This document shows positions 1 to 56,174 of a stretch of 56,174 bases of DNA, one piece after another. The first letter of the stretch is position 1. Every line of letters begins with the position of its first letter. A model generated the notes under the pieces. The model was given only the letters and a program-made list of their open reading frames with translations. It had not been told where the DNA came from and made no database searches. A program made the position numbers and the translations under genes. This DNA is from Sutterella sp. (GTDB taxonomy: Bacteria; Pseudomonadota; Gammaproteobacteria; Burkholderiales; Burkholderiaceae_F): contig NZ_JAUNSF010000009.1 in assembly GCF_030539355.1 (NCBI RefSeq), forward strand, positions 1-56,174, written 5' to 3'.

Positions 1-298
1 CCGAAGTAGCTACCGCCTTTCCAACCTACCCACTCGAAACAGCGAAAGGCCGAAATAGGTTCGGAGTCAGCGAAGAAAAGGTTCCGCGGCGGGCCGGGGG
101 AAAGCTCCGGGGAACCAAGTTTTTCAGGCGAATGCTACCACCGAGACATGGGGGTTAACCCGAATACTGAAACTAAATTCCCCCCGGGTCACCGGCTGCG
201 ACACTTTTTCGACCATGCGGGGTGAAAATATGTCTTGAGACCCGGGGAAGTTCAGATCCGCGGGCCTGCAGCAACACTCAAAGAAGGGAGGTTCAGAC
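1..298. other. Left-edge non-coding stretch
   Basis: No convincing gene, tRNA or repeat is visible here. The only short ORFs have no ribosome binding site and atypical composition. The last bases (about 285-292, GAAGGGAGG) are the ribosome binding site of the repeat protein that starts at 299. The region presumably holds that gene's promoter, but I cannot pick out convincing -35 and -10 boxes. Confidence 0.4.
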
Positions 299-715
299 AT
301 GAAACGCTTTCTCCTTGCCCTGATCGCCGGCGCGCTCATCGCGCTCACGGCGCCGTTCTCGACCGCCCCGGCCGTGGCCGGACCCGCCGAGGACGCGATG
401 ACGCCCCCGGGGCGCGTCTATGACAGCTCCGGGCGCTACCAGGGCCGCGTCGACGACCGCGGCCGCCGGTATGACTCGTCGGGGCGCTACCAGGGGCGCG
501 TCGACGAGAACGGCCGCTCGTATGACTCGAGCGGCCGCTATCAGGGGCGCATTGACTCGAACGGCCGCGCTTACGACTCGTCGGGGCGGTACCAGGGCCG
601 CGTCGACTCGAACGGCCGCGAGTACGACGCCTCCGGGCGCTACATCGGCCGCACGGACTCGAACGGCCGGCGCTATGACGCCTCGGGGCGCTACGTCGGC
701 CGCGTCGGCGAATAG
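299..715 (+). CDS. Secreted protein of six 17-residue tandem repeats
   Basis: 138 residues. A Sec signal peptide (residues 1 to about 27, ending PAVAG) is followed by six near-identical 17-residue units of the form xYDSSGRYQGRVDxNGR from about residue 40 to the C-terminus. The last two units drift to YDASGRYIGR and YDASGRYVGR. Each unit has regularly spaced Tyr, Gly and Arg, so the mature protein is very basic and probably a repetitive beta-rich or disordered chain in the periplasm or at the surface. The DNA repeat unit is 51 bp and varies at synonymous positions, so the repeat is under protein-level constraint. A GGGAGG ribosome binding site lies 8 bases before the ATG. It is convergent with the nitroreductase, with an 8-base gap. 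I do not recognise a named family; short bacterial proteins with YDxxGRxxG units are usually annotated as hypothetical. Confidence 0.85.
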   Translation: MKRFLLALIAGALIALTAPFSTAPAVAGPAEDAMTPPGRVYDSSGRYQGRVDDRGRRYDSSGRYQGRVDENGRSYDSSGRYQGRIDSNGRAYDSSGRYQGRVDSNGREYDASGRYIGRTDSNGRRYDASGRYVGRVGE

Positions 716-723
716 GAGCGCGG

Positions 724-1497
724 TTACTTGATGTGGTCGAGGATCGAGCGCGCGGGGTAGCCCACGGACTGCGCGGCCACGACCATCTCATCGTCCTTGA
801 GGTGCAGCGCCTCGGCGAGCCGCGCGGCGGGGAAGCCCGTGCGGGCGACGCAGGCGAGGCGCATCGCGGCGGCGGCGAGGTAGACCGACTGGACCTTCAC
901 GCCGACGTCGAGGTGATAGGCGCGCAGTCTCATCTCCTCGAGGTCGTCCTCCTTGACGCCCGTGCGCGCGATCTTCGGCGCGAGCGTCTCGACCGCCTCG
1001 GTGAGGAGGTTCCGCGTGCGCTCCTTGTTCGTGACGTAGACGATCTCGAGCGGCGGGAGCGTGAGCTGCGTCGAGATCACGTAGCTCGCCTCGCGCACGT
1101 CGTGCTTGGCGCAGAAGAGGAGTCCCCGGCGCTCGGGAACCCAGCGCCAGATGCCGTTCGACTTGAGAAGATAGATGTCCGTCTCGCGCCAGTCGAGCGC
1201 GGAGGGCGTCGTCCGGCGGCCGTTCTTGCGGTTGATGCCGTCCGCGGCGAAGAGAAGGTTCGAGACCATCTGGTCGGTGAGCGGCTCGTTGCTGAAGTTG
1301 CGCTCGCTCCTGCGGGTCTGCAGCGCCCGCATGAGCGTCATCTGCATGCCCCTGGGCTCGGGGAGCGGGCGGAAGACCTCGTCGTCATCGCGGCGCTTGC
1401 CGAAGCGCGCCTCGATCTCGGCTCTGAGCTCCTCGTACTGGTCCTCGAGCTCGGTGCGGAATTCCTTGATTTTCTCGACAGCTTTCTTGATCGACAT
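724..1497 (-). CDS. Nitroreductase family protein
   Basis: 257 residues. After a charged coiled-coil-like N-terminus (residues 1-35, KKAVEKIKEFRTELEDQYEE), the protein has the FMN-binding nitroreductase signature: RRSERNFSNEPL near residue 62, then LLFAADGINR and a C-terminal VGYPA. Similar short nitroreductases (SagB/ThcOx-like) in anaerobes use FMN and NAD(P)H to reduce nitro compounds or quinones; the true substrate cannot be told from sequence. An AAGGTG ribosome binding site lies before the ATG. The gene is divergent from the XRE-domain gene, with about 180 bp between them. The cytoplasm is the likely location, since there is no signal peptide. Its place beside the NO-defence genes hmp and nsrR suggests, but does not show, a role in redox or nitrosative stress. 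Confidence 0.85.
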   Translation of the reverse strand: MSIKKAVEKIKEFRTELEDQYEELRAEIEARFGKRRDDDEVFRPLPEPRGMQMTLMRALQTRRSERNFSNEPLTDQMVSNLLFAADGINRKNGRRTTPSALDWRETDIYLLKSNGIWRWVPERRGLLFCAKHDVREASYVISTQLTLPPLEIVYVTNKERTRNLLTEAVETLAPKIARTGVKEDDLEEMRLRAYHLDVGVKVQSVYLAAAAMRLACVARTGFPAARLAEALHLKDDEMVVAAQSVGYPARSILDHIK

Positions 1498-1675
1498 GGA
1501 GACGGTTCACCTTGGGCGCGCGGAGAAGACGCGCGTCCTCAGAAACTTTGGAAACTTCGGCGATTCTATCGCCTGAGGCCCGAAGCTCGCCCCGGCCCGC
1601 ACGGACGGCAACATTCGCTAAAGTTAACGCCGGAATCAGGCAGAGGAAGGCCCCCTGAGCAGAAGGAGCATCGTC

Positions 1676-2035
1676 ATGGAGTTGAGGAAAACCGCCGGCC
1701 CGGCCGGCACAGTGACCTTCACGATCACCGTTCCCGCGGCGTCCGCGCAGGCGGTGGAGACGATTCTCTCGGGCGTCGCGGGCCTCTGCGGCGCGTCGCA
1801 CGCGCCCGCCGCGCAGCCCTCCGGGGAGGAAGAGGTGCGGGAGCTCCCGGGTGTTCTTCTGAAGCGCCTGCGGACCGAGGCCGGCATGACGCAGGGCGAG
1901 CTCGCGCAGGTGGCGGGCACAACGCAGATCCGCGTGTCGGGCTTCGAGAGCGGCGTGCGCAGGATTCCCCGCGAGACCGCTGAGGTCTTCGCCGCGGTCT
2001 TCGAGGTGGACCCGGCGGTGTTCGATCCGGCCTGA
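1676..2035 (+). CDS. Small XRE-family helix-turn-helix protein
   Basis: 119 residues. The C-terminal half (about residues 56-115) is a Cro/C1-type HTH: LLKRLRTEAGMTQGELAQVA followed by TTQIRVSGFESGVRRIPRE. The N-terminal 40 residues (TFTITVPAASAQAVETIL) are not a family I recognise and could be a small beta-alpha dimerisation or sensor module. Solo XRE proteins of this size are often antitoxins or autorepressors. No toxin gene is next to it: the next gene is nsrR on the opposite strand, 2 bp away. A GCTAAAGTTAAC motif about 50 bp upstream (from 1617) may be the promoter -10 region. Confidence 0.75.
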   Translation: MELRKTAGPAGTVTFTITVPAASAQAVETILSGVAGLCGASHAPAAQPSGEEEVRELPGVLLKRLRTEAGMTQGELAQVAGTTQIRVSGFESGVRRIPRETAEVFAAVFEVDPAVFDPA

Positions 2036-2037
2036 AA

Positions 2038-2514
2038 TCAGACTTCGGCCCGTGCCTTCTCCGAGCGCTCGGCGGCGATCGGAATGACGTTCTCCATCGA
2101 GAAGAGCGGCAGGAAGTCGCCCGTGCTCGCGAGGTCGGCGAGCGTGATTGTGTTGAGCTCGGCGTAGAAGGCCTCGAGCGCCCGGTCGAGCGCGCGCGGC
2201 AGCCGGCAGCCCCTGGCCATGGGGCAGAGGGGTTCGGCGCAGTCGACGAGCGGCTCCGCGCCCTCGAGCGTGCGCACGATGTCCCCGAGGCGGAGTTCCG
2301 TCGCCGGAAGGGCGAGCTCGAGTCCGCCCGAGCGGCCGCGCTGCGTGCGCAGCCATCCCTCGCAGCTCATGCGGTGGACGACCTTGACGATGTGGTTGCG
2401 CGACCAGCCGATGCGTTCGGCGATTTCCGTCACGGTCGCGAGTTCCCCGGCCGGACGGGCGCTCACGTACATCAGCACGCGCAGGGAAAGATCTGTGAAG
2501 CGGGTGAAACGCAT
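2038..2514 (-). CDS. nsrR: Rrf2-family nitric-oxide-sensing repressor NsrR
   Basis: 158 residues. It has a winged-helix Rrf2 fold: FTDLSLRVLMY at the N-terminus, the recognition helix near GWSRNHIVKVVHR (residues 36-48), and the wing RGRSGGLELA. Three cysteines, C92, C97 and C103 (DCAEPLCPMARGC), and D8 match the [Fe-S] ligand positions of NsrR, in which NO attack on the cluster relieves repression. It lies downstream of hmp on the same strand (123-bp gap) and is probably co-transcribed from the hmp promoter, where a matching operator is present. This would give negative autoregulation of the pair. RirA or IscR are the alternatives, but the cysteine spacing and hmp linkage favour NsrR. Confidence 0.92.
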   Translation of the reverse strand: MRFTRFTDLSLRVLMYVSARPAGELATVTEIAERIGWSRNHIVKVVHRMSCEGWLRTQRGRSGGLELALPATELRLGDIVRTLEGAEPLVDCAEPLCPMARGCRLPRALDRALEAFYAELNTITLADLASTGDFLPLFSMENVIPIAAERSEKARAEV

Positions 2515-2586
2515 GGGGCGGAAAAATGCGCCGGGGTGCGGTTTTCGTCTGTGCCGCCCCCGGGGAGGAATTCATGATCCTCCGGC

Positions 2587-2617
2587 CGTGCGCTCCGTCC
2601 GGAGAGGGGAGCGCACG
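2587..2617. other. Perfect 10-bp inverted repeat between hmp and nsrR
   Basis: CGTGCGCTCC (2587-2596) pairs perfectly with GGAGCGCACG (2608-2617). No U-tract follows on either strand, so it is not a classic terminator. It could act as an RNA stability or polarity element that sets nsrR expression below hmp. Confidence 0.4.
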
Positions 2618-2637
2618 CGCGGAGGGGATGGAACGGA

Positions 2638-3858
2638 TCAGACCGAGCCGGTGCCGAAGGCCTCCGTGTGGATGCGCGGGGCGATCACGCCGACCAAGCG
2701 CAGGCCGTTCGAGATGTCACGCATGAAGGACATCGGGCCGCAGACGTAGAAGTCGGCGTCCGGATCCTGGCAGAAGCTGCGGATGCGCTCGGGGGTGATG
2801 CGGCCGGCGGACTGGTAGTCCTTGCCGAGGTGGTCCTCGGCGGTCGGGCGCGTGAAGAAGACCGCGAGCGCGGCGTTCGGCATGGCCTTCACCACGTTCT
2901 CGAGATCGTTCCTCAGCGGGAAGTGCTTGCCGTCGCGGGCCGAGTAGAGCACGTGGACCTTGCGCATCGGGTTCTCGGTGGCGAGCGCGTCGAGCATCGC
3001 GAAGATCGGGGTGATGCCGATGCCGGCCGCAATGAGCACGAGCGGGTGCTCGCTCTTCACGTCGTCGGCGTCAAGGCAGAAGCGGCCCGTGGGGGCGGAG
3101 AACTCGACCGTGTCGCCGATGTTGATCGTGCGGTGGAGCTGGTTGGAGACGACGCCCTCGGGGTCGCCCTCGGCGCTCGGGATGGCCTTCACCGTGATGC
3201 GGAAGAAGCCCGTGCCGGAGGCGTGCGAAAGGGTGTACTGACGCGGCTGCGTGAGCTGCAGGCTCTGCGAGTAGACGCGCAGCGTGGCGTACTGGCCGGG
3301 CTGCCAGGCCGGAACGGCGCCGCCGTCGGTCGGACGGAAGTAGAGCGAGACCGCGTCGGCGCTTTCCTGGACGCGGTTGACGCACTCGAAGGGGCGCCAG
3401 CCGGACCAGCCGCCCTCGGCGGTGGTCTGCTTGTTGTAGATGTCCTGCTCGGCCTTGATCAGGATGTCGGCGAGCTGGCCGTAGGCGGCGGCCCAGGCGT
3501 CGACGAGCTCGGGCGTGGCGGCCTCGCCGAGGACCTCCTGGATCGAGGCGAGGAGGTGCTTGCCGACGATGGCGTACTGCTCGGCGCGGATGCCGAGCGA
3601 GCAGTGGCGCTGGGCGATCTGCTCGACGGCCGGCGCGAGCACGCCAAGGTTCTCGATGTTCTGGGCATAGGCGAGAACGGCGGCGGCGAGGGCCTGCTGC
3701 TGGGCGCCGTGGGCCTGGTGGGCGTGGTTGAAGACGTTGCGCAACTCGGGGTTGTGCTTGAGCATGCGGCTGTAGAAGTGCTTCGTCAGATCAACGCCAT
3801 GGGCCTGAAGAACGGGAACGGTCGCCTTGATGAGTTCAATCTGGGACGGGGTAAGCAT
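2638..3858 (-). CDS. hmp: Flavohaemoglobin (nitric oxide dioxygenase)
   Basis: 406 residues, the full length for Hmp. The globin domain (residues 1-140) has the distal pocket Tyr29 and Gln53 and the proximal haem ligand His85, at the same numbers as in the E. coli protein. The FAD-binding barrel follows (about 150-260, with RQYTLSHA), then the NAD-binding domain (about 270-400, with LIAAGIGITPI and DFYVCGPMSFM). The enzyme turns NO plus O2 into nitrate using NAD(P)H in the cytoplasm; without oxygen it can slowly reduce NO. It is the first gene of an hmp-nsrR unit with an NsrR-like operator over the promoter. In a gut organism this fits defence against host or microbial NO. Confidence 0.97.
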   Translation of the reverse strand: MLTPSQIELIKATVPVLQAHGVDLTKHFYSRMLKHNPELRNVFNHAHQAHGAQQQALAAAVLAYAQNIENLGVLAPAVEQIAQRHCSLGIRAEQYAIVGKHLLASIQEVLGEAATPELVDAWAAAYGQLADILIKAEQDIYNKQTTAEGGWSGWRPFECVNRVQESADAVSLYFRPTDGGAVPAWQPGQYATLRVYSQSLQLTQPRQYTLSHASGTGFFRITVKAIPSAEGDPEGVVSNQLHRTINIGDTVEFSAPTGRFCLDADDVKSEHPLVLIAAGIGITPIFAMLDALATENPMRKVHVLYSARDGKHFPLRNDLENVVKAMPNAALAVFFTRPTAEDHLGKDYQSAGRITPERIRSFCQDPDADFYVCGPMSFMRDISNGLRLVGVIAPRIHTEAFGTGSV

Positions 3859-3940
3859 GTAGGGGAACTCCTTCTCTCCTGGTTGTTGCGCCGGAGCACC
3901 GCAATTTATGGTCCTGCGGCTCCTCCGGCCTCTTGATGAC

Positions 3941-3974
3941 AGTATAGCTTAAAGTTGCATTTTTGGTGCAGCTT
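3941..3974 (-). promoter_or_regulatory. hmp promoter with NsrR operator
   Basis: On the minus strand a TATACT -10 box lies at 3946-3941. Just upstream is an 11-1-11 inverted repeat at 3952-3974: AAGTTGCATTT, one base, then TGGTGCAGCTT. The left half matches the enterobacterial NsrR half-site AAGATGCATTT at 10 of 11 positions. The operator fills the -10/-35 spacer, as expected for a repressor site. About 85 bp separate the -10 box from the hmp start codon. Confidence 0.7.
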
Positions 3975-4722
3975 TTTGGTTTCCCTGCCCGTTGGAATTC
4001 ACCTCCCGCGGGAGGTATCGAGACGTCTTTTTCCGGTCTTCTGACGTGCTCAGACCGTAACGGGAAAGCGGTCCCTTCTAAAATCGGTTTGGCTATGAGT
4101 GTTTCCCCCTAATACCATCGGCGGAGGTATTTCGGAAGGCGTAAAACCTAGGGGTTAGTCCTTCTAACTAGTGGATATATCGGGAAAAGGCAGTAGTTTA
4201 CAAATTGATACAACTAACACGGGCAAACCTATCCTGAGGATAGTTTTACAACACGAAACCTTGGATATACTTTCTTCCGTGTTCAGCAGATTCGATCGAA
4301 GAAAAATTGATCGTTCGAATGTGCTTAACAAAGACGCGCCATGACGTCGAGGTGCTCCTCATTCACGGCCGCACTTCCTGTAAGTGTGTTTTTTCTCCTT
4401 TTTTGTGGTTGACAGGAGCAACGTGCGGTTATCGGCTGGTCCCCGGTCTCCGCTTCCGGTAAATCCGGCGACATCGTTGTTTCCTCTGGGCGGAAGCCCG
4501 GAACGCCCGGTGGTGCGTTCCCTCAAGGCTCCGTCCGCTGCGCGGCCGCTAGAAAGGGAGGTGAATTTCTCCGTTCATCTCCTGGCCGCGCAATCCCCTG
4601 GGGCGGCGATTCGGTTTTTCTCCTTTTCCGAATCGCCGCCAATTTCTTTTTACAGCTCCGCGTTTTCCGCTCCGGCGTCGGGCGGTATCCTTCAGATGTC
4701 TCCCAGAACAGAAGGATCCCCG
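3975..4722. other. Long AT-richer intergenic region with small inverted repeats
   Basis: About 750 bp between the hmp promoter and the lipoprotein start. An ORF open from 4384 has no ribosome binding site and only becomes protein-like at 4723, so I do not extend the gene. The stretch 4080-4380 is clearly AT-richer than the rest. It holds three small inverted repeats: AATACC/GGTATT (4111-4116 with 4126-4131), GTTAG/CTAAC (4154-4158 with 4164-4168) and CTATCC/GGATAG (4229-4234 with 4238-4243, followed by TTTT). These could be operators or short RNA hairpins. I see no tRNA or known RNA family. Confidence 0.4.
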
Positions 4723-5178
4723 ATGCGCCGTCCCATCCGTCTCCTCCCGCTCGCGGCAGTCCTCGGCCTTGTCGCAGGCTGCTCCGTCGTGAACATCAAC
4801 GGCTCCTGGCGCACAGATGACAATGCGCTCTGCCTCATCGGCCCGGAGCGCAAGGACTCCGCGATGCACGCGGCCCTCCTGCGGTTCTTGAAGCGCAAGA
4901 ACTTCGACGTGACCGAGCTCCCCGCGGGCACGCCCCCCGGCGTCTGCCGGCAGACGCTCGTCTACCGCTGGGGCCTTGAGCAGTACTACCTCCCGGCGCT
5001 CGTGAAGCAGTATCCGGTGAGCTTCGACTTCTATCTCGGGGGCGACAAGTACGCGAATGCCTCGTACGACCCGACGCGGAACCTGATCTCGCCCCACGTG
5101 AAGTTCGTGCCGAGCGCGGGCTACTGGGCGAGGGCGCTCGACCGGCTCTTCCCCGGCAGGCCCGAGGCGGCCGACTGA
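4723..5178 (+). CDS. Small lipoprotein, Sbal_3080-like
   Basis: 151 residues from the ATG at 4723, chosen because GAAGGA lies 6 bases upstream and the product then begins with a proper lipoprotein signal (MRRPIRLLPLAAVLGLVAGC, lipobox VAGC). The mature part has the pattern ALCLIGPERK, a predicted helix, then NFDVTELPAG, a later Cys (GVCRQTLVY) and RWGLEQY, then a C-terminal AxDRLFPG. This resembles the small lipoproteins annotated as Sbal_3080 family; the match is from memory and function is unknown. It would be anchored to the inner or outer membrane. The lipoprotein at 8668 shares the same opening pattern (VCLLANPDVK, then a Cys about 45 residues later) and may be a distant paralogue. Confidence 0.75.
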   Translation: MRRPIRLLPLAAVLGLVAGCSVVNINGSWRTDDNALCLIGPERKDSAMHAALLRFLKRKNFDVTELPAGTPPGVCRQTLVYRWGLEQYYLPALVKQYPVSFDFYLGGDKYANASYDPTRNLISPHVKFVPSAGYWARALDRLFPGRPEAAD

Positions 5179-5197
5179 TTCCCGAAGACAAAATGAA

Positions 5198-5230
5198 AAC
5201 CCGCCGGGGAGAGATTCCCTGCGGCGGGTT
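5198..5230 (-). terminator. Terminator of fhs (possibly bidirectional)
   Basis: AACCCGCCG (5198-5206) pairs with CGGCGGGTT (5222-5230), with an inner GGGA/TCCC stem. Reading on the minus strand the stem is followed by TTTCATTTTG, so it ends fhs transcription. On the plus strand it may also serve the lipoprotein gene. Confidence 0.75.
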
Positions 5231-5286
5231 CCTGGCCGGCCGGACTCACACAGGCGTGAAGCCGGCCGTTTCCTTTGGTAGGAAGA

Positions 5287-6930
5287 TCAGGCGAGGCCGG
5301 TGATGCGGCCGTCGACCACGTCGATCGACATGGCGGCGGGCTTCTTGGGCAGGCCCGGCATGCGCATGATCGAGCCGGCCATCGCAACGACGAAGCCGGA
5401 GCCCGCGTTGAGGATGAGGCGCTCGACCGGAAGCGTGAAGCCCTTCGGGGCGCCGAGGGCCTTCGGGTCGGCCGTGAGCGAGAAGGGGGTCTTCGCGACG
5501 CAGACCGGGAGGTTGCCGAAGCCGAGATCCTCGAGGCGCTTCAAGTCCTTCAGGGCCGCGGGGGCGAGCTTCGCGCCGGCGCCGCCGTAGACCTTGGTGA
5601 CGATCGCGTCGAGCTTCTCGAGGATCGGGGCGTCCTCGGCGTAGGTGTTGACGAGCTCATGGGGCTCGGCCGCGGCGGCGACCACCTGCTCGGCGAGCTC
5701 CGTGGCGCCTTCGCCGCCCCTGGCGAAGCCGTCCGAGACCGCGAAGCGCACGCCGAGCTCGGCGCAGCGGGCGCGGATCGCCTCGATCTCCTCCTCGGTG
5801 TCCGTGTGGAAGTGGTTGAGCGAGACGACGATGTTCGGCCCGAAGTTCTTCAGGTTCGCGATGTGGGCGTCAAGGTTCACCATGCCCTTCTTCACGGCCT
5901 CGAGATTCGGCTGGCCGATCTCGGGGAGCGGGACGCCGCCGTGCCACTTGAGGGCCTTGGTCGACGTGACGATCACGACCGCGGCGGGCTTGAAGCCGGC
6001 CGCGCGGCACTTGATGTTGAAGAACTTCTCGGCGCCGAGATCGGAGCCGAAGCCGGCCTCCGTGATCGCGTAGTCGGCGAGCTTGAGTGCGGCGCGGGTG
6101 GCGGCGACCGAGTTGCAGCCGTGGGCGATGTTGGCGAACGGGCCGCCGTGCACGAAGGCGATGTTGCCCTCGATCGACTGCACGAGATTCGGGCGGCTCG
6201 CCTCAAGGAGGAGCGCGACGAGCGAGCCCGTGGCGCCGAGCTCCTTGCAGGTGAAGGGCGTGCCGTCGGGCCTGAGGCCGAGGACGATGCGGTCGATGCG
6301 GGCGCGCAGGTCGTCGAGGTCGTTGGCGAGGCAGAGCACGGCCATGAGCTCCGAGGCGGCCGTGATGTCGAAGCCCGCCTCGGTCGGGATGCCGTTGGCG
6401 GAGCCGCCGAGACCGGAGACGATGTTGCGCAGCATGCGGTCGTTCACGTCGAGGACGCGGCGCCAGTAGATCTCCTTGAGGACGACCTGCCCCTGGTGAC
6501 GGGCGTTGTCGAGGAGCGCGGCGAGGAGGTTGTTCGCGGCCGTGATGGCGTGCATGTCGCCCGTGAAGTGCAGGTTGATCGCCTCCATCGGGAGCACCTG
6601 GCTGTAGCCGCCGCCGGCGGCGCCGCCCTTCATGCCGAAGACCGGGCCGAGGGAGGGCTCGCGCAGCGCGAGCGCGGCGCTCTTGCCGATCTTCTTGAGA
6701 CCCTGGGCGAGGGCGATCGAGGTGGTCGTCTTGCCGGAGCCCGCCGGCATGCCGGAGGTGGCGGTGACGAGGATGAGGCGGCCCTTCTCCTTGCGGGCGG
6801 GGTCGAGGGAGACCTTGGCCTTGTCGCGGCCGTAGGGCTCGAACTCGCTGTCGGCGAGGCCGGCGGAGTGCGCGAGTTCATCGATCGGGATGAGCTTGTG
6901 CTCCTGGGCGATTTCAATGTCGGTCTTCAT
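5287..6930 (-). CDS. fhs: Formate--tetrahydrofolate ligase
   Basis: 547 residues, close to the usual 555-560. It makes 10-formyl-THF from formate, THF and ATP in the cytoplasm, feeding purine and fMet-tRNA synthesis and one-carbon balance. The P-loop MPAGSGKTTT (residues 61-70) is present; most homologues have PAGEGKTT, so Glu is replaced by Ser here. Later motifs include EPSLGPVFGMKGGAAGGG (about 90-107), FTGDMHAITAANNLLAA (about 121-137), SGLGGSANGIPTE and the C-terminal NAGSGFVVAMAGSIMRMPGLP. A GGAG ribosome binding site lies 13 bases upstream of the ATG. It stands alone, about 285 bp downstream of a response-regulator gene that has its own terminator. Confidence 0.97.
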   Translation of the reverse strand: MKTDIEIAQEHKLIPIDELAHSAGLADSEFEPYGRDKAKVSLDPARKEKGRLILVTATSGMPAGSGKTTTSIALAQGLKKIGKSAALALREPSLGPVFGMKGGAAGGGYSQVLPMEAINLHFTGDMHAITAANNLLAALLDNARHQGQVVLKEIYWRRVLDVNDRMLRNIVSGLGGSANGIPTEAGFDITAASELMAVLCLANDLDDLRARIDRIVLGLRPDGTPFTCKELGATGSLVALLLEASRPNLVQSIEGNIAFVHGGPFANIAHGCNSVAATRAALKLADYAITEAGFGSDLGAEKFFNIKCRAAGFKPAAVVIVTSTKALKWHGGVPLPEIGQPNLEAVKKGMVNLDAHIANLKNFGPNIVVSLNHFHTDTEEEIEAIRARCAELGVRFAVSDGFARGGEGATELAEQVVAAAAEPHELVNTYAEDAPILEKLDAIVTKVYGGAGAKLAPAALKDLKRLEDLGFGNLPVCVAKTPFSLTADPKALGAPKGFTLPVERLILNAGSGFVVAMAGSIMRMPGLPKKPAAMSIDVVDGRITGLA

Positions 6931-7145
6931 AGAGGGGAAACTCCGTTTGAAAGGTGAAAAAGGAAAAAAGGGAATTCGGTGGAAGGGCTGCCTCAGCCGA
7001 AGGCGACGGAGCGGGGCTCGACGTCGCGGGGGCGCTCATGTGGGGTCGTGCGCCTGGGGGAAGCTTCCGGGGCGATAGGTTAAGCCATCAAAACCCGTGC
7101 CGGGGTACGTCGTACGCAGGAAGGGTTTTCTCTTATGTAAAAGAA

Positions 7146-7190
7146 AGCGCCGCTCGCGGTCCGGTGAGGGACTTGCGGAAGCGGCGCTTC
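7146..7190 (-). terminator. Terminator of the response-regulator gene
   Basis: AAGCGCCGCT (7146-7155) pairs with AGCGGCGCTT (7181-7190), with an inner GTCC/GGAC pair. On the minus strand the stem is followed by TCTTTTAC. It separates the response regulator from fhs. Confidence 0.8.
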
Positions 7191-7214
7191 AGTGCGTTCA
7201 GTGCTGCGCGGTCA

Positions 7215-7850
7215 TCAGAGCGGGTCGCCCGAGAGGAGCAGCAGACGCGCGATTTCGGCGGCGTTGTGCAGTTCAAGTTTGCGGTAGGCGCTGCCGCGGT
7301 GGACCTGGACGGTCTTCTCGGAGATGCCGAACTCGTTGGCGACCTCCTTGTTCGAGTAGCCCTGGGCGACCATGCGGATCACCTCGCGCTCGCGCTGCGT
7401 GAGCTGCTCGAGGCGCGCCTTGAACTCCGAGACCTCGGCCTGGTCGCGGCGCATCGCCTTGTTGCGGGCGACGGCGGCCTCGATCGTGTCGATGAGGCGG
7501 CTCTCCTTCGGCGGCTTCTCGATGAAGTCGAAGGCGCCGTTCTTGACGGCGTTCACGGCCATGTCGATGTCGCCGTGGCCGGAGACGAAGACGATCGGAA
7601 GGTCGCAGCCGATGTCCTTGAGCTTGTTCTGCAGCTCAAGACCGGACATGGCCGGCATGCGGACGTCCAGCAGAATGCAGCCCGGGCGGCGGAAGTCCGC
7701 GGAGGCGAGGAAGGTGCCCGCGTCGCTGTACTCGGCGCACTCGTAGTTCTCTCCGGAGAGGAGGAAGCTCCAGGAGGAGCGGACGGCGCTGTCATCATCG
7801 ATGATGCGAATCAGGGGCTTGTTGAGTTTGCTGTCCATCTGTGTCTTCAT
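7215..7850 (-). CDS. Orphan FixJ/TodT-type LuxR-family response regulator
   Basis: 211 residues. Receiver domain (about 13-130): acidic pair IIDDD (17-20), phospho-acceptor D62 in LLDVRMP, the switch residue in VSGHGD and the conserved Lys in EKPP. A short linker is followed by a LuxR/NarL HTH (about 147-205) with LTQREREVIRMVAQGYSNKEVA and ISEKTVQVHRGSAYRKL. This is the FixJ/StyR/TodT/TtrR architecture. No sensor kinase gene is adjacent, so its partner lies elsewhere. The start at 7850 has no strong ribosome binding site, and an in-frame ATG five codons later is equally possible. Regulators of this group often control anaerobic respiration genes, and a palindrome of the TodT/StyR type lies upstream of the flavoprotein gene at 40235 in this window; any link between them is inference. 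Confidence 0.9.
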   Translation of the reverse strand: MKTQMDSKLNKPLIRIIDDDSAVRSSWSFLLSGENYECAEYSDAGTFLASADFRRPGCILLDVRMPAMSGLELQNKLKDIGCDLPIVFVSGHGDIDMAVNAVKNGAFDFIEKPPKESRLIDTIEAAVARNKAMRRDQAEVSEFKARLEQLTQREREVIRMVAQGYSNKEVANEFGISEKTVQVHRGSAYRKLELHNAAEIARLLLLSGDPL

Positions 7851-8072
7851 TGGATAAGGAAGCGTCCGGCCTCGGGGAACCGGGCTTTCCGGGGGACTTC
7901 AGCAGCGCGGAGACAGCGTCTGTTACGCTTCACCCCGGGTGCATCACGCTATTTTAACGGTGATTTCCCCCAAGCGGGCCCAACGTGGCGCAAAATGGAT
8001 AACTAAAACACCTGACGGGCCGCCAGCCTTCAGAGCGGCCTCGAAAAATAATTCACTTCGGAGACGCACGGA

Positions 8073-8642
8073 ATGATGAATGAGAACGAGGATTTCCTTG
8101 AGGAGGCGGGCACCCGCGGCCGGCCGATGCGCCGCCGCGACCGCGAGCTCTCGCTCACCGACGCCCTGCGCGTGGTGAGGGCCGCCGGCCACGCCGTGCT
8201 CTCGACGGCCGACTCGGCCGGCATCCCGTACGGCGCCCCGGTGAGCCCGGCGCTCGACGGCGAGACGAAGCTCTACTTCCACACGACCCGCGAGAAGAGC
8301 AGGAAGGCCGACAACATGCTTGACTCGCCCGAGGTCTCGCTCTGCTTCATCGCCTATGCGAAAACCGACGTCCCCGCGTTCTCGGTCGACTATGCGAGCG
8401 CGATCGTGCAGGGGCGCGCCGCGCTCGTGATCGACGAGCCCGAGCGGCACCATGCCATGATGCTGATCGCCGGCCGCTACTCGGACGGCGACGCCTCGGA
8501 GAAGCGCGCCGCCGACACGGCCGCCTACTGGGAGGCCTCGGGCCGCGCCGTCTCGGTCTGGCGCATCGACATCTCGAACGTGACCGGCAAGTCCCGCGGC
8601 TGGGAGAAGATCCAGGCGGAGATCGCCGCCCGCGGCTTCTGA
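8073..8642 (+). CDS. NimA-like pyridoxamine 5'-phosphate oxidase family protein
   Basis: 189 residues. It shows the Nim/Pyridox_ox_2 split-barrel pattern: an MRRRDRELS opening (residues 18-26), AGHAVLSTADSAGIPYGAPV (residues about 38-58), LYFHTTREKSRKADNML, and the C-terminal VWRIDISNVTGKS. Such proteins bind flavin (or haem) and some NimA homologues inactivate 5-nitroimidazoles by reduction; most are uncharacterised, so resistance should not be assumed. The start ATG at 8073 has an in-frame ATG just after it. It is divergent from the response-regulator gene (222-bp gap) and 25 bp upstream of a lipoprotein gene in the same direction, so the two are probably co-transcribed. Confidence 0.88.
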   Translation: MMNENEDFLEEAGTRGRPMRRRDRELSLTDALRVVRAAGHAVLSTADSAGIPYGAPVSPALDGETKLYFHTTREKSRKADNMLDSPEVSLCFIAYAKTDVPAFSVDYASAIVQGRAALVIDEPERHHAMMLIAGRYSDGDASEKRAADTAAYWEASGRAVSVWRIDISNVTGKSRGWEKIQAEIAARGF

Positions 8643-8667
8643 GGCACTGAATACCAAAAGACTTCAA

Positions 8668-9195
8668 ATGAACAAGCTCATCTGCACTCTGCTTCCCGCC
8701 GCGCTCGTGGCGGGCTGCGCCGTCGGTTCCTCCGGGCCCTATGACGAGACGCCGGACTTCGCCCCCGTCTCCTACAAATCGGTGTGCCTGCTCGCCAACC
8801 CCGACGTGAAGATTCCGCGCGTGATGGAGGCCGTCGAGGCGGGCCTGAAGAGGGGCGGCGCTGAGGTGAAGCGCATCGCCGCGGGCTCGGGCACGCTCGT
8901 CTGCCCCTTCGTCATCACCTACGACCTGCCGAGCGATGACGGGATCGTGAGCTCGATCCGCTTCCAGAGCTTCGAGCACGGCATCCCTCGTCTTGACGCC
9001 GCCGGCCGCGCGCCGAAGGGCAAGGCCCTCACGATCGCCGCGGTCGAGGCCTATGCGGCGGAGTTCCTCAACCGGGCGAGCCGACGCGGCAAGCCCGCGG
9101 AGGCCGAAAAGGCGCCGGAGGCGGAGAAGCCCGTCACGGCGAGCACCTTCCGCAGCGTGCCGAACTGGCAGGCCGGGCAGAAATCGACTGAGTAA
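8668..9195 (+). CDS. Small lipoprotein
   Basis: 175 residues. Signal peptide with lipobox MNKLICTLLPAALVAGC; Cys17 would be the lipidated residue. The mature region has KSVCLLANPDVKIPRVMEAV (about 42-60), VCPFVITYDL (about 88-97) and a Lys/Glu/Ala-rich tail (PAEAEKAPEAEKP) that may thread through the periplasm. The Cys-centred pattern resembles the lipoprotein at 4723, so both may belong to one loose family. Function is unknown. It follows the NimA-like gene by 25 bp and is followed by a perfect hairpin at 9225-9245. Confidence 0.78.
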   Translation: MNKLICTLLPAALVAGCAVGSSGPYDETPDFAPVSYKSVCLLANPDVKIPRVMEAVEAGLKRGGAEVKRIAAGSGTLVCPFVITYDLPSDDGIVSSIRFQSFEHGIPRLDAAGRAPKGKALTIAAVEAYAAEFLNRASRRGKPAEAEKAPEAEKPVTASTFRSVPNWQAGQKSTE

Positions 9196-9224
9196 GCACC
9201 TGCGGCTCCGCTTTAAGGAGTAGT

Positions 9225-9245
9225 CCGCGGGAGCGCTTCCCGCGG
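9225..9245 (+). terminator. Perfect hairpin after the lipoprotein gene
   Basis: CCGCGGGA (9225-9232) pairs with TCCCGCGG (9238-9245) around GCGCT. There is no U-tract, so if it terminates it does so weakly or with Rho. A TAGAAT hexamer directly after it (9247-9252) is a good -10 box for the thiC riboswitch transcript; a -35 box is not obvious. Confidence 0.45.
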
Positions 9246-9271
9246 CTAGAATGAAGGGGCAATCCATAAGT

Positions 9272-9375
9272 GCGCTGGAGGTATCGGCGCGCGGCTCCCC
9301 TTTCCGGGTAACCGCCGCGTCGGTTGAGAAACACTCCCACAACCGGATCAGGTTCACACCTGCGGCGGGAAGCGC
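9272..9375 (+). ncRNA. TPP riboswitch upstream of thiC
   Basis: The 3' half fits the thi-box consensus: TTGAGA (9323-9328), then GGATCAGG, a short loop, CCTGCG and GCGGGAAGCGC. P1 can form from GCGCT (9272-9276) and AGCGC (9371-9375). P2 is GGAG...CTCC, and P3 is the CGGCGCG.../...CGCGUCGG arm before the UGAGA. The usual CUGAUC is CGGAUC here, so one conserved pyrimidine is changed. It lies directly upstream of thiC and is followed by an intrinsic terminator, so ligand binding would favour termination. An assignment to the minus strand fails because no thi gene lies that way and the consensus order reads on the plus strand. Confidence 0.85.
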
Positions 9376-9395
9376 TTTCAACATGCATCAGCTCC

Positions 9396-9448
9396 AACGC
9401 CTTCGCCGGGATCCGTCACGGGTCCTGCCGGAGGCGTTTGAGTTTTTT
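9396..9448 (+). terminator. Terminator in the TPP riboswitch expression platform
   Basis: AACGCC (9396-9401) pairs with GGCGTT (9433-9438), with an inner GGGATCC/GGGTCC region, followed by TTTTTT at 9443-9448. GCATCA (9385-9390) can also pair with TGATGC (9455-9460), which may stabilise or compete with it. It sits between the aptamer and the thiC ribosome binding site, as expected for transcriptional control. Confidence 0.8.
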
Positions 9449-9520
9449 GATGAGTGATGCAGGTTCCCCACCCGAAGCGCACAGTCAACTTCAACATTTC
9501 CCCCTTGAAGGAGCCCGACT

Positions 9521-11203
9521 GTGACCAGCCATCCCTCCCCTCTGCACGACCGTCGTGCCTCCGCCGCTCCTGCGGCTGATTCCTCCGATCCCTCGGGGCT
9601 CGGCCTCTTCGCCGGGAGGCTCCCCGGCGTGCGCGCCTACGGCCTCTCGGACGCCGGCGAGCCCGTGCCCTTCCGCGCCGTGCAGCTCTCCGACACCCCG
9701 GACGCCTTCGGCGGCGGCCGCCAGCCCGTGCTGCACTTCACCGACGTGACCGGCCCCTTCGGCGAGGGGACGGGCGAGGGGCTCCCGCGCCGCCGCACCC
9801 GCCCCGCGCCCGGCTCGCCCACGCAGTACGAGTCGGCGAAAGCGGGTGTCGTCACCCCGGAGATGAGCTTCGTCGCCGAGCGCGAGAACCTGAGGCGCGC
9901 CGACCTCCTCACGTCGCTCGAGACCCTCGGCAACCCGCGCGCGAAGAAGCTCTTCGAGGCCGCGGCCTCGGCGCCGCTTCTCACGGGCGAGTCCGTCCGT
10001 CAGCTCGTCGCCCGCCGCGAGGCGGTGATTCCGCTCAACTTCTCGCACCCCGAGGCCGAGCCGATGGCGATCGGCCGCGCCTTCTCGACGAAGGTCAATG
10101 CCAACATCGGCACCTCGGTCGCCTCGAAGGACTGGCACGAGGAGATCGGCAAGCTCCGCGAGGCGCTTTTCTGCGGCGCCGACACGGTGATGGATCTCTC
10201 CACGGGCCGCGACATCCGCGCGACCCGCGAGGCGCTGCTGCGCCGCTCGCCCGTGACGCTCGGCACCGTGCCGATCTACGAGGCGCTCGAGCGCGCAGGT
10301 CGCCCTGAGAAACTCTCCTGGGAAGGGTTCCGCGACGTGATGGTCGAGCAGGCCGAGCAGGGCGTCGACTACATGACGATCCACGCGGGCGTGCTGCGCG
10401 CGCACGCGGCGCTCACCCGCGAGCGCCTCACCGGCATCGTCTCGCGCGGCGGCGGCCTCCTTGCCCTCTGGATGCACGTGACGGGGAAGGAGAACTTCCT
10501 TTACGAGCACTTCGACGAGATTCTTGAGATCGCCCGCAGGCACGACGTCACGCTCTCGCTCGGCGACGGCCTGCGCTCGGGCTCCGTGCGGGACGGCACG
10601 GACAAGGCGCAGCTCGCGGAACTGAGGACCCTCGGCGAACTCAACCGGCGGTCGGCCGCCGCGGGCGTGCAGGTGATGATCGAGGGTCCGGGCCACATCC
10701 GGCTCCCCGACGTCGTCAGGAACCAGCGCCTTGAGGAGGAGCTCTGCGACGCGGCGCCCTTCTACACCCTGGGGCCGCTTGTCACCGACATGGGCGCGGG
10801 CTACGACCACATCACCGCGGCGATCGGCGGCGCCGTCATCGGCGCGAGCGGCACGGCGATGCTCTGCTACGTGACGCCGAAGGAACATCTCGGACTCCCC
10901 GACGCCGACGACGTGCGCGTCGGCATGGCGGCCTTCAGGATCGCCGCGCACGCGGCGGACCTCGCCCGCGGCGTGCCCGGCGCGGAACTCCGCGACCTCG
11001 CGATGAGCTCCGCGCGCTTCGAGTTCCGCTGGGCCGATCAGTTCCGGCTTGCCGTCGATCCCGCGCACGCCGCGGCGCTCCACGACGAGACGCTCTCGGG
11101 CGCAGGGTCGCGCGACGCGCACTTCTGCAGCATGTGCGGCCCGGCCTTCTGCCCGATGAAGCTCGCGCGCGATCTCTTCCCGGAATCCGGTTCCGGCAGC
11201 TGA
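9521..11203 (+). CDS. thiC: Phosphomethylpyrimidine synthase
   Basis: 560 residues, somewhat shorter than the usual 600-640 because the N-terminal domain is trimmed. The radical-SAM enzyme converts aminoimidazole ribotide to HMP-P for thiamine. The C-terminal CxxCxxxxC cluster motif CSMCGPAFC is present (about residues 540-548), along with [35 protein letters not shown] and IEGPGH. The start is GTG at 9521, with AAGGAG 7 bases upstream. Expression is under the TPP riboswitch. No other thiamine gene follows: a terminator comes 60 bp after the stop, so thiC stands alone here. Confidence 0.97.
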
Positions 11204-11263
11204 TCGGTTGAGGTATTACCGAGCGGAATTCCGCGGGGCGGGGGTAAACTACATCCTCACAGA

Positions 11264-11283
11264 CGCCCCGCGGGGGCGCTTTT
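11264..11283 (+). terminator. Terminator of thiC
   Basis: CGCCCC (11264-11269) pairs with GGGGCG (11273-11278) around GCG, followed by CTTTT. A perfect palindrome GCGGAATTCCGC lies just upstream (11223-11234). Confidence 0.75.
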
Positions 11284-11286
11284 CCG

Positions 11287-11394
11287 GGGTGCGCAGCCCC
11301 ATACACGATCCTCCCGGACGCCTTCGAGGAAGGCCCAGCTCCGCCGGGGGACTTCCGAGGAAATCCTCGCTCCGTCGGAAGCCGCTGCGCACCC
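11287..11394. ncRNA. Candidate three-way-junction RNA between thiC and metQ
   Basis: An 11-bp perfect closing stem, GGGTGCGCAGC (11287-11297) with GCTGCGCACCC (11384-11394), encloses two arms. Arm 2 is CTCCCGG (11311-11317) with CCGGGGG (11344-11350), capped by CCTTC-GAG-GAAGG (11321-11333). Arm 3 is CTTCC (11352-11356) with GGAAG (11377-11381), capped by GAGG-AAAT-CCTC (11357-11368). It starts just after the thiC terminator and ends 190 bp before metQ. It could be a leader element of metQ or an independent RNA; inverted repeats alone do not fix the strand. It does not match the SAM-II or SAH riboswitch patterns I know. Confidence 0.45.
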
Positions 11395-11583
11395 GCCCTG
11401 CCCACAGGATTCCACCACCCCAGTTTCCCCGTCCGCACGGCCTCAGGGCCCGGACGCAACGGGAAGCGTCTCCCCTCCAAGGAACCGTCGAGCCCCCGCA
11501 CTGACCAGACCCGCGCCGGCGCTCCCTTTCCGGGGAAGACCTTCCTGAACAGATTTCAGACGTTTTTTTGAAGGATTTCTCCC
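11395..11583. other. metQ upstream region
   Basis: No gene is visible. The region is C-rich. It ends with TTTTTTTGAAGGATTTCTCCC, which holds the metQ ribosome binding site (GAAGGA, 13-8 bases before the ATG). I see no clear -35/-10 pair. Confidence 0.35.
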
Positions 11584-12372
11584 ATGCAGCTCAAGAACAT
11601 TTTCACGACGCTCGCTCTCTCGGCCGCCGTCGCCCTCTCCATCGGCTCGGCCTCCGCCGGCGAGCTCAAGATCGGCGTCACGCCGGTTCCGCACGGCGAC
11701 ATCGTCAACTTCATCAAGCCCGCGCTTGAGAAGCAGGGCGTCACGCTCAAGGTGATCGAGTTCAACGACTACGTCCAGCCGAACCTCGCCCTCGCCGAGA
11801 AGGAGCTCGATGCGAACTTCTTCCAGCACAAGCCCTACCTCGACACGTTCTCCTCCGACCACAAGCTCAAGCTCGACGTCCTCGTCGCGGTGCACCTTGA
11901 GCCGATGGGCATCTACTCGAAGAGCCTGAAGAACGTCGCCGACACGCCCGCCGGCGCCAAGATCGGCATCCCGAACGACCCGACGAACGGCGGCCGCGCC
12001 CTCAAGGTGCTTGAGTCCGCCGGTCTCATCAAGGTCCGTCCCGAGGCCGGCATCCTCGCCACGCCGCTCGACGTGATCGACAACCCGAAGAAGCTCCGCT
12101 TCGTCGAGGTTGAGGCCGCCCAGCTGCCGCGCGCCCTTGATGACGTCGCGCTCGCCGTGATCAACTCGAACTTCGCGCTCGCCGCCAAGCTCAACCCGAC
12201 GAGGGACGCCATCGCGATCGAGGCCAAGGACTCGCCCTACGCCAACGTCGTCGCCATCCGCACGGGTGACACCAACGCCGATCTGCAGAAGCTGAAGGCC
12301 GCCCTCACCACGCCCGAGGTGAAGAAGTTCCTCGAGGACAAGTTCCAGGGCGCCGTGGTGCCGTCCTTCTGA
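11584..12372 (+). CDS. metQ: MetQ/NlpA-family methionine-binding protein
   Basis: 262 residues. The signal peptide is Sec type I (residues 1-26, ending SASAG); there is no lipobox, unlike classical MetQ/NlpA, so the protein would be soluble in the periplasm. The family signature is clear: IGVTPVPHGDIVNFIKP, FNDYVQPNLALAEKELDANFFQHKPYLD, and later PNDPTNGGRALKVLESAGLI and NSNFAL. It should deliver L-methionine, D-methionine or a related ligand to a MetNI ABC transporter, whose genes are not in this window. It is followed by two hairpins. Related NlpA proteins bind other small ligands, so the exact substrate is uncertain. Confidence 0.9.
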   Translation: MQLKNIFTTLALSAAVALSIGSASAGELKIGVTPVPHGDIVNFIKPALEKQGVTLKVIEFNDYVQPNLALAEKELDANFFQHKPYLDTFSSDHKLKLDVLVAVHLEPMGIYSKSLKNVADTPAGAKIGIPNDPTNGGRALKVLESAGLIKVRPEAGILATPLDVIDNPKKLRFVEVEAAQLPRALDDVALAVINSNFALAAKLNPTRDAIAIEAKDSPYANVVAIRTGDTNADLQKLKAALTTPEVKKFLEDKFQGAVVPSF

Positions 12373-12402
12373 TCCTCTGATCCAAGTTTCTTTGAGGTCT
12401 CC

Positions 12403-12455
12403 GTTCCGGGAGGTGCCCCTTGAATAGCTGCTGACGGGGCGCCGCCCTCCGGAAC
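12403..12455 (+). other. Large hairpin after metQ
   Basis: GTTCCGGGAGG (12403-12413) pairs with CCCTCCGGAAC (12445-12455), allowing a bulge, and inner GCCCC/GGGGC pairs extend it. It lies just before the U-tract terminator at 12457 and may protect the metQ mRNA 3' end. Confidence 0.45.
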
Positions 12456-12456
12456 G

Positions 12457-12495
12457 ACAAAGCCGACGTGCTGATATCCAGTCCGTCGGCTTTGT
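12457..12495. terminator. Bidirectional terminator between metQ and the aldo/keto reductase
   Basis: ACAAAGCCGACG (12457-12468) pairs perfectly with CGTCGGCTTTGT (12484-12495). On the plus strand TTTGTTTTG lies at its end. It serves the two convergent genes metQ and the aldo/keto reductase. Confidence 0.8.
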
Positions 12496-12536
12496 TTTGC
12501 CCGGGGCTCCGGGATACGGGCCCTGATTCGTCGCGA

Positions 12537-13412
12537 TCAGAAGGTCACGGTGTCGGGGTGGAGCCCCGAGAAGGCCGTCTGCGGCATGAGCGAGAGCTCG
12601 CTGATCTCGTCGGGCGTGAGCTCGAAGCCGAAGACCTCGAGGTTCTCGCGCTGATGGTGGAAGTCAGTGGCCTTCGGAATCGGCGCGATGCCGAGCTCGA
12701 GGCACCAGCGGAGCGCAATCTGCGCGGGCGTGACGCCGTGGGCTTGGGCGATGCGCTCAAGCGTCGGGTGCTTCAAAAGCGTGCCGCGGCCGAGCGGGCT
12801 CCAGGCCTGCACGCGGATGCCGCGCTCCATGCAGAAGCGCACGGCCGCGCGCTGCGCGTAGCCCGGGTGGATCTCGAGCTGGTTCACCATCGGGATCACC
12901 TTCGCGCGCGCGAGAAGCGGCACGAGGTGGTGCGGCAGGAAGTTCGAGACGCCGATCGCACGGACGGCGCCGGCCTTGTAGATCTTCTCGAAGGCGCGCC
13001 AGGTGCCGGCGTTCTGCGCCTGCCAGACCATCGGCTCGCCCTGGGCGGCCGGCCAGTGGATGAGCAGCAGGTCGAGATAGTCCACCTGCATCTGCTCGCG
13101 GATGATCGAGTACGCGTCCTCGGCGCTCTCAAAGGAGCGGTGCGACGCCCAGATCTTGCTAGTGAGGAAAAACTCCGAGCGCGGAATGCCGGACTCGCGG
13201 ATCACATCGCCCACGAGCGCCGCGTTGTTGTAGATCTGCGCGGTGTCGAAGTGACGGTAGCCGAGCTGGATCGCCGTCTGGATGGTGCTCTGGAAATGCT
13301 CGTTGATCGGGATCTGCCAGGTGCCGAAGCCGATCGTGGGCATCTGCACGCCGTTGGCAAGCTCGGTGGTTTCCGAGAGGGGGTGAACCTGTACTTCTTT
13401 TTTATGGGGCAT
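12537..13412 (-). CDS. Aldo/keto reductase
   Basis: 291 residues, a (beta/alpha)8 NADPH-dependent reductase of the 2,5-diketo-D-gluconate reductase-like group. The catalytic tetrad is visible: Asp and Tyr in FDTAQIYNN (about 55-63), Lys in LTSKIW (about 83-88) and His in LLIHWP (about 116-121). The cofactor region IPKATDF lies near residue 250. The typical GFGTWQI opening is present. It would reduce small aldehydes or ketones in the cytoplasm; the physiological substrate cannot be told. It is a single-gene unit convergent with metQ. Confidence 0.93.
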   Translation of the reverse strand: MPHKKEVQVHPLSETTELANGVQMPTIGFGTWQIPINEHFQSTIQTAIQLGYRHFDTAQIYNNAALVGDVIRESGIPRSEFFLTSKIWASHRSFESAEDAYSIIREQMQVDYLDLLLIHWPAAQGEPMVWQAQNAGTWRAFEKIYKAGAVRAIGVSNFLPHHLVPLLARAKVIPMVNQLEIHPGYAQRAAVRFCMERGIRVQAWSPLGRGTLLKHPTLERIAQAHGVTPAQIALRWCLELGIAPIPKATDFHHQRENLEVFGFELTPDEISELSLMPQTAFSGLHPDTVTF

Positions 13413-13643
13413 TGTTCTTCGCTCGGGGGTAAGTCTGGTCCGGGTTCCGGGGCGTCATTGAAATAAGCGTCAACGAATAATCCTACATGAGTAGGAAAGA
13501 CTGCATATTGATAAAAATAAAGGATGAGTCTGTATTCTGTGTTCCGGAGTGTCTCCGCCGGGCATTTCCCGGGCGCGGTTCGGGGGGCTCCCGGGCCGCA
13601 GGTACAATCACCTGAGTTTTCTCCTCGGAAATCCCTGAACTCA

Positions 13644-14810
13644 ATGACCGCCTCCGACCAAGAACTTCTCACCTGGGTTTTCATCGCGCTCGCCGTCGCC
13701 GCGCTCGCCGGCATCTTCCTCATCGGACGTCTGCGCCGCGGCGCCGCGCCCGCAGGCTCGAAGCGTGATGCCGAGCCGCCGGCCCGTCCCCGCCGGGACC
13801 GGGTCGCCTCGCGTCCCGTCCGTCCGGAGATCCCGCGGCCGCCCGAGCCCGAGAAGCCCGTGCGCCCCGTGATCGAGGGGCCCGGCCGTCCCGCGGCGCT
13901 CGTCCTGAGGACCGCCGCCGCGGGCGAGACCGTGCTGGTGCTGCAGCGCGCCTCGGACCGCGAGGAGGCCGAACTCGAGGGCGCATCGGACATTCCGGTG
14001 CTTGAGCCTGCCGAGACGGCTTCCGGAAGCTTCGGCCGCGTGCTCGAGCGCTCGCGCGCTCTCGCCCGCGAACCCGAGGACGGTTTCGCCGGGAGCCTCT
14101 TCGCCGTGACCGTTCCCCCGGGCGCGGAGAAGCTCGAGGGTGCTCTTCAGGCGCTGTGGCTCAACGGGAAGGGTCTGCCGATGGGCGAGCCCGAACCGCT
14201 TGAGGAGACGGCCGAGTCAGTGCTCGCCGAGGCGGGCCTCATGCTCGCCCGCACCGAGCCCGGCGTCGCGGGGCTCACGGACCTTCTGTCGCTTGAGCGC
14301 GCGGGGCTCGAGGCCGCGATCGCGCGGATGCCCGCGCAGCGTGTCGACATCTGGCGGGGACTTGCCGCGAATCCGATGGCCGCCGAGGCCGCCGCGAGGC
14401 GCGTCACGGTGACAGGCGAGTTCACGGGACTGCTTGAGGCGCTTCGGACCTCGCCCGACCTCGCGACCGCCGAGCATGCGCTCAGGAAACTCGTGGAGAT
14501 CGAGGCCGCGGTGAGAATCGAGCGCATCGCCGCGCTCTCCGGCGTCATCGCCTCGGGCGACTTCCGCGAGGGAGCCCACGCGGCGAGCGCGATCCTCGCG
14601 CTTCCCTCGAGCCTCCCGCAGCCCGAGTCGGTGCCTGAGACCGAGGGCGAGGCGGACGATGAAATCCGCGCGACTCTCCGTAAACTCGCGCGCGGGTCGG
14701 AGGCGCTCCGCGCCGGGCTCGCCCGTGAGGCGGGCGAGCTCTCGCAGGCGATCGATACGAGGCTTCTCGCGGTGCGGCCGCTCGAGCGCCGCCTCATCCG
14801 ACTGGGATGA
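13644..14810 (+). CDS. Membrane-anchored protein of unknown function
   Basis: 388 residues from the ATG at 13644. An upstream in-frame ATG at 13524 has no ribosome binding site and would add an atypical 40 residues, so it is not used. A single N-terminal membrane helix (TWVFIALAVAALAGIFLIG) is followed by a Pro/Arg-rich cytoplasmic-side linker (about 30-80) and an Ala/Glu/Leu-rich mainly helical region to the end. I recognise no domain. The layout (one TM, basic proline-rich linker, helical body) recalls membrane-tethered coiled-coil proteins such as divisome or envelope scaffold factors, but nothing specific supports that. It is a single-gene unit. Confidence 0.7.
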   Translation: MTASDQELLTWVFIALAVAALAGIFLIGRLRRGAAPAGSKRDAEPPARPRRDRVASRPVRPEIPRPPEPEKPVRPVIEGPGRPAALVLRTAAAGETVLVLQRASDREEAELEGASDIPVLEPAETASGSFGRVLERSRALAREPEDGFAGSLFAVTVPPGAEKLEGALQALWLNGKGLPMGEPEPLEETAESVLAEAGLMLARTEPGVAGLTDLLSLERAGLEAAIARMPAQRVDIWRGLAANPMAAEAAARRVTVTGEFTGLLEALRTSPDLATAEHALRKLVEIEAAVRIERIAALSGVIASGDFREGAHAASAILALPSSLPQPESVPETEGEADDEIRATLRKLARGSEALRAGLAREAGELSQAIDTRLLAVRPLERRLIRLG

Positions 14811-14932
14811 ATTGAAACTGGTTGATATCAAAGGAAAAAGCGCGTGGCCTCCCTCTCGAAACCTCGCGCTTTCCCCCGTTTCCCGTCCGAGGATCGATTT
14901 GAGCCGCCTCCCGGACGAAATCGTTGCCGCGA

Positions 14933-16549
14933 TCAGGCGCCCTCGCGGATGAAGACGAACTCGCCGCCCATCATCGTGCGGTCGATCTTCGTGCGGCGCA
15001 GCTCCAGCGGATCGATCGAGAAGATGTCCTCGCTCAGGACGACCAGGTCGGCGTAGAAGCCCGGGCGGAGCCTGCCCTTGATGTTCTCCTCGAAGCTCGC
15101 GAACGCGCCCTCGGTGGTGTAGGCGTCGACCGCGTCATAGATGTCGAGGCACTCCTCGGGGTGGAAGCCGCCCTCGGGCTCGCCCGTGAGACGGCGGCGG
15201 TTCACCGCGCAGTAGAGGTTGTCGATCGGGTTCATGTCCTCGATCGGGCTGTCCGTGCCGAAGGACATGTGAATGCCGAGGCGCTTCATCGTGCCGAAGG
15301 CGTAGGAGGTGCCGGCGAGCTCGGCGCCGACGCGCTCCTCGACGATCTTCGTGTCGTAGTGCAGGAAGATCGGCTGCACGAGGGCGAGGATGCGGTTCTT
15401 CAAGAACCTCTCCACGAGCGGGCGGTCGGTGATCTGCACGTGGACGATGCCGAGGCGCAGCGGGTTCATGCCCGTCGTGCAGACGGAGTCGTAGGCGTCG
15501 AGAACGCGCTCGATCGCGCCGTCGCCGATCGCGTGCGTGACGATCGAGCAGTTGTGGCCGTTGGCCATGACGACGAGCTCGTGGAGCTTCTCGGGCGTGA
15601 GCGTCGCGATGCCCGAGGTCGTCGGGTCGTCATGGTAGGGCTCGCGCATGAGCGCGGTGCGGGCGCCGAGGCTGCCGTCGACGAAGAGCTTGAGCGGCCC
15701 GAAGCGGTGCATGCCGTTGCCGCGGCCCGTGACGCAGCCCTCGGCGAGGAACTCGCGGTACTGCAGCGGATCGTGGAAGTTCGCCTGGTGGTAGATGCGC
15801 ACGAGCGGCCGGTCATCCATCACGCGGTTGTAGGCGGCGAGCATGTTGCGCCAGGAGCCGGGCCTCAGGTCGCAGGTGTGGACCGAGGTGACGCCGCACT
15901 CGGCGGCGTGGCGCATCGCGGTGCGGATGAGCTCGACGTTCTCCTCGACGGTGTGGCTGCGCAGCAGCGCGAGGAGCGGCGCGCGGGCGTTCTCGGTGAA
16001 GATGCCGTCGAGGCGCCCGGAGGCGTCGCGGCCGATCGAGCCGCTCTCCGGGGCGGTGATGTCCTCGGAGACGCCGGCGCGCGCGAGCGCCGCGGAGTTC
16101 GCCGTGAGCATGTGGCCGCAGGCGCGCTCGAAGACGAGCGGATAGTCGGTCGTGATCTCGTCGAGGTCGGCGCGGGTGAGCATGCGCGCCTCGTCGGTGA
16201 AGTAGTCCTGGTTCCAGCCCATGCCGTGAAGGAGCGTGCCCGGCGCCGGACGGCGGCGCTCGATGAACTCGCGCGTGATGCGCTTCACGTCGGCGATGCT
16301 CGTCGCATGCTGCAGCTGCACGCTCGAGAGCGCGACGCCCGTGTTGTGCAGATGCTGGTGCGAGTCGATGAAGCCCGGGACGATCGTGCGGCCGCCGGCG
16401 TCGAAGACCTTCGCGTCGGCGGGCGCGGCGGCGCGGACCTCCGCCTCCGTGCCCACGGCACGGATGAAGCCGTTGCGGACAAGCAGCGCCTCGGCGAAGC
16501 GGCCGCGCTCGACGTAGATATGGGCGTTTGTGATCAGTGTGCTGGACAT
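14933..16549 (-). CDS. YtcJ-like metal-dependent amidohydrolase
   Basis: 538 residues. It has the YtcJ/NfdA layout: a small beta-domain, then a metal-binding GFIDSHQHLHNTG (about 58-70), VTSVHTCDL, KLFVDGSLGARTA, VTHAIGDGAIERVLDAY and the catalytic Asp in FGTDSPIEDMNP (about 440), closing with GRLRPGFYADLVVL. Members hydrolyse amide or formamide bonds (for example N-substituted formamides), but most substrates are unknown. An AGGA ribosome binding site precedes the ATG. It lies 58 bp downstream of an amino acid permease in the same direction. The pair suggests uptake of an amino acid or amino acid derivative followed by hydrolysis. Confidence 0.9.
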   Translation of the reverse strand: MSSTLITNAHIYVERGRFAEALLVRNGFIRAVGTEAEVRAAAPADAKVFDAGGRTIVPGFIDSHQHLHNTGVALSSVQLQHATSIADVKRITREFIERRRPAPGTLLHGMGWNQDYFTDEARMLTRADLDEITTDYPLVFERACGHMLTANSAALARAGVSEDITAPESGSIGRDASGRLDGIFTENARAPLLALLRSHTVEENVELIRTAMRHAAECGVTSVHTCDLRPGSWRNMLAAYNRVMDDRPLVRIYHQANFHDPLQYREFLAEGCVTGRGNGMHRFGPLKLFVDGSLGARTALMREPYHDDPTTSGIATLTPEKLHELVVMANGHNCSIVTHAIGDGAIERVLDAYDSVCTTGMNPLRLGIVHVQITDRPLVERFLKNRILALVQPIFLHYDTKIVEERVGAELAGTSYAFGTMKRLGIHMSFGTDSPIEDMNPIDNLYCAVNRRRLTGEPEGGFHPEECLDIYDAVDAYTTEGAFASFEENIKGRLRPGFYADLVVLSEDIFSIDPLELRRTKIDRTMMGGEFVFIREGA

Positions 16550-16607
16550 GACGAATGTTCCTGACGATGAATTCTGGTCAATGCTGCTTCTTGCAGGGAG
16601 AATTTTC

Positions 16608-17993
16608 TCAGCTTCCGGAGCCTTCGGCCGGATGACGGCGGCGGAAGAAGATCTCCCAGATGCCGAGGCCGACGATGGGCACGAAGATGCCGAGCGCCGC
16701 GGTCACAGGATCCTGATAGATCGTGTTGATGATAAGCGCGAGCATGAAGGTGACGACGAGAATGATCGACCACGGGTAGAACCAGACCTTGTACGGACGC
16801 TCGAGGGTCGGGTACTTGCGGCGCAGCACGATCACCGAGAGGAAGGTGAGGCCGTGGAAGATGAGGCCGCTGATCGCGACGAGGCTCGTGAGCTCGGAGA
16901 GCGAGCGCGAGCAGATGAGGATGATCGACATCACCATCGAGGCGATCTGGGCGTTGATCGGCGTGCGGTACGTCGGATGGAGCTTCGCGAGCGCGGGGAA
17001 GAGCGCGCCGTCGCGGGCCATCGCGAAGTACATGCGCGGGAAGACCATGATGCAGCCGTTCAGTGAATTGAAGATCGCGAGCATCATCGCCGTGCCGACC
17101 ACGAGCATGCCCAGCCCCCCGAAGAGCTCCTGCGCCGCGGCCGTGCCGAGGTAGAAGTTGCCGCTCTTCACCATCTCGAGGATCGCGTCATAGGGGAGAA
17201 CGCGGTAGACGGAGTAGTTGAAGAGCACGTAGAGCGTGGCGACGCCGAGGATCGAGAGGATGAGCGAGAGGGGGATGTTCCTCTTCGGGTTCTTCATCTC
17301 CTCGGCGATGGTGTTGAGGTTCGACCAGCCCTCGTAGGCCCAGAGGGTGGCGAGCACCGCGAAGGCCATCATCGAGAGGATCGTCGTGAGCTCGGGCGTC
17401 TCCGCGGGGAAGTGGAAGAGGTCCGGGTGCTGCTCGCCCATGAAGAGGCCGCAGACGATGATGAGCGCGATCGGCAGGAGCTTGAGGACCATGAAGATGT
17501 TCTGCACGGTGCTGCCGAGCTTGATGCCGCGCATGTTGATGAGCGAGAGCACGATCACGCTCACGACGGCGATCGTCTTCTGCTCGATGATCCCGAGGGG
17601 ATACATGCTCGAGATCGCCGCGGCGAAGGCGAGCGCGAGCGCGGAGATCGAGCCCGAGCTCGAGAGGAAGAAGTTCGTGATGCCGCACATGATGGCGACG
17701 CGCTCGCCGTAGGCCTCGTGGAGGTAGACGTAGTAGCCGCCGGCCTTCGGCATCATCGCGCCGAGCTCGGCGAAGCAGATGCCCGAGAGCAGGGTGATGA
17801 GGCCGCCCACGCACCAGACGAGGAGCGCGAGGCCGAGGTTGTCGCCCGAGCGCTCGAGCACGATGCCGCCGATGTAGAAGATGCCCGAGCCGATCATGAT
17901 GCCGGCGAGGACCGAGATGCCGCCGAAGAGGCCGACCTCGCGGCGCATCGTCACCTGGCCGCCGGGTGTGTGGGGTGTGGGACTGTCTGTCAT
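16608..17993 (-). CDS. APC-family amino acid permease
   Basis: 461 residues with about 12 membrane helices. The opening GLFGGISVLAGIMIGSGIF (about 21-39) is the APC/LAT substrate-binding TM1 motif with GSGIF, and PKAGGYYVYLHEAYG (about 82-96) is the conserved loop. The closest familiar types are SteT-like serine/threonine exchangers and LAT exchangers. It would import amino acids through the inner membrane. A GGGAG ribosome binding site is present. It is the first gene of an operon with the amidohydrolase. An intrinsic terminator lies about 70 bp upstream of its start codon on the same strand, which could be an attenuator or the end of an upstream RNA. Confidence 0.93.
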   Translation of the reverse strand: MTDSPTPHTPGGQVTMRREVGLFGGISVLAGIMIGSGIFYIGGIVLERSGDNLGLALLVWCVGGLITLLSGICFAELGAMMPKAGGYYVYLHEAYGERVAIMCGITNFFLSSSGSISALALAFAAAISSMYPLGIIEQKTIAVVSVIVLSLINMRGIKLGSTVQNIFMVLKLLPIALIIVCGLFMGEQHPDLFHFPAETPELTTILSMMAFAVLATLWAYEGWSNLNTIAEEMKNPKRNIPLSLILSILGVATLYVLFNYSVYRVLPYDAILEMVKSGNFYLGTAAAQELFGGLGMLVVGTAMMLAIFNSLNGCIMVFPRMYFAMARDGALFPALAKLHPTYRTPINAQIASMVMSIILICSRSLSELTSLVAISGLIFHGLTFLSVIVLRRKYPTLERPYKVWFYPWSIILVVTFMLALIINTIYQDPVTAALGIFVPIVGLGIWEIFFRRRHPAEGSGS

Positions 17994-18064
17994 TTTTCTG
18001 CTCCCGCCTGTCTGTGAAGGTGTTCCTGTTGTCGGAATGGTTTTCGGGGAAAGCCCGGGACAGC

Positions 18065-18101
18065 AAAAAAGGCTGCCCCGCCATCCTGAGCGGTTGCAGC
18101 C
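18065..18101 (-). terminator. Intrinsic terminator upstream of the permease gene
   Basis: On the minus strand GGCTGC (18101-18096) pairs with GCAGCC (18076-18071), inner CCGC/GCGG pairs enclose the loop TCAGGATG, and TTTTTT follows (18070-18065). It ends about 70 bp before the permease start codon, so it is either the 3' end of an upstream RNA or an attenuator in the permease leader. Confidence 0.8.
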
Positions 18102-18541
18102 TTCTCGTTCCCGGAGTCTCCTTCAGCTTCATCCGCGGACCTTTCGATTCTTTCCGCCGGCGGGCCCTCGGCCTCCGACGGAAGGAGTGAAAGGCGCCTG
18201 ACGGAAAGGGGAAGGTCTCCGAACCAAGGGGAGCTTCGCCGCCGATAGCGCCTCCGATGACGGATCCTCCGTGGATCCGTCCCGGGAGTCACCGGCGTCT
18301 TCCGTCGGTGCCCAACCTCGCGGACATGCCTGTCCGCCGGTTTCGGCCGCCCGGCCTCCTGCCGCTCGTCTTGAAACGGGTGCCCCCGGTTCGAGCGGCG
18401 CTCATCCGTAAGCGGCGCCTCTATTCAGCTTTCGCAGAAAGAAATGTTGCACACCCGGGGCGCATCCGTAAAGAACGCCTGAACGACAGGACGCCCGTTG
18501 TTTGAGCACAGCGGGAGAGGGCTAGGCAGTAGTGCCTAGCC
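18065..18541 (-). ncRNA. Candidate GGA-rich multi-hairpin RNA
   Basis: The 475-bp gene-free stretch holds many strong inverted repeats and ends in an intrinsic terminator on the minus strand. GGA appears about 17 times on this strand, and several are in hairpin loops: two loops sharing TTACGGATG (18475-18463 and 18414-18402, closed by GGCG/CGCC and GGCGC/GCGCC), a 9-bp stem with the exact loop ACGGA (18281-18259), and the terminator loop TCAGGATG. Other stems are GCGGACA/TGTCCGC (18319-18336), GCCGCTC/GAGCGGC (18361-18399) and GGCTAGGC/GCCTAGCC (18520-18541). ANGGA in loops is the CsrA/RsmA recognition feature, so a Csr/Rsm-type sponge RNA is possible. A long permease leader is the other reading. 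No promoter is clear. Confidence 0.4.
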
Positions 18542-18571
18542 TCGGTGCATTGCGGGAGGGGTTCCCGTGGA

Positions 18572-19084
18572 TCAGCGGTCGCGGCCGCGCTGGGTCGTCG
18601 TGTTCGTGCGCCGGTAGGTGCCGCGCTTCATGGCGATGCGGGCGTTGACCTGCATGAAGGCGGCGATGAGGATGGCGAAGACGCCGAAGATGATCGGGGC
18701 GGGCTCCTGGCTGTCGATGCCGATGAGCGCGCCCATCAGGCCGAACATGCCGAAGGCGGAGGAGACGAAGTTGAGCGCGGGGTCGATCTTCTGCGACTTC
18801 CTCGCGGGGGCGGTCTGGGCGGGCTCGCGCGTGGAGGCCTCCATGCGCTCGAGCGCCTCGGTGCGGACCTCGTCCTTCGTCTCGCTCTTCTTCTTGAAGG
18901 CGCCGAGGAGGTCGCGCATGCTCACCCCCTCGCCCGAGGTCTTCGGGTGAGCGGTGGTGTCGGGCGTCTGAAGCGTGTCAGGCACCTCCATGGGCTTGAG
19001 CTCGCCGCCGCGGCCGCTCTGCAGGCGTTCGATGTAGCGGACGTAGTCGCCGTCATCCGGCTCGATGCTCTTCCGATCGGTCAT
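18572..19084 (-). CDS. Small membrane protein of unknown function
   Basis: 170 residues from the ATG at 19084, preceded by AGGAGA; the longer ORF reaching 19195 runs through the neighbouring terminator and is rejected. The N-terminal 100 residues are hydrophilic and charged (DDGDYVRYIERLQSGRG; SMRDLLGAFKKKSETK). Two membrane helices follow near the C-terminus (FVSSAFGMFGLMGALIGI and PAPIIFGVFAILIAAFMQV), then a basic tail. I do not recognise a family. It is on the same strand as the P-type ATPase but separated from it by an intrinsic terminator at 19155. Confidence 0.7.
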   Translation of the reverse strand: MTDRKSIEPDDGDYVRYIERLQSGRGGELKPMEVPDTLQTPDTTAHPKTSGEGVSMRDLLGAFKKKSETKDEVRTEALERMEASTREPAQTAPARKSQKIDPALNFVSSAFGMFGLMGALIGIDSQEPAPIIFGVFAILIAAFMQVNARIAMKRGTYRRTNTTTQRGRDR

Positions 19085-19154
19085 GCGTTTAATTCTCCTG
19101 GGCTCCGCTCTGATGCGGAGAACCTCCAAATAAAAAGGATACCGCAGGAGGAGA

Positions 19155-19190
19155 GAAAAAAGCGCCCGGGATCCTGCAGGAACCCCGGGC
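19155..19190 (-). terminator. Terminator of the P-type ATPase gene
   Basis: GCCCGGG (19164-19170) pairs with CCCGGGC (19184-19190), with CTGCAG in the loop. On the minus strand the stem is followed by GCTTTTTTC. Confidence 0.85.
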
Positions 19191-19228
19191 AACATGCTTG
19201 AAATGGTATGGAATTGTTCTCAGGCCGG

Positions 19229-22084
19229 TCAGGCCGCGGCCGCGGCGGCGGCTTTCGGCGCGGCGGCGGGCTTCTCCTCGGCGGCCTCGTCCACGGCGCG
19301 GGCCATGGCGTCGAGGCGCTTCTTCGCGCGGAGCATCCGCATGCCGTTCGCAACCACGATGAGGCAGGTGCCCGTGTCGGCGAAGACCGCCATCCACATG
19401 GTCGCCATGCCGCAGAGCGCGAGGATCGTGAAGATCACCTTGATGCCGATCGCGAAGGCGATGTTCTGCACCAGCACCGTGTGCGTCATGCGCGAGAGCC
19501 TCACGAGGGTCGCGACCGACGAGACGCGGTCGTCCATGAGGGCGATGTCGGCCGCCTCGATGGCGCTGTCCGTGCCGCGCACGCCCATGGCGATGCCGAT
19601 GTCGGCCTGCGCGAGCGCCGGGGCGTCGTTGATGCCGTCGCCCACCATGGCGGTGAGGCCCTCGGCCTGCAGTTCGCGGATGCGCTCGAGCTTCTGCTCG
19701 GGGAGCAGGTCCGCGCTCACGTTCTCGAGACCGAGCTCATGGGCGAGCGCATTCGCGGCGCGCGCGTTGTCGCCCGTGAGGAGCCAGGGCGTGACGCCCT
19801 CGGCGGCGAGCTGCCTGAGACCCGAGCGGGTGTCGGCCTTGATCTCGTCGGCGAGCGCGAAGTGCGCGATGACGCCGAAGGGATCGGTGAGGGCGACCGA
19901 CGACCGTCCGGCGGCGGCGGCCTCCTCGAAGGCGGCCTTCACCTCGGGCGTCGCGAAGCCCTTCTCCTCGATGGCGGTGAGGTTGAGGAGCGCCGCCTCA
20001 CCGCGTCCGACGCGGCCCCTGACGCCGCTTCCCGGGAGCGCCGTGAACTCGGTCACCTTGGAGATCTGCGCCTGCTCGGCGCGGGCGAGCGCGACGATCG
20101 CCTGCGAGAGCGGGTGCTTGTTCATGGCGCCGAGGCTCGCCGCGACGGAGAGCGCGCGCGAGCGCGGAGTGCCGAAGAAGAGCGTGACCTTCTCGACCTT
20201 CGGCTCGCCCTTCGTGAGGGTGCCCGTCTTGTCGAGGCCGACGTTCTTCAGTTTCCTCGCTTCCTCGAGGAAGAGGCCGCCCTTGATCAGCAGGCCGCAG
20301 CGGGTCGCGGTGGCGAGCGCCGAGACGATCGTCACGGGCGTCGAGATCACGAGCGCGCACGGGCAGGCGATGACGAGGAGGCACAGCGCCTTGTAGAGCC
20401 AGCCGAGCCAGTCGCCGAGGAAGAGGGGCGGGAGGATCGCGACGGCGAGCGCCACGACAAAGACAATCGGGGTGTAGACCGCGGCGAAGCGGTCGACGAA
20501 GCGCTGCACGGGGGACTTCGTCGCCTGCGCGTTCTCGACGGCCTCGATGATGCGCGCGGTGAGGCTCTGGCCGGCGGCGGCCGTGACCGTGACGAGAATG
20601 GTGGAGGAGAGGTTCACCGTACCGGCCCAGACCGTCTCGCCCGGGCCCTTCTCGGCGGGCATCGACTCGCCCGTGACCATCGACTGGTCGAGGGTGGTGT
20701 TCCCCGACTCGATGCGGCCGTCCAGAGGCACGCGGTCACCCGGCGCCACGCGGATCATCGCGCCCGGCCCCACCTCGGAGACCTTCATCTCGGTGAATTC
20801 GCCGTTCGCGCCTTCGACGAGCGCCTTCTCGGGGGCGACGCTCATCAGGTCGCGGATCGAGCGGCGCGCGCGGGTCATCGAGAGCTGCTCGATCGCCTCG
20901 GAGATCTCGAAGAGCACGAGCACCATCGCGGCCTCGGGCCAGGCGCCGATCAGCACGCCGCCCGTGACGGCAACGGCCATCAGGGTGTTCATGTTGAGCG
21001 TGCCGCGCATCGCCGACTGGATGCCCTTCCTGAAGGTCGTGAGACCCACGAGCGCGATCGCGACGAGGGCGAGCACGAGGGTGACCACGTTCGCCACGGA
21101 CTCCTCGAGCGGGATGACGCCGTTCTCCGCGCCGATCTCGATGAATTCGCAGCCCACGGCCACGACGAGGGCGAGGATGTAGCGGCGCCAGGGCGTGCGG
21201 TCCTCGAAGTCCGCCTCGCGCTTCTCGCCCGCCATCATGGTGGAGGAATAGCCCGCGGCCTTGATCGCGGCCTGCGCGGCGGCCACGGCCCCCGCGGGAA
21301 CCGCGATCGTGCGGTTCATGATGTTGGTCTCCCAGTCCGTGAGACCGGCCTTTCTGAACTCGCGCTCGATCTCCCCGGCCTCGACCGGGCAGTCCATCTC
21401 GGGGACCGAGATGAGCGTCCTCGCGCCTCCGGCGGTCGCGGGCGCAATCAGGGTCGCTTCGTACCCCGCGGCCTTCACGGCGGCAATCGCGGCCTCGGCC
21501 TGGCCGACATCCACGCCGATCGTGCGGTTCATCACGTCGATTTCATAACCCTCGAGACCGGCCTTTTTAAACTCGCGCTCGATCTCGCCCGCCTCGACCG
21601 GGCAGTCCATCTCGGGAACGGAGAGCTTCACGCGGCCGCCCGCGGCGGAGGAGCCCGAGAGCTCGGGTTCGTACCCCGCGGCGCGGATCGCCTCGATCGC
21701 ACGCGACACCGTCGCGTGGTCGGAGGGAAGCACGACCGTGCGGTTCATGAGGTCGAAAGAGAAACCCTCGATTCCGGCCTTTTTGAACTCGCGCTCGATC
21801 TCGCCCTGCTCGACGGGGCAGTCCATCTCCGGGACGCGGATGCGCACAGGGTCGCCCGCAGGGGCGTCGTCGAGCCTGCGGAACTCGGTTCCGGTGGCGC
21901 GGACGGTCTCGAGCACCGCCGCCTCGTCGACGGCGCAGCCGTCGGGCAGCGTGATGCGCACCTGGCGCACGCCGTAGTCGGGCACGATGCGCACCGAGGC
22001 GTCAAGTTTCTGAAGGGCGCGCTCAACGGGGCCGAATTCAGCCGGACAGCACATGTCCGGCAGCGAGAGCGTGATGTTTTTCAT
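19229..22084 (-). CDS. Zn/Cd/Pb-type heavy-metal P1B-ATPase with four N-terminal metal-binding-like repeats
   Basis: 951 residues. The start at 22084 is chosen because the promoter is predicted to start RNA near 22150, which leaves no room for longer starts. Four HMA-like repeats fill about residues 1-290: one with DMCCPAE (residues 10-16) and three with PEMDCPVExGEIEREF. The motor is complete: CPC in IACPCALVIS, the phosphorylation site DKTGTLTKGEP, and GDGINDAPALAQADIG. The CPC motif with DCP-type binding sites points to export of Zn, Cd, Pb or Hg (ZntA/CadA group). The tail ends in an Ala/Pro/Lys-rich run. It is divergent from its MerR-type regulator. Confidence 0.93.
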   Translation of the reverse strand: MKNITLSLPDMCCPAEFGPVERALQKLDASVRIVPDYGVRQVRITLPDGCAVDEAAVLETVRATGTEFRRLDDAPAGDPVRIRVPEMDCPVEQGEIEREFKKAGIEGFSFDLMNRTVVLPSDHATVSRAIEAIRAAGYEPELSGSSAAGGRVKLSVPEMDCPVEAGEIEREFKKAGLEGYEIDVMNRTIGVDVGQAEAAIAAVKAAGYEATLIAPATAGGARTLISVPEMDCPVEAGEIEREFRKAGLTDWETNIMNRTIAVPAGAVAAAQAAIKAAGYSSTMMAGEKREADFEDRTPWRRYILALVVAVGCEFIEIGAENGVIPLEESVANVVTLVLALVAIALVGLTTFRKGIQSAMRGTLNMNTLMAVAVTGGVLIGAWPEAAMVLVLFEISEAIEQLSMTRARRSIRDLMSVAPEKALVEGANGEFTEMKVSEVGPGAMIRVAPGDRVPLDGRIESGNTTLDQSMVTGESMPAEKGPGETVWAGTVNLSSTILVTVTAAAGQSLTARIIEAVENAQATKSPVQRFVDRFAAVYTPIVFVVALAVAILPPLFLGDWLGWLYKALCLLVIACPCALVISTPVTIVSALATATRCGLLIKGGLFLEEARKLKNVGLDKTGTLTKGEPKVEKVTLFFGTPRSRALSVAASLGAMNKHPLSQAIVALARAEQAQISKVTEFTALPGSGVRGRVGRGEAALLNLTAIEEKGFATPEVKAAFEEAAAAGRSSVALTDPFGVIAHFALADEIKADTRSGLRQLAAEGVTPWLLTGDNARAANALAHELGLENVSADLLPEQKLERIRELQAEGLTAMVGDGINDAPALAQADIGIAMGVRGTDSAIEAADIALMDDRVSSVATLVRLSRMTHTVLVQNIAFAIGIKVIFTILALCGMATMWMAVFADTGTCLIVVANGMRMLRAKKRLDAMARAVDEAAEEKPAAAPKAAAAAAA

Positions 22085-22154
22085 GGGAAAAGAGGCAGGT
22101 TGCGAAAGTCTTCTGACACGGACGCGGCATGCATCCGGCTTCTTCATGGATGCC

Positions 22155-22185
22155 ATTTCACACCTTGAAGTCGTTACAATGTCAA
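22155..22185 (-). promoter_or_regulatory. MerR-type metal-responsive promoter of the P-type ATPase
   Basis: On the minus strand, TTGACA (22185-22180), a 19-bp spacer, and TGAAAT (22160-22155). The over-long spacer and the GGTGTGAAAT end closely resemble the pbrA promoter (TTGACT, 19 bp, GGTGTTAAAT). MerR-family activators unwind such spacers when metal is bound. A partial dyad TTGTA/TTCAA sits within the spacer. Confidence 0.75.
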
Positions 22186-22305
22186 GCGCCGTTTTCCCAT
22201 TCTTTCCCCGCACTCCGGCAGTGTCCGACCCAGTATCCGAGGTACGTCTCCCAAAACCGCACCGGATCCTCAGTGAAGGTGAAGGTGCTTCAAGGCAACT
22301 GGTCC

Positions 22306-22821
22306 ATGCGCATCCGAGATCTAGCACAGCTCACCGGAAACACACCGGAAACCATCCGGTACTACGAAAAGATCGGGCTCCTGCCGCCGCCGCGGCGCGA
22401 GGCCAACAATTACCGTCAGTACGGGGAAATCCACGTCAGCCGCCTCGACTTCATCCGCCACTGCCGCAACCTTGACATCGGCCTCGTGGAGATCCGGTCG
22501 CTGCTCGGGGCCCTTGACGAGGGGAGCCGCGAGGGCGCCGACCTCGCGCACAAGCTCATTCACCAGCACCTCTCGCTCGTGGACGCCCGCATCAAGGACC
22601 TCAACGAACTGAGGCGCCACCTCAAGGACCTCGAGGCGCACTGCCGCGGCGAGAAGTGCGGCGCCGAAAGCTGCGGCATACTTGCCGAACTCAATACGCG
22701 CCCCGCGGACAAGGTGCCCGACCAGACACCGAGGTCGGCCGAGGAGATCCTGCGCGCCGTCTCCGAGGCGCAGCGCAGAGCCGAGGACGCCGCGGCGCAG
22801 AGAAAAAAGGAGCCTTTCTGA
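22306..22821 (+). CDS. MerR-family metal-responsive regulator (CadR/PbrR type)
   Basis: 171 residues from ATG 22306; the upstream extension of the ORF overlaps the divergent promoter and is not used. MerR HTH: MRIRDLAQLTGNTPETIRYYEKIGLLPPP (1-29), followed by the effector helix. Metal-site cysteines match CadR/PbrR: one in FIRHCRNLDIG near residue 50-55, and two in HCRGEKCGAESCGIL near residues 113-124. CadR/PbrR-type proteins sense Cd, Pb or Zn, which fits the divergent ATPase and its 19-bp-spacer promoter. A C-terminal charged extension (about 130-171, EEILRAVSEAQRRAEDAAAQ) is longer than usual. Its stop overlaps the start of the next gene (TGATG). Confidence 0.93.
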   Translation: MRIRDLAQLTGNTPETIRYYEKIGLLPPPRREANNYRQYGEIHVSRLDFIRHCRNLDIGLVEIRSLLGALDEGSREGADLAHKLIHQHLSLVDARIKDLNELRRHLKDLEAHCRGEKCGAESCGILAELNTRPADKVPDQTPRSAEEILRAVSEAQRRAEDAAAQRKKEPF

Positions 22822-23384
22822 TGTTTGAAAGTACAGTGCACTTCACGGGCATGGGCATTCTCTTTGCCGTCGCCGCCCCGTGCATCGTGGTTTTCTTCCT
22901 CTGGCTGCTCGGGCGCTCCGTGCCGCCCGCGGTGCGCCCGACGGGCAGGCCCGCCGGCGTGGGCGGACTGCTCCTCGTCGTGCTCCTCATTCTGTCTGCG
23001 AAGGCCGTCGTCTCGCTCTTCGCCCTCGGGCAGCAGGCGGGCGAGTGCGTGCGCGTGGTCTCCATGTCGCCCGACTTCCTCTGGCCCGCGGTCAAGAGCA
23101 CGCTGCCGGCGGCGGTGAACGCCGTCGCGATCATGCTCGCGCTCGTGCTCCTCACGCTCGGCCGCTCGCCTGCGGCGCTCTTCACCGCGCTCGTCGCGGT
23201 CTGGGTGGCCGGCCCCGGCGACGATTTCTTGAAGTCCGTCATCCTCGGCGTCCCCTTCAACCCCTCGCAGGGCTTCATGGGGATCTCGTTCTTCACGATC
23301 ATCGTGACCGTGTACCTGCTCTTCTCCTCGAGAAGCGCCCACACGTACGGACTGCCGAGCGCACGGCGCGCCGCGCGCTACTGA
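22821..23384 (+). CDS. DUF2569-like integral membrane protein
   Basis: 187 residues, four to five membrane helices. The pattern RPAGVGGLLLVVLLILSAK (about residues 39-57) and the end YLLFSSRSAHTYGLP resemble DUF2569 proteins (opening P-GxGGxL, closing YxxxSxRVxxTF). Function of the family is unknown. The ATG at 22821 overlaps the TGA of the MerR gene, and AAAAAAGGAG lies just before it, so the two are translationally coupled. Co-expression with a metal regulator hints at a metal or envelope-stress role, but that is only context. Confidence 0.75.
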   Translation: MFESTVHFTGMGILFAVAAPCIVVFFLWLLGRSVPPAVRPTGRPAGVGGLLLVVLLILSAKAVVSLFALGQQAGECVRVVSMSPDFLWPAVKSTLPAAVNAVAIMLALVLLTLGRSPAALFTALVAVWVAGPGDDFLKSVILGVPFNPSQGFMGISFFTIIVTVYLLFSSRSAHTYGLPSARRAARY

Positions 23385-23537
23385 AGGCGTTGACTGAGCC
23401 CGCGGGCTCAATAGAATCACATACCGAAGAAACACTTTTCACGGGCCGGGCGCTATCGAAGTTCCCGGCCCGCATCACAAGACCGCAAGGCCCGCGACCC
23501 GGATGAAGCCGCGGCCGGCCGGAAGGAGACCACCACC

Positions 23538-24689
23538 ATGACGAGTCCTGTTCTTCTCGTCCGCAACGCGGACGTCTACGCCCCGGAGCACCTGGGGCAG
23601 CGCGACATTCTCATCGCCGGCGGCAAGATCGTCGCCGTCGAGGAGAAGCTTGACGTCAGCGTTCCCGGCATGGAGACCCTTGACGCCGCGGGCCGCCGCG
23701 TCGCGCCGGGCCTGATCGACCAGCACATCCACGTCACGGGCGGCGGCGGCGAGGGCGGCTGGGCGAGCCGCTGCCCCGAGATGAACTTCTCCGCGCTCGC
23801 GGGCGCGGGCGTCACCACGTTCGTCGGCGTCTCGGGCACCGACAGCATGTCGCGCTCGATCGAGAACCTCCTCGCCAAGGTCCGCGGCCTCACCGTCGAG
23901 GGCGCCTCGGGCTGGATGTGGACGAGCAACTATGCTTTTCCCCCCACGACCATCACGGGGTCGGCCAAGATGGACATCTTCACCATCCCCGAGTGCCTCG
24001 GCGTGAAGATCGCCATGGGCGACCACCGCGCGTCCTTCCCCACGCCTGACGAGGTGCTCCGCCTCCTCTCCGAGATCCGCATCGCTGGCATGCTGACCGG
24101 CAAGACCGGGTTCCTGCACATCCACTGCGGCAACTTCGCCGCCGACATCTTCGACGCCCTTGAGTACGCGGTGCGCCGCGGCATTCCAGCGAAGCACTCG
24201 CGCCCGACCCACGTCGCGCGCCACCCGGAGGTCTTCGAGCGCGCCTGCGCCTTTGCGAAGGCGGGCGGCTTCATCGACATCACGACGGGCGGCGGCTGCT
24301 ACCAGGGCTCGGCCGCGAAGGCCTTCCTCGATGCGCTCGAGAAGGGCGTCCCCGTCGAGCACCTCACGTTCTCCTCGGACGGCCAGGGCTCGATGCCGCG
24401 CTTCAATGACGCGGGCGAGATGGTGGGCTTCGGCGTGGGCTCGATCAAGTGCGACCTCGAGGCCGTGCAGGCCGTGGCCGCGGAGCTCGGCCTCGAGACG
24501 GCCCTGAAGCCCATGACCACCTCGATCGCCGACGCGCTGGGTCTTCCCGGCAAGGGGCGCGTCGCCGTCGGCTGCGACGCCGACCTTATTGTTCTCAATG
24601 ACGCGCTCGCCCTCGACGAGGTCTTCATGAAGGGCCGCGGGGTGATGCGCGAGGGCAAAGTTGTCGTGAAGGGCGCCTTCGAGGAATAA
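23538..24689 (+). CDS. iadA: Isoaspartyl dipeptidase (beta-aspartyl peptidase)
   Basis: 383 residues, the normal length. A binuclear-zinc amidohydrolase that cleaves isoaspartyl dipeptides arising from protein ageing. Metal ligands are in LIDQHIHVTGGGGEGG (about 60-75), with the later His residues in FLHIHCG (about 194-200) and HSRPTHVARH, and the catalytic Asp in TFSSDGQGSMPRF (about 280-292). GGAAGGAG lies before the ATG. It is a single-gene unit ended by a strong terminator. With the nearby amino acid permease and amidohydrolase it fits an organism that lives on amino acids and peptides. Confidence 0.95.
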   Translation: MTSPVLLVRNADVYAPEHLGQRDILIAGGKIVAVEEKLDVSVPGMETLDAAGRRVAPGLIDQHIHVTGGGGEGGWASRCPEMNFSALAGAGVTTFVGVSGTDSMSRSIENLLAKVRGLTVEGASGWMWTSNYAFPPTTITGSAKMDIFTIPECLGVKIAMGDHRASFPTPDEVLRLLSEIRIAGMLTGKTGFLHIHCGNFAADIFDALEYAVRRGIPAKHSRPTHVARHPEVFERACAFAKAGGFIDITTGGGCYQGSAAKAFLDALEKGVPVEHLTFSSDGQGSMPRFNDAGEMVGFGVGSIKCDLEAVQAVAAELGLETALKPMTTSIADALGLPGKGRVAVGCDADLIVLNDALALDEVFMKGRGVMREGKVVVKGAFEE

Positions 24690-24731
24690 TCGAAGGAAAA
24701 ACAAAAACTTTCGGTTGACAGAGTCACCGAT

Positions 24732-24773
24732 CCGGCCCGGCGGGAGAGCTCATTCCGCCGGGCCGGAGTTTTT
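24732..24773 (+). terminator. Terminator of iadA
   Basis: CCGGCCCGGCGG (24732-24743) pairs perfectly with CCGCCGGGCCGG (24755-24766), followed by AGTTTTT. Confidence 0.9.
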
Positions 24774-24849
24774 CATCTCGTGTCCCGCCGCGCAATAATT
24801 GGAACCGGACCGCCTTTCTTCCCACTCCGAACAAGAAAACCACAGTCTC

Positions 24850-26151
24850 ATGAAGCCCTCCATTCTCCTGAGCCGTCTGCGCGAGCACCGGCTCTTCGAG
24901 ACCGTCAGCTCGCTTTTCAGTTTCTCGGCCTCCCGCATGCGCGAGGCGCAGCTCCAGGAGGTCGCGTCCTCGATGACGCTCACGACGCTCCTCTCGCTCG
25001 TGCCGCTGCTCGCCGTTTCGCTCGCCGCCTTCGCCGCGTTCCCGAGCTTCGCCGACACGCGCAAGGCGCTCGAGGACGCGCTCTTCAACAGCTTCCTCCC
25101 CGATCAGTACTCGACCGAGATCATGGAGTACCTGAAGCTCTTCAGCGACCATGCCTCCGGCCTCGGCGCCTTTGGTCTCGCGGGTCTGTCGCTCACCGCG
25201 CTCCTGATGATCAACAAGTTCTTCGTCACGGTGAACCGCATCTTCCGCGTGAAGAACATGCGCCCCTGGACGCAGCGCGCCATGATCTACTGGGCGCTCC
25301 TCACGCTCGGGCCTCTCGCGATCGCCCTCTCGATCACCTTCACGACGCAGGCGATCCGCATCGCCTCGGGCTCGACCGACATCAGCGTGCCGGGGTGGCT
25401 CTTCGTCGTGCTGCAGCTCCTGCTGCAGACCTTCGGCTACGCGGTGCTCTTCAAGCTCGTCCCCAACTGCCGCGTGCCCTTCTCGCACGCCTTCGCGGGC
25501 GGCCTCATCGTGGCCGTTGCGAGCCAGATCGTGAAGATGGGCTTCGAGTACTACATCACCGCGGGCACGCTCTCCTCGATCTACGGCGCCTTCGTCGCCT
25601 TCCCCGTGTTCCTGCTCTGGCTCTACGTCGCCTGGATGCTCGTCTTCGCGGGCGCCGCGATCACGGCCACGATCCCGCAGCTCACCTCGGGACGGTTCGC
25701 CGACAGCTACATGCGCGGCAATGACTTCCTCACCGGCACGGTGCTCTTGGCCGAGCTCACCCGCGCCCGTCAGAAGGGCCAGCCCGTCGTGAGCGTCGAC
25801 GAGCTCGCCCGCGCCGCGGACAGCTATCCGCAGGCGATCGAGCGCATCCTCGCGAGGCTCGCCGAGTACGACTACTGCGCCCCGGTGCTCGAGAGCGAAA
25901 GGCGCCGCCGCACGGGGTGGGCGCTCTTGTGCGATCCGGAGAAGCGCACGCTGCGCGACGCCGTCTTCGCGCTCCTCATCGATCCCGCTAACGGGCTCGT
26001 GCGCCCCGCGGGCGACGCCCGCCATCCCGAGGGACCGCTCTCGGCCTGGTTCTCCCGCTTCACCGAGGCCTCGATCATCGACGAGCCCCTCTCGGAGCTC
26101 GCCGACCCGGGGCGTGCGAAGGCGCTCGCGAAGGCCGTCTCCGAGGTCTGA
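24850..26151 (+). CDS. yihY: YihY/BrkB-family inner membrane protein
   Basis: 433 residues from ATG 24850. The 24799 start would add 17 residues without a ribosome binding site. The six-helix YihY/virulence factor BrkB domain covers about residues 20-290: MTLTTLLSLVPLLAVSLA, LGLAGLSLTALLMINKFFVTVN, and the signature IYGAFVAFPVFLLWLYVAWM near 250. A C-terminal cytosolic region (about 300-433) contains a winged-helix-like stretch (SVDELARAADSYPQAIERIL). YihY was once called ribonuclease BN in error; the true role is unknown. It is a monocistronic gene between two terminators. Confidence 0.93.
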   Translation: MKPSILLSRLREHRLFETVSSLFSFSASRMREAQLQEVASSMTLTTLLSLVPLLAVSLAAFAAFPSFADTRKALEDALFNSFLPDQYSTEIMEYLKLFSDHASGLGAFGLAGLSLTALLMINKFFVTVNRIFRVKNMRPWTQRAMIYWALLTLGPLAIALSITFTTQAIRIASGSTDISVPGWLFVVLQLLLQTFGYAVLFKLVPNCRVPFSHAFAGGLIVAVASQIVKMGFEYYITAGTLSSIYGAFVAFPVFLLWLYVAWMLVFAGAAITATIPQLTSGRFADSYMRGNDFLTGTVLLAELTRARQKGQPVVSVDELARAADSYPQAIERILARLAEYDYCAPVLESERRRRTGWALLCDPEKRTLRDAVFALLIDPANGLVRPAGDARHPEGPLSAWFSRFTEASIIDEPLSELADPGRAKALAKAVSEV

Positions 26152-26232
26152 TCCCTCCGCCCCGAAGGCGCGGCCCTTGAGCTTCACTTAAGGTTGGGCC
26201 GCTAAAGTTCTCCCGCACGGAAATTCAAGTTC

Positions 26233-26269
26233 CCGGCGCCCCGGACTCACCCGGGGCGCCGGACATTTT
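26233..26269 (+). terminator. Strong hairpin between yihY and the Sel1 gene
   Basis: CCGGCGCCCCGG (26233-26244) pairs perfectly with CCGGGGCGCCGG (26251-26262), followed by ACATTTTG. It ends only 16 bp before the Sel1-protein start codon, so it could also act in that gene's leader. Confidence 0.6.
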
Positions 26270-26284
26270 GCGGAGACCCCTTCG

Positions 26285-27037
26285 ATGCTCAAGTCCTTCA
26301 TCCTCAGAACCGCCGCCGGCGCCATGATCGGCGCGGGACTTCTCACGATCGCGAGCACCCCGGCCGCGGCGAGTGTCGCGGATGGCGTGGCGCAGATCGA
26401 GGCGGGCAAGTACGCCCAGGCGATGAAGATCCTCAAGGCCGAGGCCTCGCGTGACGAGGCCGAGGCCTTCTTCTACATCGGCGACATGCTCAACCAGGGA
26501 CTCGGCCAGAAGCGCGCCCCGCTCGAGGCGACCGACTGGTGGGAGAAGGGCGCGTACCTGGGCAGCGTCAAGTGCCAGCTCGCGCTCTCGCTCGCCTACC
26601 GCAACGGCGTGGGCGTCAAGGTGAACCCGCGCCAGGCCCTCATCTGGGACCGCGAGGCCGCCAAGCAGGGCTCGCCCGTCGCCTTCAAGAACATCGGTGA
26701 CTACTTCGCCACCGGCAACGGTCAGGAGATCGACACGGCCGAGGCCGCCAAGTGGTACTACCGCGCGGCCGCGAAGGGCTATCCCGAGGGCTGCCTCGCG
26801 CTCGCGAAGCTCCTCGCCGACGGCGAGGGCGTGAAGCACGACCTCACGGCCGCCTGGGTGCTCGCCAGTGCCGCGGCGAACCCGGCCGAGGGCTTCGAGG
26901 CCGACCGCGACGCCGCCGCCGAGGCGAGAAAGCTCGGCCACAGGCTCTCCGCCTCCGAGATGGAGGCCGCCAAGTCGATGAAGCTCGCCGACGTGATCGC
27001 CCGCCTCGCGCCGCTCGACACCGAGGCGAAGCGCTGA
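26285..27037 (+). CDS. Periplasmic Sel1-repeat (TPR-like) protein
   Basis: 250 residues with a Sec signal peptide (1-29, ending AAAS). Sel1-like repeats run from about residue 58 to 195: EAFFYIGDMLNQGLGQKRAP, the next at CQLALSLAYRNGVGVKVNPR, then AFKNIGDYFATGNGQEID, and CLALAKLLADGEGVKHDL. Such solenoids mediate protein-protein contacts, often in envelope signalling. No partner is suggested by the neighbours. GGAG lies 9 bases before the ATG. A motif CGCTAAAGTT about 76 bp upstream recurs before two other genes and may be part of the promoter. Confidence 0.88.
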   Translation: MLKSFILRTAAGAMIGAGLLTIASTPAAASVADGVAQIEAGKYAQAMKILKAEASRDEAEAFFYIGDMLNQGLGQKRAPLEATDWWEKGAYLGSVKCQLALSLAYRNGVGVKVNPRQALIWDREAAKQGSPVAFKNIGDYFATGNGQEIDTAEAAKWYYRAAAKGYPEGCLALAKLLADGEGVKHDLTAAWVLASAAANPAEGFEADRDAAAEARKLGHRLSASEMEAAKSMKLADVIARLAPLDTEAKR

Positions 27038-27089
27038 CAGCCTCAAGTCCGGGGGATCGTTCCTGATCCCTCGGAAGCTCAGAATGAAA

Positions 27090-27123
27090 GAAGCCCCGCG
27101 GTCAGAAATCGCGGGGCTTCTTC
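27090..27123. terminator. Bidirectional terminator between the Sel1 gene and the parvulin gene
   Basis: GAAGCCCCGCG (27090-27100) pairs perfectly with CGCGGGGCTTC (27110-27120). The downstream side reads TTCTTCG on the plus strand and CTTCTTTC on the minus strand. It serves two convergent genes. Confidence 0.85.
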
Positions 27124-27148
27124 GTAATGGCGTCTCAGGTCAGGCGGA

Positions 27149-27931
27149 TCAGCGGATCTCGGCCTTCTTCAGGATTTCCTGGAAGCGGGCGTCGTTTTTC
27201 TGATTGGCGATCGCGGTGCGCAGGAACCCCTTCCTCTGATCGTAGGACGGGAAGAGCTGGGCCTTGCGCTTCGCCTCAAGCTTCACGACGTGGAAGCCGA
27301 ACTGCGTGCGGACCGGCTCCTGGGCGAGCTCGCCCGCCTTGAGGGCGGAGAACGTGGCGCCGAAGGACGGAACGACCGTGGCCGGGACGATCCAGCCGAG
27401 GAGGCCGCCCTGGGCCTTCGAGGCGGTGTCCTCGGAGAACTCCTGGGCGAGCTTGCCGAAGTCGCTGCCCTTCTTCAGGCGCGAGATCAGGTTCTTCGCC
27501 TGGTCCTCGGTCTTCACGAGGATGTGGCGGACCTGGTACTCGGTGTCGCCGTAGGCGGCCTTCTCCTGGTCATAGGCCTTGCGGAGCTCCTGCTCGGAGA
27601 CCGGGTTCTTGCGGGCCCATTCCTGGGCGAGGCCCTGGATGAGGATGGTCTTGCGGGCCTCGTCGATCTGGAACTTCACGTCGGGGTTGTTCTCGATCTT
27701 GGCCTTCTTGGCTTCCTGCAGCAGCACGGTGCGCTGGATCAGGCTGTTCTTGACATTGCGCTCGAGCTGCTCGCCGGCGGGCTGGCCGGAGGCGACGAGA
27801 CGGTCGTAGATCGCCTTCTGGGTGGCGACGGAAACGGTCTCACCGTTGACCTTGAAGGCCTTGAATTCGGCCTGAGCGGCACCGGTCGCGAGAAGAACGG
27901 CAGCGCCGATGGCAAAAACTTTCTTGTTCAT
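27149..27931 (-). CDS. Periplasmic parvulin-type peptidyl-prolyl isomerase
   Basis: 260 residues from ATG 27931, which gives a clean signal peptide (MNKKVFAIGAAVLLATGAAQA). A SurA/PpiD-like helical N-domain (about 25-125) leads into a rotamase domain (about 128-220) with QVRHILVKTEDQAKNLISRL, FGKLAQEFSEDTASKAQGGL and TQFGFHVVKLE. It should assist folding of outer-membrane or periplasmic proteins. It sits downstream of yciB on the same strand, about 85 bp away; yciB next to ppiC is a common betaproteobacterial arrangement. Confidence 0.94.
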   Translation of the reverse strand: MNKKVFAIGAAVLLATGAAQAEFKAFKVNGETVSVATQKAIYDRLVASGQPAGEQLERNVKNSLIQRTVLLQEAKKAKIENNPDVKFQIDEARKTILIQGLAQEWARKNPVSEQELRKAYDQEKAAYGDTEYQVRHILVKTEDQAKNLISRLKKGSDFGKLAQEFSEDTASKAQGGLLGWIVPATVVPSFGATFSALKAGELAQEPVRTQFGFHVVKLEAKRKAQLFPSYDQRKGFLRTAIANQKNDARFQEILKKAEIR

Positions 27932-28015
27932 TTCTAGGTGCTCAAAAAAGCCCTGCAGAGCCGGGCGCACCGGGATAGCGACGCGGCAGGGAGGGCATTG
28001 CATGCTGTGATTCAA

Positions 28016-28621
28016 TCAATTCTGCCCATCGGTGCTTTGCTTTGTCATCCACACCGCCGCGCCAATTGTAAAAATCAATGTCAAGCTGAGGAGTCCGAAG
28101 AGCTTGAAGTCGACCCAGATTTCCGTGGGGAACGTGTAGGCGACGATGAGGTTGATGACGCCCACGACGAGGAAGAAGACGATCCACATCCACTGCAGCT
28201 TCGCCCAGGCGGCGTCGGGCATTTTGATCGCCTCCTTCATCAGCATGCGGATGAAGTTGCGGCCGGTGAGGCTGCCCCAGGAGAGGATGGCGCAGAAGAT
28301 CCAGTAGAGGATCGTGGGCTTCCACTTGATGAACATCTCGTTCTTGAGCCACAGCGTCAGTCCGCCGAAGACGACGATGACGGCGAGACTGATCCAGAGC
28401 ATCGGCTCGATCTTCCTGCCGCGGAGCTTCAGCCACCCGATCTGCAGGAACGTGGCGACGATCGCCGTCACGGTGGCGAGGAAGACCGGGGCGGTCGCGG
28501 CGGTGACGCCGTCGCCGAGGATCCCCGCGGCGATCGAGAGCGCCTCGTCGGGGAAGTGCTCGGCTCCCTTGAAGGCGCCGAAGAAGAGGATGACGGGGAA
28601 GAGGTCGAAGAGAAGCTTCAT
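28016..28621 (-). CDS. yciB: Inner membrane-spanning protein YciB (IspZ)
   Basis: 201 residues, five membrane helices. Diagnostic stretches are MKLLFDLFPVILFFGAF at the N-terminus, then QIGWLKLRGRKIEPMLWISL, VFGGLTLWLKNEMFIKWKPT, and NFIRMLMKEAIKMPDAAW. YciB interacts with cell elongation and division proteins and helps keep the envelope intact. No strong ribosome binding site precedes the ATG. It probably forms an operon with the downstream parvulin gene. Confidence 0.95.
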   Translation of the reverse strand: MKLLFDLFPVILFFGAFKGAEHFPDEALSIAAGILGDGVTAATAPVFLATVTAIVATFLQIGWLKLRGRKIEPMLWISLAVIVVFGGLTLWLKNEMFIKWKPTILYWIFCAILSWGSLTGRNFIRMLMKEAIKMPDAAWAKLQWMWIVFFLVVGVINLIVAYTFPTEIWVDFKLFGLLSLTLIFTIGAAVWMTKQSTDGQN

Positions 28622-28895
28622 TGGGGAACAGGGACCGGGAAGTTTCAGGATGTCGGGGGATCAGGAGCGGCAGGATAGCGCGAAGCGGGCCCGGGCGTGA
28701 TCCGCTGGGCCCGGGAAAAGCGCGCGGGAGCCGCGCGAAACGGTGCCTCAGACGGTAACATCTCGGAACGCAATCCCACAGTCCCCTTGCAGTGCGGCCG
28801 CTAAGGTTAACCGCAATTGCCTGAAGAGACGCATTCCGTCCCGCATCCCCTTCGAAGATAGGAGGGTGAGGCGCGGCGGTTCTTGTGAGGAACAC

Positions 28896-31652
28896 ATGCA
28901 TCCAGTGAAAAACTTTCTGCTCGCCGCGGCCTGCGCCGCGGCGTTCACGGGCGGCGCCGTCGCGTCGGCCGGCGAGGAGAATAAAAACATGAATGAACAA
29001 CCGGCGCCTTATGTGACGGTCGAGGGCATTTCGGAGTACAGACTCGAGAACGGCCTGAGGGTGGTGCTCTACCCGGACGCCTCGAAGCCCACCGCCACGG
29101 TCAACATGACCTATCTCGTGGGCTCCCGCCAGGAGAACTACGGCGAGACCGGCATGGCGCACCTCCTCGAGCACCTGATGTTCAAGGGCTCGAAGAACTA
29201 CCCGAACCCGACTGCGGAGTTCACGCGCCGCGGCTTCCGCATGAACGGCTCGACGTGGCTCGACCGCACGAACTACTTCGTGAGCTTCACGGCGACCGAC
29301 GACAACATGCGCTGGGCGCTCGGCTGGCAGGCCGACGCGATGGTCAACTCCTTCATCGCGCAGAAGGACCTCGACACCGAGATGACCGTCGTGCGCAACG
29401 AGTACGAGATGGGCGAGAACCGCCCGATCTCGGTGATGATGAAGCGCATGCAGAGCGTGATGTTCGACTGGCAGAGCTACGGGCGCTCGACGATCGGCGC
29501 GAGGAGCGACATCGAGAACGTCGAGATCCGCAACCTCCAGGCCTTCTACCATCTCTATTACCAGCCCGACAACGCGGTGCTCACCGTGTCGGGCAAGTTC
29601 GAGCCCGCCCAGGTCCTCGCCTGGGTCAACGAGCTCTTCGGGCCGATCCCGAAGCCTGCGCGCGTGCTCCCGAAGGAGTGGACCGTCGAACCGACCGCAG
29701 ACGGCGAGCGTGAGTTCTTCATCCGCCGCAAGGGCGAGTCGCAGCTCGTGGCCGTGGGCTACCGCATCCCGTCCGCGCTCTCTGACGACTACGAACCGGC
29801 CGCCATGGCGGCCGAGATCCTCGCCGACGCCCCGACCGGCCGCCTCTACAAGGCCCTGGTCGAGACCGGCATGGCCTCGCAGGTCTTCGGCTGGCCGATC
29901 GCCGCGCAGAAGCCCGGCTTCGTCATGTTCGGCGCCATGGTGAAAAAGGAGGACGACATCGAGGCGGTGAAGACGAAGCTCATCGCCGAGATCGAGGGCG
30001 CCTTCGAGCGCGCCGCCGCCACCGACGAGGAGGTGAACCGCCAGAAGGCCGATCAGGAGACGATGTTCGAGCGCACGCTCTCGGATCCCGAGGAGTTCGG
30101 CGTCGAGATCTCCGACTACATCGCGCTCGGCGACTGGCGCCTCTTCTTCGCGGACCGCGAGAGCGTGAAGGCCGTGAAGCCCGAGGACGTGACCCGCGCC
30201 GCCTCGAAGTACTTCGTGCGTGACAACCGCGTGGTCGGCCTCTTCGTGCCCACCGACGAGCCGAAGCGCGCCGAGATCGCCGCCGCCCCGACCGCAGAGG
30301 AGCTCCTCTCCCGCTTCACCTTCTCCGAGAAGGGCGCCGAGGCCGAGGCCTTCGACCCCTCGCAGGACAACATCGACGCCCGCACCCGCTTGGTCGAGGC
30401 GGGCGGCGTGCGCCTCGCGCTCCTGCCGAAGAAGAACCGCGGCGGCACGGTCGTCGTCAAGATGCGCTTCAACGTGGGCGACAACAAGTCGCTCTCGAGG
30501 AGCGCCATCCCGATGCTCGCGAGCTCGATGATCACCCGCGGCACGTCGACGATGACGCGCGACCAGATCGAGGACGCCTTCACGGCGCTCAAGATCGACG
30601 GCACGCCCTTCAGCTTCACGACGGACCGCGAGCACCTCGCCGATGCGCTCAAGCTCGTGGGGTCGCTGCTGACCGACTCGACCTACCCCGAGAAGGAGTT
30701 CGAGACGCTGCGCTCGCAGACCATCGCCGGTCTGCAGTCCCGCTCGGACGATCCGGGCACGAAGGGCCGTGACGCCATGGCGCGCCACTTCAACACCTAT
30801 CCCGAGGGCGACGCCCGCCGTCAGGAGACGAGCGAGGAGCTCATCGCCGACCTGAAGCGCCTGACGCTCGAGGACGTGAAGGGCTACTACACCCGCGTCT
30901 TCGGTCTCTCGAAGGGCTACATCGCCGTCGTGGGCGACTTTGATGCCGACCAAGTCGAAGCCGAGTTGAAGGCCGTGGTCATCGACCGCAAGAAGGCCGA
31001 GGTTCCCTTTGACCGCGTCATCGCCGAGTACCGCCCGGTCGAGCCCGCCCGCATCGTGATCGACACGCCGGAGAAGGAAAACGCGATGCTCTTCGCGCGC
31101 ATCGACCTTCCCGCGACGCTCACGGACGCCGACATGCCGGCCCTCATCACGGCCGACTGGATCATCGGCGGCTCCGACGGTCTCTCGAACCGCATCGTCA
31201 ACCGTCTGCGCCAGAAGGAGGGTCTCTCCTACGGCGCCGGCTCGGGCGTGACGATCCCGCCCTTCGGCAACCGCGCGAAGTGGTCCGTCGGCGCCATCGT
31301 CGCGCCGCAGAACCTCGCCCAGGCCGAGAAGAGCCTGCGCGACGAGCTCGCCAAGGCCTACAAGGACGGCATCACCGCCGAGGAGCTCGCCGAGGCGAAG
31401 CGCGGCCTCATTGAGAGCCGTGCGGTGAACCGCGCCCAGGACGGTCTCATCGCCTCGAACTGGATCAACAACCTCGAGCGCGGCGTGACCTGGCAGTTCT
31501 CCAAGGAGACCGAGGCAGCGATCGAGAAGCTCACCGTCGAGGACGTGAACCGCGCCGTCAGGCGCTTCGCCGACCCGGAGAAGCTCACCTTCGTGCTCGC
31601 GGGCGATCTCGCCAAGGCGAAGGCCGCCGGCAAGGACTTCTCGCAGCAGTGA
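28896..31652 (+). CDS. M16-family zinc peptidase, two tandem M16 units
   Basis: 918 residues with a Sec signal peptide (1-26, ending AVASAG). ATG 28896 is chosen because of the upstream AGGA and the signal sequence. The first unit has the inverted zinc motif HLLEH (HxxEH, about residue 90) and the distal Glu in NEYEMGEN (about 170). The second unit (about 490-918) keeps the fold but lacks HxxEH, as in other pitrilysin-like clamshell enzymes. The R/Y pair region GLSYGAGSGV near 786 is present. It would degrade peptides in the periplasm. It is a single-gene unit upstream of a GNAT gene. Confidence 0.94.
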   Translation: MHPVKNFLLAAACAAAFTGGAVASAGEENKNMNEQPAPYVTVEGISEYRLENGLRVVLYPDASKPTATVNMTYLVGSRQENYGETGMAHLLEHLMFKGSKNYPNPTAEFTRRGFRMNGSTWLDRTNYFVSFTATDDNMRWALGWQADAMVNSFIAQKDLDTEMTVVRNEYEMGENRPISVMMKRMQSVMFDWQSYGRSTIGARSDIENVEIRNLQAFYHLYYQPDNAVLTVSGKFEPAQVLAWVNELFGPIPKPARVLPKEWTVEPTADGEREFFIRRKGESQLVAVGYRIPSALSDDYEPAAMAAEILADAPTGRLYKALVETGMASQVFGWPIAAQKPGFVMFGAMVKKEDDIEAVKTKLIAEIEGAFERAAATDEEVNRQKADQETMFERTLSDPEEFGVEISDYIALGDWRLFFADRESVKAVKPEDVTRAASKYFVRDNRVVGLFVPTDEPKRAEIAAAPTAEELLSRFTFSEKGAEAEAFDPSQDNIDARTRLVEAGGVRLALLPKKNRGGTVVVKMRFNVGDNKSLSRSAIPMLASSMITRGTSTMTRDQIEDAFTALKIDGTPFSFTTDREHLADALKLVGSLLTDSTYPEKEFETLRSQTIAGLQSRSDDPGTKGRDAMARHFNTYPEGDARRQETSEELIADLKRLTLEDVKGYYTRVFGLSKGYIAVVGDFDADQVEAELKAVVIDRKKAEVPFDRVIAEYRPVEPARIVIDTPEKENAMLFARIDLPATLTDADMPALITADWIIGGSDGLSNRIVNRLRQKEGLSYGAGSGVTIPPFGNRAKWSVGAIVAPQNLAQAEKSLRDELAKAYKDGITAEELAEAKRGLIESRAVNRAQDGLIASNWINNLERGVTWQFSKETEAAIEKLTVEDVNRAVRRFADPEKLTFVLAGDLAKAKAAGKDFSQQ

Positions 31653-31778
31653 TGGTCCATGGCTGAGGCCGGAGGATTTCTCTCCGGCCCCGGTTGGCCC
31701 GATAATGACCCGGACGGCTCCGGGAAGGCGTTCGACCTTCCGGATCCGGCCGGGTTTATGTTTTTTGGGGAACAGGAA

Positions 31779-32201
31779 ATGAAGATTGAGATCGAGTCGG
31801 GCGACTGGAAGAAGCTCGAGCATCCCGCCTCGCGCGTGCGCCTCATGGTGTTCGTCGCCGAGCAGAAGGTGCCGAAGGAGGAGGAGATCGACGATCTCGA
31901 CCCGGTCTCGACGCACTTCGTCGCCTGGGACGAGCGCCATATGACGCTCGGCTGCGCGAGGCTCACGCCCGACGGACACATCGGACGCCTCGCGGTCCTG
32001 CGCCCCTTCCGTGCAAGGGGCGTGGGCGCCGCGCTCCTCGAGGCGGTGCTCGCCGAGGCGAGGAAGCGGGGGCTCCCCGAGGCGGTGCTCCACGCCCAGA
32101 CCCATGCGCGCGGCTTCTACGAGCGTTACGGTTTCGCCGCCGAGGGCAACGAGTTTGACGAATGCGGCATCCCGCACATCCGGATGCGGCTTGCGCTCTG
32201 A
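31779..32201 (+). CDS. GNAT-family N-acetyltransferase
   Basis: 140 residues from ATG 31779, preceded by an AGGA site. GNAT fold: RLMVFVAEQKVPKEEEID (about 21-38), then the acetyl-CoA loop LAVLRPFRARGVGAALLE (R-x-x-G-x-G/A, about 71-88) and the C-terminal AQTHARGFYERYGFAAEG. This is close to ElaA-like GNATs; the substrate is unknown. The next gene starts 27 bp later, so the two are probably co-transcribed. Confidence 0.92.
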   Translation: MKIEIESGDWKKLEHPASRVRLMVFVAEQKVPKEEEIDDLDPVSTHFVAWDERHMTLGCARLTPDGHIGRLAVLRPFRARGVGAALLEAVLAEARKRGLPEAVLHAQTHARGFYERYGFAAEGNEFDECGIPHIRMRLAL

Positions 32202-32227
32202 AATTTTGTTTTTTCGGGAAATCCGCC

Positions 32228-33940
32228 ATGAATTTGAAAGCTGTCACCGCCGATGAATACTGGCGCGAGCTCTCCGCCCGGACCCGCATCGAGCCCCCGG
32301 CTCTGCTGATGATCACGGCCGCGGCGATGGCGGAGCCCGGGCAGGGCGGCGGCGGCAGGGTGAGCCTCAGGGGCACGGAGTCCTTGAGGCGTTTCGTCAC
32401 GGAGCGCTGCCCCTGGCTTGGGCGACTCACCTGGAACATCGCGGTTCCGCCGGAGCCGATCGAAATCGAGCTCCCCGAGGCCGTTCTTCTTGATCCCCGG
32501 GCGCTCGCCGAGTCGTACTTCAGGCTCTTCCGCCGCAGCTTCACGCGCAGGGCGGAGATCCGCGACGAACTCGCCCGGGTCGCCGTCGACTGGCTTGTCC
32601 GCGACGATCCTCAGGATGATCCCTGTAGCGGCGTCTGGGTCGCGGGCGAATCGCGGGCCTTCCTGCTCGCGGTGCGCCTGCTGCTCGAGGGGAGAAGCGT
32701 CCGTCTCGCCACTCCCTCGGTGATGCTCGCGCAGCTCTTTCTGGCGCTGCGCGCCTTCTCCTTCAACGCAGAGGCCAGGGTGCTTGAGCCCGGAGAGGGC
32801 GCGCTCGCCCGTCTCGACGGGCCGGTCTTCTCGGTTCCCGAGCCCAACACGGAGGAGGAGGCCCCTCGCCTCGGGAAATATTCGCTCGATGAGCTCAACT
32901 ATGCCGAAGCGGCAGCGGAGTGCCCCGGCCGACTCGCGGTGCTCGTCTCGGGAGGCATGCTTTACCGGACCTTGGGTGACGACGTCGCGGTGAAGCGCCG
33001 TCTGCTCGAGTCGGGGCGCGTCCGTTTCAGCATCGCCTTTCCGATCGGCGCCGGCGCCGCGTCGGGCGTCGAGACCTTCGGGCTGCTCCTCTGCGGGGAG
33101 CGCGGTGACGAACGCCCCGGGGTCACGCTCATTGACTTCGTGAAGCCCGAGGGCGGCCGCACCGGCCGCGGCGGCTGGCCCGCTGACGCCGCGGAGGCCC
33201 TCGACGGCCTTCTTGCCGGCCGCGAGACCGCGCTCCTTGACCATGCCGCGGTTCCCGTCCCGAGGCTTCTCGAGCGCCAGTGCGCGCTCACGGTGGGCGA
33301 ATACCTCCAGGCCCCCGGGGATGACGGCATCGACGCGCTCTTGAAAGAGCGCGGTTCCCGTCCGCTCTCGGCCTTCTGCGAGGTGATCCGCTGCCACTCG
33401 CTCGGCGCGCGCGCCTCGTCGGGCGCGGGCGCGGTCTTCGAGGCGATGCCGAACGACCTGACGCTCGCCGGCGACCTCAGGCAGCCCGCAAAGCGGATCG
33501 ACATCGAACCCGGCGACACGAATGCCGAGAGGCGGCTGAAGAAACAGATCCTGCAGCCGGGCGACCTGCTCATCACGCAGCGGGGGCGGATCGGCCAGGT
33601 CGGCATCGTCCGGGAGATCCCGGAGGGCGAGTGCTGGGCTGCCGGCCAGCTCTTCCTCGTTCTCCGCCTGAGGGCAGGGGGCCCGGTCGGGTCGCCCGAG
33701 TACCTGATGAAGTACCTCCTCTCGGACGCGGTGCAGAAGCGCCTCAAGCGCTTCACGAGCAACACGTCGGTCCCGCAGCTGCGGGCCGGGCAGCTCGAGA
33801 GCTTCCCCTTGCCGCTTCCGGACCCGGAGTCCGGCACCGCGGCGGCGGAACGGTCGGTCGAGAGGATCCGGGCGCTCGCCGCCGAGGTCGAGGACCTGCA
33901 GGAGCGGCTGCGCCAGGAGATGCAGAGTCTCACCGTCTGA
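32228..33940 (+). CDS. Orphan HsdM-like/HsdS-like fusion with a degenerate methylase
   Basis: 570 residues from ATG 32228. The middle (about 90-310) follows type I methylase HsdM order: an AdoMet-site-like GVWVAGESRAFLLAV near 138, then ALARLDGPVFSVPEPN near 195 where the catalytic NPPY/F should be, and LAVLVSGGMLYRTLGDDVAV then KRRLLESGRVRFSIAFPIGA (about 238-278), as in HsdM. The NPPY/F motif is absent and motif I is poor, so methylation is unlikely. The C-terminus (about 380-570) is HsdS-like: PGDLLITQRGRIGQVGIV, VQKRLKRFTSNTSVPQLRA, then a coiled coil (VERIRALAAEVEDLQERLRQ). No HsdR or active HsdM is in the window. It may be a DNA-binding relic or a repurposed protein. Confidence 0.75.
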   Translation: MNLKAVTADEYWRELSARTRIEPPALLMITAAAMAEPGQGGGGRVSLRGTESLRRFVTERCPWLGRLTWNIAVPPEPIEIELPEAVLLDPRALAESYFRLFRRSFTRRAEIRDELARVAVDWLVRDDPQDDPCSGVWVAGESRAFLLAVRLLLEGRSVRLATPSVMLAQLFLALRAFSFNAEARVLEPGEGALARLDGPVFSVPEPNTEEEAPRLGKYSLDELNYAEAAAECPGRLAVLVSGGMLYRTLGDDVAVKRRLLESGRVRFSIAFPIGAGAASGVETFGLLLCGERGDERPGVTLIDFVKPEGGRTGRGGWPADAAEALDGLLAGRETALLDHAAVPVPRLLERQCALTVGEYLQAPGDDGIDALLKERGSRPLSAFCEVIRCHSLGARASSGAGAVFEAMPNDLTLAGDLRQPAKRIDIEPGDTNAERRLKKQILQPGDLLITQRGRIGQVGIVREIPEGECWAAGQLFLVLRLRAGGPVGSPEYLMKYLLSDAVQKRLKRFTSNTSVPQLRAGQLESFPLPLPDPESGTAAAERSVERIRALAAEVEDLQERLRQEMQSLTV

Positions 33941-33961
33941 GGCCCTGCCGTACAGAAGAGG

Positions 33962-33994
33962 AAAACCCCGGAATCGCGAAATTCCGGGGTTTTT
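33962..33994. terminator. Bidirectional terminator after the HsdM/S-like gene and serB
   Basis: AACCCCGGAAT (33964-33974) pairs with ATTCCGGGGTT (33981-33991), flanked by A-tract and T-tract (TTTTT at 33990-33994). It serves both convergent genes. Confidence 0.9.
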
Positions 33995-34020
33995 CAAAGG
34001 GTTCGGTGACCGGATGACGG

Positions 34021-34965
34021 TCAGTTCATGTGGACGCCTGCGTGGGCGTCGGAAGCGGTCCCGGTCTCGGGAAAGTCGATCGGCAGCGCGTCCTTCCAGG
34101 CCTCGCGGAAGAGCAGGATGATCGCCTCAAGGCCGGCGTGGCGGATGGCGAGCTTCGCCTTCGCCTGCACGACGGGCTTCGCGTGGAAGGCGACGCCGAG
34201 GCCGGCGGCCTGGATCATCTCGAGGTCGTTCGCGCCGTCGCCGCAGCAGAGGGCCTGATCAATGGACGCGCCGAGGAGCTGCGTGAGCACCTCGACCGCG
34301 CGGCGCTTGCCGTCGGCGTCAAGGATCTTTCCGCCCGCCGGGCCGCGGACCTCGCCCGTGAGGCACCCGTCCTTGAGGACGAGCTCGTTGCTCACGGCGC
34401 CGGTCATGCCGAGGCGCTTCGCGATGGGGCGGGTGAGGTTGGTGAAGCCGCCCGAGACGACGTAGCACTGAATGCCGTTCCTCGCGGCGAACTTCATGAG
34501 CTCAGGCGCGCCGTGCGTGATGCGCACCGATTCGGTCGAGTGCGCGATCACGCTCTCGGGCTGGCCCTTGAGGAGCGCGACGCGGCGCTGCAGGTTCTCG
34601 GCGAAGGGCCAGTGGCCCTCCATCGCCTCGCGTGTCATGCGGCGGACTTCCTCGAGGCAGCCGGCCGCGGCGGCCATGTCGTCGATGCACTCGTTCTGGA
34701 TGAGCGTGCTGTCCATGTCGAAGAAGAACGCCCGGAAGTTCTTGATGGAGAGACCGGCGCGGACTTCGAAATAGTCGGCCTCGTGGCGCTCGGCCTCGGC
34801 GGCGAGCGCCGCGAGCCCCTCGGCGTTTTCCTCGACGCCCTCGAGGCGGAGCGACGGCTCCGTGGGACGGTAGAGAACGCGCTGCGGGCGGAGGGCCGCG
34901 ATGAGTTCGTGAAGCGGTCCGTGCTGGTGGTCAAGGTCGTGCCCGGTGAGGACGATGTCGAGCAT
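34021..34965 (-). CDS. serB: Phosphoserine phosphatase
   Basis: 314 residues. HAD enzyme: DMDST with nucleophile D83 (residues 83-87), YVVSGGFTNLT (motif II Ser), and GDGANDLEMIQAAGLGVAF (Lys/Asp motifs III-IV). The N-terminal 75 residues are the regulatory ACT-like region found in many bacterial SerB proteins. It performs the last step of serine synthesis in the cytoplasm. A GGAG ribosome binding site precedes the ATG. Confidence 0.96.
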   Translation of the reverse strand: MLDIVLTGHDLDHQHGPLHELIAALRPQRVLYRPTEPSLRLEGVEENAEGLAALAAEAERHEADYFEVRAGLSIKNFRAFFFDMDSTLIQNECIDDMAAAAGCLEEVRRMTREAMEGHWPFAENLQRRVALLKGQPESVIAHSTESVRITHGAPELMKFAARNGIQCYVVSGGFTNLTRPIAKRLGMTGAVSNELVLKDGCLTGEVRGPAGGKILDADGKRRAVEVLTQLLGASIDQALCCGDGANDLEMIQAAGLGVAFHAKPVVQAKAKLAIRHAGLEAIILLFREAWKDALPIDFPETGTASDAHAGVHMN

Positions 34966-35064
34966 TTGGTCTCCGATCAGGATGAAGGCGGTTTGTGGTT
35001 CGGTGCGCGTGAGTCTATCGCGTCGCGGGCGCGGCCGTGACTCCCTCGGCGCCGCAGAAAATGG

Positions 35065-35101
35065 AAAAGTCCGCCGCTTCGGTTCAGGAAGCGACGGACT
35101 T
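35065..35101 (-). terminator. Terminator of the fumarate-reductase-type gene
   Basis: AAGTCCGCCGCTTC (35067-35080) pairs with GAAGCGACGGACTT (35088-35101), with one mismatch. On the minus strand TTTTCC follows. It is 180 bp beyond the stop codon of the flavoprotein gene. Confidence 0.75.
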
Positions 35102-35282
35102 CAGGTGAAGTTTCCTTCAGCCGGAAAGGAGAAGGGAAGGGGGCGGGCCTTGTGAAGCTCTTACCTCAGGGTTCCGGCTTTCCGAATCCGGCCGTGCAAA
35201 TCCGTCTTCGGTCAGCTGATCCTGCGGTGGAGCTCTGGCGGAGGCGTTCGCTTGTTCTTCAGTTCTCCTTCACACGCGGAAA

Positions 35283-36698
35283 TTACTTCTTCTGGGCATC
35301 GAGGCCGCGGGCGTAGATGTACGCCTGCTGACCGGCGATGCGGCCGAACGTGACGATGTCAGCCTGGGCGTTGCCGCCGAGGCGGTTGCCGCCGTGCACG
35401 CCGCCCGTGATTTCACCCGCGGCGAAGAAGCCGGGGATGACCTTGCCCTCGACGTTGTAGACCTGGGTGAGCGGATCGATCTTGATGCCGCCCATCGTGT
35501 GGTGCACAGCCGGGGTGATGGCGATGGCGTAGAACGGGCCCTTGTCGAGGTCACGCGGCATGTCGGCGCGGCCGAAGGCATCCTTGCCGGCGGCCTTGCC
35601 GGCCTTCCAGGCGTCCATCGAGGCCTTCAGGTCAGCGGCGGGAACGCCCATCTTGCCGGCGATCTCGTCGAGCGTGGCGCCCGTCAGGCAGTAGGACTTC
35701 TTGATGTAGCCGTTCGTCGCCTTGAGCGACTTCTGCATGTCGGAGTCGAAGAACAGGTAGGCGATGCCGTCCTTCTGCTTGAGGATGGCGGCGGAGACCT
35801 TGTCGCGGGTCTCGAGCTCGTTGTAGAAGCGCTTGCCTTCCTTGTTGATGAGGATGGCGCCGTTGCCGCGGACGGCCTCGGTGATCATGTCACCGACGCC
35901 CGGGACCACGGTCGGGTGCGTCTGGATCTGCTCCATCTGGATCAGCTGGGCGCCGATCTTCTCCGCGAGGGTGATGCCGTCGCCGGTGGCACCCTTGTGG
36001 TTCGTCGTGTCGAAGCCCTTCAGGCGGGGCACGTACTTCGCGACGAGGTCGTTGTTCGCGCCGAAGCCGCCGGCGGCGTCAACCACGGCCTTGGAGTGGA
36101 TGGTGTAGACGCCGTCCTTGCCCTTGACCTTGATGCCGACCACGGCACCGTCCTTCGTGAGGATCTCGGTGGCCTGGGTGTTCGTGCGCAGGTCAATGTT
36201 CAGGTTCTTGGCGGACGTGTAGAGGGTGCGGACAACCTCGGGGCCGACGAGCGCGCCGCCGGTCGGGCGGTGCGTACGGGGCTGGGTGGCGCCGGCCATC
36301 AGGCCGACGTCGCGGAGGTCACCGCCGTGGGCGAGGAGCCACTCGACGGACGAGGCCGACTTCTGGGCGAGCGTACGCACGAGAGCCGGGTCGTTGAGCC
36401 AGTGGCCGCCCTTCATCGTGTCGTAGAACATGATCTCGACGGAGTCCTTCGTGCCCTTGGCCTTCTGGAGCGCCGTCTCGGCGGCGTTCAGACCGCCGGC
36501 GGCACGGACGGTGTTGCCACCGACCATGGCCATCTTCTCAACGACGACGACCTTGGCGCCGAGCTCGGTCGCCTCGACGGCGGCGGAAAGACCCGCGCCG
36601 CCAGCGCCGATGACGGCGATGTCGACGTTGATGTCCTCGGCGGCGCCGGCCGTGCCAAAGCAGGCCGTGACGGCGGCTGCAACGAGAATCTTCTTCAT
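35283..36698 (-). CDS. Periplasmic fumarate-reductase-type flavoprotein (haem-free)
   Basis: 471 residues from ATG 36698 with an AAGGAG site. A Sec signal (1-19, ending GAAE) precedes the FAD fold DIAVIGAGGAGLSAAVEA. It keeps the complete soluble fumarate reductase (Fcc3) active-site set: THPT (His365 equivalent), ITEAVRGNG (Thr377/Glu378), NELETRD (Arg402), HHTMGG (His504) and GGNRLGGNA (Arg544). The Arg402 match argues for fumarate or methacrylate over urocanate, whose reductase has Tyr there. There is no haem domain, so an external cytochrome must supply electrons; the nearest is the tetraheme gene at 38112. Sec export of a flavoprotein means FAD is added outside. Confidence 0.92.
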   Translation of the reverse strand: MKKILVAAAVTACFGTAGAAEDINVDIAVIGAGGAGLSAAVEATELGAKVVVVEKMAMVGGNTVRAAGGLNAAETALQKAKGTKDSVEIMFYDTMKGGHWLNDPALVRTLAQKSASSVEWLLAHGGDLRDVGLMAGATQPRTHRPTGGALVGPEVVRTLYTSAKNLNIDLRTNTQATEILTKDGAVVGIKVKGKDGVYTIHSKAVVDAAGGFGANNDLVAKYVPRLKGFDTTNHKGATGDGITLAEKIGAQLIQMEQIQTHPTVVPGVGDMITEAVRGNGAILINKEGKRFYNELETRDKVSAAILKQKDGIAYLFFDSDMQKSLKATNGYIKKSYCLTGATLDEIAGKMGVPAADLKASMDAWKAGKAAGKDAFGRADMPRDLDKGPFYAIAITPAVHHTMGGIKIDPLTQVYNVEGKVIPGFFAAGEITGGVHGGNRLGGNAQADIVTFGRIAGQQAYIYARGLDAQKK

Positions 36699-37140
36699 GT
36701 TTGCTATCTCCTTTCTGTGTCGAAGCACGGAAGTGCGGACGGGCGCGCTTCTCTCTTCCGAAGGGACTTCCCTCCGTGCGCCCTGTCCGACAGGGACGGA
36801 TGCACTGGATGCGGCATCCTTACAAAGAGTTAATGTTAACCCTTAAGGAGGAGAAAGAAAAGGAAAATTTTCCCCACGGGCTACCTACTACAGGGTATTC
36901 AAATGTAAGACCTCTTCATTCGTTTGACCTGACTGCAGTGGCAGACGTCTGCCGTGCTGTCCAACAGGAATCGCTCTCTCAGCAGTCCGCGACTCGGAAT
37001 GTCCCGGAAAACGGCGCATTCATTTGTTGGGCAGAATATTCGTAAAATCCCTCTGCCACTAACTGGGTACTTCCGGCAAACGGGTAAAATGCTGACGTTT
37101 CGGCTTTTTTCGCCTGCCTGCCAGGCGTCTCGGAGGGATC
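36699..37140. other. Divergent intergenic region between the flavoprotein and dprA
   Basis: About 440 bp without a gene. It contains a perfect 14-bp palindrome GGCAGACGTCTGCC at 36940-36953, a GTTAATGTTAAC near 36828-36839, and the dprA ribosome binding site CGGAGGG just before 37141. The palindrome is a likely operator, for an unknown regulator. Confidence 0.45.
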
Positions 37141-37977
37141 ATGGCTCGTCTTCAACCGGAGACATTCAGCGCGCTCTACTCAATGGAAGTCCGGGCGGGG
37201 TCCGGTCTCGGCGTCGCGGAACTGCGCGCGGAGCTCTCGGCCACGTTTCCCGAGGGCGCTCGGGTGCTCAAATGCACTGACGAGGACTATCCCGGGGCGC
37301 TCCTTGAACTCGCCGATCCGCCCGAGGTGCTCTGTGCCTTGGGCGACCTCGCCATCGCCGAGCGGCAGCTGCGCGTCTCGATCGTGGGTTCGCGGGATGC
37401 CTCGCCCGAGCGGCGCGAGGCCGCGCATGACGTCGCGGCCGACCTTGCCGCCCGCGGCGCCGTGATCGTCTCCGGCATGGCCGCGGGCATCGACCGCGCG
37501 GCGCACGAGGGCGCGCTCTCCGCCTGGACCCCGGAGCGCCGTCCGGGACGCACGATCGCCGTGCTCGGGACGCCCCTCTCCTTCCCGTGGCCGCCCGAGA
37601 ACGCGCAGCTCTATTCCGAGATCACCGCGAGCGGTCTCGCGCTCTCCGAGTGTCCGCAGGCCGAGGGCCGGCGCTTCGACCCCGAGGAGCGCTCGAGGTC
37701 GCTCAAACGCCGCAACCGGCTCGTCGCCGCGCTCGGCGTCGGCACCCTCGTGATGGCCGCCCGGCCGGGATCGAGCACCCTGATCGAGGCCCGCGCCGCG
37801 CTCGCGCTCGGCCGCCCCGTGCTCATCTGGCACGAGGCCGCGGGCGAGGAGTGGGCTCGCTCCCTCATTGCCGAGAACCTCAGGGACGGCCAGGGCCGCG
37901 AGCTCGTCGGCGTCTTCGACTCCGCTCGCAGCGCCGAGCAGATCCTCTCGCCCTGGGCCCGCGTCTGGTGGCTCTGA
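37141..37977 (+). CDS. dprA: DprA/Smf-family DNA-processing protein
   Basis: 278 residues: the DprA Rossmann core without the N-terminal SAM or C-terminal winged-helix parts seen in longer forms. Core motifs are SIVGSRDASPERREAA (about 80-95), VSGMAAGIDRAAHEGAL (about 112-128), LSFPWPPEN and RRNRLVAALGVGTLVMAAR (about 195-213). DprA loads RecA on incoming single-stranded DNA in transformation. Whether this organism is competent cannot be told here. GGAGGG lies before the ATG. Confidence 0.9.
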   Translation: MARLQPETFSALYSMEVRAGSGLGVAELRAELSATFPEGARVLKCTDEDYPGALLELADPPEVLCALGDLAIAERQLRVSIVGSRDASPERREAAHDVAADLAARGAVIVSGMAAGIDRAAHEGALSAWTPERRPGRTIAVLGTPLSFPWPPENAQLYSEITASGLALSECPQAEGRRFDPEERSRSLKRRNRLVAALGVGTLVMAARPGSSTLIEARAALALGRPVLIWHEAAGEEWARSLIAENLRDGQGRELVGVFDSARSAEQILSPWARVWWL

Positions 37978-37989
37978 GCCCGCGGGGGC

Positions 37990-38025
37990 AAAAAAATCCG
38001 GATTCCCTCTGAGAGGAGAATCCGG
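37990..38025 (-). terminator. Distal terminator of the flavoprotein-cytochrome operon
   Basis: CCGGATTC (37998-38005) pairs with GAATCCGG (38018-38025). On the minus strand ATTTTTTT follows. It is the second of two terminators after the cytochrome gene. Confidence 0.85.
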
Positions 38026-38047
38026 TCTTCAAGAAAGAAAAGGAGAG

Positions 38048-38094
38048 AAAAAGAGCTTCGCCGCGGCAGGAAGGAGAACAGAAAACCTGCCGCG
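38048..38094 (-). terminator. Proximal terminator of the flavoprotein-cytochrome operon
   Basis: CGCGGCAGG (38062-38070) pairs perfectly with CCTGCCGCG (38086-38094). On the minus strand the stem is followed by GCGAAGCTCTTTTTC. It lies 18 bp after the cytochrome stop codon. Confidence 0.7.
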
Positions 38095-38111
38095 AACCGA
38101 AGAAAAAGGGA

Positions 38112-38459
38112 TCAGGGCACCTTGTAGCCGAACTGATGGCACTGGTCGCAGAAGTTCTCGCTTTCCTGGTGCATCAGGTGGCAGTTCGTGCAGTCGAGCG
38201 TGTTGCTGTAGTGGGGCGACACGTGCGGGTTCGTGGGCTTGATGTTCTTGGTCGAGGCAACAAGCTGGTCAAGGTTGTGGCAGCCCGTGCAGTTGTCGAT
38301 CGTCGGCGTCTGCGGGTTCTTCATGTCCGGGCCGTGGCAGGACTGGCACTGCATGCCGAGCTTGACGTGCTGATCGGCGAGCTTTTCGCCGGCCTGGGCC
38401 GAGAAGGCAGTCAGGGCGAGCGCGCCCGCGAGGAGCGCGGTGAGAACGGTGCGTTTCAT
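38112..38459 (-). CDS. Periplasmic small tetraheme cytochrome c
   Basis: 115 residues from ATG 38459. Sec signal (1-23, ending SAQAG), then four CxxCH haem sites: CQSCH, CTGCH, CTNCH and CDQCH. Extra His residues (DQHVKLG, NPHVSPHYS, CHLMH) can be the distal ligands, giving bis-His haems as in Shewanella CctA/STC and the haem domain of flavocytochrome c. It lies 225 bp downstream of the Tat flavoprotein on the same strand. The expected role is to pass electrons from the quinol pool (through a NapC/CymA-like protein, not present here) to that flavoprotein. Confidence 0.93.
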   Translation of the reverse strand: MKRTVLTALLAGALALTAFSAQAGEKLADQHVKLGMQCQSCHGPDMKNPQTPTIDNCTGCHNLDQLVASTKNIKPTNPHVSPHYSNTLDCTNCHLMHQESENFCDQCHQFGYKVP

Positions 38460-38684
38460 TTGTGGGGCCTCGTGGTCTGGCGCGGTCGTCTTCGAGACTT
38501 TTGACCGCCGGGGAAAAGGATGGGGGAGGACTTTGACGGGCGGGGAACCCGTCTGTCCCGTCGACTCCGGAAAGGCCTCGGTGATCACGGGGATCTGCCT
38601 TTCCGCAGTCGCTTTGAGGTTTGGGCTGCCCGGGAGGACAAGGAGTCAAATCCTCCCGGGCAGGACCTCAAAGGAATCGTTCGA

Positions 38685-40235
38685 TTACATCTTGGCGAAG
38701 TTCTCGCCGGCGATCATGCCGAACGTGAGGGCGTCGATGACGGCCACCGTGCCGAGACGCGAGGCGCCGTGCACGCCGCCCGTGATCTCGCCGCCGGCGA
38801 AGAGGCCCTTGATCGGCTGGTGCGTCTGAGCGGAGATCACCTGAGCCTGCTCGTTGATCATCACGCCGCCCATGGTGTGGTGGATCTTCGGAGCGACTTC
38901 GATGCCGTAGAACGGGGGCTTCGAGACGTCAAGGCCGTTGCTGAACTTGAGGTTGCGGTGGAATTCCGGATCCTCGCCCTTCTTGATGAACTCGTTGTAG
39001 CGGGCGACCTGCTCAAGGAACGGGGCCTTGTTGACCTTGTAGTAGTCGGCGAGCTGCTCGAGCGTGTCGAACTTCTTCACAGTGCCCATCTCGAGCGGGA
39101 GCTTGACGAAGTTCGGGTTGATCGACTTGACGATGGCGTCGTCGGCGACGGCGATCGGGTAGTTCTCGTCGGTGCCGATGACCTTGAAGAGGGCGTCGGA
39201 CTTGATCTTGCGGCCGGCGTGCTCATCCATGAAGCGCAGACCCGTCTTGCGGTCAACGACGATGCCGTAGTCCATGCAGGCGTGGTTGGTGAAGTTCACG
39301 GAGACGCCGAAGCCCTTCTCACGCGGGTTGCAGTACGGGAGGAACTGCAGCCAGCAGAGCTGGACGGGCTGGGCGCCGATGCCGAGGGCCTTCACGAGCA
39401 CGCCGGCGGTGGCGCCGAGCTGGTTCGTGGAGTCGGTCGACGGAACGACGCGCGGATCCTGGGCCTGACGGAAGAAGATGTCGCGGGAGAAGCCGCCGGC
39501 GGCGAGCATGACGCCGAGCTTGGCGCGGACGGTCTTGGTCTTGCCGGTCTTGTTCTCGAGGTCGTCGCTCGCGAGCTTGGCGTTGAAGCGATAGCCCTCG
39601 CGGTAGGCGACGCCGACCACGGCGCCGTTCTCGACGATGAAGTCATCGAACTTGGCACGGGTCATGACCGTGACGTTCTTTTCCTTCTTGATGGCCTCGT
39701 ACATCGGGCGGATGTAGCCCGAGCCCGTGCCGGCCTTGATCTCATAGGAGCGCGGCACGGAGTGGCCGGCCTCGAAGAGCATCTTGTTGGGAACGAACTC
39801 GGCGCCCGTCTCCTCGACGAACTTGATCGTGTCGTTGCAGCGGTCGGCGATGACGCCGAGGAGGTTCGGGTAGTTGATGCCGAGACCGTCCTTCAGGCAG
39901 TCGGCGATGAAGAGCTCCTTGCTGTCCTTGATGCCCTGGGCGGCCTGGACGGGGTTGACCGGGCAGGCGACGTTGCCGCCGCAGATCGCGGAGTTGCCGC
40001 CGACGACGCTCATCTTCTCGAGCATCAGGACGGACTTGCCGCCGCGGGCGGCCTTGAGGGCGCAGGCCATGCCGGCGAAGCCCGAGCCGATGATGACAAC
40101 GTCGTACTCACCGTCGAACTTCTGGACCTGGGAGGCGGGGATGCCGGCGTTGGCGGCGGCGCTCGCCATCAGGGAGGCGGCGAGAGCGGCGCCCGACTTG
40201 AGCATGTTGCGGCGGTTGAGATTGATTTCAGACAT
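38685..40235 (-). CDS. Tat-exported flavocytochrome-c-type reductase flavoprotein
   Basis: 516 residues. A Tat signal (NRRNMLKSGAALAASL, residues 8-23, cleavage near ANAG) precedes the FAD fold DVVIIGSGFAGMACALKAA. It keeps HHTMGG (His504 equivalent), GGVHGASRLG (Arg544) and the Arg402 equivalent in RFMDEHAGRK. It lacks THPT and TEAVRG, which hold one substrate carboxylate in fumarate reductase, and has FLPYCNP and VNFTNHACMDYG there. So it likely reduces a different alpha,beta-unsaturated acid. Partner: the tetraheme cytochrome at 38112. It is divergent from the Tat aconitase. Confidence 0.93.
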   Translation of the reverse strand: MSEINLNRRNMLKSGAALAASLMASAAANAGIPASQVQKFDGEYDVVIIGSGFAGMACALKAARGGKSVLMLEKMSVVGGNSAICGGNVACPVNPVQAAQGIKDSKELFIADCLKDGLGINYPNLLGVIADRCNDTIKFVEETGAEFVPNKMLFEAGHSVPRSYEIKAGTGSGYIRPMYEAIKKEKNVTVMTRAKFDDFIVENGAVVGVAYREGYRFNAKLASDDLENKTGKTKTVRAKLGVMLAAGGFSRDIFFRQAQDPRVVPSTDSTNQLGATAGVLVKALGIGAQPVQLCWLQFLPYCNPREKGFGVSVNFTNHACMDYGIVVDRKTGLRFMDEHAGRKIKSDALFKVIGTDENYPIAVADDAIVKSINPNFVKLPLEMGTVKKFDTLEQLADYYKVNKAPFLEQVARYNEFIKKGEDPEFHRNLKFSNGLDVSKPPFYGIEVAPKIHHTMGGVMINEQAQVISAQTHQPIKGLFAGGEITGGVHGASRLGTVAVIDALTFGMIAGENFAKM

Positions 40236-40349
40236 CTTTCATTCCTTTGAAGTGTGGGGTTGGAACCTTTCGGTCCCCGCGCCGTGACCGGGCTGGTCGA
40301 AGTCCGTCAGGCGATGCAGTCATTCTGAAGTACCTCCGCTCCCCCGGAA

Positions 40350-40365
40350 CTAGACCTTGGTCTAG
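40350..40365. promoter_or_regulatory. TodT/StyR-like palindromic operator
   Basis: CTAGACCTTGGTCTAG at 40350-40365: perfect half-sites CTAGACC and GGTCTAG around TT. The 6-4-6 layout (CTAGAC-CTTG-GTCTAG) matches the StyR/TodT box type (ATAAAC-CATG-GTTTAT) at every conserved TA-AC...GT-TA position. It lies 115 bp upstream of the Tat flavoprotein start on the minus strand. A FixJ/TodT-type regulator is the natural candidate; the orphan at 7215 is one possibility. Confidence 0.5.
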
Positions 40366-40550
40366 GTCCGCCTCGACCTTTCTGCGGATCCGCTCTACGC
40401 CTTCCAGCGGATCCGGCAGCCGCCTCCCCCGGGGCATTCCGGCGGGGAAATCCATGCGGGACGGACGGAATCTCAGTGAAAAAACTGAGGAAACGCTTGC
40501 TCCCGTCGTGCATCGGCTACGAACCGACTCCGGATCAATCGCGCGGAATG

Positions 40551-40585
40551 TTGACTTCATACGTGACTACGTAGTGGGCGGTCGG
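40551..40585 (+). promoter_or_regulatory. Shared operator element, copy 1 (aconitase promoter)
   Basis: TTGACTTCA, 7 bases, CTACGTAGTGG, then xCGxTCGG. It is identical to the element at 43339-43373 at 27 of 35 positions, including TTGACTTCA and CTACGTAGTGG. TTGACT may double as a -35 box. It ends 208 bp before the aconitase ATG. Confidence 0.7.
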
Positions 40586-40793
40586 GAGAACAATGCGGGT
40601 CAGCGGATGAGTGACCCAATAGAAGCTCATCGGCTGACAGCCCCGGGGATACAGGGGTGCCATGAACTGACCGGGCGGCGGGTGAACCAATTGTTTCTCC
40701 TCTCCCGCCGTCCGGACATTTTTCCCCGGCACTTCAGACCCTCAACGATCGGAAACGATCCGTAATAAGAAACCAGAGACCAAGAGAAAGAAC

Positions 40794-43190
40794 ATGTCTG
40801 AGAAGAAGTTCACCATTTCGCGCCGTTCGCTCCTGAAGACAGCCGCCGCGGCCTCCGCCGCCGCCTCCGTGCCCGTCCTCGGCTCGACCGCGCATGCGTC
40901 GACCGCGCCCGAGACCGCGCACATCCGCGACTTCGCGATGATCGAGGCGTTCTACCGCGACTATCCGAAGCGCCTCGCCGCCGTCCGCGGCAAGCTCGGC
41001 CGTCCGCTCACGCTCGCCGAGAAGGTGATCTTCACGCATCTCTACCATCCCGAGAGCCTGCGCGAGTTCAAGCGCGGCGCCGACTACATCGAGCTCCGTC
41101 CGGACCGCGCCGGCACGCACGACATCGGCGGCCCGATGGCCATCATCCAGTTCCTCTCCTCGGGCAAGGAGCGCATTGCGCTGCCGGCCGCGCTCGTCTG
41201 CGACCACCTCGTCATGGCCAACGCCGGCGCCATCCCCGACCTCAAGGTCGCCGAGAAGGGCAATTACGAGACCTACGACTTCCTCGCCCGCGCCGCGAAG
41301 CGCTACGGCTTTGACTTCTGGCCCGCCGGCGCCGGCATCTGCCACCAGGTGTTCATGGAGAACTACAACTTCCCGGGCGGCATGATGCTCGTCACGGACA
41401 GCCACACCCCGACCGCCGGCGGCATGGGCATGCTCGCGATCGGCGTGGGCGGCGCTGACCTCGTCGACGGCCTGATGGGCATGGAGTGGGAGCTCAAGAT
41501 GCCGAAGTTGATCGGCGTCAAGCTCACGGGCGAGCTCTCCGGCTGGACCTCCCCGAAGGACGTGATCCTCAAGCTCACCGGCATTCTCTCCACCAAGGGC
41601 GGCACGAACGCCATCATCGAGTTCTTCGGCGAAGGCACGAAGGCCCTCTCCGCCACCGGCAAGGCCACGATCTGCAACATGGGCGCCGAGACGGGCGCCA
41701 CGACCTCGGTCTTCCCGTTCGATGACTCGATGGTCCGCTACCTCAACGCCACGGGCCGCGAGGCGGTCTCGAACCTCGCCAAGGGCGTCGCCGCCGACCT
41801 GCAGGCCGACCCGGAGGTCATCGCCGACCCGGCCAAGTACTTCGACCGCGTCGTCGAGATCGATCTCTCCACGCTCGAGCCGCACATCAACGGCCCGTTC
41901 TCGCCCGACGCCGCGATGCCGATCAACACCGTCGCCGAGAAGCAGAAGGAAAAGGGCTTCCCGCAGAAGCTCGAGGTCGCCCTCATCGGCTCCTGCACGA
42001 ACTCGTCCTACGAGGACATCACCCGCGCCGCCTCGGTCGCGAAGGAAATGCTCGACAAGGGCATCGAGGTGAAGACCCCGATCATGGTCGTGCCCGGCTC
42101 GGTCCGCATCTACCAGACCCTCGAGCGCGACGGCCTGCTCGACGTCTTCAAGAAGCTCAACGCCACGGTGCTCGCCACCGCCTGCGGCCCCTGCATCGGC
42201 CAGTGGCACCGCACGACGGGCGACATGACGAAGCCCAATTCGATCATCGAGTCCTTCAACCGCAACTTCGCCGGCCGCAACGACGGCTCCACGAAGACGG
42301 CCGCCTTCCTTGCGTCGCCCGAGATCGTGATGGCGATGGCCGCCGAGGGTGACATCACCTTCAACCCGCTCGAGGGGTCGCTGCGCTCGAAGACCGGCAT
42401 CAACGTGCGCCTCTCCGCCCCGAAGGGCGAGGAGCTCCCGAGCAAGGGCTTTGTCTCCGAGATCACGGGCTGCGTGCTGCCGACCTACGAGAAGATCAGC
42501 ATGGAGGTGAGCCCCACGAATGAGCGCATCCAGCTCCTGAAGCCCTTCAAGGCCTGGGACGGCAAGGACTTCGCCGCGCTCCCGCTCCTCATCAAGGTGA
42601 AGGGCAAGTGCACGACCGACCACATCTCCCCGGGCGGCAAGTGGCTCCCGTACCGCGGCAACATCGACCGCATCTCGGACAACCTGCTCGAGCGCGGCAT
42701 CAACGCCTTCAACGGCCAGGCGGGCAAGGTCTGGAACTTCGAGACCTCGTCCTACGACACGCCGGCCAAGGTCGCCCGCTACTACCGCAACCACGATGTC
42801 TCGAGCGTGATCGTCGGTGACGACAACTACGGCGAGGGCTCGAGCCGCGAGCACGCCGCCATGGAGCCGCGCTACCTCAACGTCGCCGTGGTGCTCGCGA
42901 AGAGCCTCGCCCGCATCCACGAGTCGAACCTCAAGAAGCAGGGCGTCCTCGCGCTCACCTTCGCCGATCCGGCCGACTACGACCGCATCCGTGAGAAGGA
43001 CCGCATCTCGGTGCTCGGCCTCGCCTCCATTGCCCCGGGCAAGACCGTCACGGTCGAGCTCACGCACGAGGACGGCACGAAGGAGCAGTTCCAGGCCGCG
43101 CACTCCTACAACGAGAAGCAGCTCGGCTGGTGGCGCGCCGGCTCCGCGCTCAACTGGATCGTCGCCGAGGAGAAGAAGGCGAAGGCCTGA
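40794..43190 (+). CDS. Tat-exported (periplasmic) aconitase
   Basis: 798 residues, mitochondrial-type aconitase. A twin-arginine signal fills the N-terminus: SRRSLLK at 9-15, a hydrophobic stretch (TAAAASAAASVPVLG), and a cleavage site STAHA|S after residue 35. The 4Fe-4S cysteines are C401 (GSCTNSS), C464 and C467 (TACGPCIGQW), with the same 63/66 spacing as C358/C421/C424 of mitochondrial aconitase. CDHL, TDSHTPTAGG, NRNFAGRND, GKCTTDHISPGGKW and YGEGSSREHA supply the catalytic residues. The enzyme is therefore predicted to be active, folded with its cluster in the cytoplasm, and exported. Cytoplasmic aconitases have no such leader. Flanked by Tat flavoprotein-cytochrome pairs. Confidence 0.95.
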   Translation: MSEKKFTISRRSLLKTAAAASAAASVPVLGSTAHASTAPETAHIRDFAMIEAFYRDYPKRLAAVRGKLGRPLTLAEKVIFTHLYHPESLREFKRGADYIELRPDRAGTHDIGGPMAIIQFLSSGKERIALPAALVCDHLVMANAGAIPDLKVAEKGNYETYDFLARAAKRYGFDFWPAGAGICHQVFMENYNFPGGMMLVTDSHTPTAGGMGMLAIGVGGADLVDGLMGMEWELKMPKLIGVKLTGELSGWTSPKDVILKLTGILSTKGGTNAIIEFFGEGTKALSATGKATICNMGAETGATTSVFPFDDSMVRYLNATGREAVSNLAKGVAADLQADPEVIADPAKYFDRVVEIDLSTLEPHINGPFSPDAAMPINTVAEKQKEKGFPQKLEVALIGSCTNSSYEDITRAASVAKEMLDKGIEVKTPIMVVPGSVRIYQTLERDGLLDVFKKLNATVLATACGPCIGQWHRTTGDMTKPNSIIESFNRNFAGRNDGSTKTAAFLASPEIVMAMAAEGDITFNPLEGSLRSKTGINVRLSAPKGEELPSKGFVSEITGCVLPTYEKISMEVSPTNERIQLLKPFKAWDGKDFAALPLLIKVKGKCTTDHISPGGKWLPYRGNIDRISDNLLERGINAFNGQAGKVWNFETSSYDTPAKVARYYRNHDVSSVIVGDDNYGEGSSREHAAMEPRYLNVAVVLAKSLARIHESNLKKQGVLALTFADPADYDRIREKDRISVLGLASIAPGKTVTVELTHEDGTKEQFQAAHSYNEKQLGWWRAGSALNWIVAEEKKAKA

Positions 43191-43291
43191 TTCCCCTCCG
43201 GGCGAGCCCGGAAAGCCGCGCGTCCCCGGCCCGACGGCCGCGGGTGAGACCGTCCCGCCCGGGTGCGCGCGGCCCCTGCTGAAAGCCTTTC

Positions 43292-43324
43292 AACCGTCCG
43301 CGAAACCGGCCCGCGGACGGTTTT
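43292..43324 (+). terminator. Terminator of the Tat aconitase gene
   Basis: AACCGTCCGCG (43292-43302) pairs perfectly with CGCGGACGGTT (43312-43322), followed by TTTTC. The next gene therefore has its own promoter. Confidence 0.85.
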
Positions 43325-43338
43325 CAAATCCCCGAACC

Positions 43339-43373
43339 TTGACTTCACTACGTACTACGTAGTGGTCGATCGG
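43339..43373 (+). promoter_or_regulatory. Shared operator element, copy 2 (TcuA-like flavoprotein promoter)
   Basis: A near-perfect 19-bp palindrome CACTACGTA-C-TACGTAGTG (43346-43364) follows TTGACTTCA (43339-43347). It matches copy 1 at 40551 at 27 of 35 bases. It ends 229 bp before the flavoprotein ATG, a distance similar to copy 1. The intervening 43374-43602 shows no gene; the ribosome binding site TTAGGAG precedes the start. Confidence 0.75.
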
Positions 43374-43602
43374 CCGAAAATTTAAGCGTGGAGCAAGAAT
43401 TCCTCCCCCGGACCTCCCGGGAAGGCTGAAATCCCGCGGCCCATGACCTCTCTCCCCCGGGCCCGCCGCTTCAGGCCTCTCCGGAAAGCGTCCTTCCCCA
43501 GATGGAATTCCCGCGCCACGCCTGCAAAGCCAAGAAACCGTCGCCGTCCCTTGACTCCATATTCCCCGGGGCCGGCTGAACGGACCAATTAGGAGAAAAA
43601 GA

Positions 43603-45093
43603 ATGTCCAACACGGATATGAGCCGTCGCGGTCTGCTGAAGACCTCCTTCCTCGGCGCCGCCGCCGCCGGTGTCACGGGTCTCACCGCCACCGCCGCCAA
43701 GGCCGAGCCCGCCCAGGCTGCCGATGCTGAATACGACGTCATCGTCGTCGGCGCCGGCCCCGCCGGTCTCATCACCGCCATCACCGCCCATGACCTCGGC
43801 GCCAAGGTCGCGCTCTTCGAGAAGCGTGACCGCCCGGACGGCAACGCGATCTTCGCGCTCGGCTCGATCTGCGGCTGGGGCACCCGTCACCAGAAGGAAC
43901 AGGGCATCGAGGACACCGCCGACGCGTTCTACGCGATGATGATGGATGTCTCCAAGCAGATGGGCGACAAGGCGCTCAACCGCACCTACACCGACAACAT
44001 CTCCGAGGGCATCGACTGGCTCGAGAGCGAGATCGGCGTCAAGTTCGGCAAGATCCGTCCGATGCCGTATCCGCGCCTCGGCCGCACCTGCCGCGTCCTC
44101 GGCGACGGCATCACGGGCGGCGCCCGCCTCGTGCAGTACCTCCTCGCCGCGGCCAAGAAGCGCGGCATCGAGATCAAGTACGAGCACAAGGTGATCGAGC
44201 TCATCCATGACGAGAAGTTCGCCGTCCAGGGCGTCGTGGCCCTCACGGACGACGGCCGCAAGCGCTTCCTCTCCCGCGGCGGCGTCTGCATCACCACCGG
44301 CGGCTTCTCCGCCAACCCCGAGATGGTCGACCGCTACATCGGCGGCTGGGCCACCCGCATGGTGCTGCGCGGCTCGAAGTCGACGACCGGCGAGAACATC
44401 TCGCTCACGCTCCCGCTCTACACGAAGTTCGTCAACATGGACCAGTTCCACAGCGGCCCGATCATCGGCGTGACGCATGTGAACCCGGCCGACGTTCTGA
44501 ACTCCGGCTACGGCGTCCAGGTCAACACCTCGGGCAACCGCTTCATGGACGAGAACAACACCTACGTCGTGAAGGCCCGCACCACGGCTCTCCAGACCGT
44601 TGACAACCAGGCCTGGGTGATCGTCGACAGCGACTGCTCGGTCCTCGACAAGGTCATCCCGAAGTTCGACCGTCTGCACAGCCCGTACGGCAAGGCCGAC
44701 ACGATCGAGGAGCTCTGCAAGCAGGTCAACCTCCCCGTCAAGAACGTTCAGAAGGCCGTTGACGCCTACAACAAGGCGCTCGCCGAGAACAAGCTTGACG
44801 AGATGACCCCGCCGAACACCTACAAGAAGCCTCATCCCATCGCCAAGGCTCCGTTCTACGCCGTTCCCTTCCAGGGCGGCATGACGGCCACCTTCGGCGG
44901 CCCGCTCATCAACACCCGTGCCGAGATCCAGAATCTCGACGGTGCGAGCATCCCCGGCCTCTACGCCGCGGGCAATGCCGCGGGCGGCATCTTCTACTTC
45001 AACTACGCCGGCGGCGCTCAGCTCGGTGCCGCGACCGTGTTCGGCCGCATCGCCGCCCGCGAGATGGCTGCCCGTGCCAAGAAGGCGAAGTAA
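43603..45093 (+). CDS. Tat-exported TcuA-like FAD reductase/dehydrogenase
   Basis: 496 residues. The Tat signal MSRRGLLKTSFLG (residues 6-18) leads to a cleavage site near AKAE. FAD fold: DVIVVGAGPAGLITAITAHD. Unlike the other two flavoproteins it has no HHTMGG; the same place reads GGMTATFGGPLI, followed by GLYAAGNAAGGIFYFNYAGG and GAATVFGRIAARE. This pattern, with Thr/Phe where fumarate reductase has His, recalls tricarballylate dehydrogenase TcuA (PGITFTYLG) and ketosteroid dehydrogenases. TcuA interconverts tricarballylate and cis-aconitate, which fits the aconitase beside it. The gene is 32 bp upstream of a tetraheme cytochrome gene. The substrate is a hypothesis. Confidence 0.9.
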   Translation: MSNTDMSRRGLLKTSFLGAAAAGVTGLTATAAKAEPAQAADAEYDVIVVGAGPAGLITAITAHDLGAKVALFEKRDRPDGNAIFALGSICGWGTRHQKEQGIEDTADAFYAMMMDVSKQMGDKALNRTYTDNISEGIDWLESEIGVKFGKIRPMPYPRLGRTCRVLGDGITGGARLVQYLLAAAKKRGIEIKYEHKVIELIHDEKFAVQGVVALTDDGRKRFLSRGGVCITTGGFSANPEMVDRYIGGWATRMVLRGSKSTTGENISLTLPLYTKFVNMDQFHSGPIIGVTHVNPADVLNSGYGVQVNTSGNRFMDENNTYVVKARTTALQTVDNQAWVIVDSDCSVLDKVIPKFDRLHSPYGKADTIEELCKQVNLPVKNVQKAVDAYNKALAENKLDEMTPPNTYKKPHPIAKAPFYAVPFQGGMTATFGGPLINTRAEIQNLDGASIPGLYAAGNAAGGIFYFNYAGGAQLGAATVFGRIAAREMAARAKKAK

Positions 45094-45125
45094 GAACTGA
45101 CCCCCACTGGGAAGAGAGAATCAAA

Positions 45126-45476
45126 ATGACCAAGAAGACCCTTATCGCGCTCGCCGCCGCCCTTGCGCTCGGCTCCGCTTTCACTTCCGCCACCGCCGCG
45201 GACTTCACGGCTGACTTCCATGTCTCGAAGGGCCTGAACTGCGCCACCTGCCACAAGACCGCCCCCGTCGAGGGCGCGAAGGTGAAGAAGGCCACGTGCC
45301 AGTCCTGCCACAGCTACGAGTCGCTCGCCCAGAAGACCGCCAAGGTCGAGCCGAACCCGCACTACAACCACCTGGGCGACGTGAACTGCACGGACTGCCA
45401 CAAGGGACATCAGAAGTCCGAGCTGATGTGCAACCAGTGCCATCAGTTCCAGCTCAACGTTCCTCACTCCAAGTGA
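45126..45476 (+). CDS. Periplasmic small tetraheme cytochrome c
   Basis: 116 residues with a Sec signal (1-25, ending ATAAD). Four CxxCH sites are present: CATCH, CQSCH, CTDCH and CNQCH, with further His residues (DFHVSKG, NPHYNHLG, KGHQ) for the second axial ligands. It is a clear paralogue of the cytochrome at 38112: both end in CHQF and share NPHxxxH. It is 32 bp after the TcuA-like flavoprotein, so the two form an operon with a strong terminator behind. It should be that enzyme's electron donor. Confidence 0.95.
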   Translation: MTKKTLIALAAALALGSAFTSATAADFTADFHVSKGLNCATCHKTAPVEGAKVKKATCQSCHSYESLAQKTAKVEPNPHYNHLGDVNCTDCHKGHQKSELMCNQCHQFQLNVPHSK

Positions 45477-45586
45477 TCTGGCTTTCAGTGATGCCCGTCA
45501 CTTGCTGAGTGGCTGCTCTTCGCAAGGCTGAACGAAAGAACTTCCAACCGGTTTCTTCCTAAAGGACTTTGCAGGAAGAAGAGCAA

Positions 45587-45635
45587 GGCCTTCGGATTCC
45601 GCGGTTCTCCCCGCGGGATCCGGAGGCCTCTTTTT
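45587..45635 (+). terminator. Terminator of the TcuA-like operon
   Basis: A long stem from GGCC (45587-45590) through CCGCGG to CCGCGG and GGCC (45625-45628) is followed by TCTTTTT. Confidence 0.9.
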
Positions 45636-45656
45636 ATTCACGGCACGCTGATGCGG

Positions 45657-45691
45657 AAAGGGCGCCCGGCTTCTGGCCGGACGCCCCTTTT
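45657..45691. terminator. Terminator of the GntR gene (bidirectional)
   Basis: AAAGGGCGCCCGGC (45657-45670) pairs with GGCCGGACGCCCCTTT (45675-45690), with small mismatches. T-tracts are found on both sides. Confidence 0.8.
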
Positions 45692-45715
45692 CGATGATCA
45701 GTTCCGTGCTTCGCT

Positions 45716-46408
45716 TCAGGCCGAGAGCAGGTCGATCTGTTCCTTGAGGTGCTTCGAGAGCAGATCGCGCGCGAGCTCCTCGTCGCCGCGCTGGATCGCG
45801 CGCAGCAGTTCGCGCTCCTGGCGGGCGATCGCCATGAAGAAGGCCGGGTCGTTCTGCGGCAGGTTCGAGGTGGTCTTCTCGAAGTACGTGATGAGCGCGG
45901 CCGAGAACACCTGCAGCACGCGGTTGCCGCAGGACTCGAGGAGGATCAGGTGGAACTCGCGGTCCCAGCGGTCCGCCTCGCGGGTGTTGCCGGCGTTGGC
46001 TTCGATCCTGCAGATCGCATCGTCGAGGCGCCCGAGGAGCGCCGGCGTCATGCGGCGCACGCAGAGCGGGATGATGTTCACCTCAATGAGGAGCCTCGCC
46101 TCGATGAACTCGCGGATGTCGAAGTTCGCGATGTCCATCTGCACCTGGATCTGCGAGGAGAGGTGCTTCGGGCCCATGGCGTTGACCGTCATGCCGCGCT
46201 TCGGCGCGCGGTCGACGATGCCCATCTGCGAGAGCACCGAGAGGGCCTTTCTCACCTTGTAGCGCGTCACGTTGAAGCGCTCGGCGATCTCGGCCTCGGT
46301 GTCGATGCGTCCGCCCGCCTTCGCCTGGCGAAGGATGTGCTTGTGGATGTCACGGAATAGCGTGTCCTCGTCAATCGGGGCGTTGGAGGAGAGATAGTTC
46401 TTTTCCAA
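45716..46408 (-). CDS. GntR/FadR-type (FCD domain) transcription regulator
   Basis: 230 residues. An N-terminal winged helix (about 15-75, with IAERFNVTRYKVRKALSVLSQMG) is followed by an FCD ligand-binding domain (about 90-220): FDIREFIEARLLIEVNIIPL, DRWDREFHLILLESCGN (metal/carboxylate ligand pattern DxxxH) and RQERELLRAIQRGDEELARD. FCD regulators usually sense organic acids such as lactate, citrate, malonate or tricarballylate-like ligands. It faces the TcuA-like operon and may control it. A palindrome TTTGTCGACAAA upstream of its own start differs from the CTACGTAGTGG element, so which genes it controls is open. Confidence 0.9.
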   Translation of the reverse strand: MEKNYLSSNAPIDEDTLFRDIHKHILRQAKAGGRIDTEAEIAERFNVTRYKVRKALSVLSQMGIVDRAPKRGMTVNAMGPKHLSSQIQVQMDIANFDIREFIEARLLIEVNIIPLCVRRMTPALLGRLDDAICRIEANAGNTREADRWDREFHLILLESCGNRVLQVFSAALITYFEKTTSNLPQNDPAFFMAIARQERELLRAIQRGDEELARDLLSKHLKEQIDLLSA

Positions 46409-46478
46409 GGCGGTTCCTTCGGGCGTTGCAGGTGGAAAAAGAGGGGAAACCGGGGCGGGGACGACGGCTCACGGTCAA

Positions 46479-46490
46479 TTTGTCGACAAA
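46479..46490. promoter_or_regulatory. Palindrome TTTGTCGACAAA upstream of the GntR gene
   Basis: A perfect 12-bp palindrome at 46479-46490, about 70 bp upstream of the GntR start codon. It fits the TnGTnnnACnA type bound by FadR-subfamily GntR proteins and so suggests autoregulation. Confidence 0.5.
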
Positions 46491-46535
46491 GGTCGAACAA
46501 ATAGGAATATTACCGCACGGCGCGCGTGCCGCAGT

Positions 46536-46558
46536 GCCCGGAGTCCGGGACTCCGGGC
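46536..46558. other. Perfect hairpin after mutS
   Basis: GCCCGGAGTC (46536-46545) pairs perfectly with GACTCCGGGC (46549-46558). No U-tract follows, so termination of mutS by this element would need help. Confidence 0.4.
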
Positions 46559-46611
46559 CTTCAGCGCGCGCCCGGCGGCTGTCCCCGGGCGACAGGCCCG
46601 CTCAGAGTGCC

Positions 46612-49278
46612 TCAGAGCGCCTCGTCGCGCAGACGCGCGGCCTCGGCCGCGAGCTCGTAGAGGAGGTCGAGCGCCGCGCGCGGCGTGAGGCTGTCGGTGT
46701 CGGTCGCGGCGACGCGGTTGACGAAGGCGGCGAGCGCCGGGTCGGGCGCGGCAGGCGTCTCGTCCGCGGGGTCGGCGGCCGGCTCGTCGGCGGGCATGGG
46801 GAGCCCCCCGCCGAAGAGGTCGGGCTGCACGGCGCCCGGCGCCGCGGCGCGCTCCTCGAGCCTCGCGAGGAAGCTCTTCGCGCGGCGCACGACCGGGGCG
46901 GGAACGCCCGCGAGCTGCGCCACGGCGATGCCGTAGCTCTTCGAGGCCGGGCCCTCGCTGCACTCGTGGCGGAAGACGACGCCCGTGCGGGTCTGCGAGG
47001 CCGAGAAGTGGATGTTGGCGACCTCGCGCACCTCCTGCGCGAGCGCGGTGAGCTCGAAGTAGTGCGTGGCGAAGAGCGTGAAGCTCCTTGACACCTGCAC
47101 GAGCTCCTGGGCGATCGCCGCCGCGAGCGACAGACCGTCGTAGGTCGATGTGCCGCGGCCGATCTCGTCCATCAGCACGAGGCTGCGGTCGGTCGCCTGC
47201 GAGAGGATGCCCGCCGCCTCGGTCATCTCCACCATGAAGGTCGAGCGCCCGCGGGCGAGGTCGTCCGAGGCGCCGATGCGGGTGTGGATGCGGTCGACCG
47301 GGCCGATCTCGGCCGCGTCCGCGGGGACGAAGCTGCCCGCCCAGGCGAGGAGCGCAATGAGCGCGACGCTCCGCATGAAGGTCGACTTGCCGCCCATGTT
47401 GGGGCCCGTGATGATGAGCATCCGGCGTCCGTCCTCGAGGCGGCAGGAGTTCGGCACGAACCCCTCGATTGTCGTCTCGACCACCGGGTGGCGGCCGCGC
47501 TCGATGCGGATCCCGGGGCGCGCCGAGAGCACCGGGCGCACCCAGCCCGCGTCCTTCGCGTGGAGCGCGAGCGCGGTGAGGACGTCAAGCCGCGCGATCG
47601 TGCGCGCGGCGGTGAGGAGCGCCTCGGCATGCGCGCCGATCTCGGCGACGACGCGGTCGTAGAGCTCCTTCTCGAGCGTCTGCGAGCGGTCCTTGGCGGA
47701 GAGCACGCGGTCCTCGAGGCTCTTGAGCTCCGGCGTAATGAAGCGCTCGCAGTTCTTGAGCGTCTGCCGGCGCTGGTAGCGCACGGGGGTGTTCACGGCA
47801 TGGGCCTTGGGGATCTCGATGTAGAAGCCGCTCACCTTGTTGTACTGCACGCGCAGCATGCCGATGCCGGTGGCGGCGCGCTCCTGCTGCTCCATCTCAA
47901 GGAGGATCCTGCCCGTGTCGTCGCGGAAGTGCCTCAGCTCCGCGAGCTCGGCGTTCCACGCCGAGGCGATCACGTCGCCGTCGCGCAGAAGCGCCGGGGG
48001 CTCGGGCACGAGCGCTTCGGCGAGCGTCTTCCCGATCGCCTCGGGGATGCGCATCGCGGCGCTCATCTGCGGGAAGGCCGGTTCGGGCCGGTCGGCGAGG
48101 AACCGCGCGAGGAGGTCGATCACGGGAGCGGCGTCGCGCAGCGCGGCGAGCTCCCTCGGACGGACCGTGCCGAGCGCGATGCGGCTCGAGATGCGCTCGA
48201 CGTCGGGAAGGGCATTGAGCGCCTTCCGCACGGCCTCGAGCATCTCCGGGTTCGCGACGAAGCTCGCGATCACCTCGTGGCGGGCCCGGGCCTTCTCCGC
48301 CGACCTCACCGGCTGGTTGAGCCAGCGGCGGAGCTCGCGGCTGCCCATCGCGGTTTCGCAGTGGTCGAGCACCGAGAAGAGCGTCGGGCCCTCGCCGGTG
48401 GCCGAGAGCGAGGCATCGATCTCGAGGTTTCTTCTTGAGCTCGCGTCGAGCACGACGAACTCGCTCTCCTCGACGAGCTTCAGCGGCTCGATGAAGGGGA
48501 CCATGTCGACCTGGGTCTCCTTCGTGTAGTCGAGGACGGCGTTCGCGGCGGCGAGCACGCCGGGCATGTCGGAGACGCCCCAGGCGTCGAGCGTCGAGAG
48601 GCCGAAGAGCTTGCAGAGCGCCTCGGTGCCGTGCTTCGCGTCGAAGTGCCAGTCGGGGAGCGACGAGACGACGAGCCCCGGGTGCGAGTCCCTGAGCTCA
48701 TTGCGGTGCTTCTCGGAGACGAGCACCTCCGAGGGGGAGATGCGCGCGAGCGCGCTCTCGAAGGCCTCGGGCGAGACGCGCTCGGCGCGGAAGTCGCCGT
48801 TCGAGAGCGTGAGCCAGACGAAGCCGAAGTCGTCTGACTTCCTCGCGGGCCAGCTGATCGCGAGCAGGATCGCGTCGGACTTCTCCGGGAGGAGCGACGT
48901 GTCCGTGAGCGTGCCCGGCGTGATGATCCGCGACACCCGGCGGTCGATCATGCCCTTGCCCGGCTGTCCGACCTGCTCGACGATCACGACGCTCTCGCCC
49001 ATGCGCACGAGCCTCGAGACGTAGGTGTCGAGCGAGACCGCGGGGACGCCCGCCATCGGGATGGGCGTGCCGTCGGTGAGCTTGCCGCGCTTCGTGAGCG
49101 TGATGCCGATCAGGCGGTTCGCCTTCACCGCATCGTCGAAGAAGGTCTCATAGAAGTCGCCCATCCGGAAGAGCACGAGCGTCTGCGGATAGTGGTTCTT
49201 CACCTCGATGAACTGACGGATCGAGGGCGTGAAGAGCGCGAGATTCGTGAAGTCGGGCTGGGCGGCGGGTTCTTCCAT
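46612..49278 (-). CDS. mutS: DNA mismatch repair protein MutS
   Basis: 888 residues, full length. The mismatch-reading Phe-x-Glu sits in FRMGDFYETFF (about 37-47). The core and clamp domains follow, then the ATPase with Walker A GPNMGGKSTF, the signature GRSTFMVEMTEAAGIL and Walker B LVLMDEIGRGTSTYDG, and FATHYFEL. Near the C-terminus, QPDLF (within GAVQPDLFGGG) is a typical beta-clamp-binding motif, followed by an acidic Pro/Ala linker and a final helix for tetramer formation. Intact, so there is no sign of a mutator. Confidence 0.97.
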   Translation of the reverse strand: MEEPAAQPDFTNLALFTPSIRQFIEVKNHYPQTLVLFRMGDFYETFFDDAVKANRLIGITLTKRGKLTDGTPIPMAGVPAVSLDTYVSRLVRMGESVVIVEQVGQPGKGMIDRRVSRIITPGTLTDTSLLPEKSDAILLAISWPARKSDDFGFVWLTLSNGDFRAERVSPEAFESALARISPSEVLVSEKHRNELRDSHPGLVVSSLPDWHFDAKHGTEALCKLFGLSTLDAWGVSDMPGVLAAANAVLDYTKETQVDMVPFIEPLKLVEESEFVVLDASSRRNLEIDASLSATGEGPTLFSVLDHCETAMGSRELRRWLNQPVRSAEKARARHEVIASFVANPEMLEAVRKALNALPDVERISSRIALGTVRPRELAALRDAAPVIDLLARFLADRPEPAFPQMSAAMRIPEAIGKTLAEALVPEPPALLRDGDVIASAWNAELAELRHFRDDTGRILLEMEQQERAATGIGMLRVQYNKVSGFYIEIPKAHAVNTPVRYQRRQTLKNCERFITPELKSLEDRVLSAKDRSQTLEKELYDRVVAEIGAHAEALLTAARTIARLDVLTALALHAKDAGWVRPVLSARPGIRIERGRHPVVETTIEGFVPNSCRLEDGRRMLIITGPNMGGKSTFMRSVALIALLAWAGSFVPADAAEIGPVDRIHTRIGASDDLARGRSTFMVEMTEAAGILSQATDRSLVLMDEIGRGTSTYDGLSLAAAIAQELVQVSRSFTLFATHYFELTALAQEVREVANIHFSASQTRTGVVFRHECSEGPASKSYGIAVAQLAGVPAPVVRRAKSFLARLEERAAAPGAVQPDLFGGGLPMPADEPAADPADETPAAPDPALAAFVNRVAATDTDSLTPRAALDLLYELAAEAARLRDEAL

Positions 49279-49289
49279 GGAGCGTCTCT

Positions 49290-49321
49290 ATAGAAAGAAA
49301 GGCCGCGCCATGGGGCGCGGC
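49290..49321 (-). terminator. Terminator of suhB
   Basis: On the minus strand GCCGCGCC (49321-49314) pairs with GGCGCGGC (49309-49302) around CCAT, followed by CTTTCTTTC. Confidence 0.65.
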
Positions 49322-49425
49322 TTCCGGGCTCCGCGCGCTCCGGAATGTCTGCAGGAGCGGACGGTTCGCCCTCTCAAAAAAGGTTCTGACGGGGTCCGGC
49401 GAGGGGCCCCGCAGGGGACGGGGAA

Positions 49426-50301
49426 TCAGGCGTTCTTCTTCGTCGAGAGCTTGCGGCGCGGCTCGGCCTTCTTCGCGTCATCGGCGTCCTCGTGATGCGC
49501 GACCTCGCCGACGAGCGGGAGGAGCTGCGCGAAGATCTTCGGCGCGCCGGCGCAGATGCAGCCGGTTTCGAGCCACTTCTCGCCGCCCTTGAGGTCGGTG
49601 ATCAGACCGCCCGCCTCGAGCACGATGAGGCCGCCGGCGCAGATGTCCCAGGGCTTGAGGTTGAATTCCCAGAAGCCGTCGTAGCGGCCGCAGGCGACCC
49701 AGGCGAGGTCAAGCGCGGCGGAGCCCGGGCGGCGGATGCCGGCGGAGCGCTCGGCGACGCGCGCGAAGCCCTTGAGGTAGCTCTCGATGTCGCAGCCGCG
49801 GCGGAAGGGGAAGCCCGTGCCGATGAGCGCGCGGCGCATCTCGTCATTCTCGGTGACGCGGATGCGGCGGCCGTCGAGCTTGGCGCCCTGGCCCCTGGCG
49901 GCCGTGAAGAGCTCGTTCTTGGCGACATCGTAGATCACGCCGACGATCGGCTCGCCGCGGAACGTGAGGCCGATCGAGACGCAGTACTGCGGCAGGCCGT
50001 GGATGAAGTTCGTCGTGCCGTCGATCGGATCGATGATCCAGAGGTAGTCGCTCGAGTTGTCGCCCGTGCGGCCGGCCTCCTCGGAGAGGATGGCGTGGCG
50101 CGGATAGGCGGTGGAGAGCTCGCGGATGATGATCTCCTCGGCGGCCTTGTCGGCGCTCGTGACGAAGTCGTTGACGGCCTTGTCGGTGATCTCAAGCATG
50201 TCGCGGTTCTCCGCGGCTCGGAGGATCTCACGGGCGGCGAGACGGGCGGCCTTGGTGGCGGTGGCGACGAAGGCGTGGAGCTGCGACGTGTTCGTGGACA
50301 T
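49426..50301 (-). CDS. suhB: Inositol-1-monophosphatase (SuhB)
   Basis: 291 residues from ATG 50301; the longer ORF upstream has no start signal. Metal and phosphate motifs are ILSEEAG (about 72-78), WIIDPIDGTTNFIHGLPQY (about 90-108) and the C-terminal GGRYD-like CGRYDGFWEFNLKPWDICAGGLIVLEAGG. It is a Mg2+-dependent phosphatase; SuhB also takes part in the rRNA antitermination complex. An about 30-residue basic C-terminal tail (DAKKAEPRRKLSTKKNA) is longer than in E. coli. Confidence 0.95.
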   Translation of the reverse strand: MSTNTSQLHAFVATATKAARLAAREILRAAENRDMLEITDKAVNDFVTSADKAAEEIIIRELSTAYPRHAILSEEAGRTGDNSSDYLWIIDPIDGTTNFIHGLPQYCVSIGLTFRGEPIVGVIYDVAKNELFTAARGQGAKLDGRRIRVTENDEMRRALIGTGFPFRRGCDIESYLKGFARVAERSAGIRRPGSAALDLAWVACGRYDGFWEFNLKPWDICAGGLIVLEAGGLITDLKGGEKWLETGCICAGAPKIFAQLLPLVGEVAHHEDADDAKKAEPRRKLSTKKNA

Positions 50302-50649
50302 TTTGTATTCGGATTTCGGAGTGGTGATGAATCGGGGACGCCCGCCGCCTGTGGGCTGCGTCTGCAGCGGAGGCCGGGGAGGCGCGGGGCGTCTGCGGGG
50401 AACGGTGCCCCGGGCCGGCGCGCGCATCCGTCTCGGGCCTTCGCGGGCGGAGGTGGTGCTTGATCTGACTGAAACTAAAAATTTTAACCCATGGCGCCCG
50501 GGCAGAGTTGGGAATTTTCTGCCGTGCGGAGGCCGGCACCGCGGACCGCCCCGAAGGGGCACTGTTAAAGGCTAAAATTTTCGTTTGCCTTTGAGAATCA
50601 CCGACGGGTTCCAGAGCCCGTCCGATCAGCCGCTGGAAGAACACTTTTC

Positions 50650-52785
50650 ATGACGAGCCCCAAGTCCCCCCGAGCACAGGATCCCGCAGTCGAACAGCCG
50701 AGTCTCCTTGACGATGACCCGGGTCCGGAGGTGTTCGTCACCTCCGGCATCGGCGTGACGGGCCGCGGACTCGCGGGCGAGCTCGCCGAGAAACCACGCC
50801 GCGCGAAGCGTGCGCCGGCGGCCGACGACGCCGCTTCCGAGGAAAAGCCCGCGCCGAAGCGCCGCGCCTCGAAGATCGGTGCCGGCACCGCTCCGAAGAA
50901 GCGTGCGCCGAGGCGCACCTCGGCGATTGACGCGGCGGCGCTGCTGCGCGCCCGCGAGCGCGAGGAGGCGCGCGCCGCCCGCCCGGTCACGCCCGAGGCG
51001 GAGGCCGAGGCCCGGGCGTTTGACGAGGCCTTCCCGCTCTTCTCCGACGAGACGCAGACGGATCCGAACGCGCCGCGCACGGGCCCGGCGAAGCTCCCCG
51101 ACCTCGCGCTGATCGAGAAGCTCGAGGCCGAGGCCCGCACGAAGAAGCCCCGCCGCCGCCCGGCCGCGAAGAAGCTCACGGGCGCGGGCGCCGCGCTCAC
51201 GGCGAAGCTCTCCGGCGCCGTGAGAACCGCGCTCGAGGAGGCGGCCGACCATCTGCTCGGGCGCTCGAGCCCCGAGTTCGCGCTCGTGCCGCTCAACCCG
51301 GTCCGCGTGGTGGTCGCCATCTCGGGCGGCAGCGACTCGATGGCGCTCCTTGACATCGCCGCGAAGCTCTTTCACGAGAAGCGCCAGGCGCTCATCTCGC
51401 GCCTCTGCGCGGTCTACGTGCACCACGGCATCGAGCCCGACGCCGACAAGTGGCAGAAGCTCTGCGCCGAGGAGTGCGCGAAGCGCTCGGTCGAGTTCGA
51501 GTGCATCCACGTGCGCGTGGCCCTGAAGGGCGAGAGCATCGAGGCCGCGGCCCGCGAGGCGCGCTACCGCGCGCTCGGGCACTTCGCGCTGCGCGAGGGA
51601 TTCGACATCGTGATGACCGCCCACCACGAGGACGACCGCATCGAGACGTTCCTGCTGCAGTGGATGAGGGGCGCGGGCTTGGACGGCCTCGCCGCCTTCC
51701 CCGAGGCCCGCGAGCTCGCGGCGCCGTCGGCCGAGGACGCCCGCGCGGTGCAGTCGGGCAGCGTCGCCTTTCTGCTGCGTCCCTGGACGGGGATCGCCCA
51801 CGGCGACATCGAGCGCTACGTGCGCAACCACCGCATCGCCTGGGTGAACGACCCGGACAACGAGAGCCCGCGCTTCTCGAGAAGCCGCGTGCGCGCCGAG
51901 GTGATCCCGGTGCTCGAGAGCATCCGCCCGGGCTTCCGCAGCGCCGCGGCCCGCTCGGTCGCGCTCGTCGCCGAGGCCCTTGAGGTCTTGAAGAGCGTCG
52001 CCCGCACCGACCTCGAGAGCTGCCGCTCCGAGGAGCACCCCCGCGGTCTCTCGATCTTCAGGCTTCTCGAACTCATTCCCGCGCGCCAGGCCTGGTGCCT
52101 GCGCGCCTGGCTCGCCGCGGAGGGGCTGCGCCCGATCTCCAAGGCGCGCCTTGAGGACATGCTGCGCCAGGTGCGCGAGACGCACTCGGACGCCACCTTC
52201 GCCATCCGCGTGCAGGGGAAGGAAATCCGCCGCTGGGGCCCCGATCTCGTGATCCGCGAGGCCGTCGTGCGCCGCCTCGCCCCTGCGAGCGCGGCGGTGG
52301 TGAGCACCGCCCGCGACACGATCGCCGTGCCCGACTGGGGCGGCGCGATCGAACTCATTCCCTGCGGTCCGGACGAGTCCGGCATCGCAAGAGAGCGCCT
52401 CGCGGGCAGGAGCGCCCGGCTCGAGGTTCGGGCGACCAACGGCGCGGCGAAGCTCCGCCTCTGGGAGCTGCGCCCCGCTCGGCCCTTGAAGGACCTCTAC
52501 GCCCAGGCGGGCATTCCCGCCTACGCCCGCGCGGACCTGCCGCGGCTGTGGCTGAACGGCGAGCTTCTCTTCGCCGCGGGCCTCGGCATGGACGTGCGCT
52601 TCATCGACGACCCGGCGAAGTTCCCCGACCGCGTGCGCCTGCGCTGGCACCCGGACCTCTCGCTCTGGGACGACCGCGCGGTGCCCAACTACGCCGAGCT
52701 CCCCGAGGAGGACCGCCGCGAGCGCGAGGAGCGCGTCAGGGCCGCGGTCAAGGCGCTTTCCGCCGGCCGCCGCCGCGGGGAGTGA
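50650..52785 (+). CDS. tilS: tRNA(Ile)-lysidine synthase with a long N-terminal extension
   Basis: 711 residues, against 430-450 for typical TilS. The ATP-pyrophosphatase core begins near residue 215: SGGSDS at 225-230, then VYVHHGIEPDADKW, VMTAHHEDDRIETFLLQWMRG, and WVNDPDNESPRFSRSRVRAEVIP. The C-terminal TilS domains follow to the end. Residues 1-215 are Ala/Arg/Lys/Glu-rich low-complexity (APKRRASKIGAG; RTSAIDAAALLRAREREEAR) and are probably disordered and basic, perhaps aiding tRNA contact. It modifies C34 of tRNA-Ile(CAU) to lysidine and is essential. The helicase gene starts 4 bp later. Confidence 0.95.
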   Translation: MTSPKSPRAQDPAVEQPSLLDDDPGPEVFVTSGIGVTGRGLAGELAEKPRRAKRAPAADDAASEEKPAPKRRASKIGAGTAPKKRAPRRTSAIDAAALLRAREREEARAARPVTPEAEAEARAFDEAFPLFSDETQTDPNAPRTGPAKLPDLALIEKLEAEARTKKPRRRPAAKKLTGAGAALTAKLSGAVRTALEEAADHLLGRSSPEFALVPLNPVRVVVAISGGSDSMALLDIAAKLFHEKRQALISRLCAVYVHHGIEPDADKWQKLCAEECAKRSVEFECIHVRVALKGESIEAAAREARYRALGHFALREGFDIVMTAHHEDDRIETFLLQWMRGAGLDGLAAFPEARELAAPSAEDARAVQSGSVAFLLRPWTGIAHGDIERYVRNHRIAWVNDPDNESPRFSRSRVRAEVIPVLESIRPGFRSAAARSVALVAEALEVLKSVARTDLESCRSEEHPRGLSIFRLLELIPARQAWCLRAWLAAEGLRPISKARLEDMLRQVRETHSDATFAIRVQGKEIRRWGPDLVIREAVVRRLAPASAAVVSTARDTIAVPDWGGAIELIPCGPDESGIARERLAGRSARLEVRATNGAAKLRLWELRPARPLKDLYAQAGIPAYARADLPRLWLNGELLFAAGLGMDVRFIDDPAKFPDRVRLRWHPDLSLWDDRAVPNYAELPEEDRREREERVRAAVKALSAGRRRGE

Positions 52786-52788
52786 TGC

Positions 52789-55700
52789 GTGACGGGAGGG
52801 GATGACCGCCGCGGCCGCGCGCTCGAGACACTGCGCTTCTGGGAGGAGATCGAGCTCCTCACGCCGCCCGACTACCGTGACGACGAGGACGAGAACCTCC
52901 GCTTCACCGAGTGGAGGCCCGGGCGCCTCGTCGCCGTCGAGAAGCTCGGCGTGAGCGAGTGGGAGGCCTCGCGTCTGCGGGAGCCCTTCGACTACCCGGC
53001 GAGCGACTCCGTGCGCCGCCGGCTCGGCGTGGGCCCGATTCCGTTCTTCACCGTCTACGTGGGGCTGCTCCCGAAGCGGACCGTCTACGAGCGCATCCTC
53101 GAGGAGTTCGGCGAGGAGAGTCCCGAGGGCGAGGACCCGGACCTCGTGCTCGACCACATCCGCGAGGAGACCGCCTCGGGGGCGCAGGGCGCCGCCGTGG
53201 ACATCCAGGGCCGCACCTATCTCGCGAGCTTCGACATGACGCCGTGGGGGAAGTACGTCGACGGGAGCTTTCACGCCTCGGGCTTCGCCGGGGCTCTGAG
53301 GCACCTTGTCGCCCGGCGCCAGGGGGCGACGCTCGCCGCCGTGAACGACGGCGACAATCTCGTCGCCCTGGGGCTCAGTCGCTGCGAGCGCATGGCCAAC
53401 TGGTTCACGACCGAGGTCGCGAGGACCCTGGGCCAGGTCGGAACGACCGAGCCCGGCCGCCGCATGAACGTCACGCAGCTCTCCGACACCGACCCGAAGA
53501 TGGTCCGCCTCGAGGATCCGCACCCGGAGGCCGAGCCCGTGCCCGAGGGATTCATCGGGATGGTCGCGCAGGAGATCGCCCGCTCGATCGGCATCGCCGA
53601 GGATCTGCCCAGCGCCGTCTCCGTCTCCTGGGAGTCGCCCACCCGCCGCACGCCCTCGAGGGGCGGCGCGATGACGGGAAGCTTCTTCCTCGGAGACCTG
53701 AGCGCTGCCCGGCGGTCGCTCGAGATCGCTGGGTCTGTCGCCTGCGACGCGCCGATGCTCGACGGGATGACCCCTGACGGCGCGGAGAAGGACGCGGTGC
53801 GCGAGCGCGTCTCCGCCGTTCCCGCGTCGCTCACCGAGGCGCCTCCGGAGACGGTCGTCGAGGCACGCATGAAGGGCTTTGACCCGCTCACCGCCGGGGA
53901 CTTCATCGTCGCCGATCCGATCAGCGCGCCGCTCTCCCGCATTCTTTTCCTCGGCGACGCCGAGGGCATCCCGAGAATCGATCTCCTGAGGCGCCCCGAC
54001 GCGCTCGCGCAGCTGCTCGCCCCCGCGGATCTGCCCTCGGGGCGCTGGCCCGCGCCGTCCGGGCACCATCTCTACATCGCACAGCAGGCCGCGGTCGCCG
54101 CGATCCTGCGCGCGGGCGAGGGCACGGGGCCGCTCGTGAGCGTGAACGGCCCGCCCGGCACGGGCAAGAGCTGGCTCCTGCGCGACATCGTCGCCGAGAT
54201 CGTCACGCGGCGCGCCCGCCGCATCGCCGCGAAGAATTCCTCGCGCGAGGTCTTCGACACCGAGCGCCCGGTCGCCTTCCGGCCCGAGCCGAACCGCGTC
54301 GAGACGCTCGTGCCCTTCGCGGCCGACGTGATCGCCGACTCGCTCATCGTCGTCGCCTCGAGCAACAATGCCGCGATCCGCAACATCACCGACGCGCTGC
54401 CGAGGAGCTACGGCCTGCGCGAACCCGTTCCCGACGGCTCCGGGCGCACGCGTCCGGCCTTCACCTACTGGCGCGACTGCGCCCTCGGGCTTCTTGCGCT
54501 CTCCGAGGAGGGAAGGGGCGCGGGCAAGGGCCGCCACGGCAAGGCCGGTCCCGAGAATCTTCCCTCGCTCTTCTCAAGAATCGAGCGCGAGCGCGCCCGC
54601 TCCCGGTACGAGGCCGCGGGCGGCGACCCCGCGGAGGAGAACGCCCGCCGGCGCCGTACGCGCGACGAGATCCGTCAGGAGCTCCGCTCGAGGGTAAAGC
54701 GCACCGAGGAGGTCTGGGGACTTGCTTCGGCGACCCTCGGCAACCGCGCGAACTGCGCCCGCTTCGCCCGCGCCGTCTCGGGCCTGGGCAAGGCCAATCC
54801 CTTTGACTCCACGATCCAGCAGCAGATCGATGACGCGCTGCTCTTCTTCTCGGAGACGAGGAATCTCCCCGAGGATGTCTGGAACGACGCGAGGAAGGCG
54901 TTCATCGAGCTCGACCGGAAGATCGGGGAGCGCCGCCGCAGCATGGCAGAGCGCGGGCAGAAGAAACCGCCGCGCGCCTTCTCGGTGCCGCTCGCCGACG
55001 AACCCGTCCAGCACAAGCAGTCGCTCTGGGTGGACGAGGAGTTCGAGCGCATGCGCTCGGAGCTCTTCGAGGCGGCGCTCAGGCTCCATGCCGCCACCCT
55101 CGTCGCCCAGGCCGACGTCGCGAAGAAGAGCCTGCGCGCGGCCTGTGCCTACCTTCTCACCTCAAATCCCGTGTTCGAGTCGGGGAGCGCCCTCGACGTC
55201 TTCGAGACGCTCGGCTTCCTCGTGCCCGTGCTCTCGACGACGCTCGCGAGCGCCTCGAGGATCTTCTCCCAGATCGGCGCGTCGCAGCTCCCCTGGGTGC
55301 TCATCGACGAGGCGAGCCAGGCCTCGCCCCAGGCGGCCGTCGGCATGCTCAACCGCGCCCGCCGCGCGGTGGTGCTCGGCGACCTGAGGCAGCTGATGCC
55401 GGTCGTGACGATGCCGCCCGCCCTGGCCGAATACCTGCGCGCGCGCCGCCCGACGGTCGGGCGTGAGTGGTCGCCGCTCGAGTGTTCGCTGCAGTCGCTC
55501 GCCGACGCCTCGATGCAGATCGGCGCCGAGATCGGCGGCGGCATCGGCTCGGGCTCGGTGTGGTCGGGACTCCCCTTGAGAACCCACCGCCGCTGCGGGT
55601 CGCCCATGTTCGACATCGCCAACACGCTCTCCTACGGCGGGCAGATGGTGCAGATGACGCCCAAGCCCTTCGACGGACTGCCCCCGCTCTCGCAGTGGTA

Positions 55701-56174
55701 CGACGTGAGGGGCGAGAGCTACGTGAGCACCGCCCGCACCGGCACGCGCCGCACGGGCGACCCGAAGATGATCCGCGAGGAGATGGCGTGGCTGAGGCAC
55801 ATCCTCAAGAAGCTCATCACCGACCCGGACCGCCGCGGCATGAAGATCTTCGTGCTCTCGCCCTTCCGCTCGGTCGCGGCGGGCGCGCGGCGCATCATCG
55901 GCGAGATCGGCCGCGCCGCGGGTGACGTGAAGGCGGGCACCGTGCACACCTTCCAGGGCCAGGAGGCCGACCTCGTGATCCTCGTGCTCGGGAGCGCCCC
56001 GGGCGCAAGAGGCCGCCGGCAGCGCGCCTGGGCGTCGAGCCCCGCGAACCTCCTCACGGTCGCCGTCACGCGCGCCCGGCGCGACCTGATCGTGGTCGGC
56101 GACTGGGGCGAGTGGACGCTCGAGCCCACCTTCAGGACGCTCGCGAACGAGATCCCCCGCATGCCGGTCGACGT
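52789..56174 (+). CDS. UPF1-like superfamily 1 helicase (partial, runs off the right edge)
   Basis: At least 1,128 codons, open to the window end. Start GTG 52789, with GGGGAG 6 bases upstream; the frame is open throughout. Walker A GPPGTGKS at 454-461, Walker B LIDEASQAS (DE at 840-841), then TVHTFQGQEADLVIL and NLLTVAVTRARRDLIVVGD, which are the SF1 DNA2/NAM7/UPF1 motifs in order. The N-terminal 450 residues (FWEEIELLTPPDY, and PFFTVYVGLLPKRTVYERIL) are a domain I do not recognise, and a large insertion lies between the two ATPase halves. It is 4 bp from tilS, so probably in one operon. Its role could be RNA/DNA metabolism or defence. Confidence 0.85.
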   Translation, partial: MTGGDDRRGRALETLRFWEEIELLTPPDYRDDEDENLRFTEWRPGRLVAVEKLGVSEWEASRLREPFDYPASDSVRRRLGVGPIPFFTVYVGLLPKRTVYERILEEFGEESPEGEDPDLVLDHIREETASGAQGAAVDIQGRTYLASFDMTPWGKYVDGSFHASGFAGALRHLVARRQGATLAAVNDGDNLVALGLSRCERMANWFTTEVARTLGQVGTTEPGRRMNVTQLSDTDPKMVRLEDPHPEAEPVPEGFIGMVAQEIARSIGIAEDLPSAVSVSWESPTRRTPSRGGAMTGSFFLGDLSAARRSLEIAGSVACDAPMLDGMTPDGAEKDAVRERVSAVPASLTEAPPETVVEARMKGFDPLTAGDFIVADPISAPLSRILFLGDAEGIPRIDLLRRPDALAQLLAPADLPSGRWPAPSGHHLYIAQQAAVAAILRAGEGTGPLVSVNGPPGTGKSWLLRDIVAEIVTRRARRIAAKNSSREVFDTERPVAFRPEPNRVETLVPFAADVIADSLIVVASSNNAAIRNITDALPRSYGLREPVPDGSGRTRPAFTYWRDCALGLLALSEEGRGAGKGRHGKAGPENLPSLFSRIERERARSRYEAAGGDPAEENARRRRTRDEIRQELRSRVKRTEEVWGLASATLGNRANCARFARAVSGLGKANPFDSTIQQQIDDALLFFSETRNLPEDVWNDARKAFIELDRKIGERRRSMAERGQKKPPRAFSVPLADEPVQHKQSLWVDEEFERMRSELFEAALRLHAATLVAQADVAKKSLRAACAYLLTSNPVFESGSALDVFETLGFLVPVLSTTLASASRIFSQIGASQLPWVLIDEASQASPQAAVGMLNRARRAVVLGDLRQLMPVVTMPPALAEYLRARRPTVGREWSPLECSLQSLADASMQIGAEIGGGIGSGSVWSGLPLRTHRRCGSPMFDIANTLSYGGQMVQMTPKPFDGLPPLSQWYDVRGESYVSTARTGTRRTGDPKMIREEMAWLRHILKKLITDPDRRGMKIFVLSPFRSVAAGARRIIGEIGRAAGDVKAGTVHTFQGQEADLVILVLGSAPGARGRRQRAWASSPANLLTVAVTRARRDLIVVGDWGEWTLEPTFRTLANEIPRMPVD

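Follow-up and report, generated by a model that had tools for sequence, protein, structure and literature searches.

The window analysed here, the whole stretch of 56,174 nucleotides of contig NZ_JAUNSF010000009.1 from Sutterella sp., encodes an aconitase with a twin-arginine (Tat) export signal and a rebuilt substrate pocket, together with a flavoprotein and a tetraheme c-type cytochrome. We propose that these proteins constitute a two-step respiratory module lying wholly in the periplasm, in which an exported hydro-lyase of the aconitase family acts first and reduction by the flavoprotein follows, and we put the probability of this reading at about one half. Somewhat short of even odds, in our estimate, is the wider reading: that the enzyme belongs to an aconitase lineage of gut Sutterellaceae which is the first in its family to be exported, turning citrate-type acids of dietary or host origin in the periplasm into acceptors for a TcuA-like flavoprotein and its tetraheme cytochrome and giving tricarballylate or a related acid with neither uptake nor a CoA step, and that a paralogous clade with Val580 does likewise for a different acid.

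If true, specialists would be surprised by an exported aconitase branch with a remodelled pocket in bacteria most of which have no recognisable citrate cycle, and the module would be a respiration of two steps, the electron acceptor being made in the periplasm by a hydro-lyase. It would also offer candidate genes for a long-standing observation, that gut microbes convert aconitate and citrate to tricarballylate (PMC3885560). According to the same paper, gut bacteria form tricarballylate from aconitate and less so from citrate or isocitrate, and tricarballylate is both an end product formed by rat caecal bacteria and a citrate analogue present in human plasma (PMC3885560).

Organization of the locus

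Every gene listed at this locus in an earlier sequence-only reading, that is, the cytochromes, the flavoproteins, the Tat aconitase and the GntR/FCD regulator, was found (Table 1). The genes called between positions 34021 and 50562 encode a HAD phosphatase, three flavoproteins, two cytochromes, a DprA-type protein, the aconitase, the GntR/FCD regulator, MutS and an inositol monophosphatase; TcuB and TcuC, the electron transfer and transporter partners of TcuA, are not among them. Flavoprotein 43603 and the cytochrome downstream are spaced by 32 bp, and the gap between the aconitase and the flavoprotein is 412 bp, so that a reading of the three genes as a single transcript has to be qualified. 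An ortholog of the GntR/FCD regulator (91% identity) occupies the equivalent site at locus L062 of the closest relative, G061. The neighbourhood is not a chance arrangement, since the aconitase, its Tat signal and its linkage to the flavoprotein recur in other genomes and are accompanied by purifying selection.

Table 1. Features of the aconitase locus, with positions in the window.
Feature	Position	Strand	Basis
Tetraheme cytochrome, partner of the divergent flavoprotein	38112..38588	-	PF14537, four CxxCH
Divergent Tat flavoprotein of ordinary flavocytochrome-c type, likely a reductase in its own right	38685..40235	-	TIGR01813
Tat-type aconitase of the mitochondrial class, 798 aa	40794..43190	+	TIGR01340, PF10518, active-site comparison
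Tat-type TcuA-like FAD flavoprotein, 496 aa, predicted to reduce unsaturated acids	43603..45093	+	PF00890, pocket signature
Sec-type tetraheme c-type cytochrome, predicted to donate electrons to flavoprotein 43603	45126..45476	+	PF14537, four CxxCH
Terminator-like hairpin of 19 pairs, then CTTTTTATTC; closes the block	45586..45629	+	
GntR/FCD transcriptional regulator, convergent, candidate regulator	45716..46408	-	PF07729, PF00392

A putatively exported aconitase in the Sutterellaceae

Textbooks place aconitase in the cytoplasm or the mitochondrion. The genome to which the window belongs encodes two aconitases, each with an export signal. Against the aconitase_mito model TIGR01340 (equivalog cut-off 825 bits), the window aconitase scored 937 bits and the paralog 923 bits, and the Tat signal of the window enzyme was recognised by PF10518 (23.5 bits, cut-off 22.7). 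Orthologs are present in 12 of 67 Sutterellaceae genomes, three of which carry the paralog in addition. All 15 copies form one clade and have the twin arginines, bearing out the export signal claimed from the sequence alone, and the twin arginines are absent from the 20 non-exported relatives read and from both other Burkholderiales copies.

A scan of the genome contigs found 27 relatives, among which the five with at least 75% identity belong to Sutterella and Duodenibacillus and the next shares 56%; the aconitase of Sutterella wadsworthensis DSM 14016 is 88% identical. The order-wide search, in which two candidates were scored per genome listed and more distant exported copies may be missed, gave hits at E 1e-100 or better in 5 of 399 genomes; two of these lie outside the family, both without a Tat signal. 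In the open-licence literature, phrase searches for a periplasmic, Tat, exported or secreted aconitase found no paper, and none of the titles and abstract beginnings listed by looser searches describes such an enzyme. Nei-Gojobori comparison of the window gene with its G061 ortholog gave a dN of 0.106 and a dS of 0.91, and closer pairs gave 0.006 and 0.19, and 0.002 and 0.22, respectively; dN is thus far below dS, indicating purifying selection.

Citrate synthase and isocitrate dehydrogenase were searched for in the window's genome and neither was found, which makes a role of its aconitases in the TCA cycle unlikely. Among the 12 carriers, citrate synthase was not found in nine and monomeric isocitrate dehydrogenase in none. 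PF00180 occurs once in 10 of the 12, beside a LeuC-type match; by curated cut-offs, the PF00180 protein of the window's own genome is LeuB and its other two PF00330 proteins are LeuC-type. In keeping with the respiratory function first suggested, nothing in these searches pointed to a TCA role in most carriers.

Active site of the aconitase

The window aconitase is 51% identical to pig heart aconitase over 725 columns. The active site comprises 20 residues, according to PMC8184944. Of these, 19 are kept in the window enzyme, including the catalytic residues, and the three cysteines ligating the [4Fe-4S] cluster are retained as well. The individual positions compared are those which we take to make up the 20-residue list. 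The only one changed, Gln72 (pig numbering), is replaced by His in all 12 orthologs and lies in a loop that has been rebuilt (Q72H, A74I, T75G and Q77P; also N170T): eight of the nine positions from 69 to 77 are changed and fixed in 12/12 orthologs, as are positions N170, H98, I146 and G163. The three paralogs all carry R580V and H646Q. By comparison, all 20 residues are kept in each of 20 non-exported relatives. Arg447, Arg452, Arg580 and Arg644 of aconitase bind the tricarboxylate, and all four are retained in the orthologs.

Replacement of the Gln72 loop and loss of Arg580 are not what a plain citrate/cis-aconitate aconitase would predict, and citrate may therefore not be the substrate. Compared with mitochondrial-type aconitase (TIGR01340; 5acn/7acn), the window enzyme shares the cluster cysteines but adds the Tat signal and the rebuilt loop, and the Tat-bearing form occurs mostly in genomes in which no citrate synthase was detected.

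Flavoprotein 43603 and its partner cytochrome

Flavoprotein 43603 falls below the cut-offs of both the TcuA model NF006130 (225 bits, cut-off 369) and the flavocytochrome c model TIGR01813 (252 bits, cut-off 285), and matches the Cgr1 model weakly (39 bits, cut-off 340). Its best PDB matches are 1qjd and 6t85. The pocket carries the signature R252, R256, H283, H292, Y321, K324, T428 and Y468, in which G285, Y321, T428 and Y468 take the places of H365, R402, H504 and R544 of the fumarate reductase Fcc3. R256, T428 and Y468 are common to 43603 and all 17 TcuA sequences scoring above 700 bits, and agree in both alignments made; local alignment adds H283 and K324, of which H283 is alignment-dependent, being aligned in one and misaligned in the other. 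Among 30 FAD_binding_2 proteins read from the window's genome (of 60 matched stretches), 43603 alone has this signature. Its pocket thus resembles that of TcuA rather than that of fumarate reductase, and the label "TcuA-like" given to it from the sequence alone can be kept for the several shared pocket residues, as a resemblance only, since the NF006130 cut-off was missed.

Both 43603 and TcuA, an FAD-dependent tricarballylate dehydrogenase, have the FAD_binding_2 fold, but 43603 has Tyr at position 321 where TcuA has Phe, and it possesses a signal peptide and a tetraheme cytochrome partner, whereas the TcuA sequences begin near the FAD motif. In flavocytochrome c3 fumarate reductase and in urocanate reductase (TIGR01813; 1qjd, 6t85), periplasmic enzymes that also belong to FAD_binding_2, electrons come from multiheme domains or partner proteins; they differ in four pocket residues, and the window cytochrome is a separate small protein. 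That cytochrome scored 69.9 bits against PF14537 (cut-off 25), with CxxCH motifs at residues 39, 58, 88 and 102, and 45 bits against the CctA equivalog NF047727, below the cut-off of 180. A separate flavoprotein and cytochrome, as here, are also found in the two-subunit periplasmic acid reductases Mrd/Mcc of Geobacter sulfurreducens AM-1 (methacrylate reductase) and Cgr1/Cgr2 of Eggerthella; we know of no system of this type in which an exported hydro-lyase precedes the reductase. The periplasmic asparaginase AnsB of E. coli, which feeds fumarate respiration, prepares a respiratory acceptor much as we propose for the exported aconitase, although its later steps are cytoplasmic and the chemistry is different.

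Linkage across genomes

The order aconitase, flavoprotein, cytochrome is found in 4 of the 12 carriers (G000, G056, G061 and G062), and in the other eight this flavoprotein does not adjoin the aconitase; conservation of the block, raised as a check on the sequence-only reading, is thus found for the aconitase in 12 of 67 genomes and for its linkage in a third of these. In two genomes (G045 and G046), the paralogous aconitase adjoins a tetraheme cytochrome, a kinase and a flavoprotein with the same pocket signature as 43603. The two aconitase-linked flavoprotein groups may be sisters, with support of only 87/78, and a small multiheme cytochrome follows the flavoprotein orthologs in most of the neighbourhoods listed. 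One NapC/NrfH/CymA-type quinol dehydrogenase was found in each of the 12 carriers.

Twenty of the 67 genomes have a flavoprotein homolog of at least 57% identity although no Tat aconitase was detected in them, so its substrate has to be available independently of the aconitase, for example as dietary aconitate. Conversely, one aconitase carrier (G014, 87% complete) has no flavoprotein homolog closer than 44%. Over all 67 genomes the two genes co-occur (11/12 versus 20/55, P = 0.0007), which reflects only their restriction to a shared set of genera; within the 33 genomes of flavoprotein-holding genera the association disappears (11/12 versus 20/21, P = 1), and genome-level co-occurrence was rejected as evidence.

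A single clade of sensor kinases (17 sequences, support 98/98) has members beside the aconitase in one genus and beside the flavoprotein in a different one; they lie next to the aconitase alone in five genomes, to both in two and to the flavoprotein alone in three. Its value as an exclusive marker is weakened by 11 flavoprotein orthologs that adjoin kinases from outside the clade and by 7 of the 17 members that lie near neither gene, including that of the window's own genome; two of these seven adjoin another TcuA-like flavoprotein.

Proposed mechanism and alternative explanations

From the sequence data we infer the location, substrate, direction and electron path of the module as follows. 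A folded, exported [4Fe-4S] hydro-lyase of the aconitase family would dehydrate a hydroxy-tricarboxylic acid of the gut to an unsaturated acid of the aconitate type, the most likely substrates being citrate, isocitrate and close analogues; the neighbouring Tat flavoprotein would reduce the C=C bond of the product, in the simplest case converting cis-aconitate to tricarballylate. Electrons would pass from menaquinol through the single quinol dehydrogenase to the small tetraheme cytochrome and on to the flavoprotein. Where aconitate is already available, the flavoprotein would not depend on the aconitase, whose part would be to broaden the range of usable acceptors. Citrate to tricarballylate is a plausible net reaction. 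Periplasmic respiration of citrate or aconitate had been put forward from the sequence alone, and its outline gains support from the export signal, the missing TCA role in most carriers, the linkage in four genomes, the kinase clade, the quinol dehydrogenase and the TcuA-like pocket; the specific conversion of citrate or isocitrate to tricarballylate fits poorly with the loop replaced in all orthologs and the Arg580 lost in all paralogs. These same fixed changes, set against the intact active sites of the non-exported relatives and combined with the low dN/dS, argue for a rather unlikely but substantial alternative, the same two-step respiration with a substrate other than citrate, whose product the flavoprotein reduces. 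Hydroxycitrate, homocitrate, methylcitrate or an acid related to trans-aconitate are possible candidates, and the Arg580-less paralog possibly takes a dicarboxylate such as citramalate. However, the orthologs keep the four tricarboxylate-binding arginines, and both enzymes still pass TIGR01340.

Nutrient scavenging, in which external aconitate is hydrated by the exported enzyme, the resulting citrate or isocitrate is taken up and used in the cytoplasm (e.g., by citrate lyase) and the flavoprotein is incidental, would accommodate the eight carriers with the aconitase away from this flavoprotein, as well as G017 (L066), where the next called gene downstream on the same strand encodes a DcuC-family dicarboxylate carrier (PF03606, 95 bits, cut-off 23). 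We nevertheless consider it improbable, given the frequent failure to detect citrate synthase, the restriction of isocitrate dehydrogenase matches to LeuB-like proteins in most carriers, the kinase clade common to both genes and the occurrence of both aconitase clades near a flavoprotein-cytochrome pair. The TcuA-like pocket residues would also suit the oxidative direction, with tricarballylate oxidised to cis-aconitate as by TcuA, the aconitase hydrating the product and the electrons going to another acceptor. This is very unlikely in view of the tetraheme cytochromes in the neighbourhoods, the one quinol dehydrogenase per genome and the terminal position of tricarballylate in rat caecal bacteria (PMC3885560); in 9 of the 12 carriers, moreover, no complete TCA cycle was found that could use the product. 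Least probable of all is an ordinary cytoplasmic aconitase with a non-functional twin-arginine segment. The PF10518 score is barely over the cut-off and this model was not reported for the paralog L075, but the presence of the twin arginines in all 15 copies and their absence from the other relatives read, along with the nine carriers in which citrate synthase was not found, speak against it.

The divergent flavoprotein and cytochrome

The divergent pair was set aside as a member of the system. Its position away from the aconitase in G061 (L062) makes membership doubtful, and flavoprotein 38685 has a pocket of the ordinary type, retaining R402, H504 and R544 without H365; the earlier suggestion that it acts on a related acid is accordingly not supported. 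The protein passed TIGR01813 (404 bits, cut-off 285), as did the third flavoprotein of the region, 35283 (485 bits). For the cytochrome ORF (38588..38112), an internal Met at 38459 is the probable beginning of the Sec-type protein.

Gene block and genomic setting

The genes of the block were identified from ORF lists together with Pfam and NCBIfam matches, and the gene list of the sequence-only reading was correct. The window corresponds to contig C54 of a 3.2 Mb genome, which is 96% complete and consists of 203 contigs. The gap between the Tat aconitase and its flavoprotein is 412 bp and that between the flavoprotein and the tetraheme cytochrome 32 bp, while 558 bp separate the aconitase from the divergent flavoprotein/cytochrome pair. 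The Sec-type flavoprotein of the window, which has no adjoining cytochrome gene, closely resembles fumarate reductase of the flavocytochrome c type (1d4c, 466 bits) and retains the R/H/R triad.

Coordinates of features in the window or, where an L number is given, in a gene neighbourhood read from the genomes compared
Feature	Location	Strand	Identified from
Tat aconitase	40794-43190	+	ORF lists, Pfam, NCBIfam
Tat flavoprotein	43603-45093	+	ORF lists, Pfam, NCBIfam
Tetraheme cytochrome	45126-45476	+	ORF lists, Pfam, NCBIfam
Terminator-like stem, 19 pairs	45586-45629	+	
GntR/FCD regulator, convergent on block	46408-45716	minus	
Second Tat flavoprotein, divergent from aconitase	40235-38685	minus	
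Second tetraheme cytochrome, divergent from aconitase	38588-38112	minus	
Sec-type flavoprotein	35283-36728	minus	
Further TcuA-like flavoproteins beside same kinase type	L232 4087, L233 7442, L234 3382, L235 6003, L236 6022		
Second Tat aconitase (R580V), contig G000:C42	L075 8564-10951		
Asparaginase gene (PF00710)	L075 6995-8104		
FMN_bind flavoprotein	L064 6055-7824		
DcuC-family carrier (PF03606)	L066 2695-3972		

Distribution and phylogeny of the Tat aconitase

The family set comprised 67 genomes of one family code, called Sutterellaceae after its named records. Within this family the Tat aconitase is conserved, with orthologs of 69–100% identity in 12 genomes, Sutterella wadsworthensis DSM 14016 (88%) as the closest named record, and a low dN/dS (0.12 between the window and its closest relative, G061, and lower still in closer pairs). 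Three of the 12 carriers (the window's own genome, G000, as well as G045 and G046) also have a paralog at 53–54%. Twin arginines were found near the N terminus of all 15 copies, the remaining signal being masked in G014, and at that place in none of 20 non-exported relatives from Bacteroidota, Bdellovibrionota, Melainabacteria, and others; two further loci, L018 and L031, fall outside this count. In a tree that also includes these 20 relatives and pig aconitase, the 15 Tat copies form one clade (SH-aLRT 99), within which clade 1 (12 rows) and clade 2 (3 rows) each have a support of 100. The mitochondrial-type aconitases of two other Burkholderiales genomes (L226 in G203 and L227 in G405) lack a Tat signal and have Val74 and Leu75, with standard residues at the remaining compared sites.

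The aconitase pocket

An excerpt of PMC8184944 gives aconitase a catalytic serine 642, three cysteines, and 20 active-site residues. The window protein is 51% identical to pig aconitase, whose numbering is used here, and clade 1 keeps all cluster cysteines as well as D100, H101, H147, D165, S166, H167, N258, E262, N446, R447, R452, D568, R580, S642, S643, and R644. Q72 is replaced by His in 12/12 clade 1 proteins and residues 69–77 are rebuilt, and it is chiefly on this pocket that the analysis departs from the sequence-only reading. In aconitase, Gln72 and Arg580 contact the substrate. Of 221 columns invariant across 21 non-exported sequences, 20 carry a different, fixed residue in clade 1; eight of these fall within residues 69–77, and other fixed changes include H98V, I103V, I146C, G163V, and N170T. 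In clade 2, 21 of the 221 columns are altered, with R580V and H646Q in all three proteins and Q72 replaced by Glu in two. Because constraint is strong, the pocket looks re-made instead of decayed, and pending assay the protein should be named a predicted exported aconitase-family hydro-lyase.

Judged by gene content, there appears to be no citrate cycle in which this enzyme could act. Citrate synthase was detected in three of the 12 carriers, all of one genus, by a search that, as a control, recovered it from 13 of 14 known genomes, and monomeric IDH was found in none of the 12. PF00180 is represented by one copy in 10 carriers and two in G011 and was not found in G014; in all 11 carriers that have it, one copy lies at most about 3 kb from a LeuC-sized PF00330 match. 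In the window's genome the PF00180 protein is LeuB (TIGR00169, 524 against a cut-off of 353) and the remaining two PF00330 proteins are large subunits of isopropylmalate dehydratase (TIGR00170, 760 against 560; NF009116, 668 against 531), which leaves this genome with two aconitases, each carrying a Tat signal. The matches in other carriers were classed by frame length only, by which a further PF00330 match, of 933 aa, occurs in G011 alone among carriers. A chick caecal proteome with a Sutterella massiliensis strain, a possible carrier, as excerpted, reports TCA enzyme expression for Campylobacter jejuni only (PMC11204068), which agrees in outline with an absent cycle.

The flavoprotein pocket

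In the alignment, H365, R402, H504, and R544 of flavocytochrome c3 correspond to G285, Y321, T428, and Y468 of the window flavoprotein (own numbering). R252, R256, H283, H292, Y321, K324, T428, and Y468 are identical in all 39 members of both aconitase-linked flavoprotein groups. Among 30 FAD_binding_2 proteins read in the window's genome (of 60 matched stretches), the window flavoprotein alone has this eight-residue set and 15 have the R/H/R fumarate-type triad. The 17 rows above 700 bits of TcuA, the FAD-dependent tricarballylate dehydrogenase, have R256, T428, and Y468 in common with it and, by local alignment, also H283 and K324; at 321 they carry Phe. In five related flavoproteins encoded next to the same kinase type (L232–L236), position 252 is Trp and position 324 either Val or Ile; the aconitase-linked group thus has extra basic residues, which would be expected to fit a more negatively charged substrate.

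The G018 member of these five gave the best TcuA score among five family genomes, 262 bits, below the cut-off of 369. The 60 FAD_binding_2 stretches of G000, some of them pieces of one protein, are probably a large set of reductases in 3.2 Mb, and the PF12974-type sensor kinase has 18 matches in this genome.

Gene neighbourhoods and sensor kinases

G000, G061, and G062 have the flavoprotein and cytochrome genes within 0.5 kb after the aconitase, and G056 has them in identical order after a gap of about 1.8 kb. The flavoprotein is more widespread than the aconitase: 31 of the 67 genomes have homologs of at least 57%, and in 20 of these no Tat aconitase was detected. Five genomes of a different genus have the aconitase divergent from a response regulator and a sensor kinase with a periplasmic phosphonate-binding-type domain (PF12974), with no flavoprotein at this locus. 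A tree of 48 kinases contains a 17-row clade (support 98/98), of which five lie beside the aconitase alone, two beside aconitase and flavoprotein, and three next to only the flavoprotein. The other seven are near neither gene; of these, two adjoin another TcuA-like flavoprotein, the G061 kinase is ~6 kb from the aconitase, and that of G000 is on a different contig. One sensor type is therefore found with the aconitase in one genus and with the flavoprotein in a second one. This tie between the two is suggestive, and not exclusive, since 11 flavoprotein orthologs are accompanied by kinases from other clades.

Proposed electron path

The NapC/NrfH-type quinol dehydrogenase (PF03264) is matched exactly once in each of the 12 carriers. 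Electrons in such systems usually pass from quinol through a NapC/NrfH-type protein and a tetraheme cytochrome to the flavoprotein, and by analogy the same order would apply here. The best-supported reading is a periplasmic dehydrate-then-reduce respiration, in which the exported hydro-lyase would dehydrate an acid in the periplasm and the flavoprotein would then reduce the product; location, reductase activity, and direction are what we infer. For the citrate or isocitrate, cis-aconitate, and tricarballylate of the sequence-only reading, citrate to tricarballylate would be the simplest substrate pair, but with the changed pocket the substrate may be another acid. According to an excerpt of PMC3885560, the rumen and the rat caecum are sites where tricarballylate is made from aconitate, and less so from citrate or isocitrate, and this acid also occurs in human plasma.

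Other neighbourhoods of the Tat aconitases

The clade 2 aconitase of G045 and G046 adjoins another kinase, with a flavoprotein and a tetraheme cytochrome beyond, apparently a separate second pairing. The second Tat aconitase of G000 is divergent from an asparaginase gene whose product, judged by eye, apparently has a signal peptide. In G011, which is Duodenibacillus-like, the Tat aconitase is preceded by the gene of an FMN_bind flavoprotein with an ordinary R/H/R pocket. In G017, the next called gene downstream of the Tat aconitase encodes a DcuC-family C4-dicarboxylate carrier, followed on the same strand by a LysR-like regulator (by eye) and a further gene.
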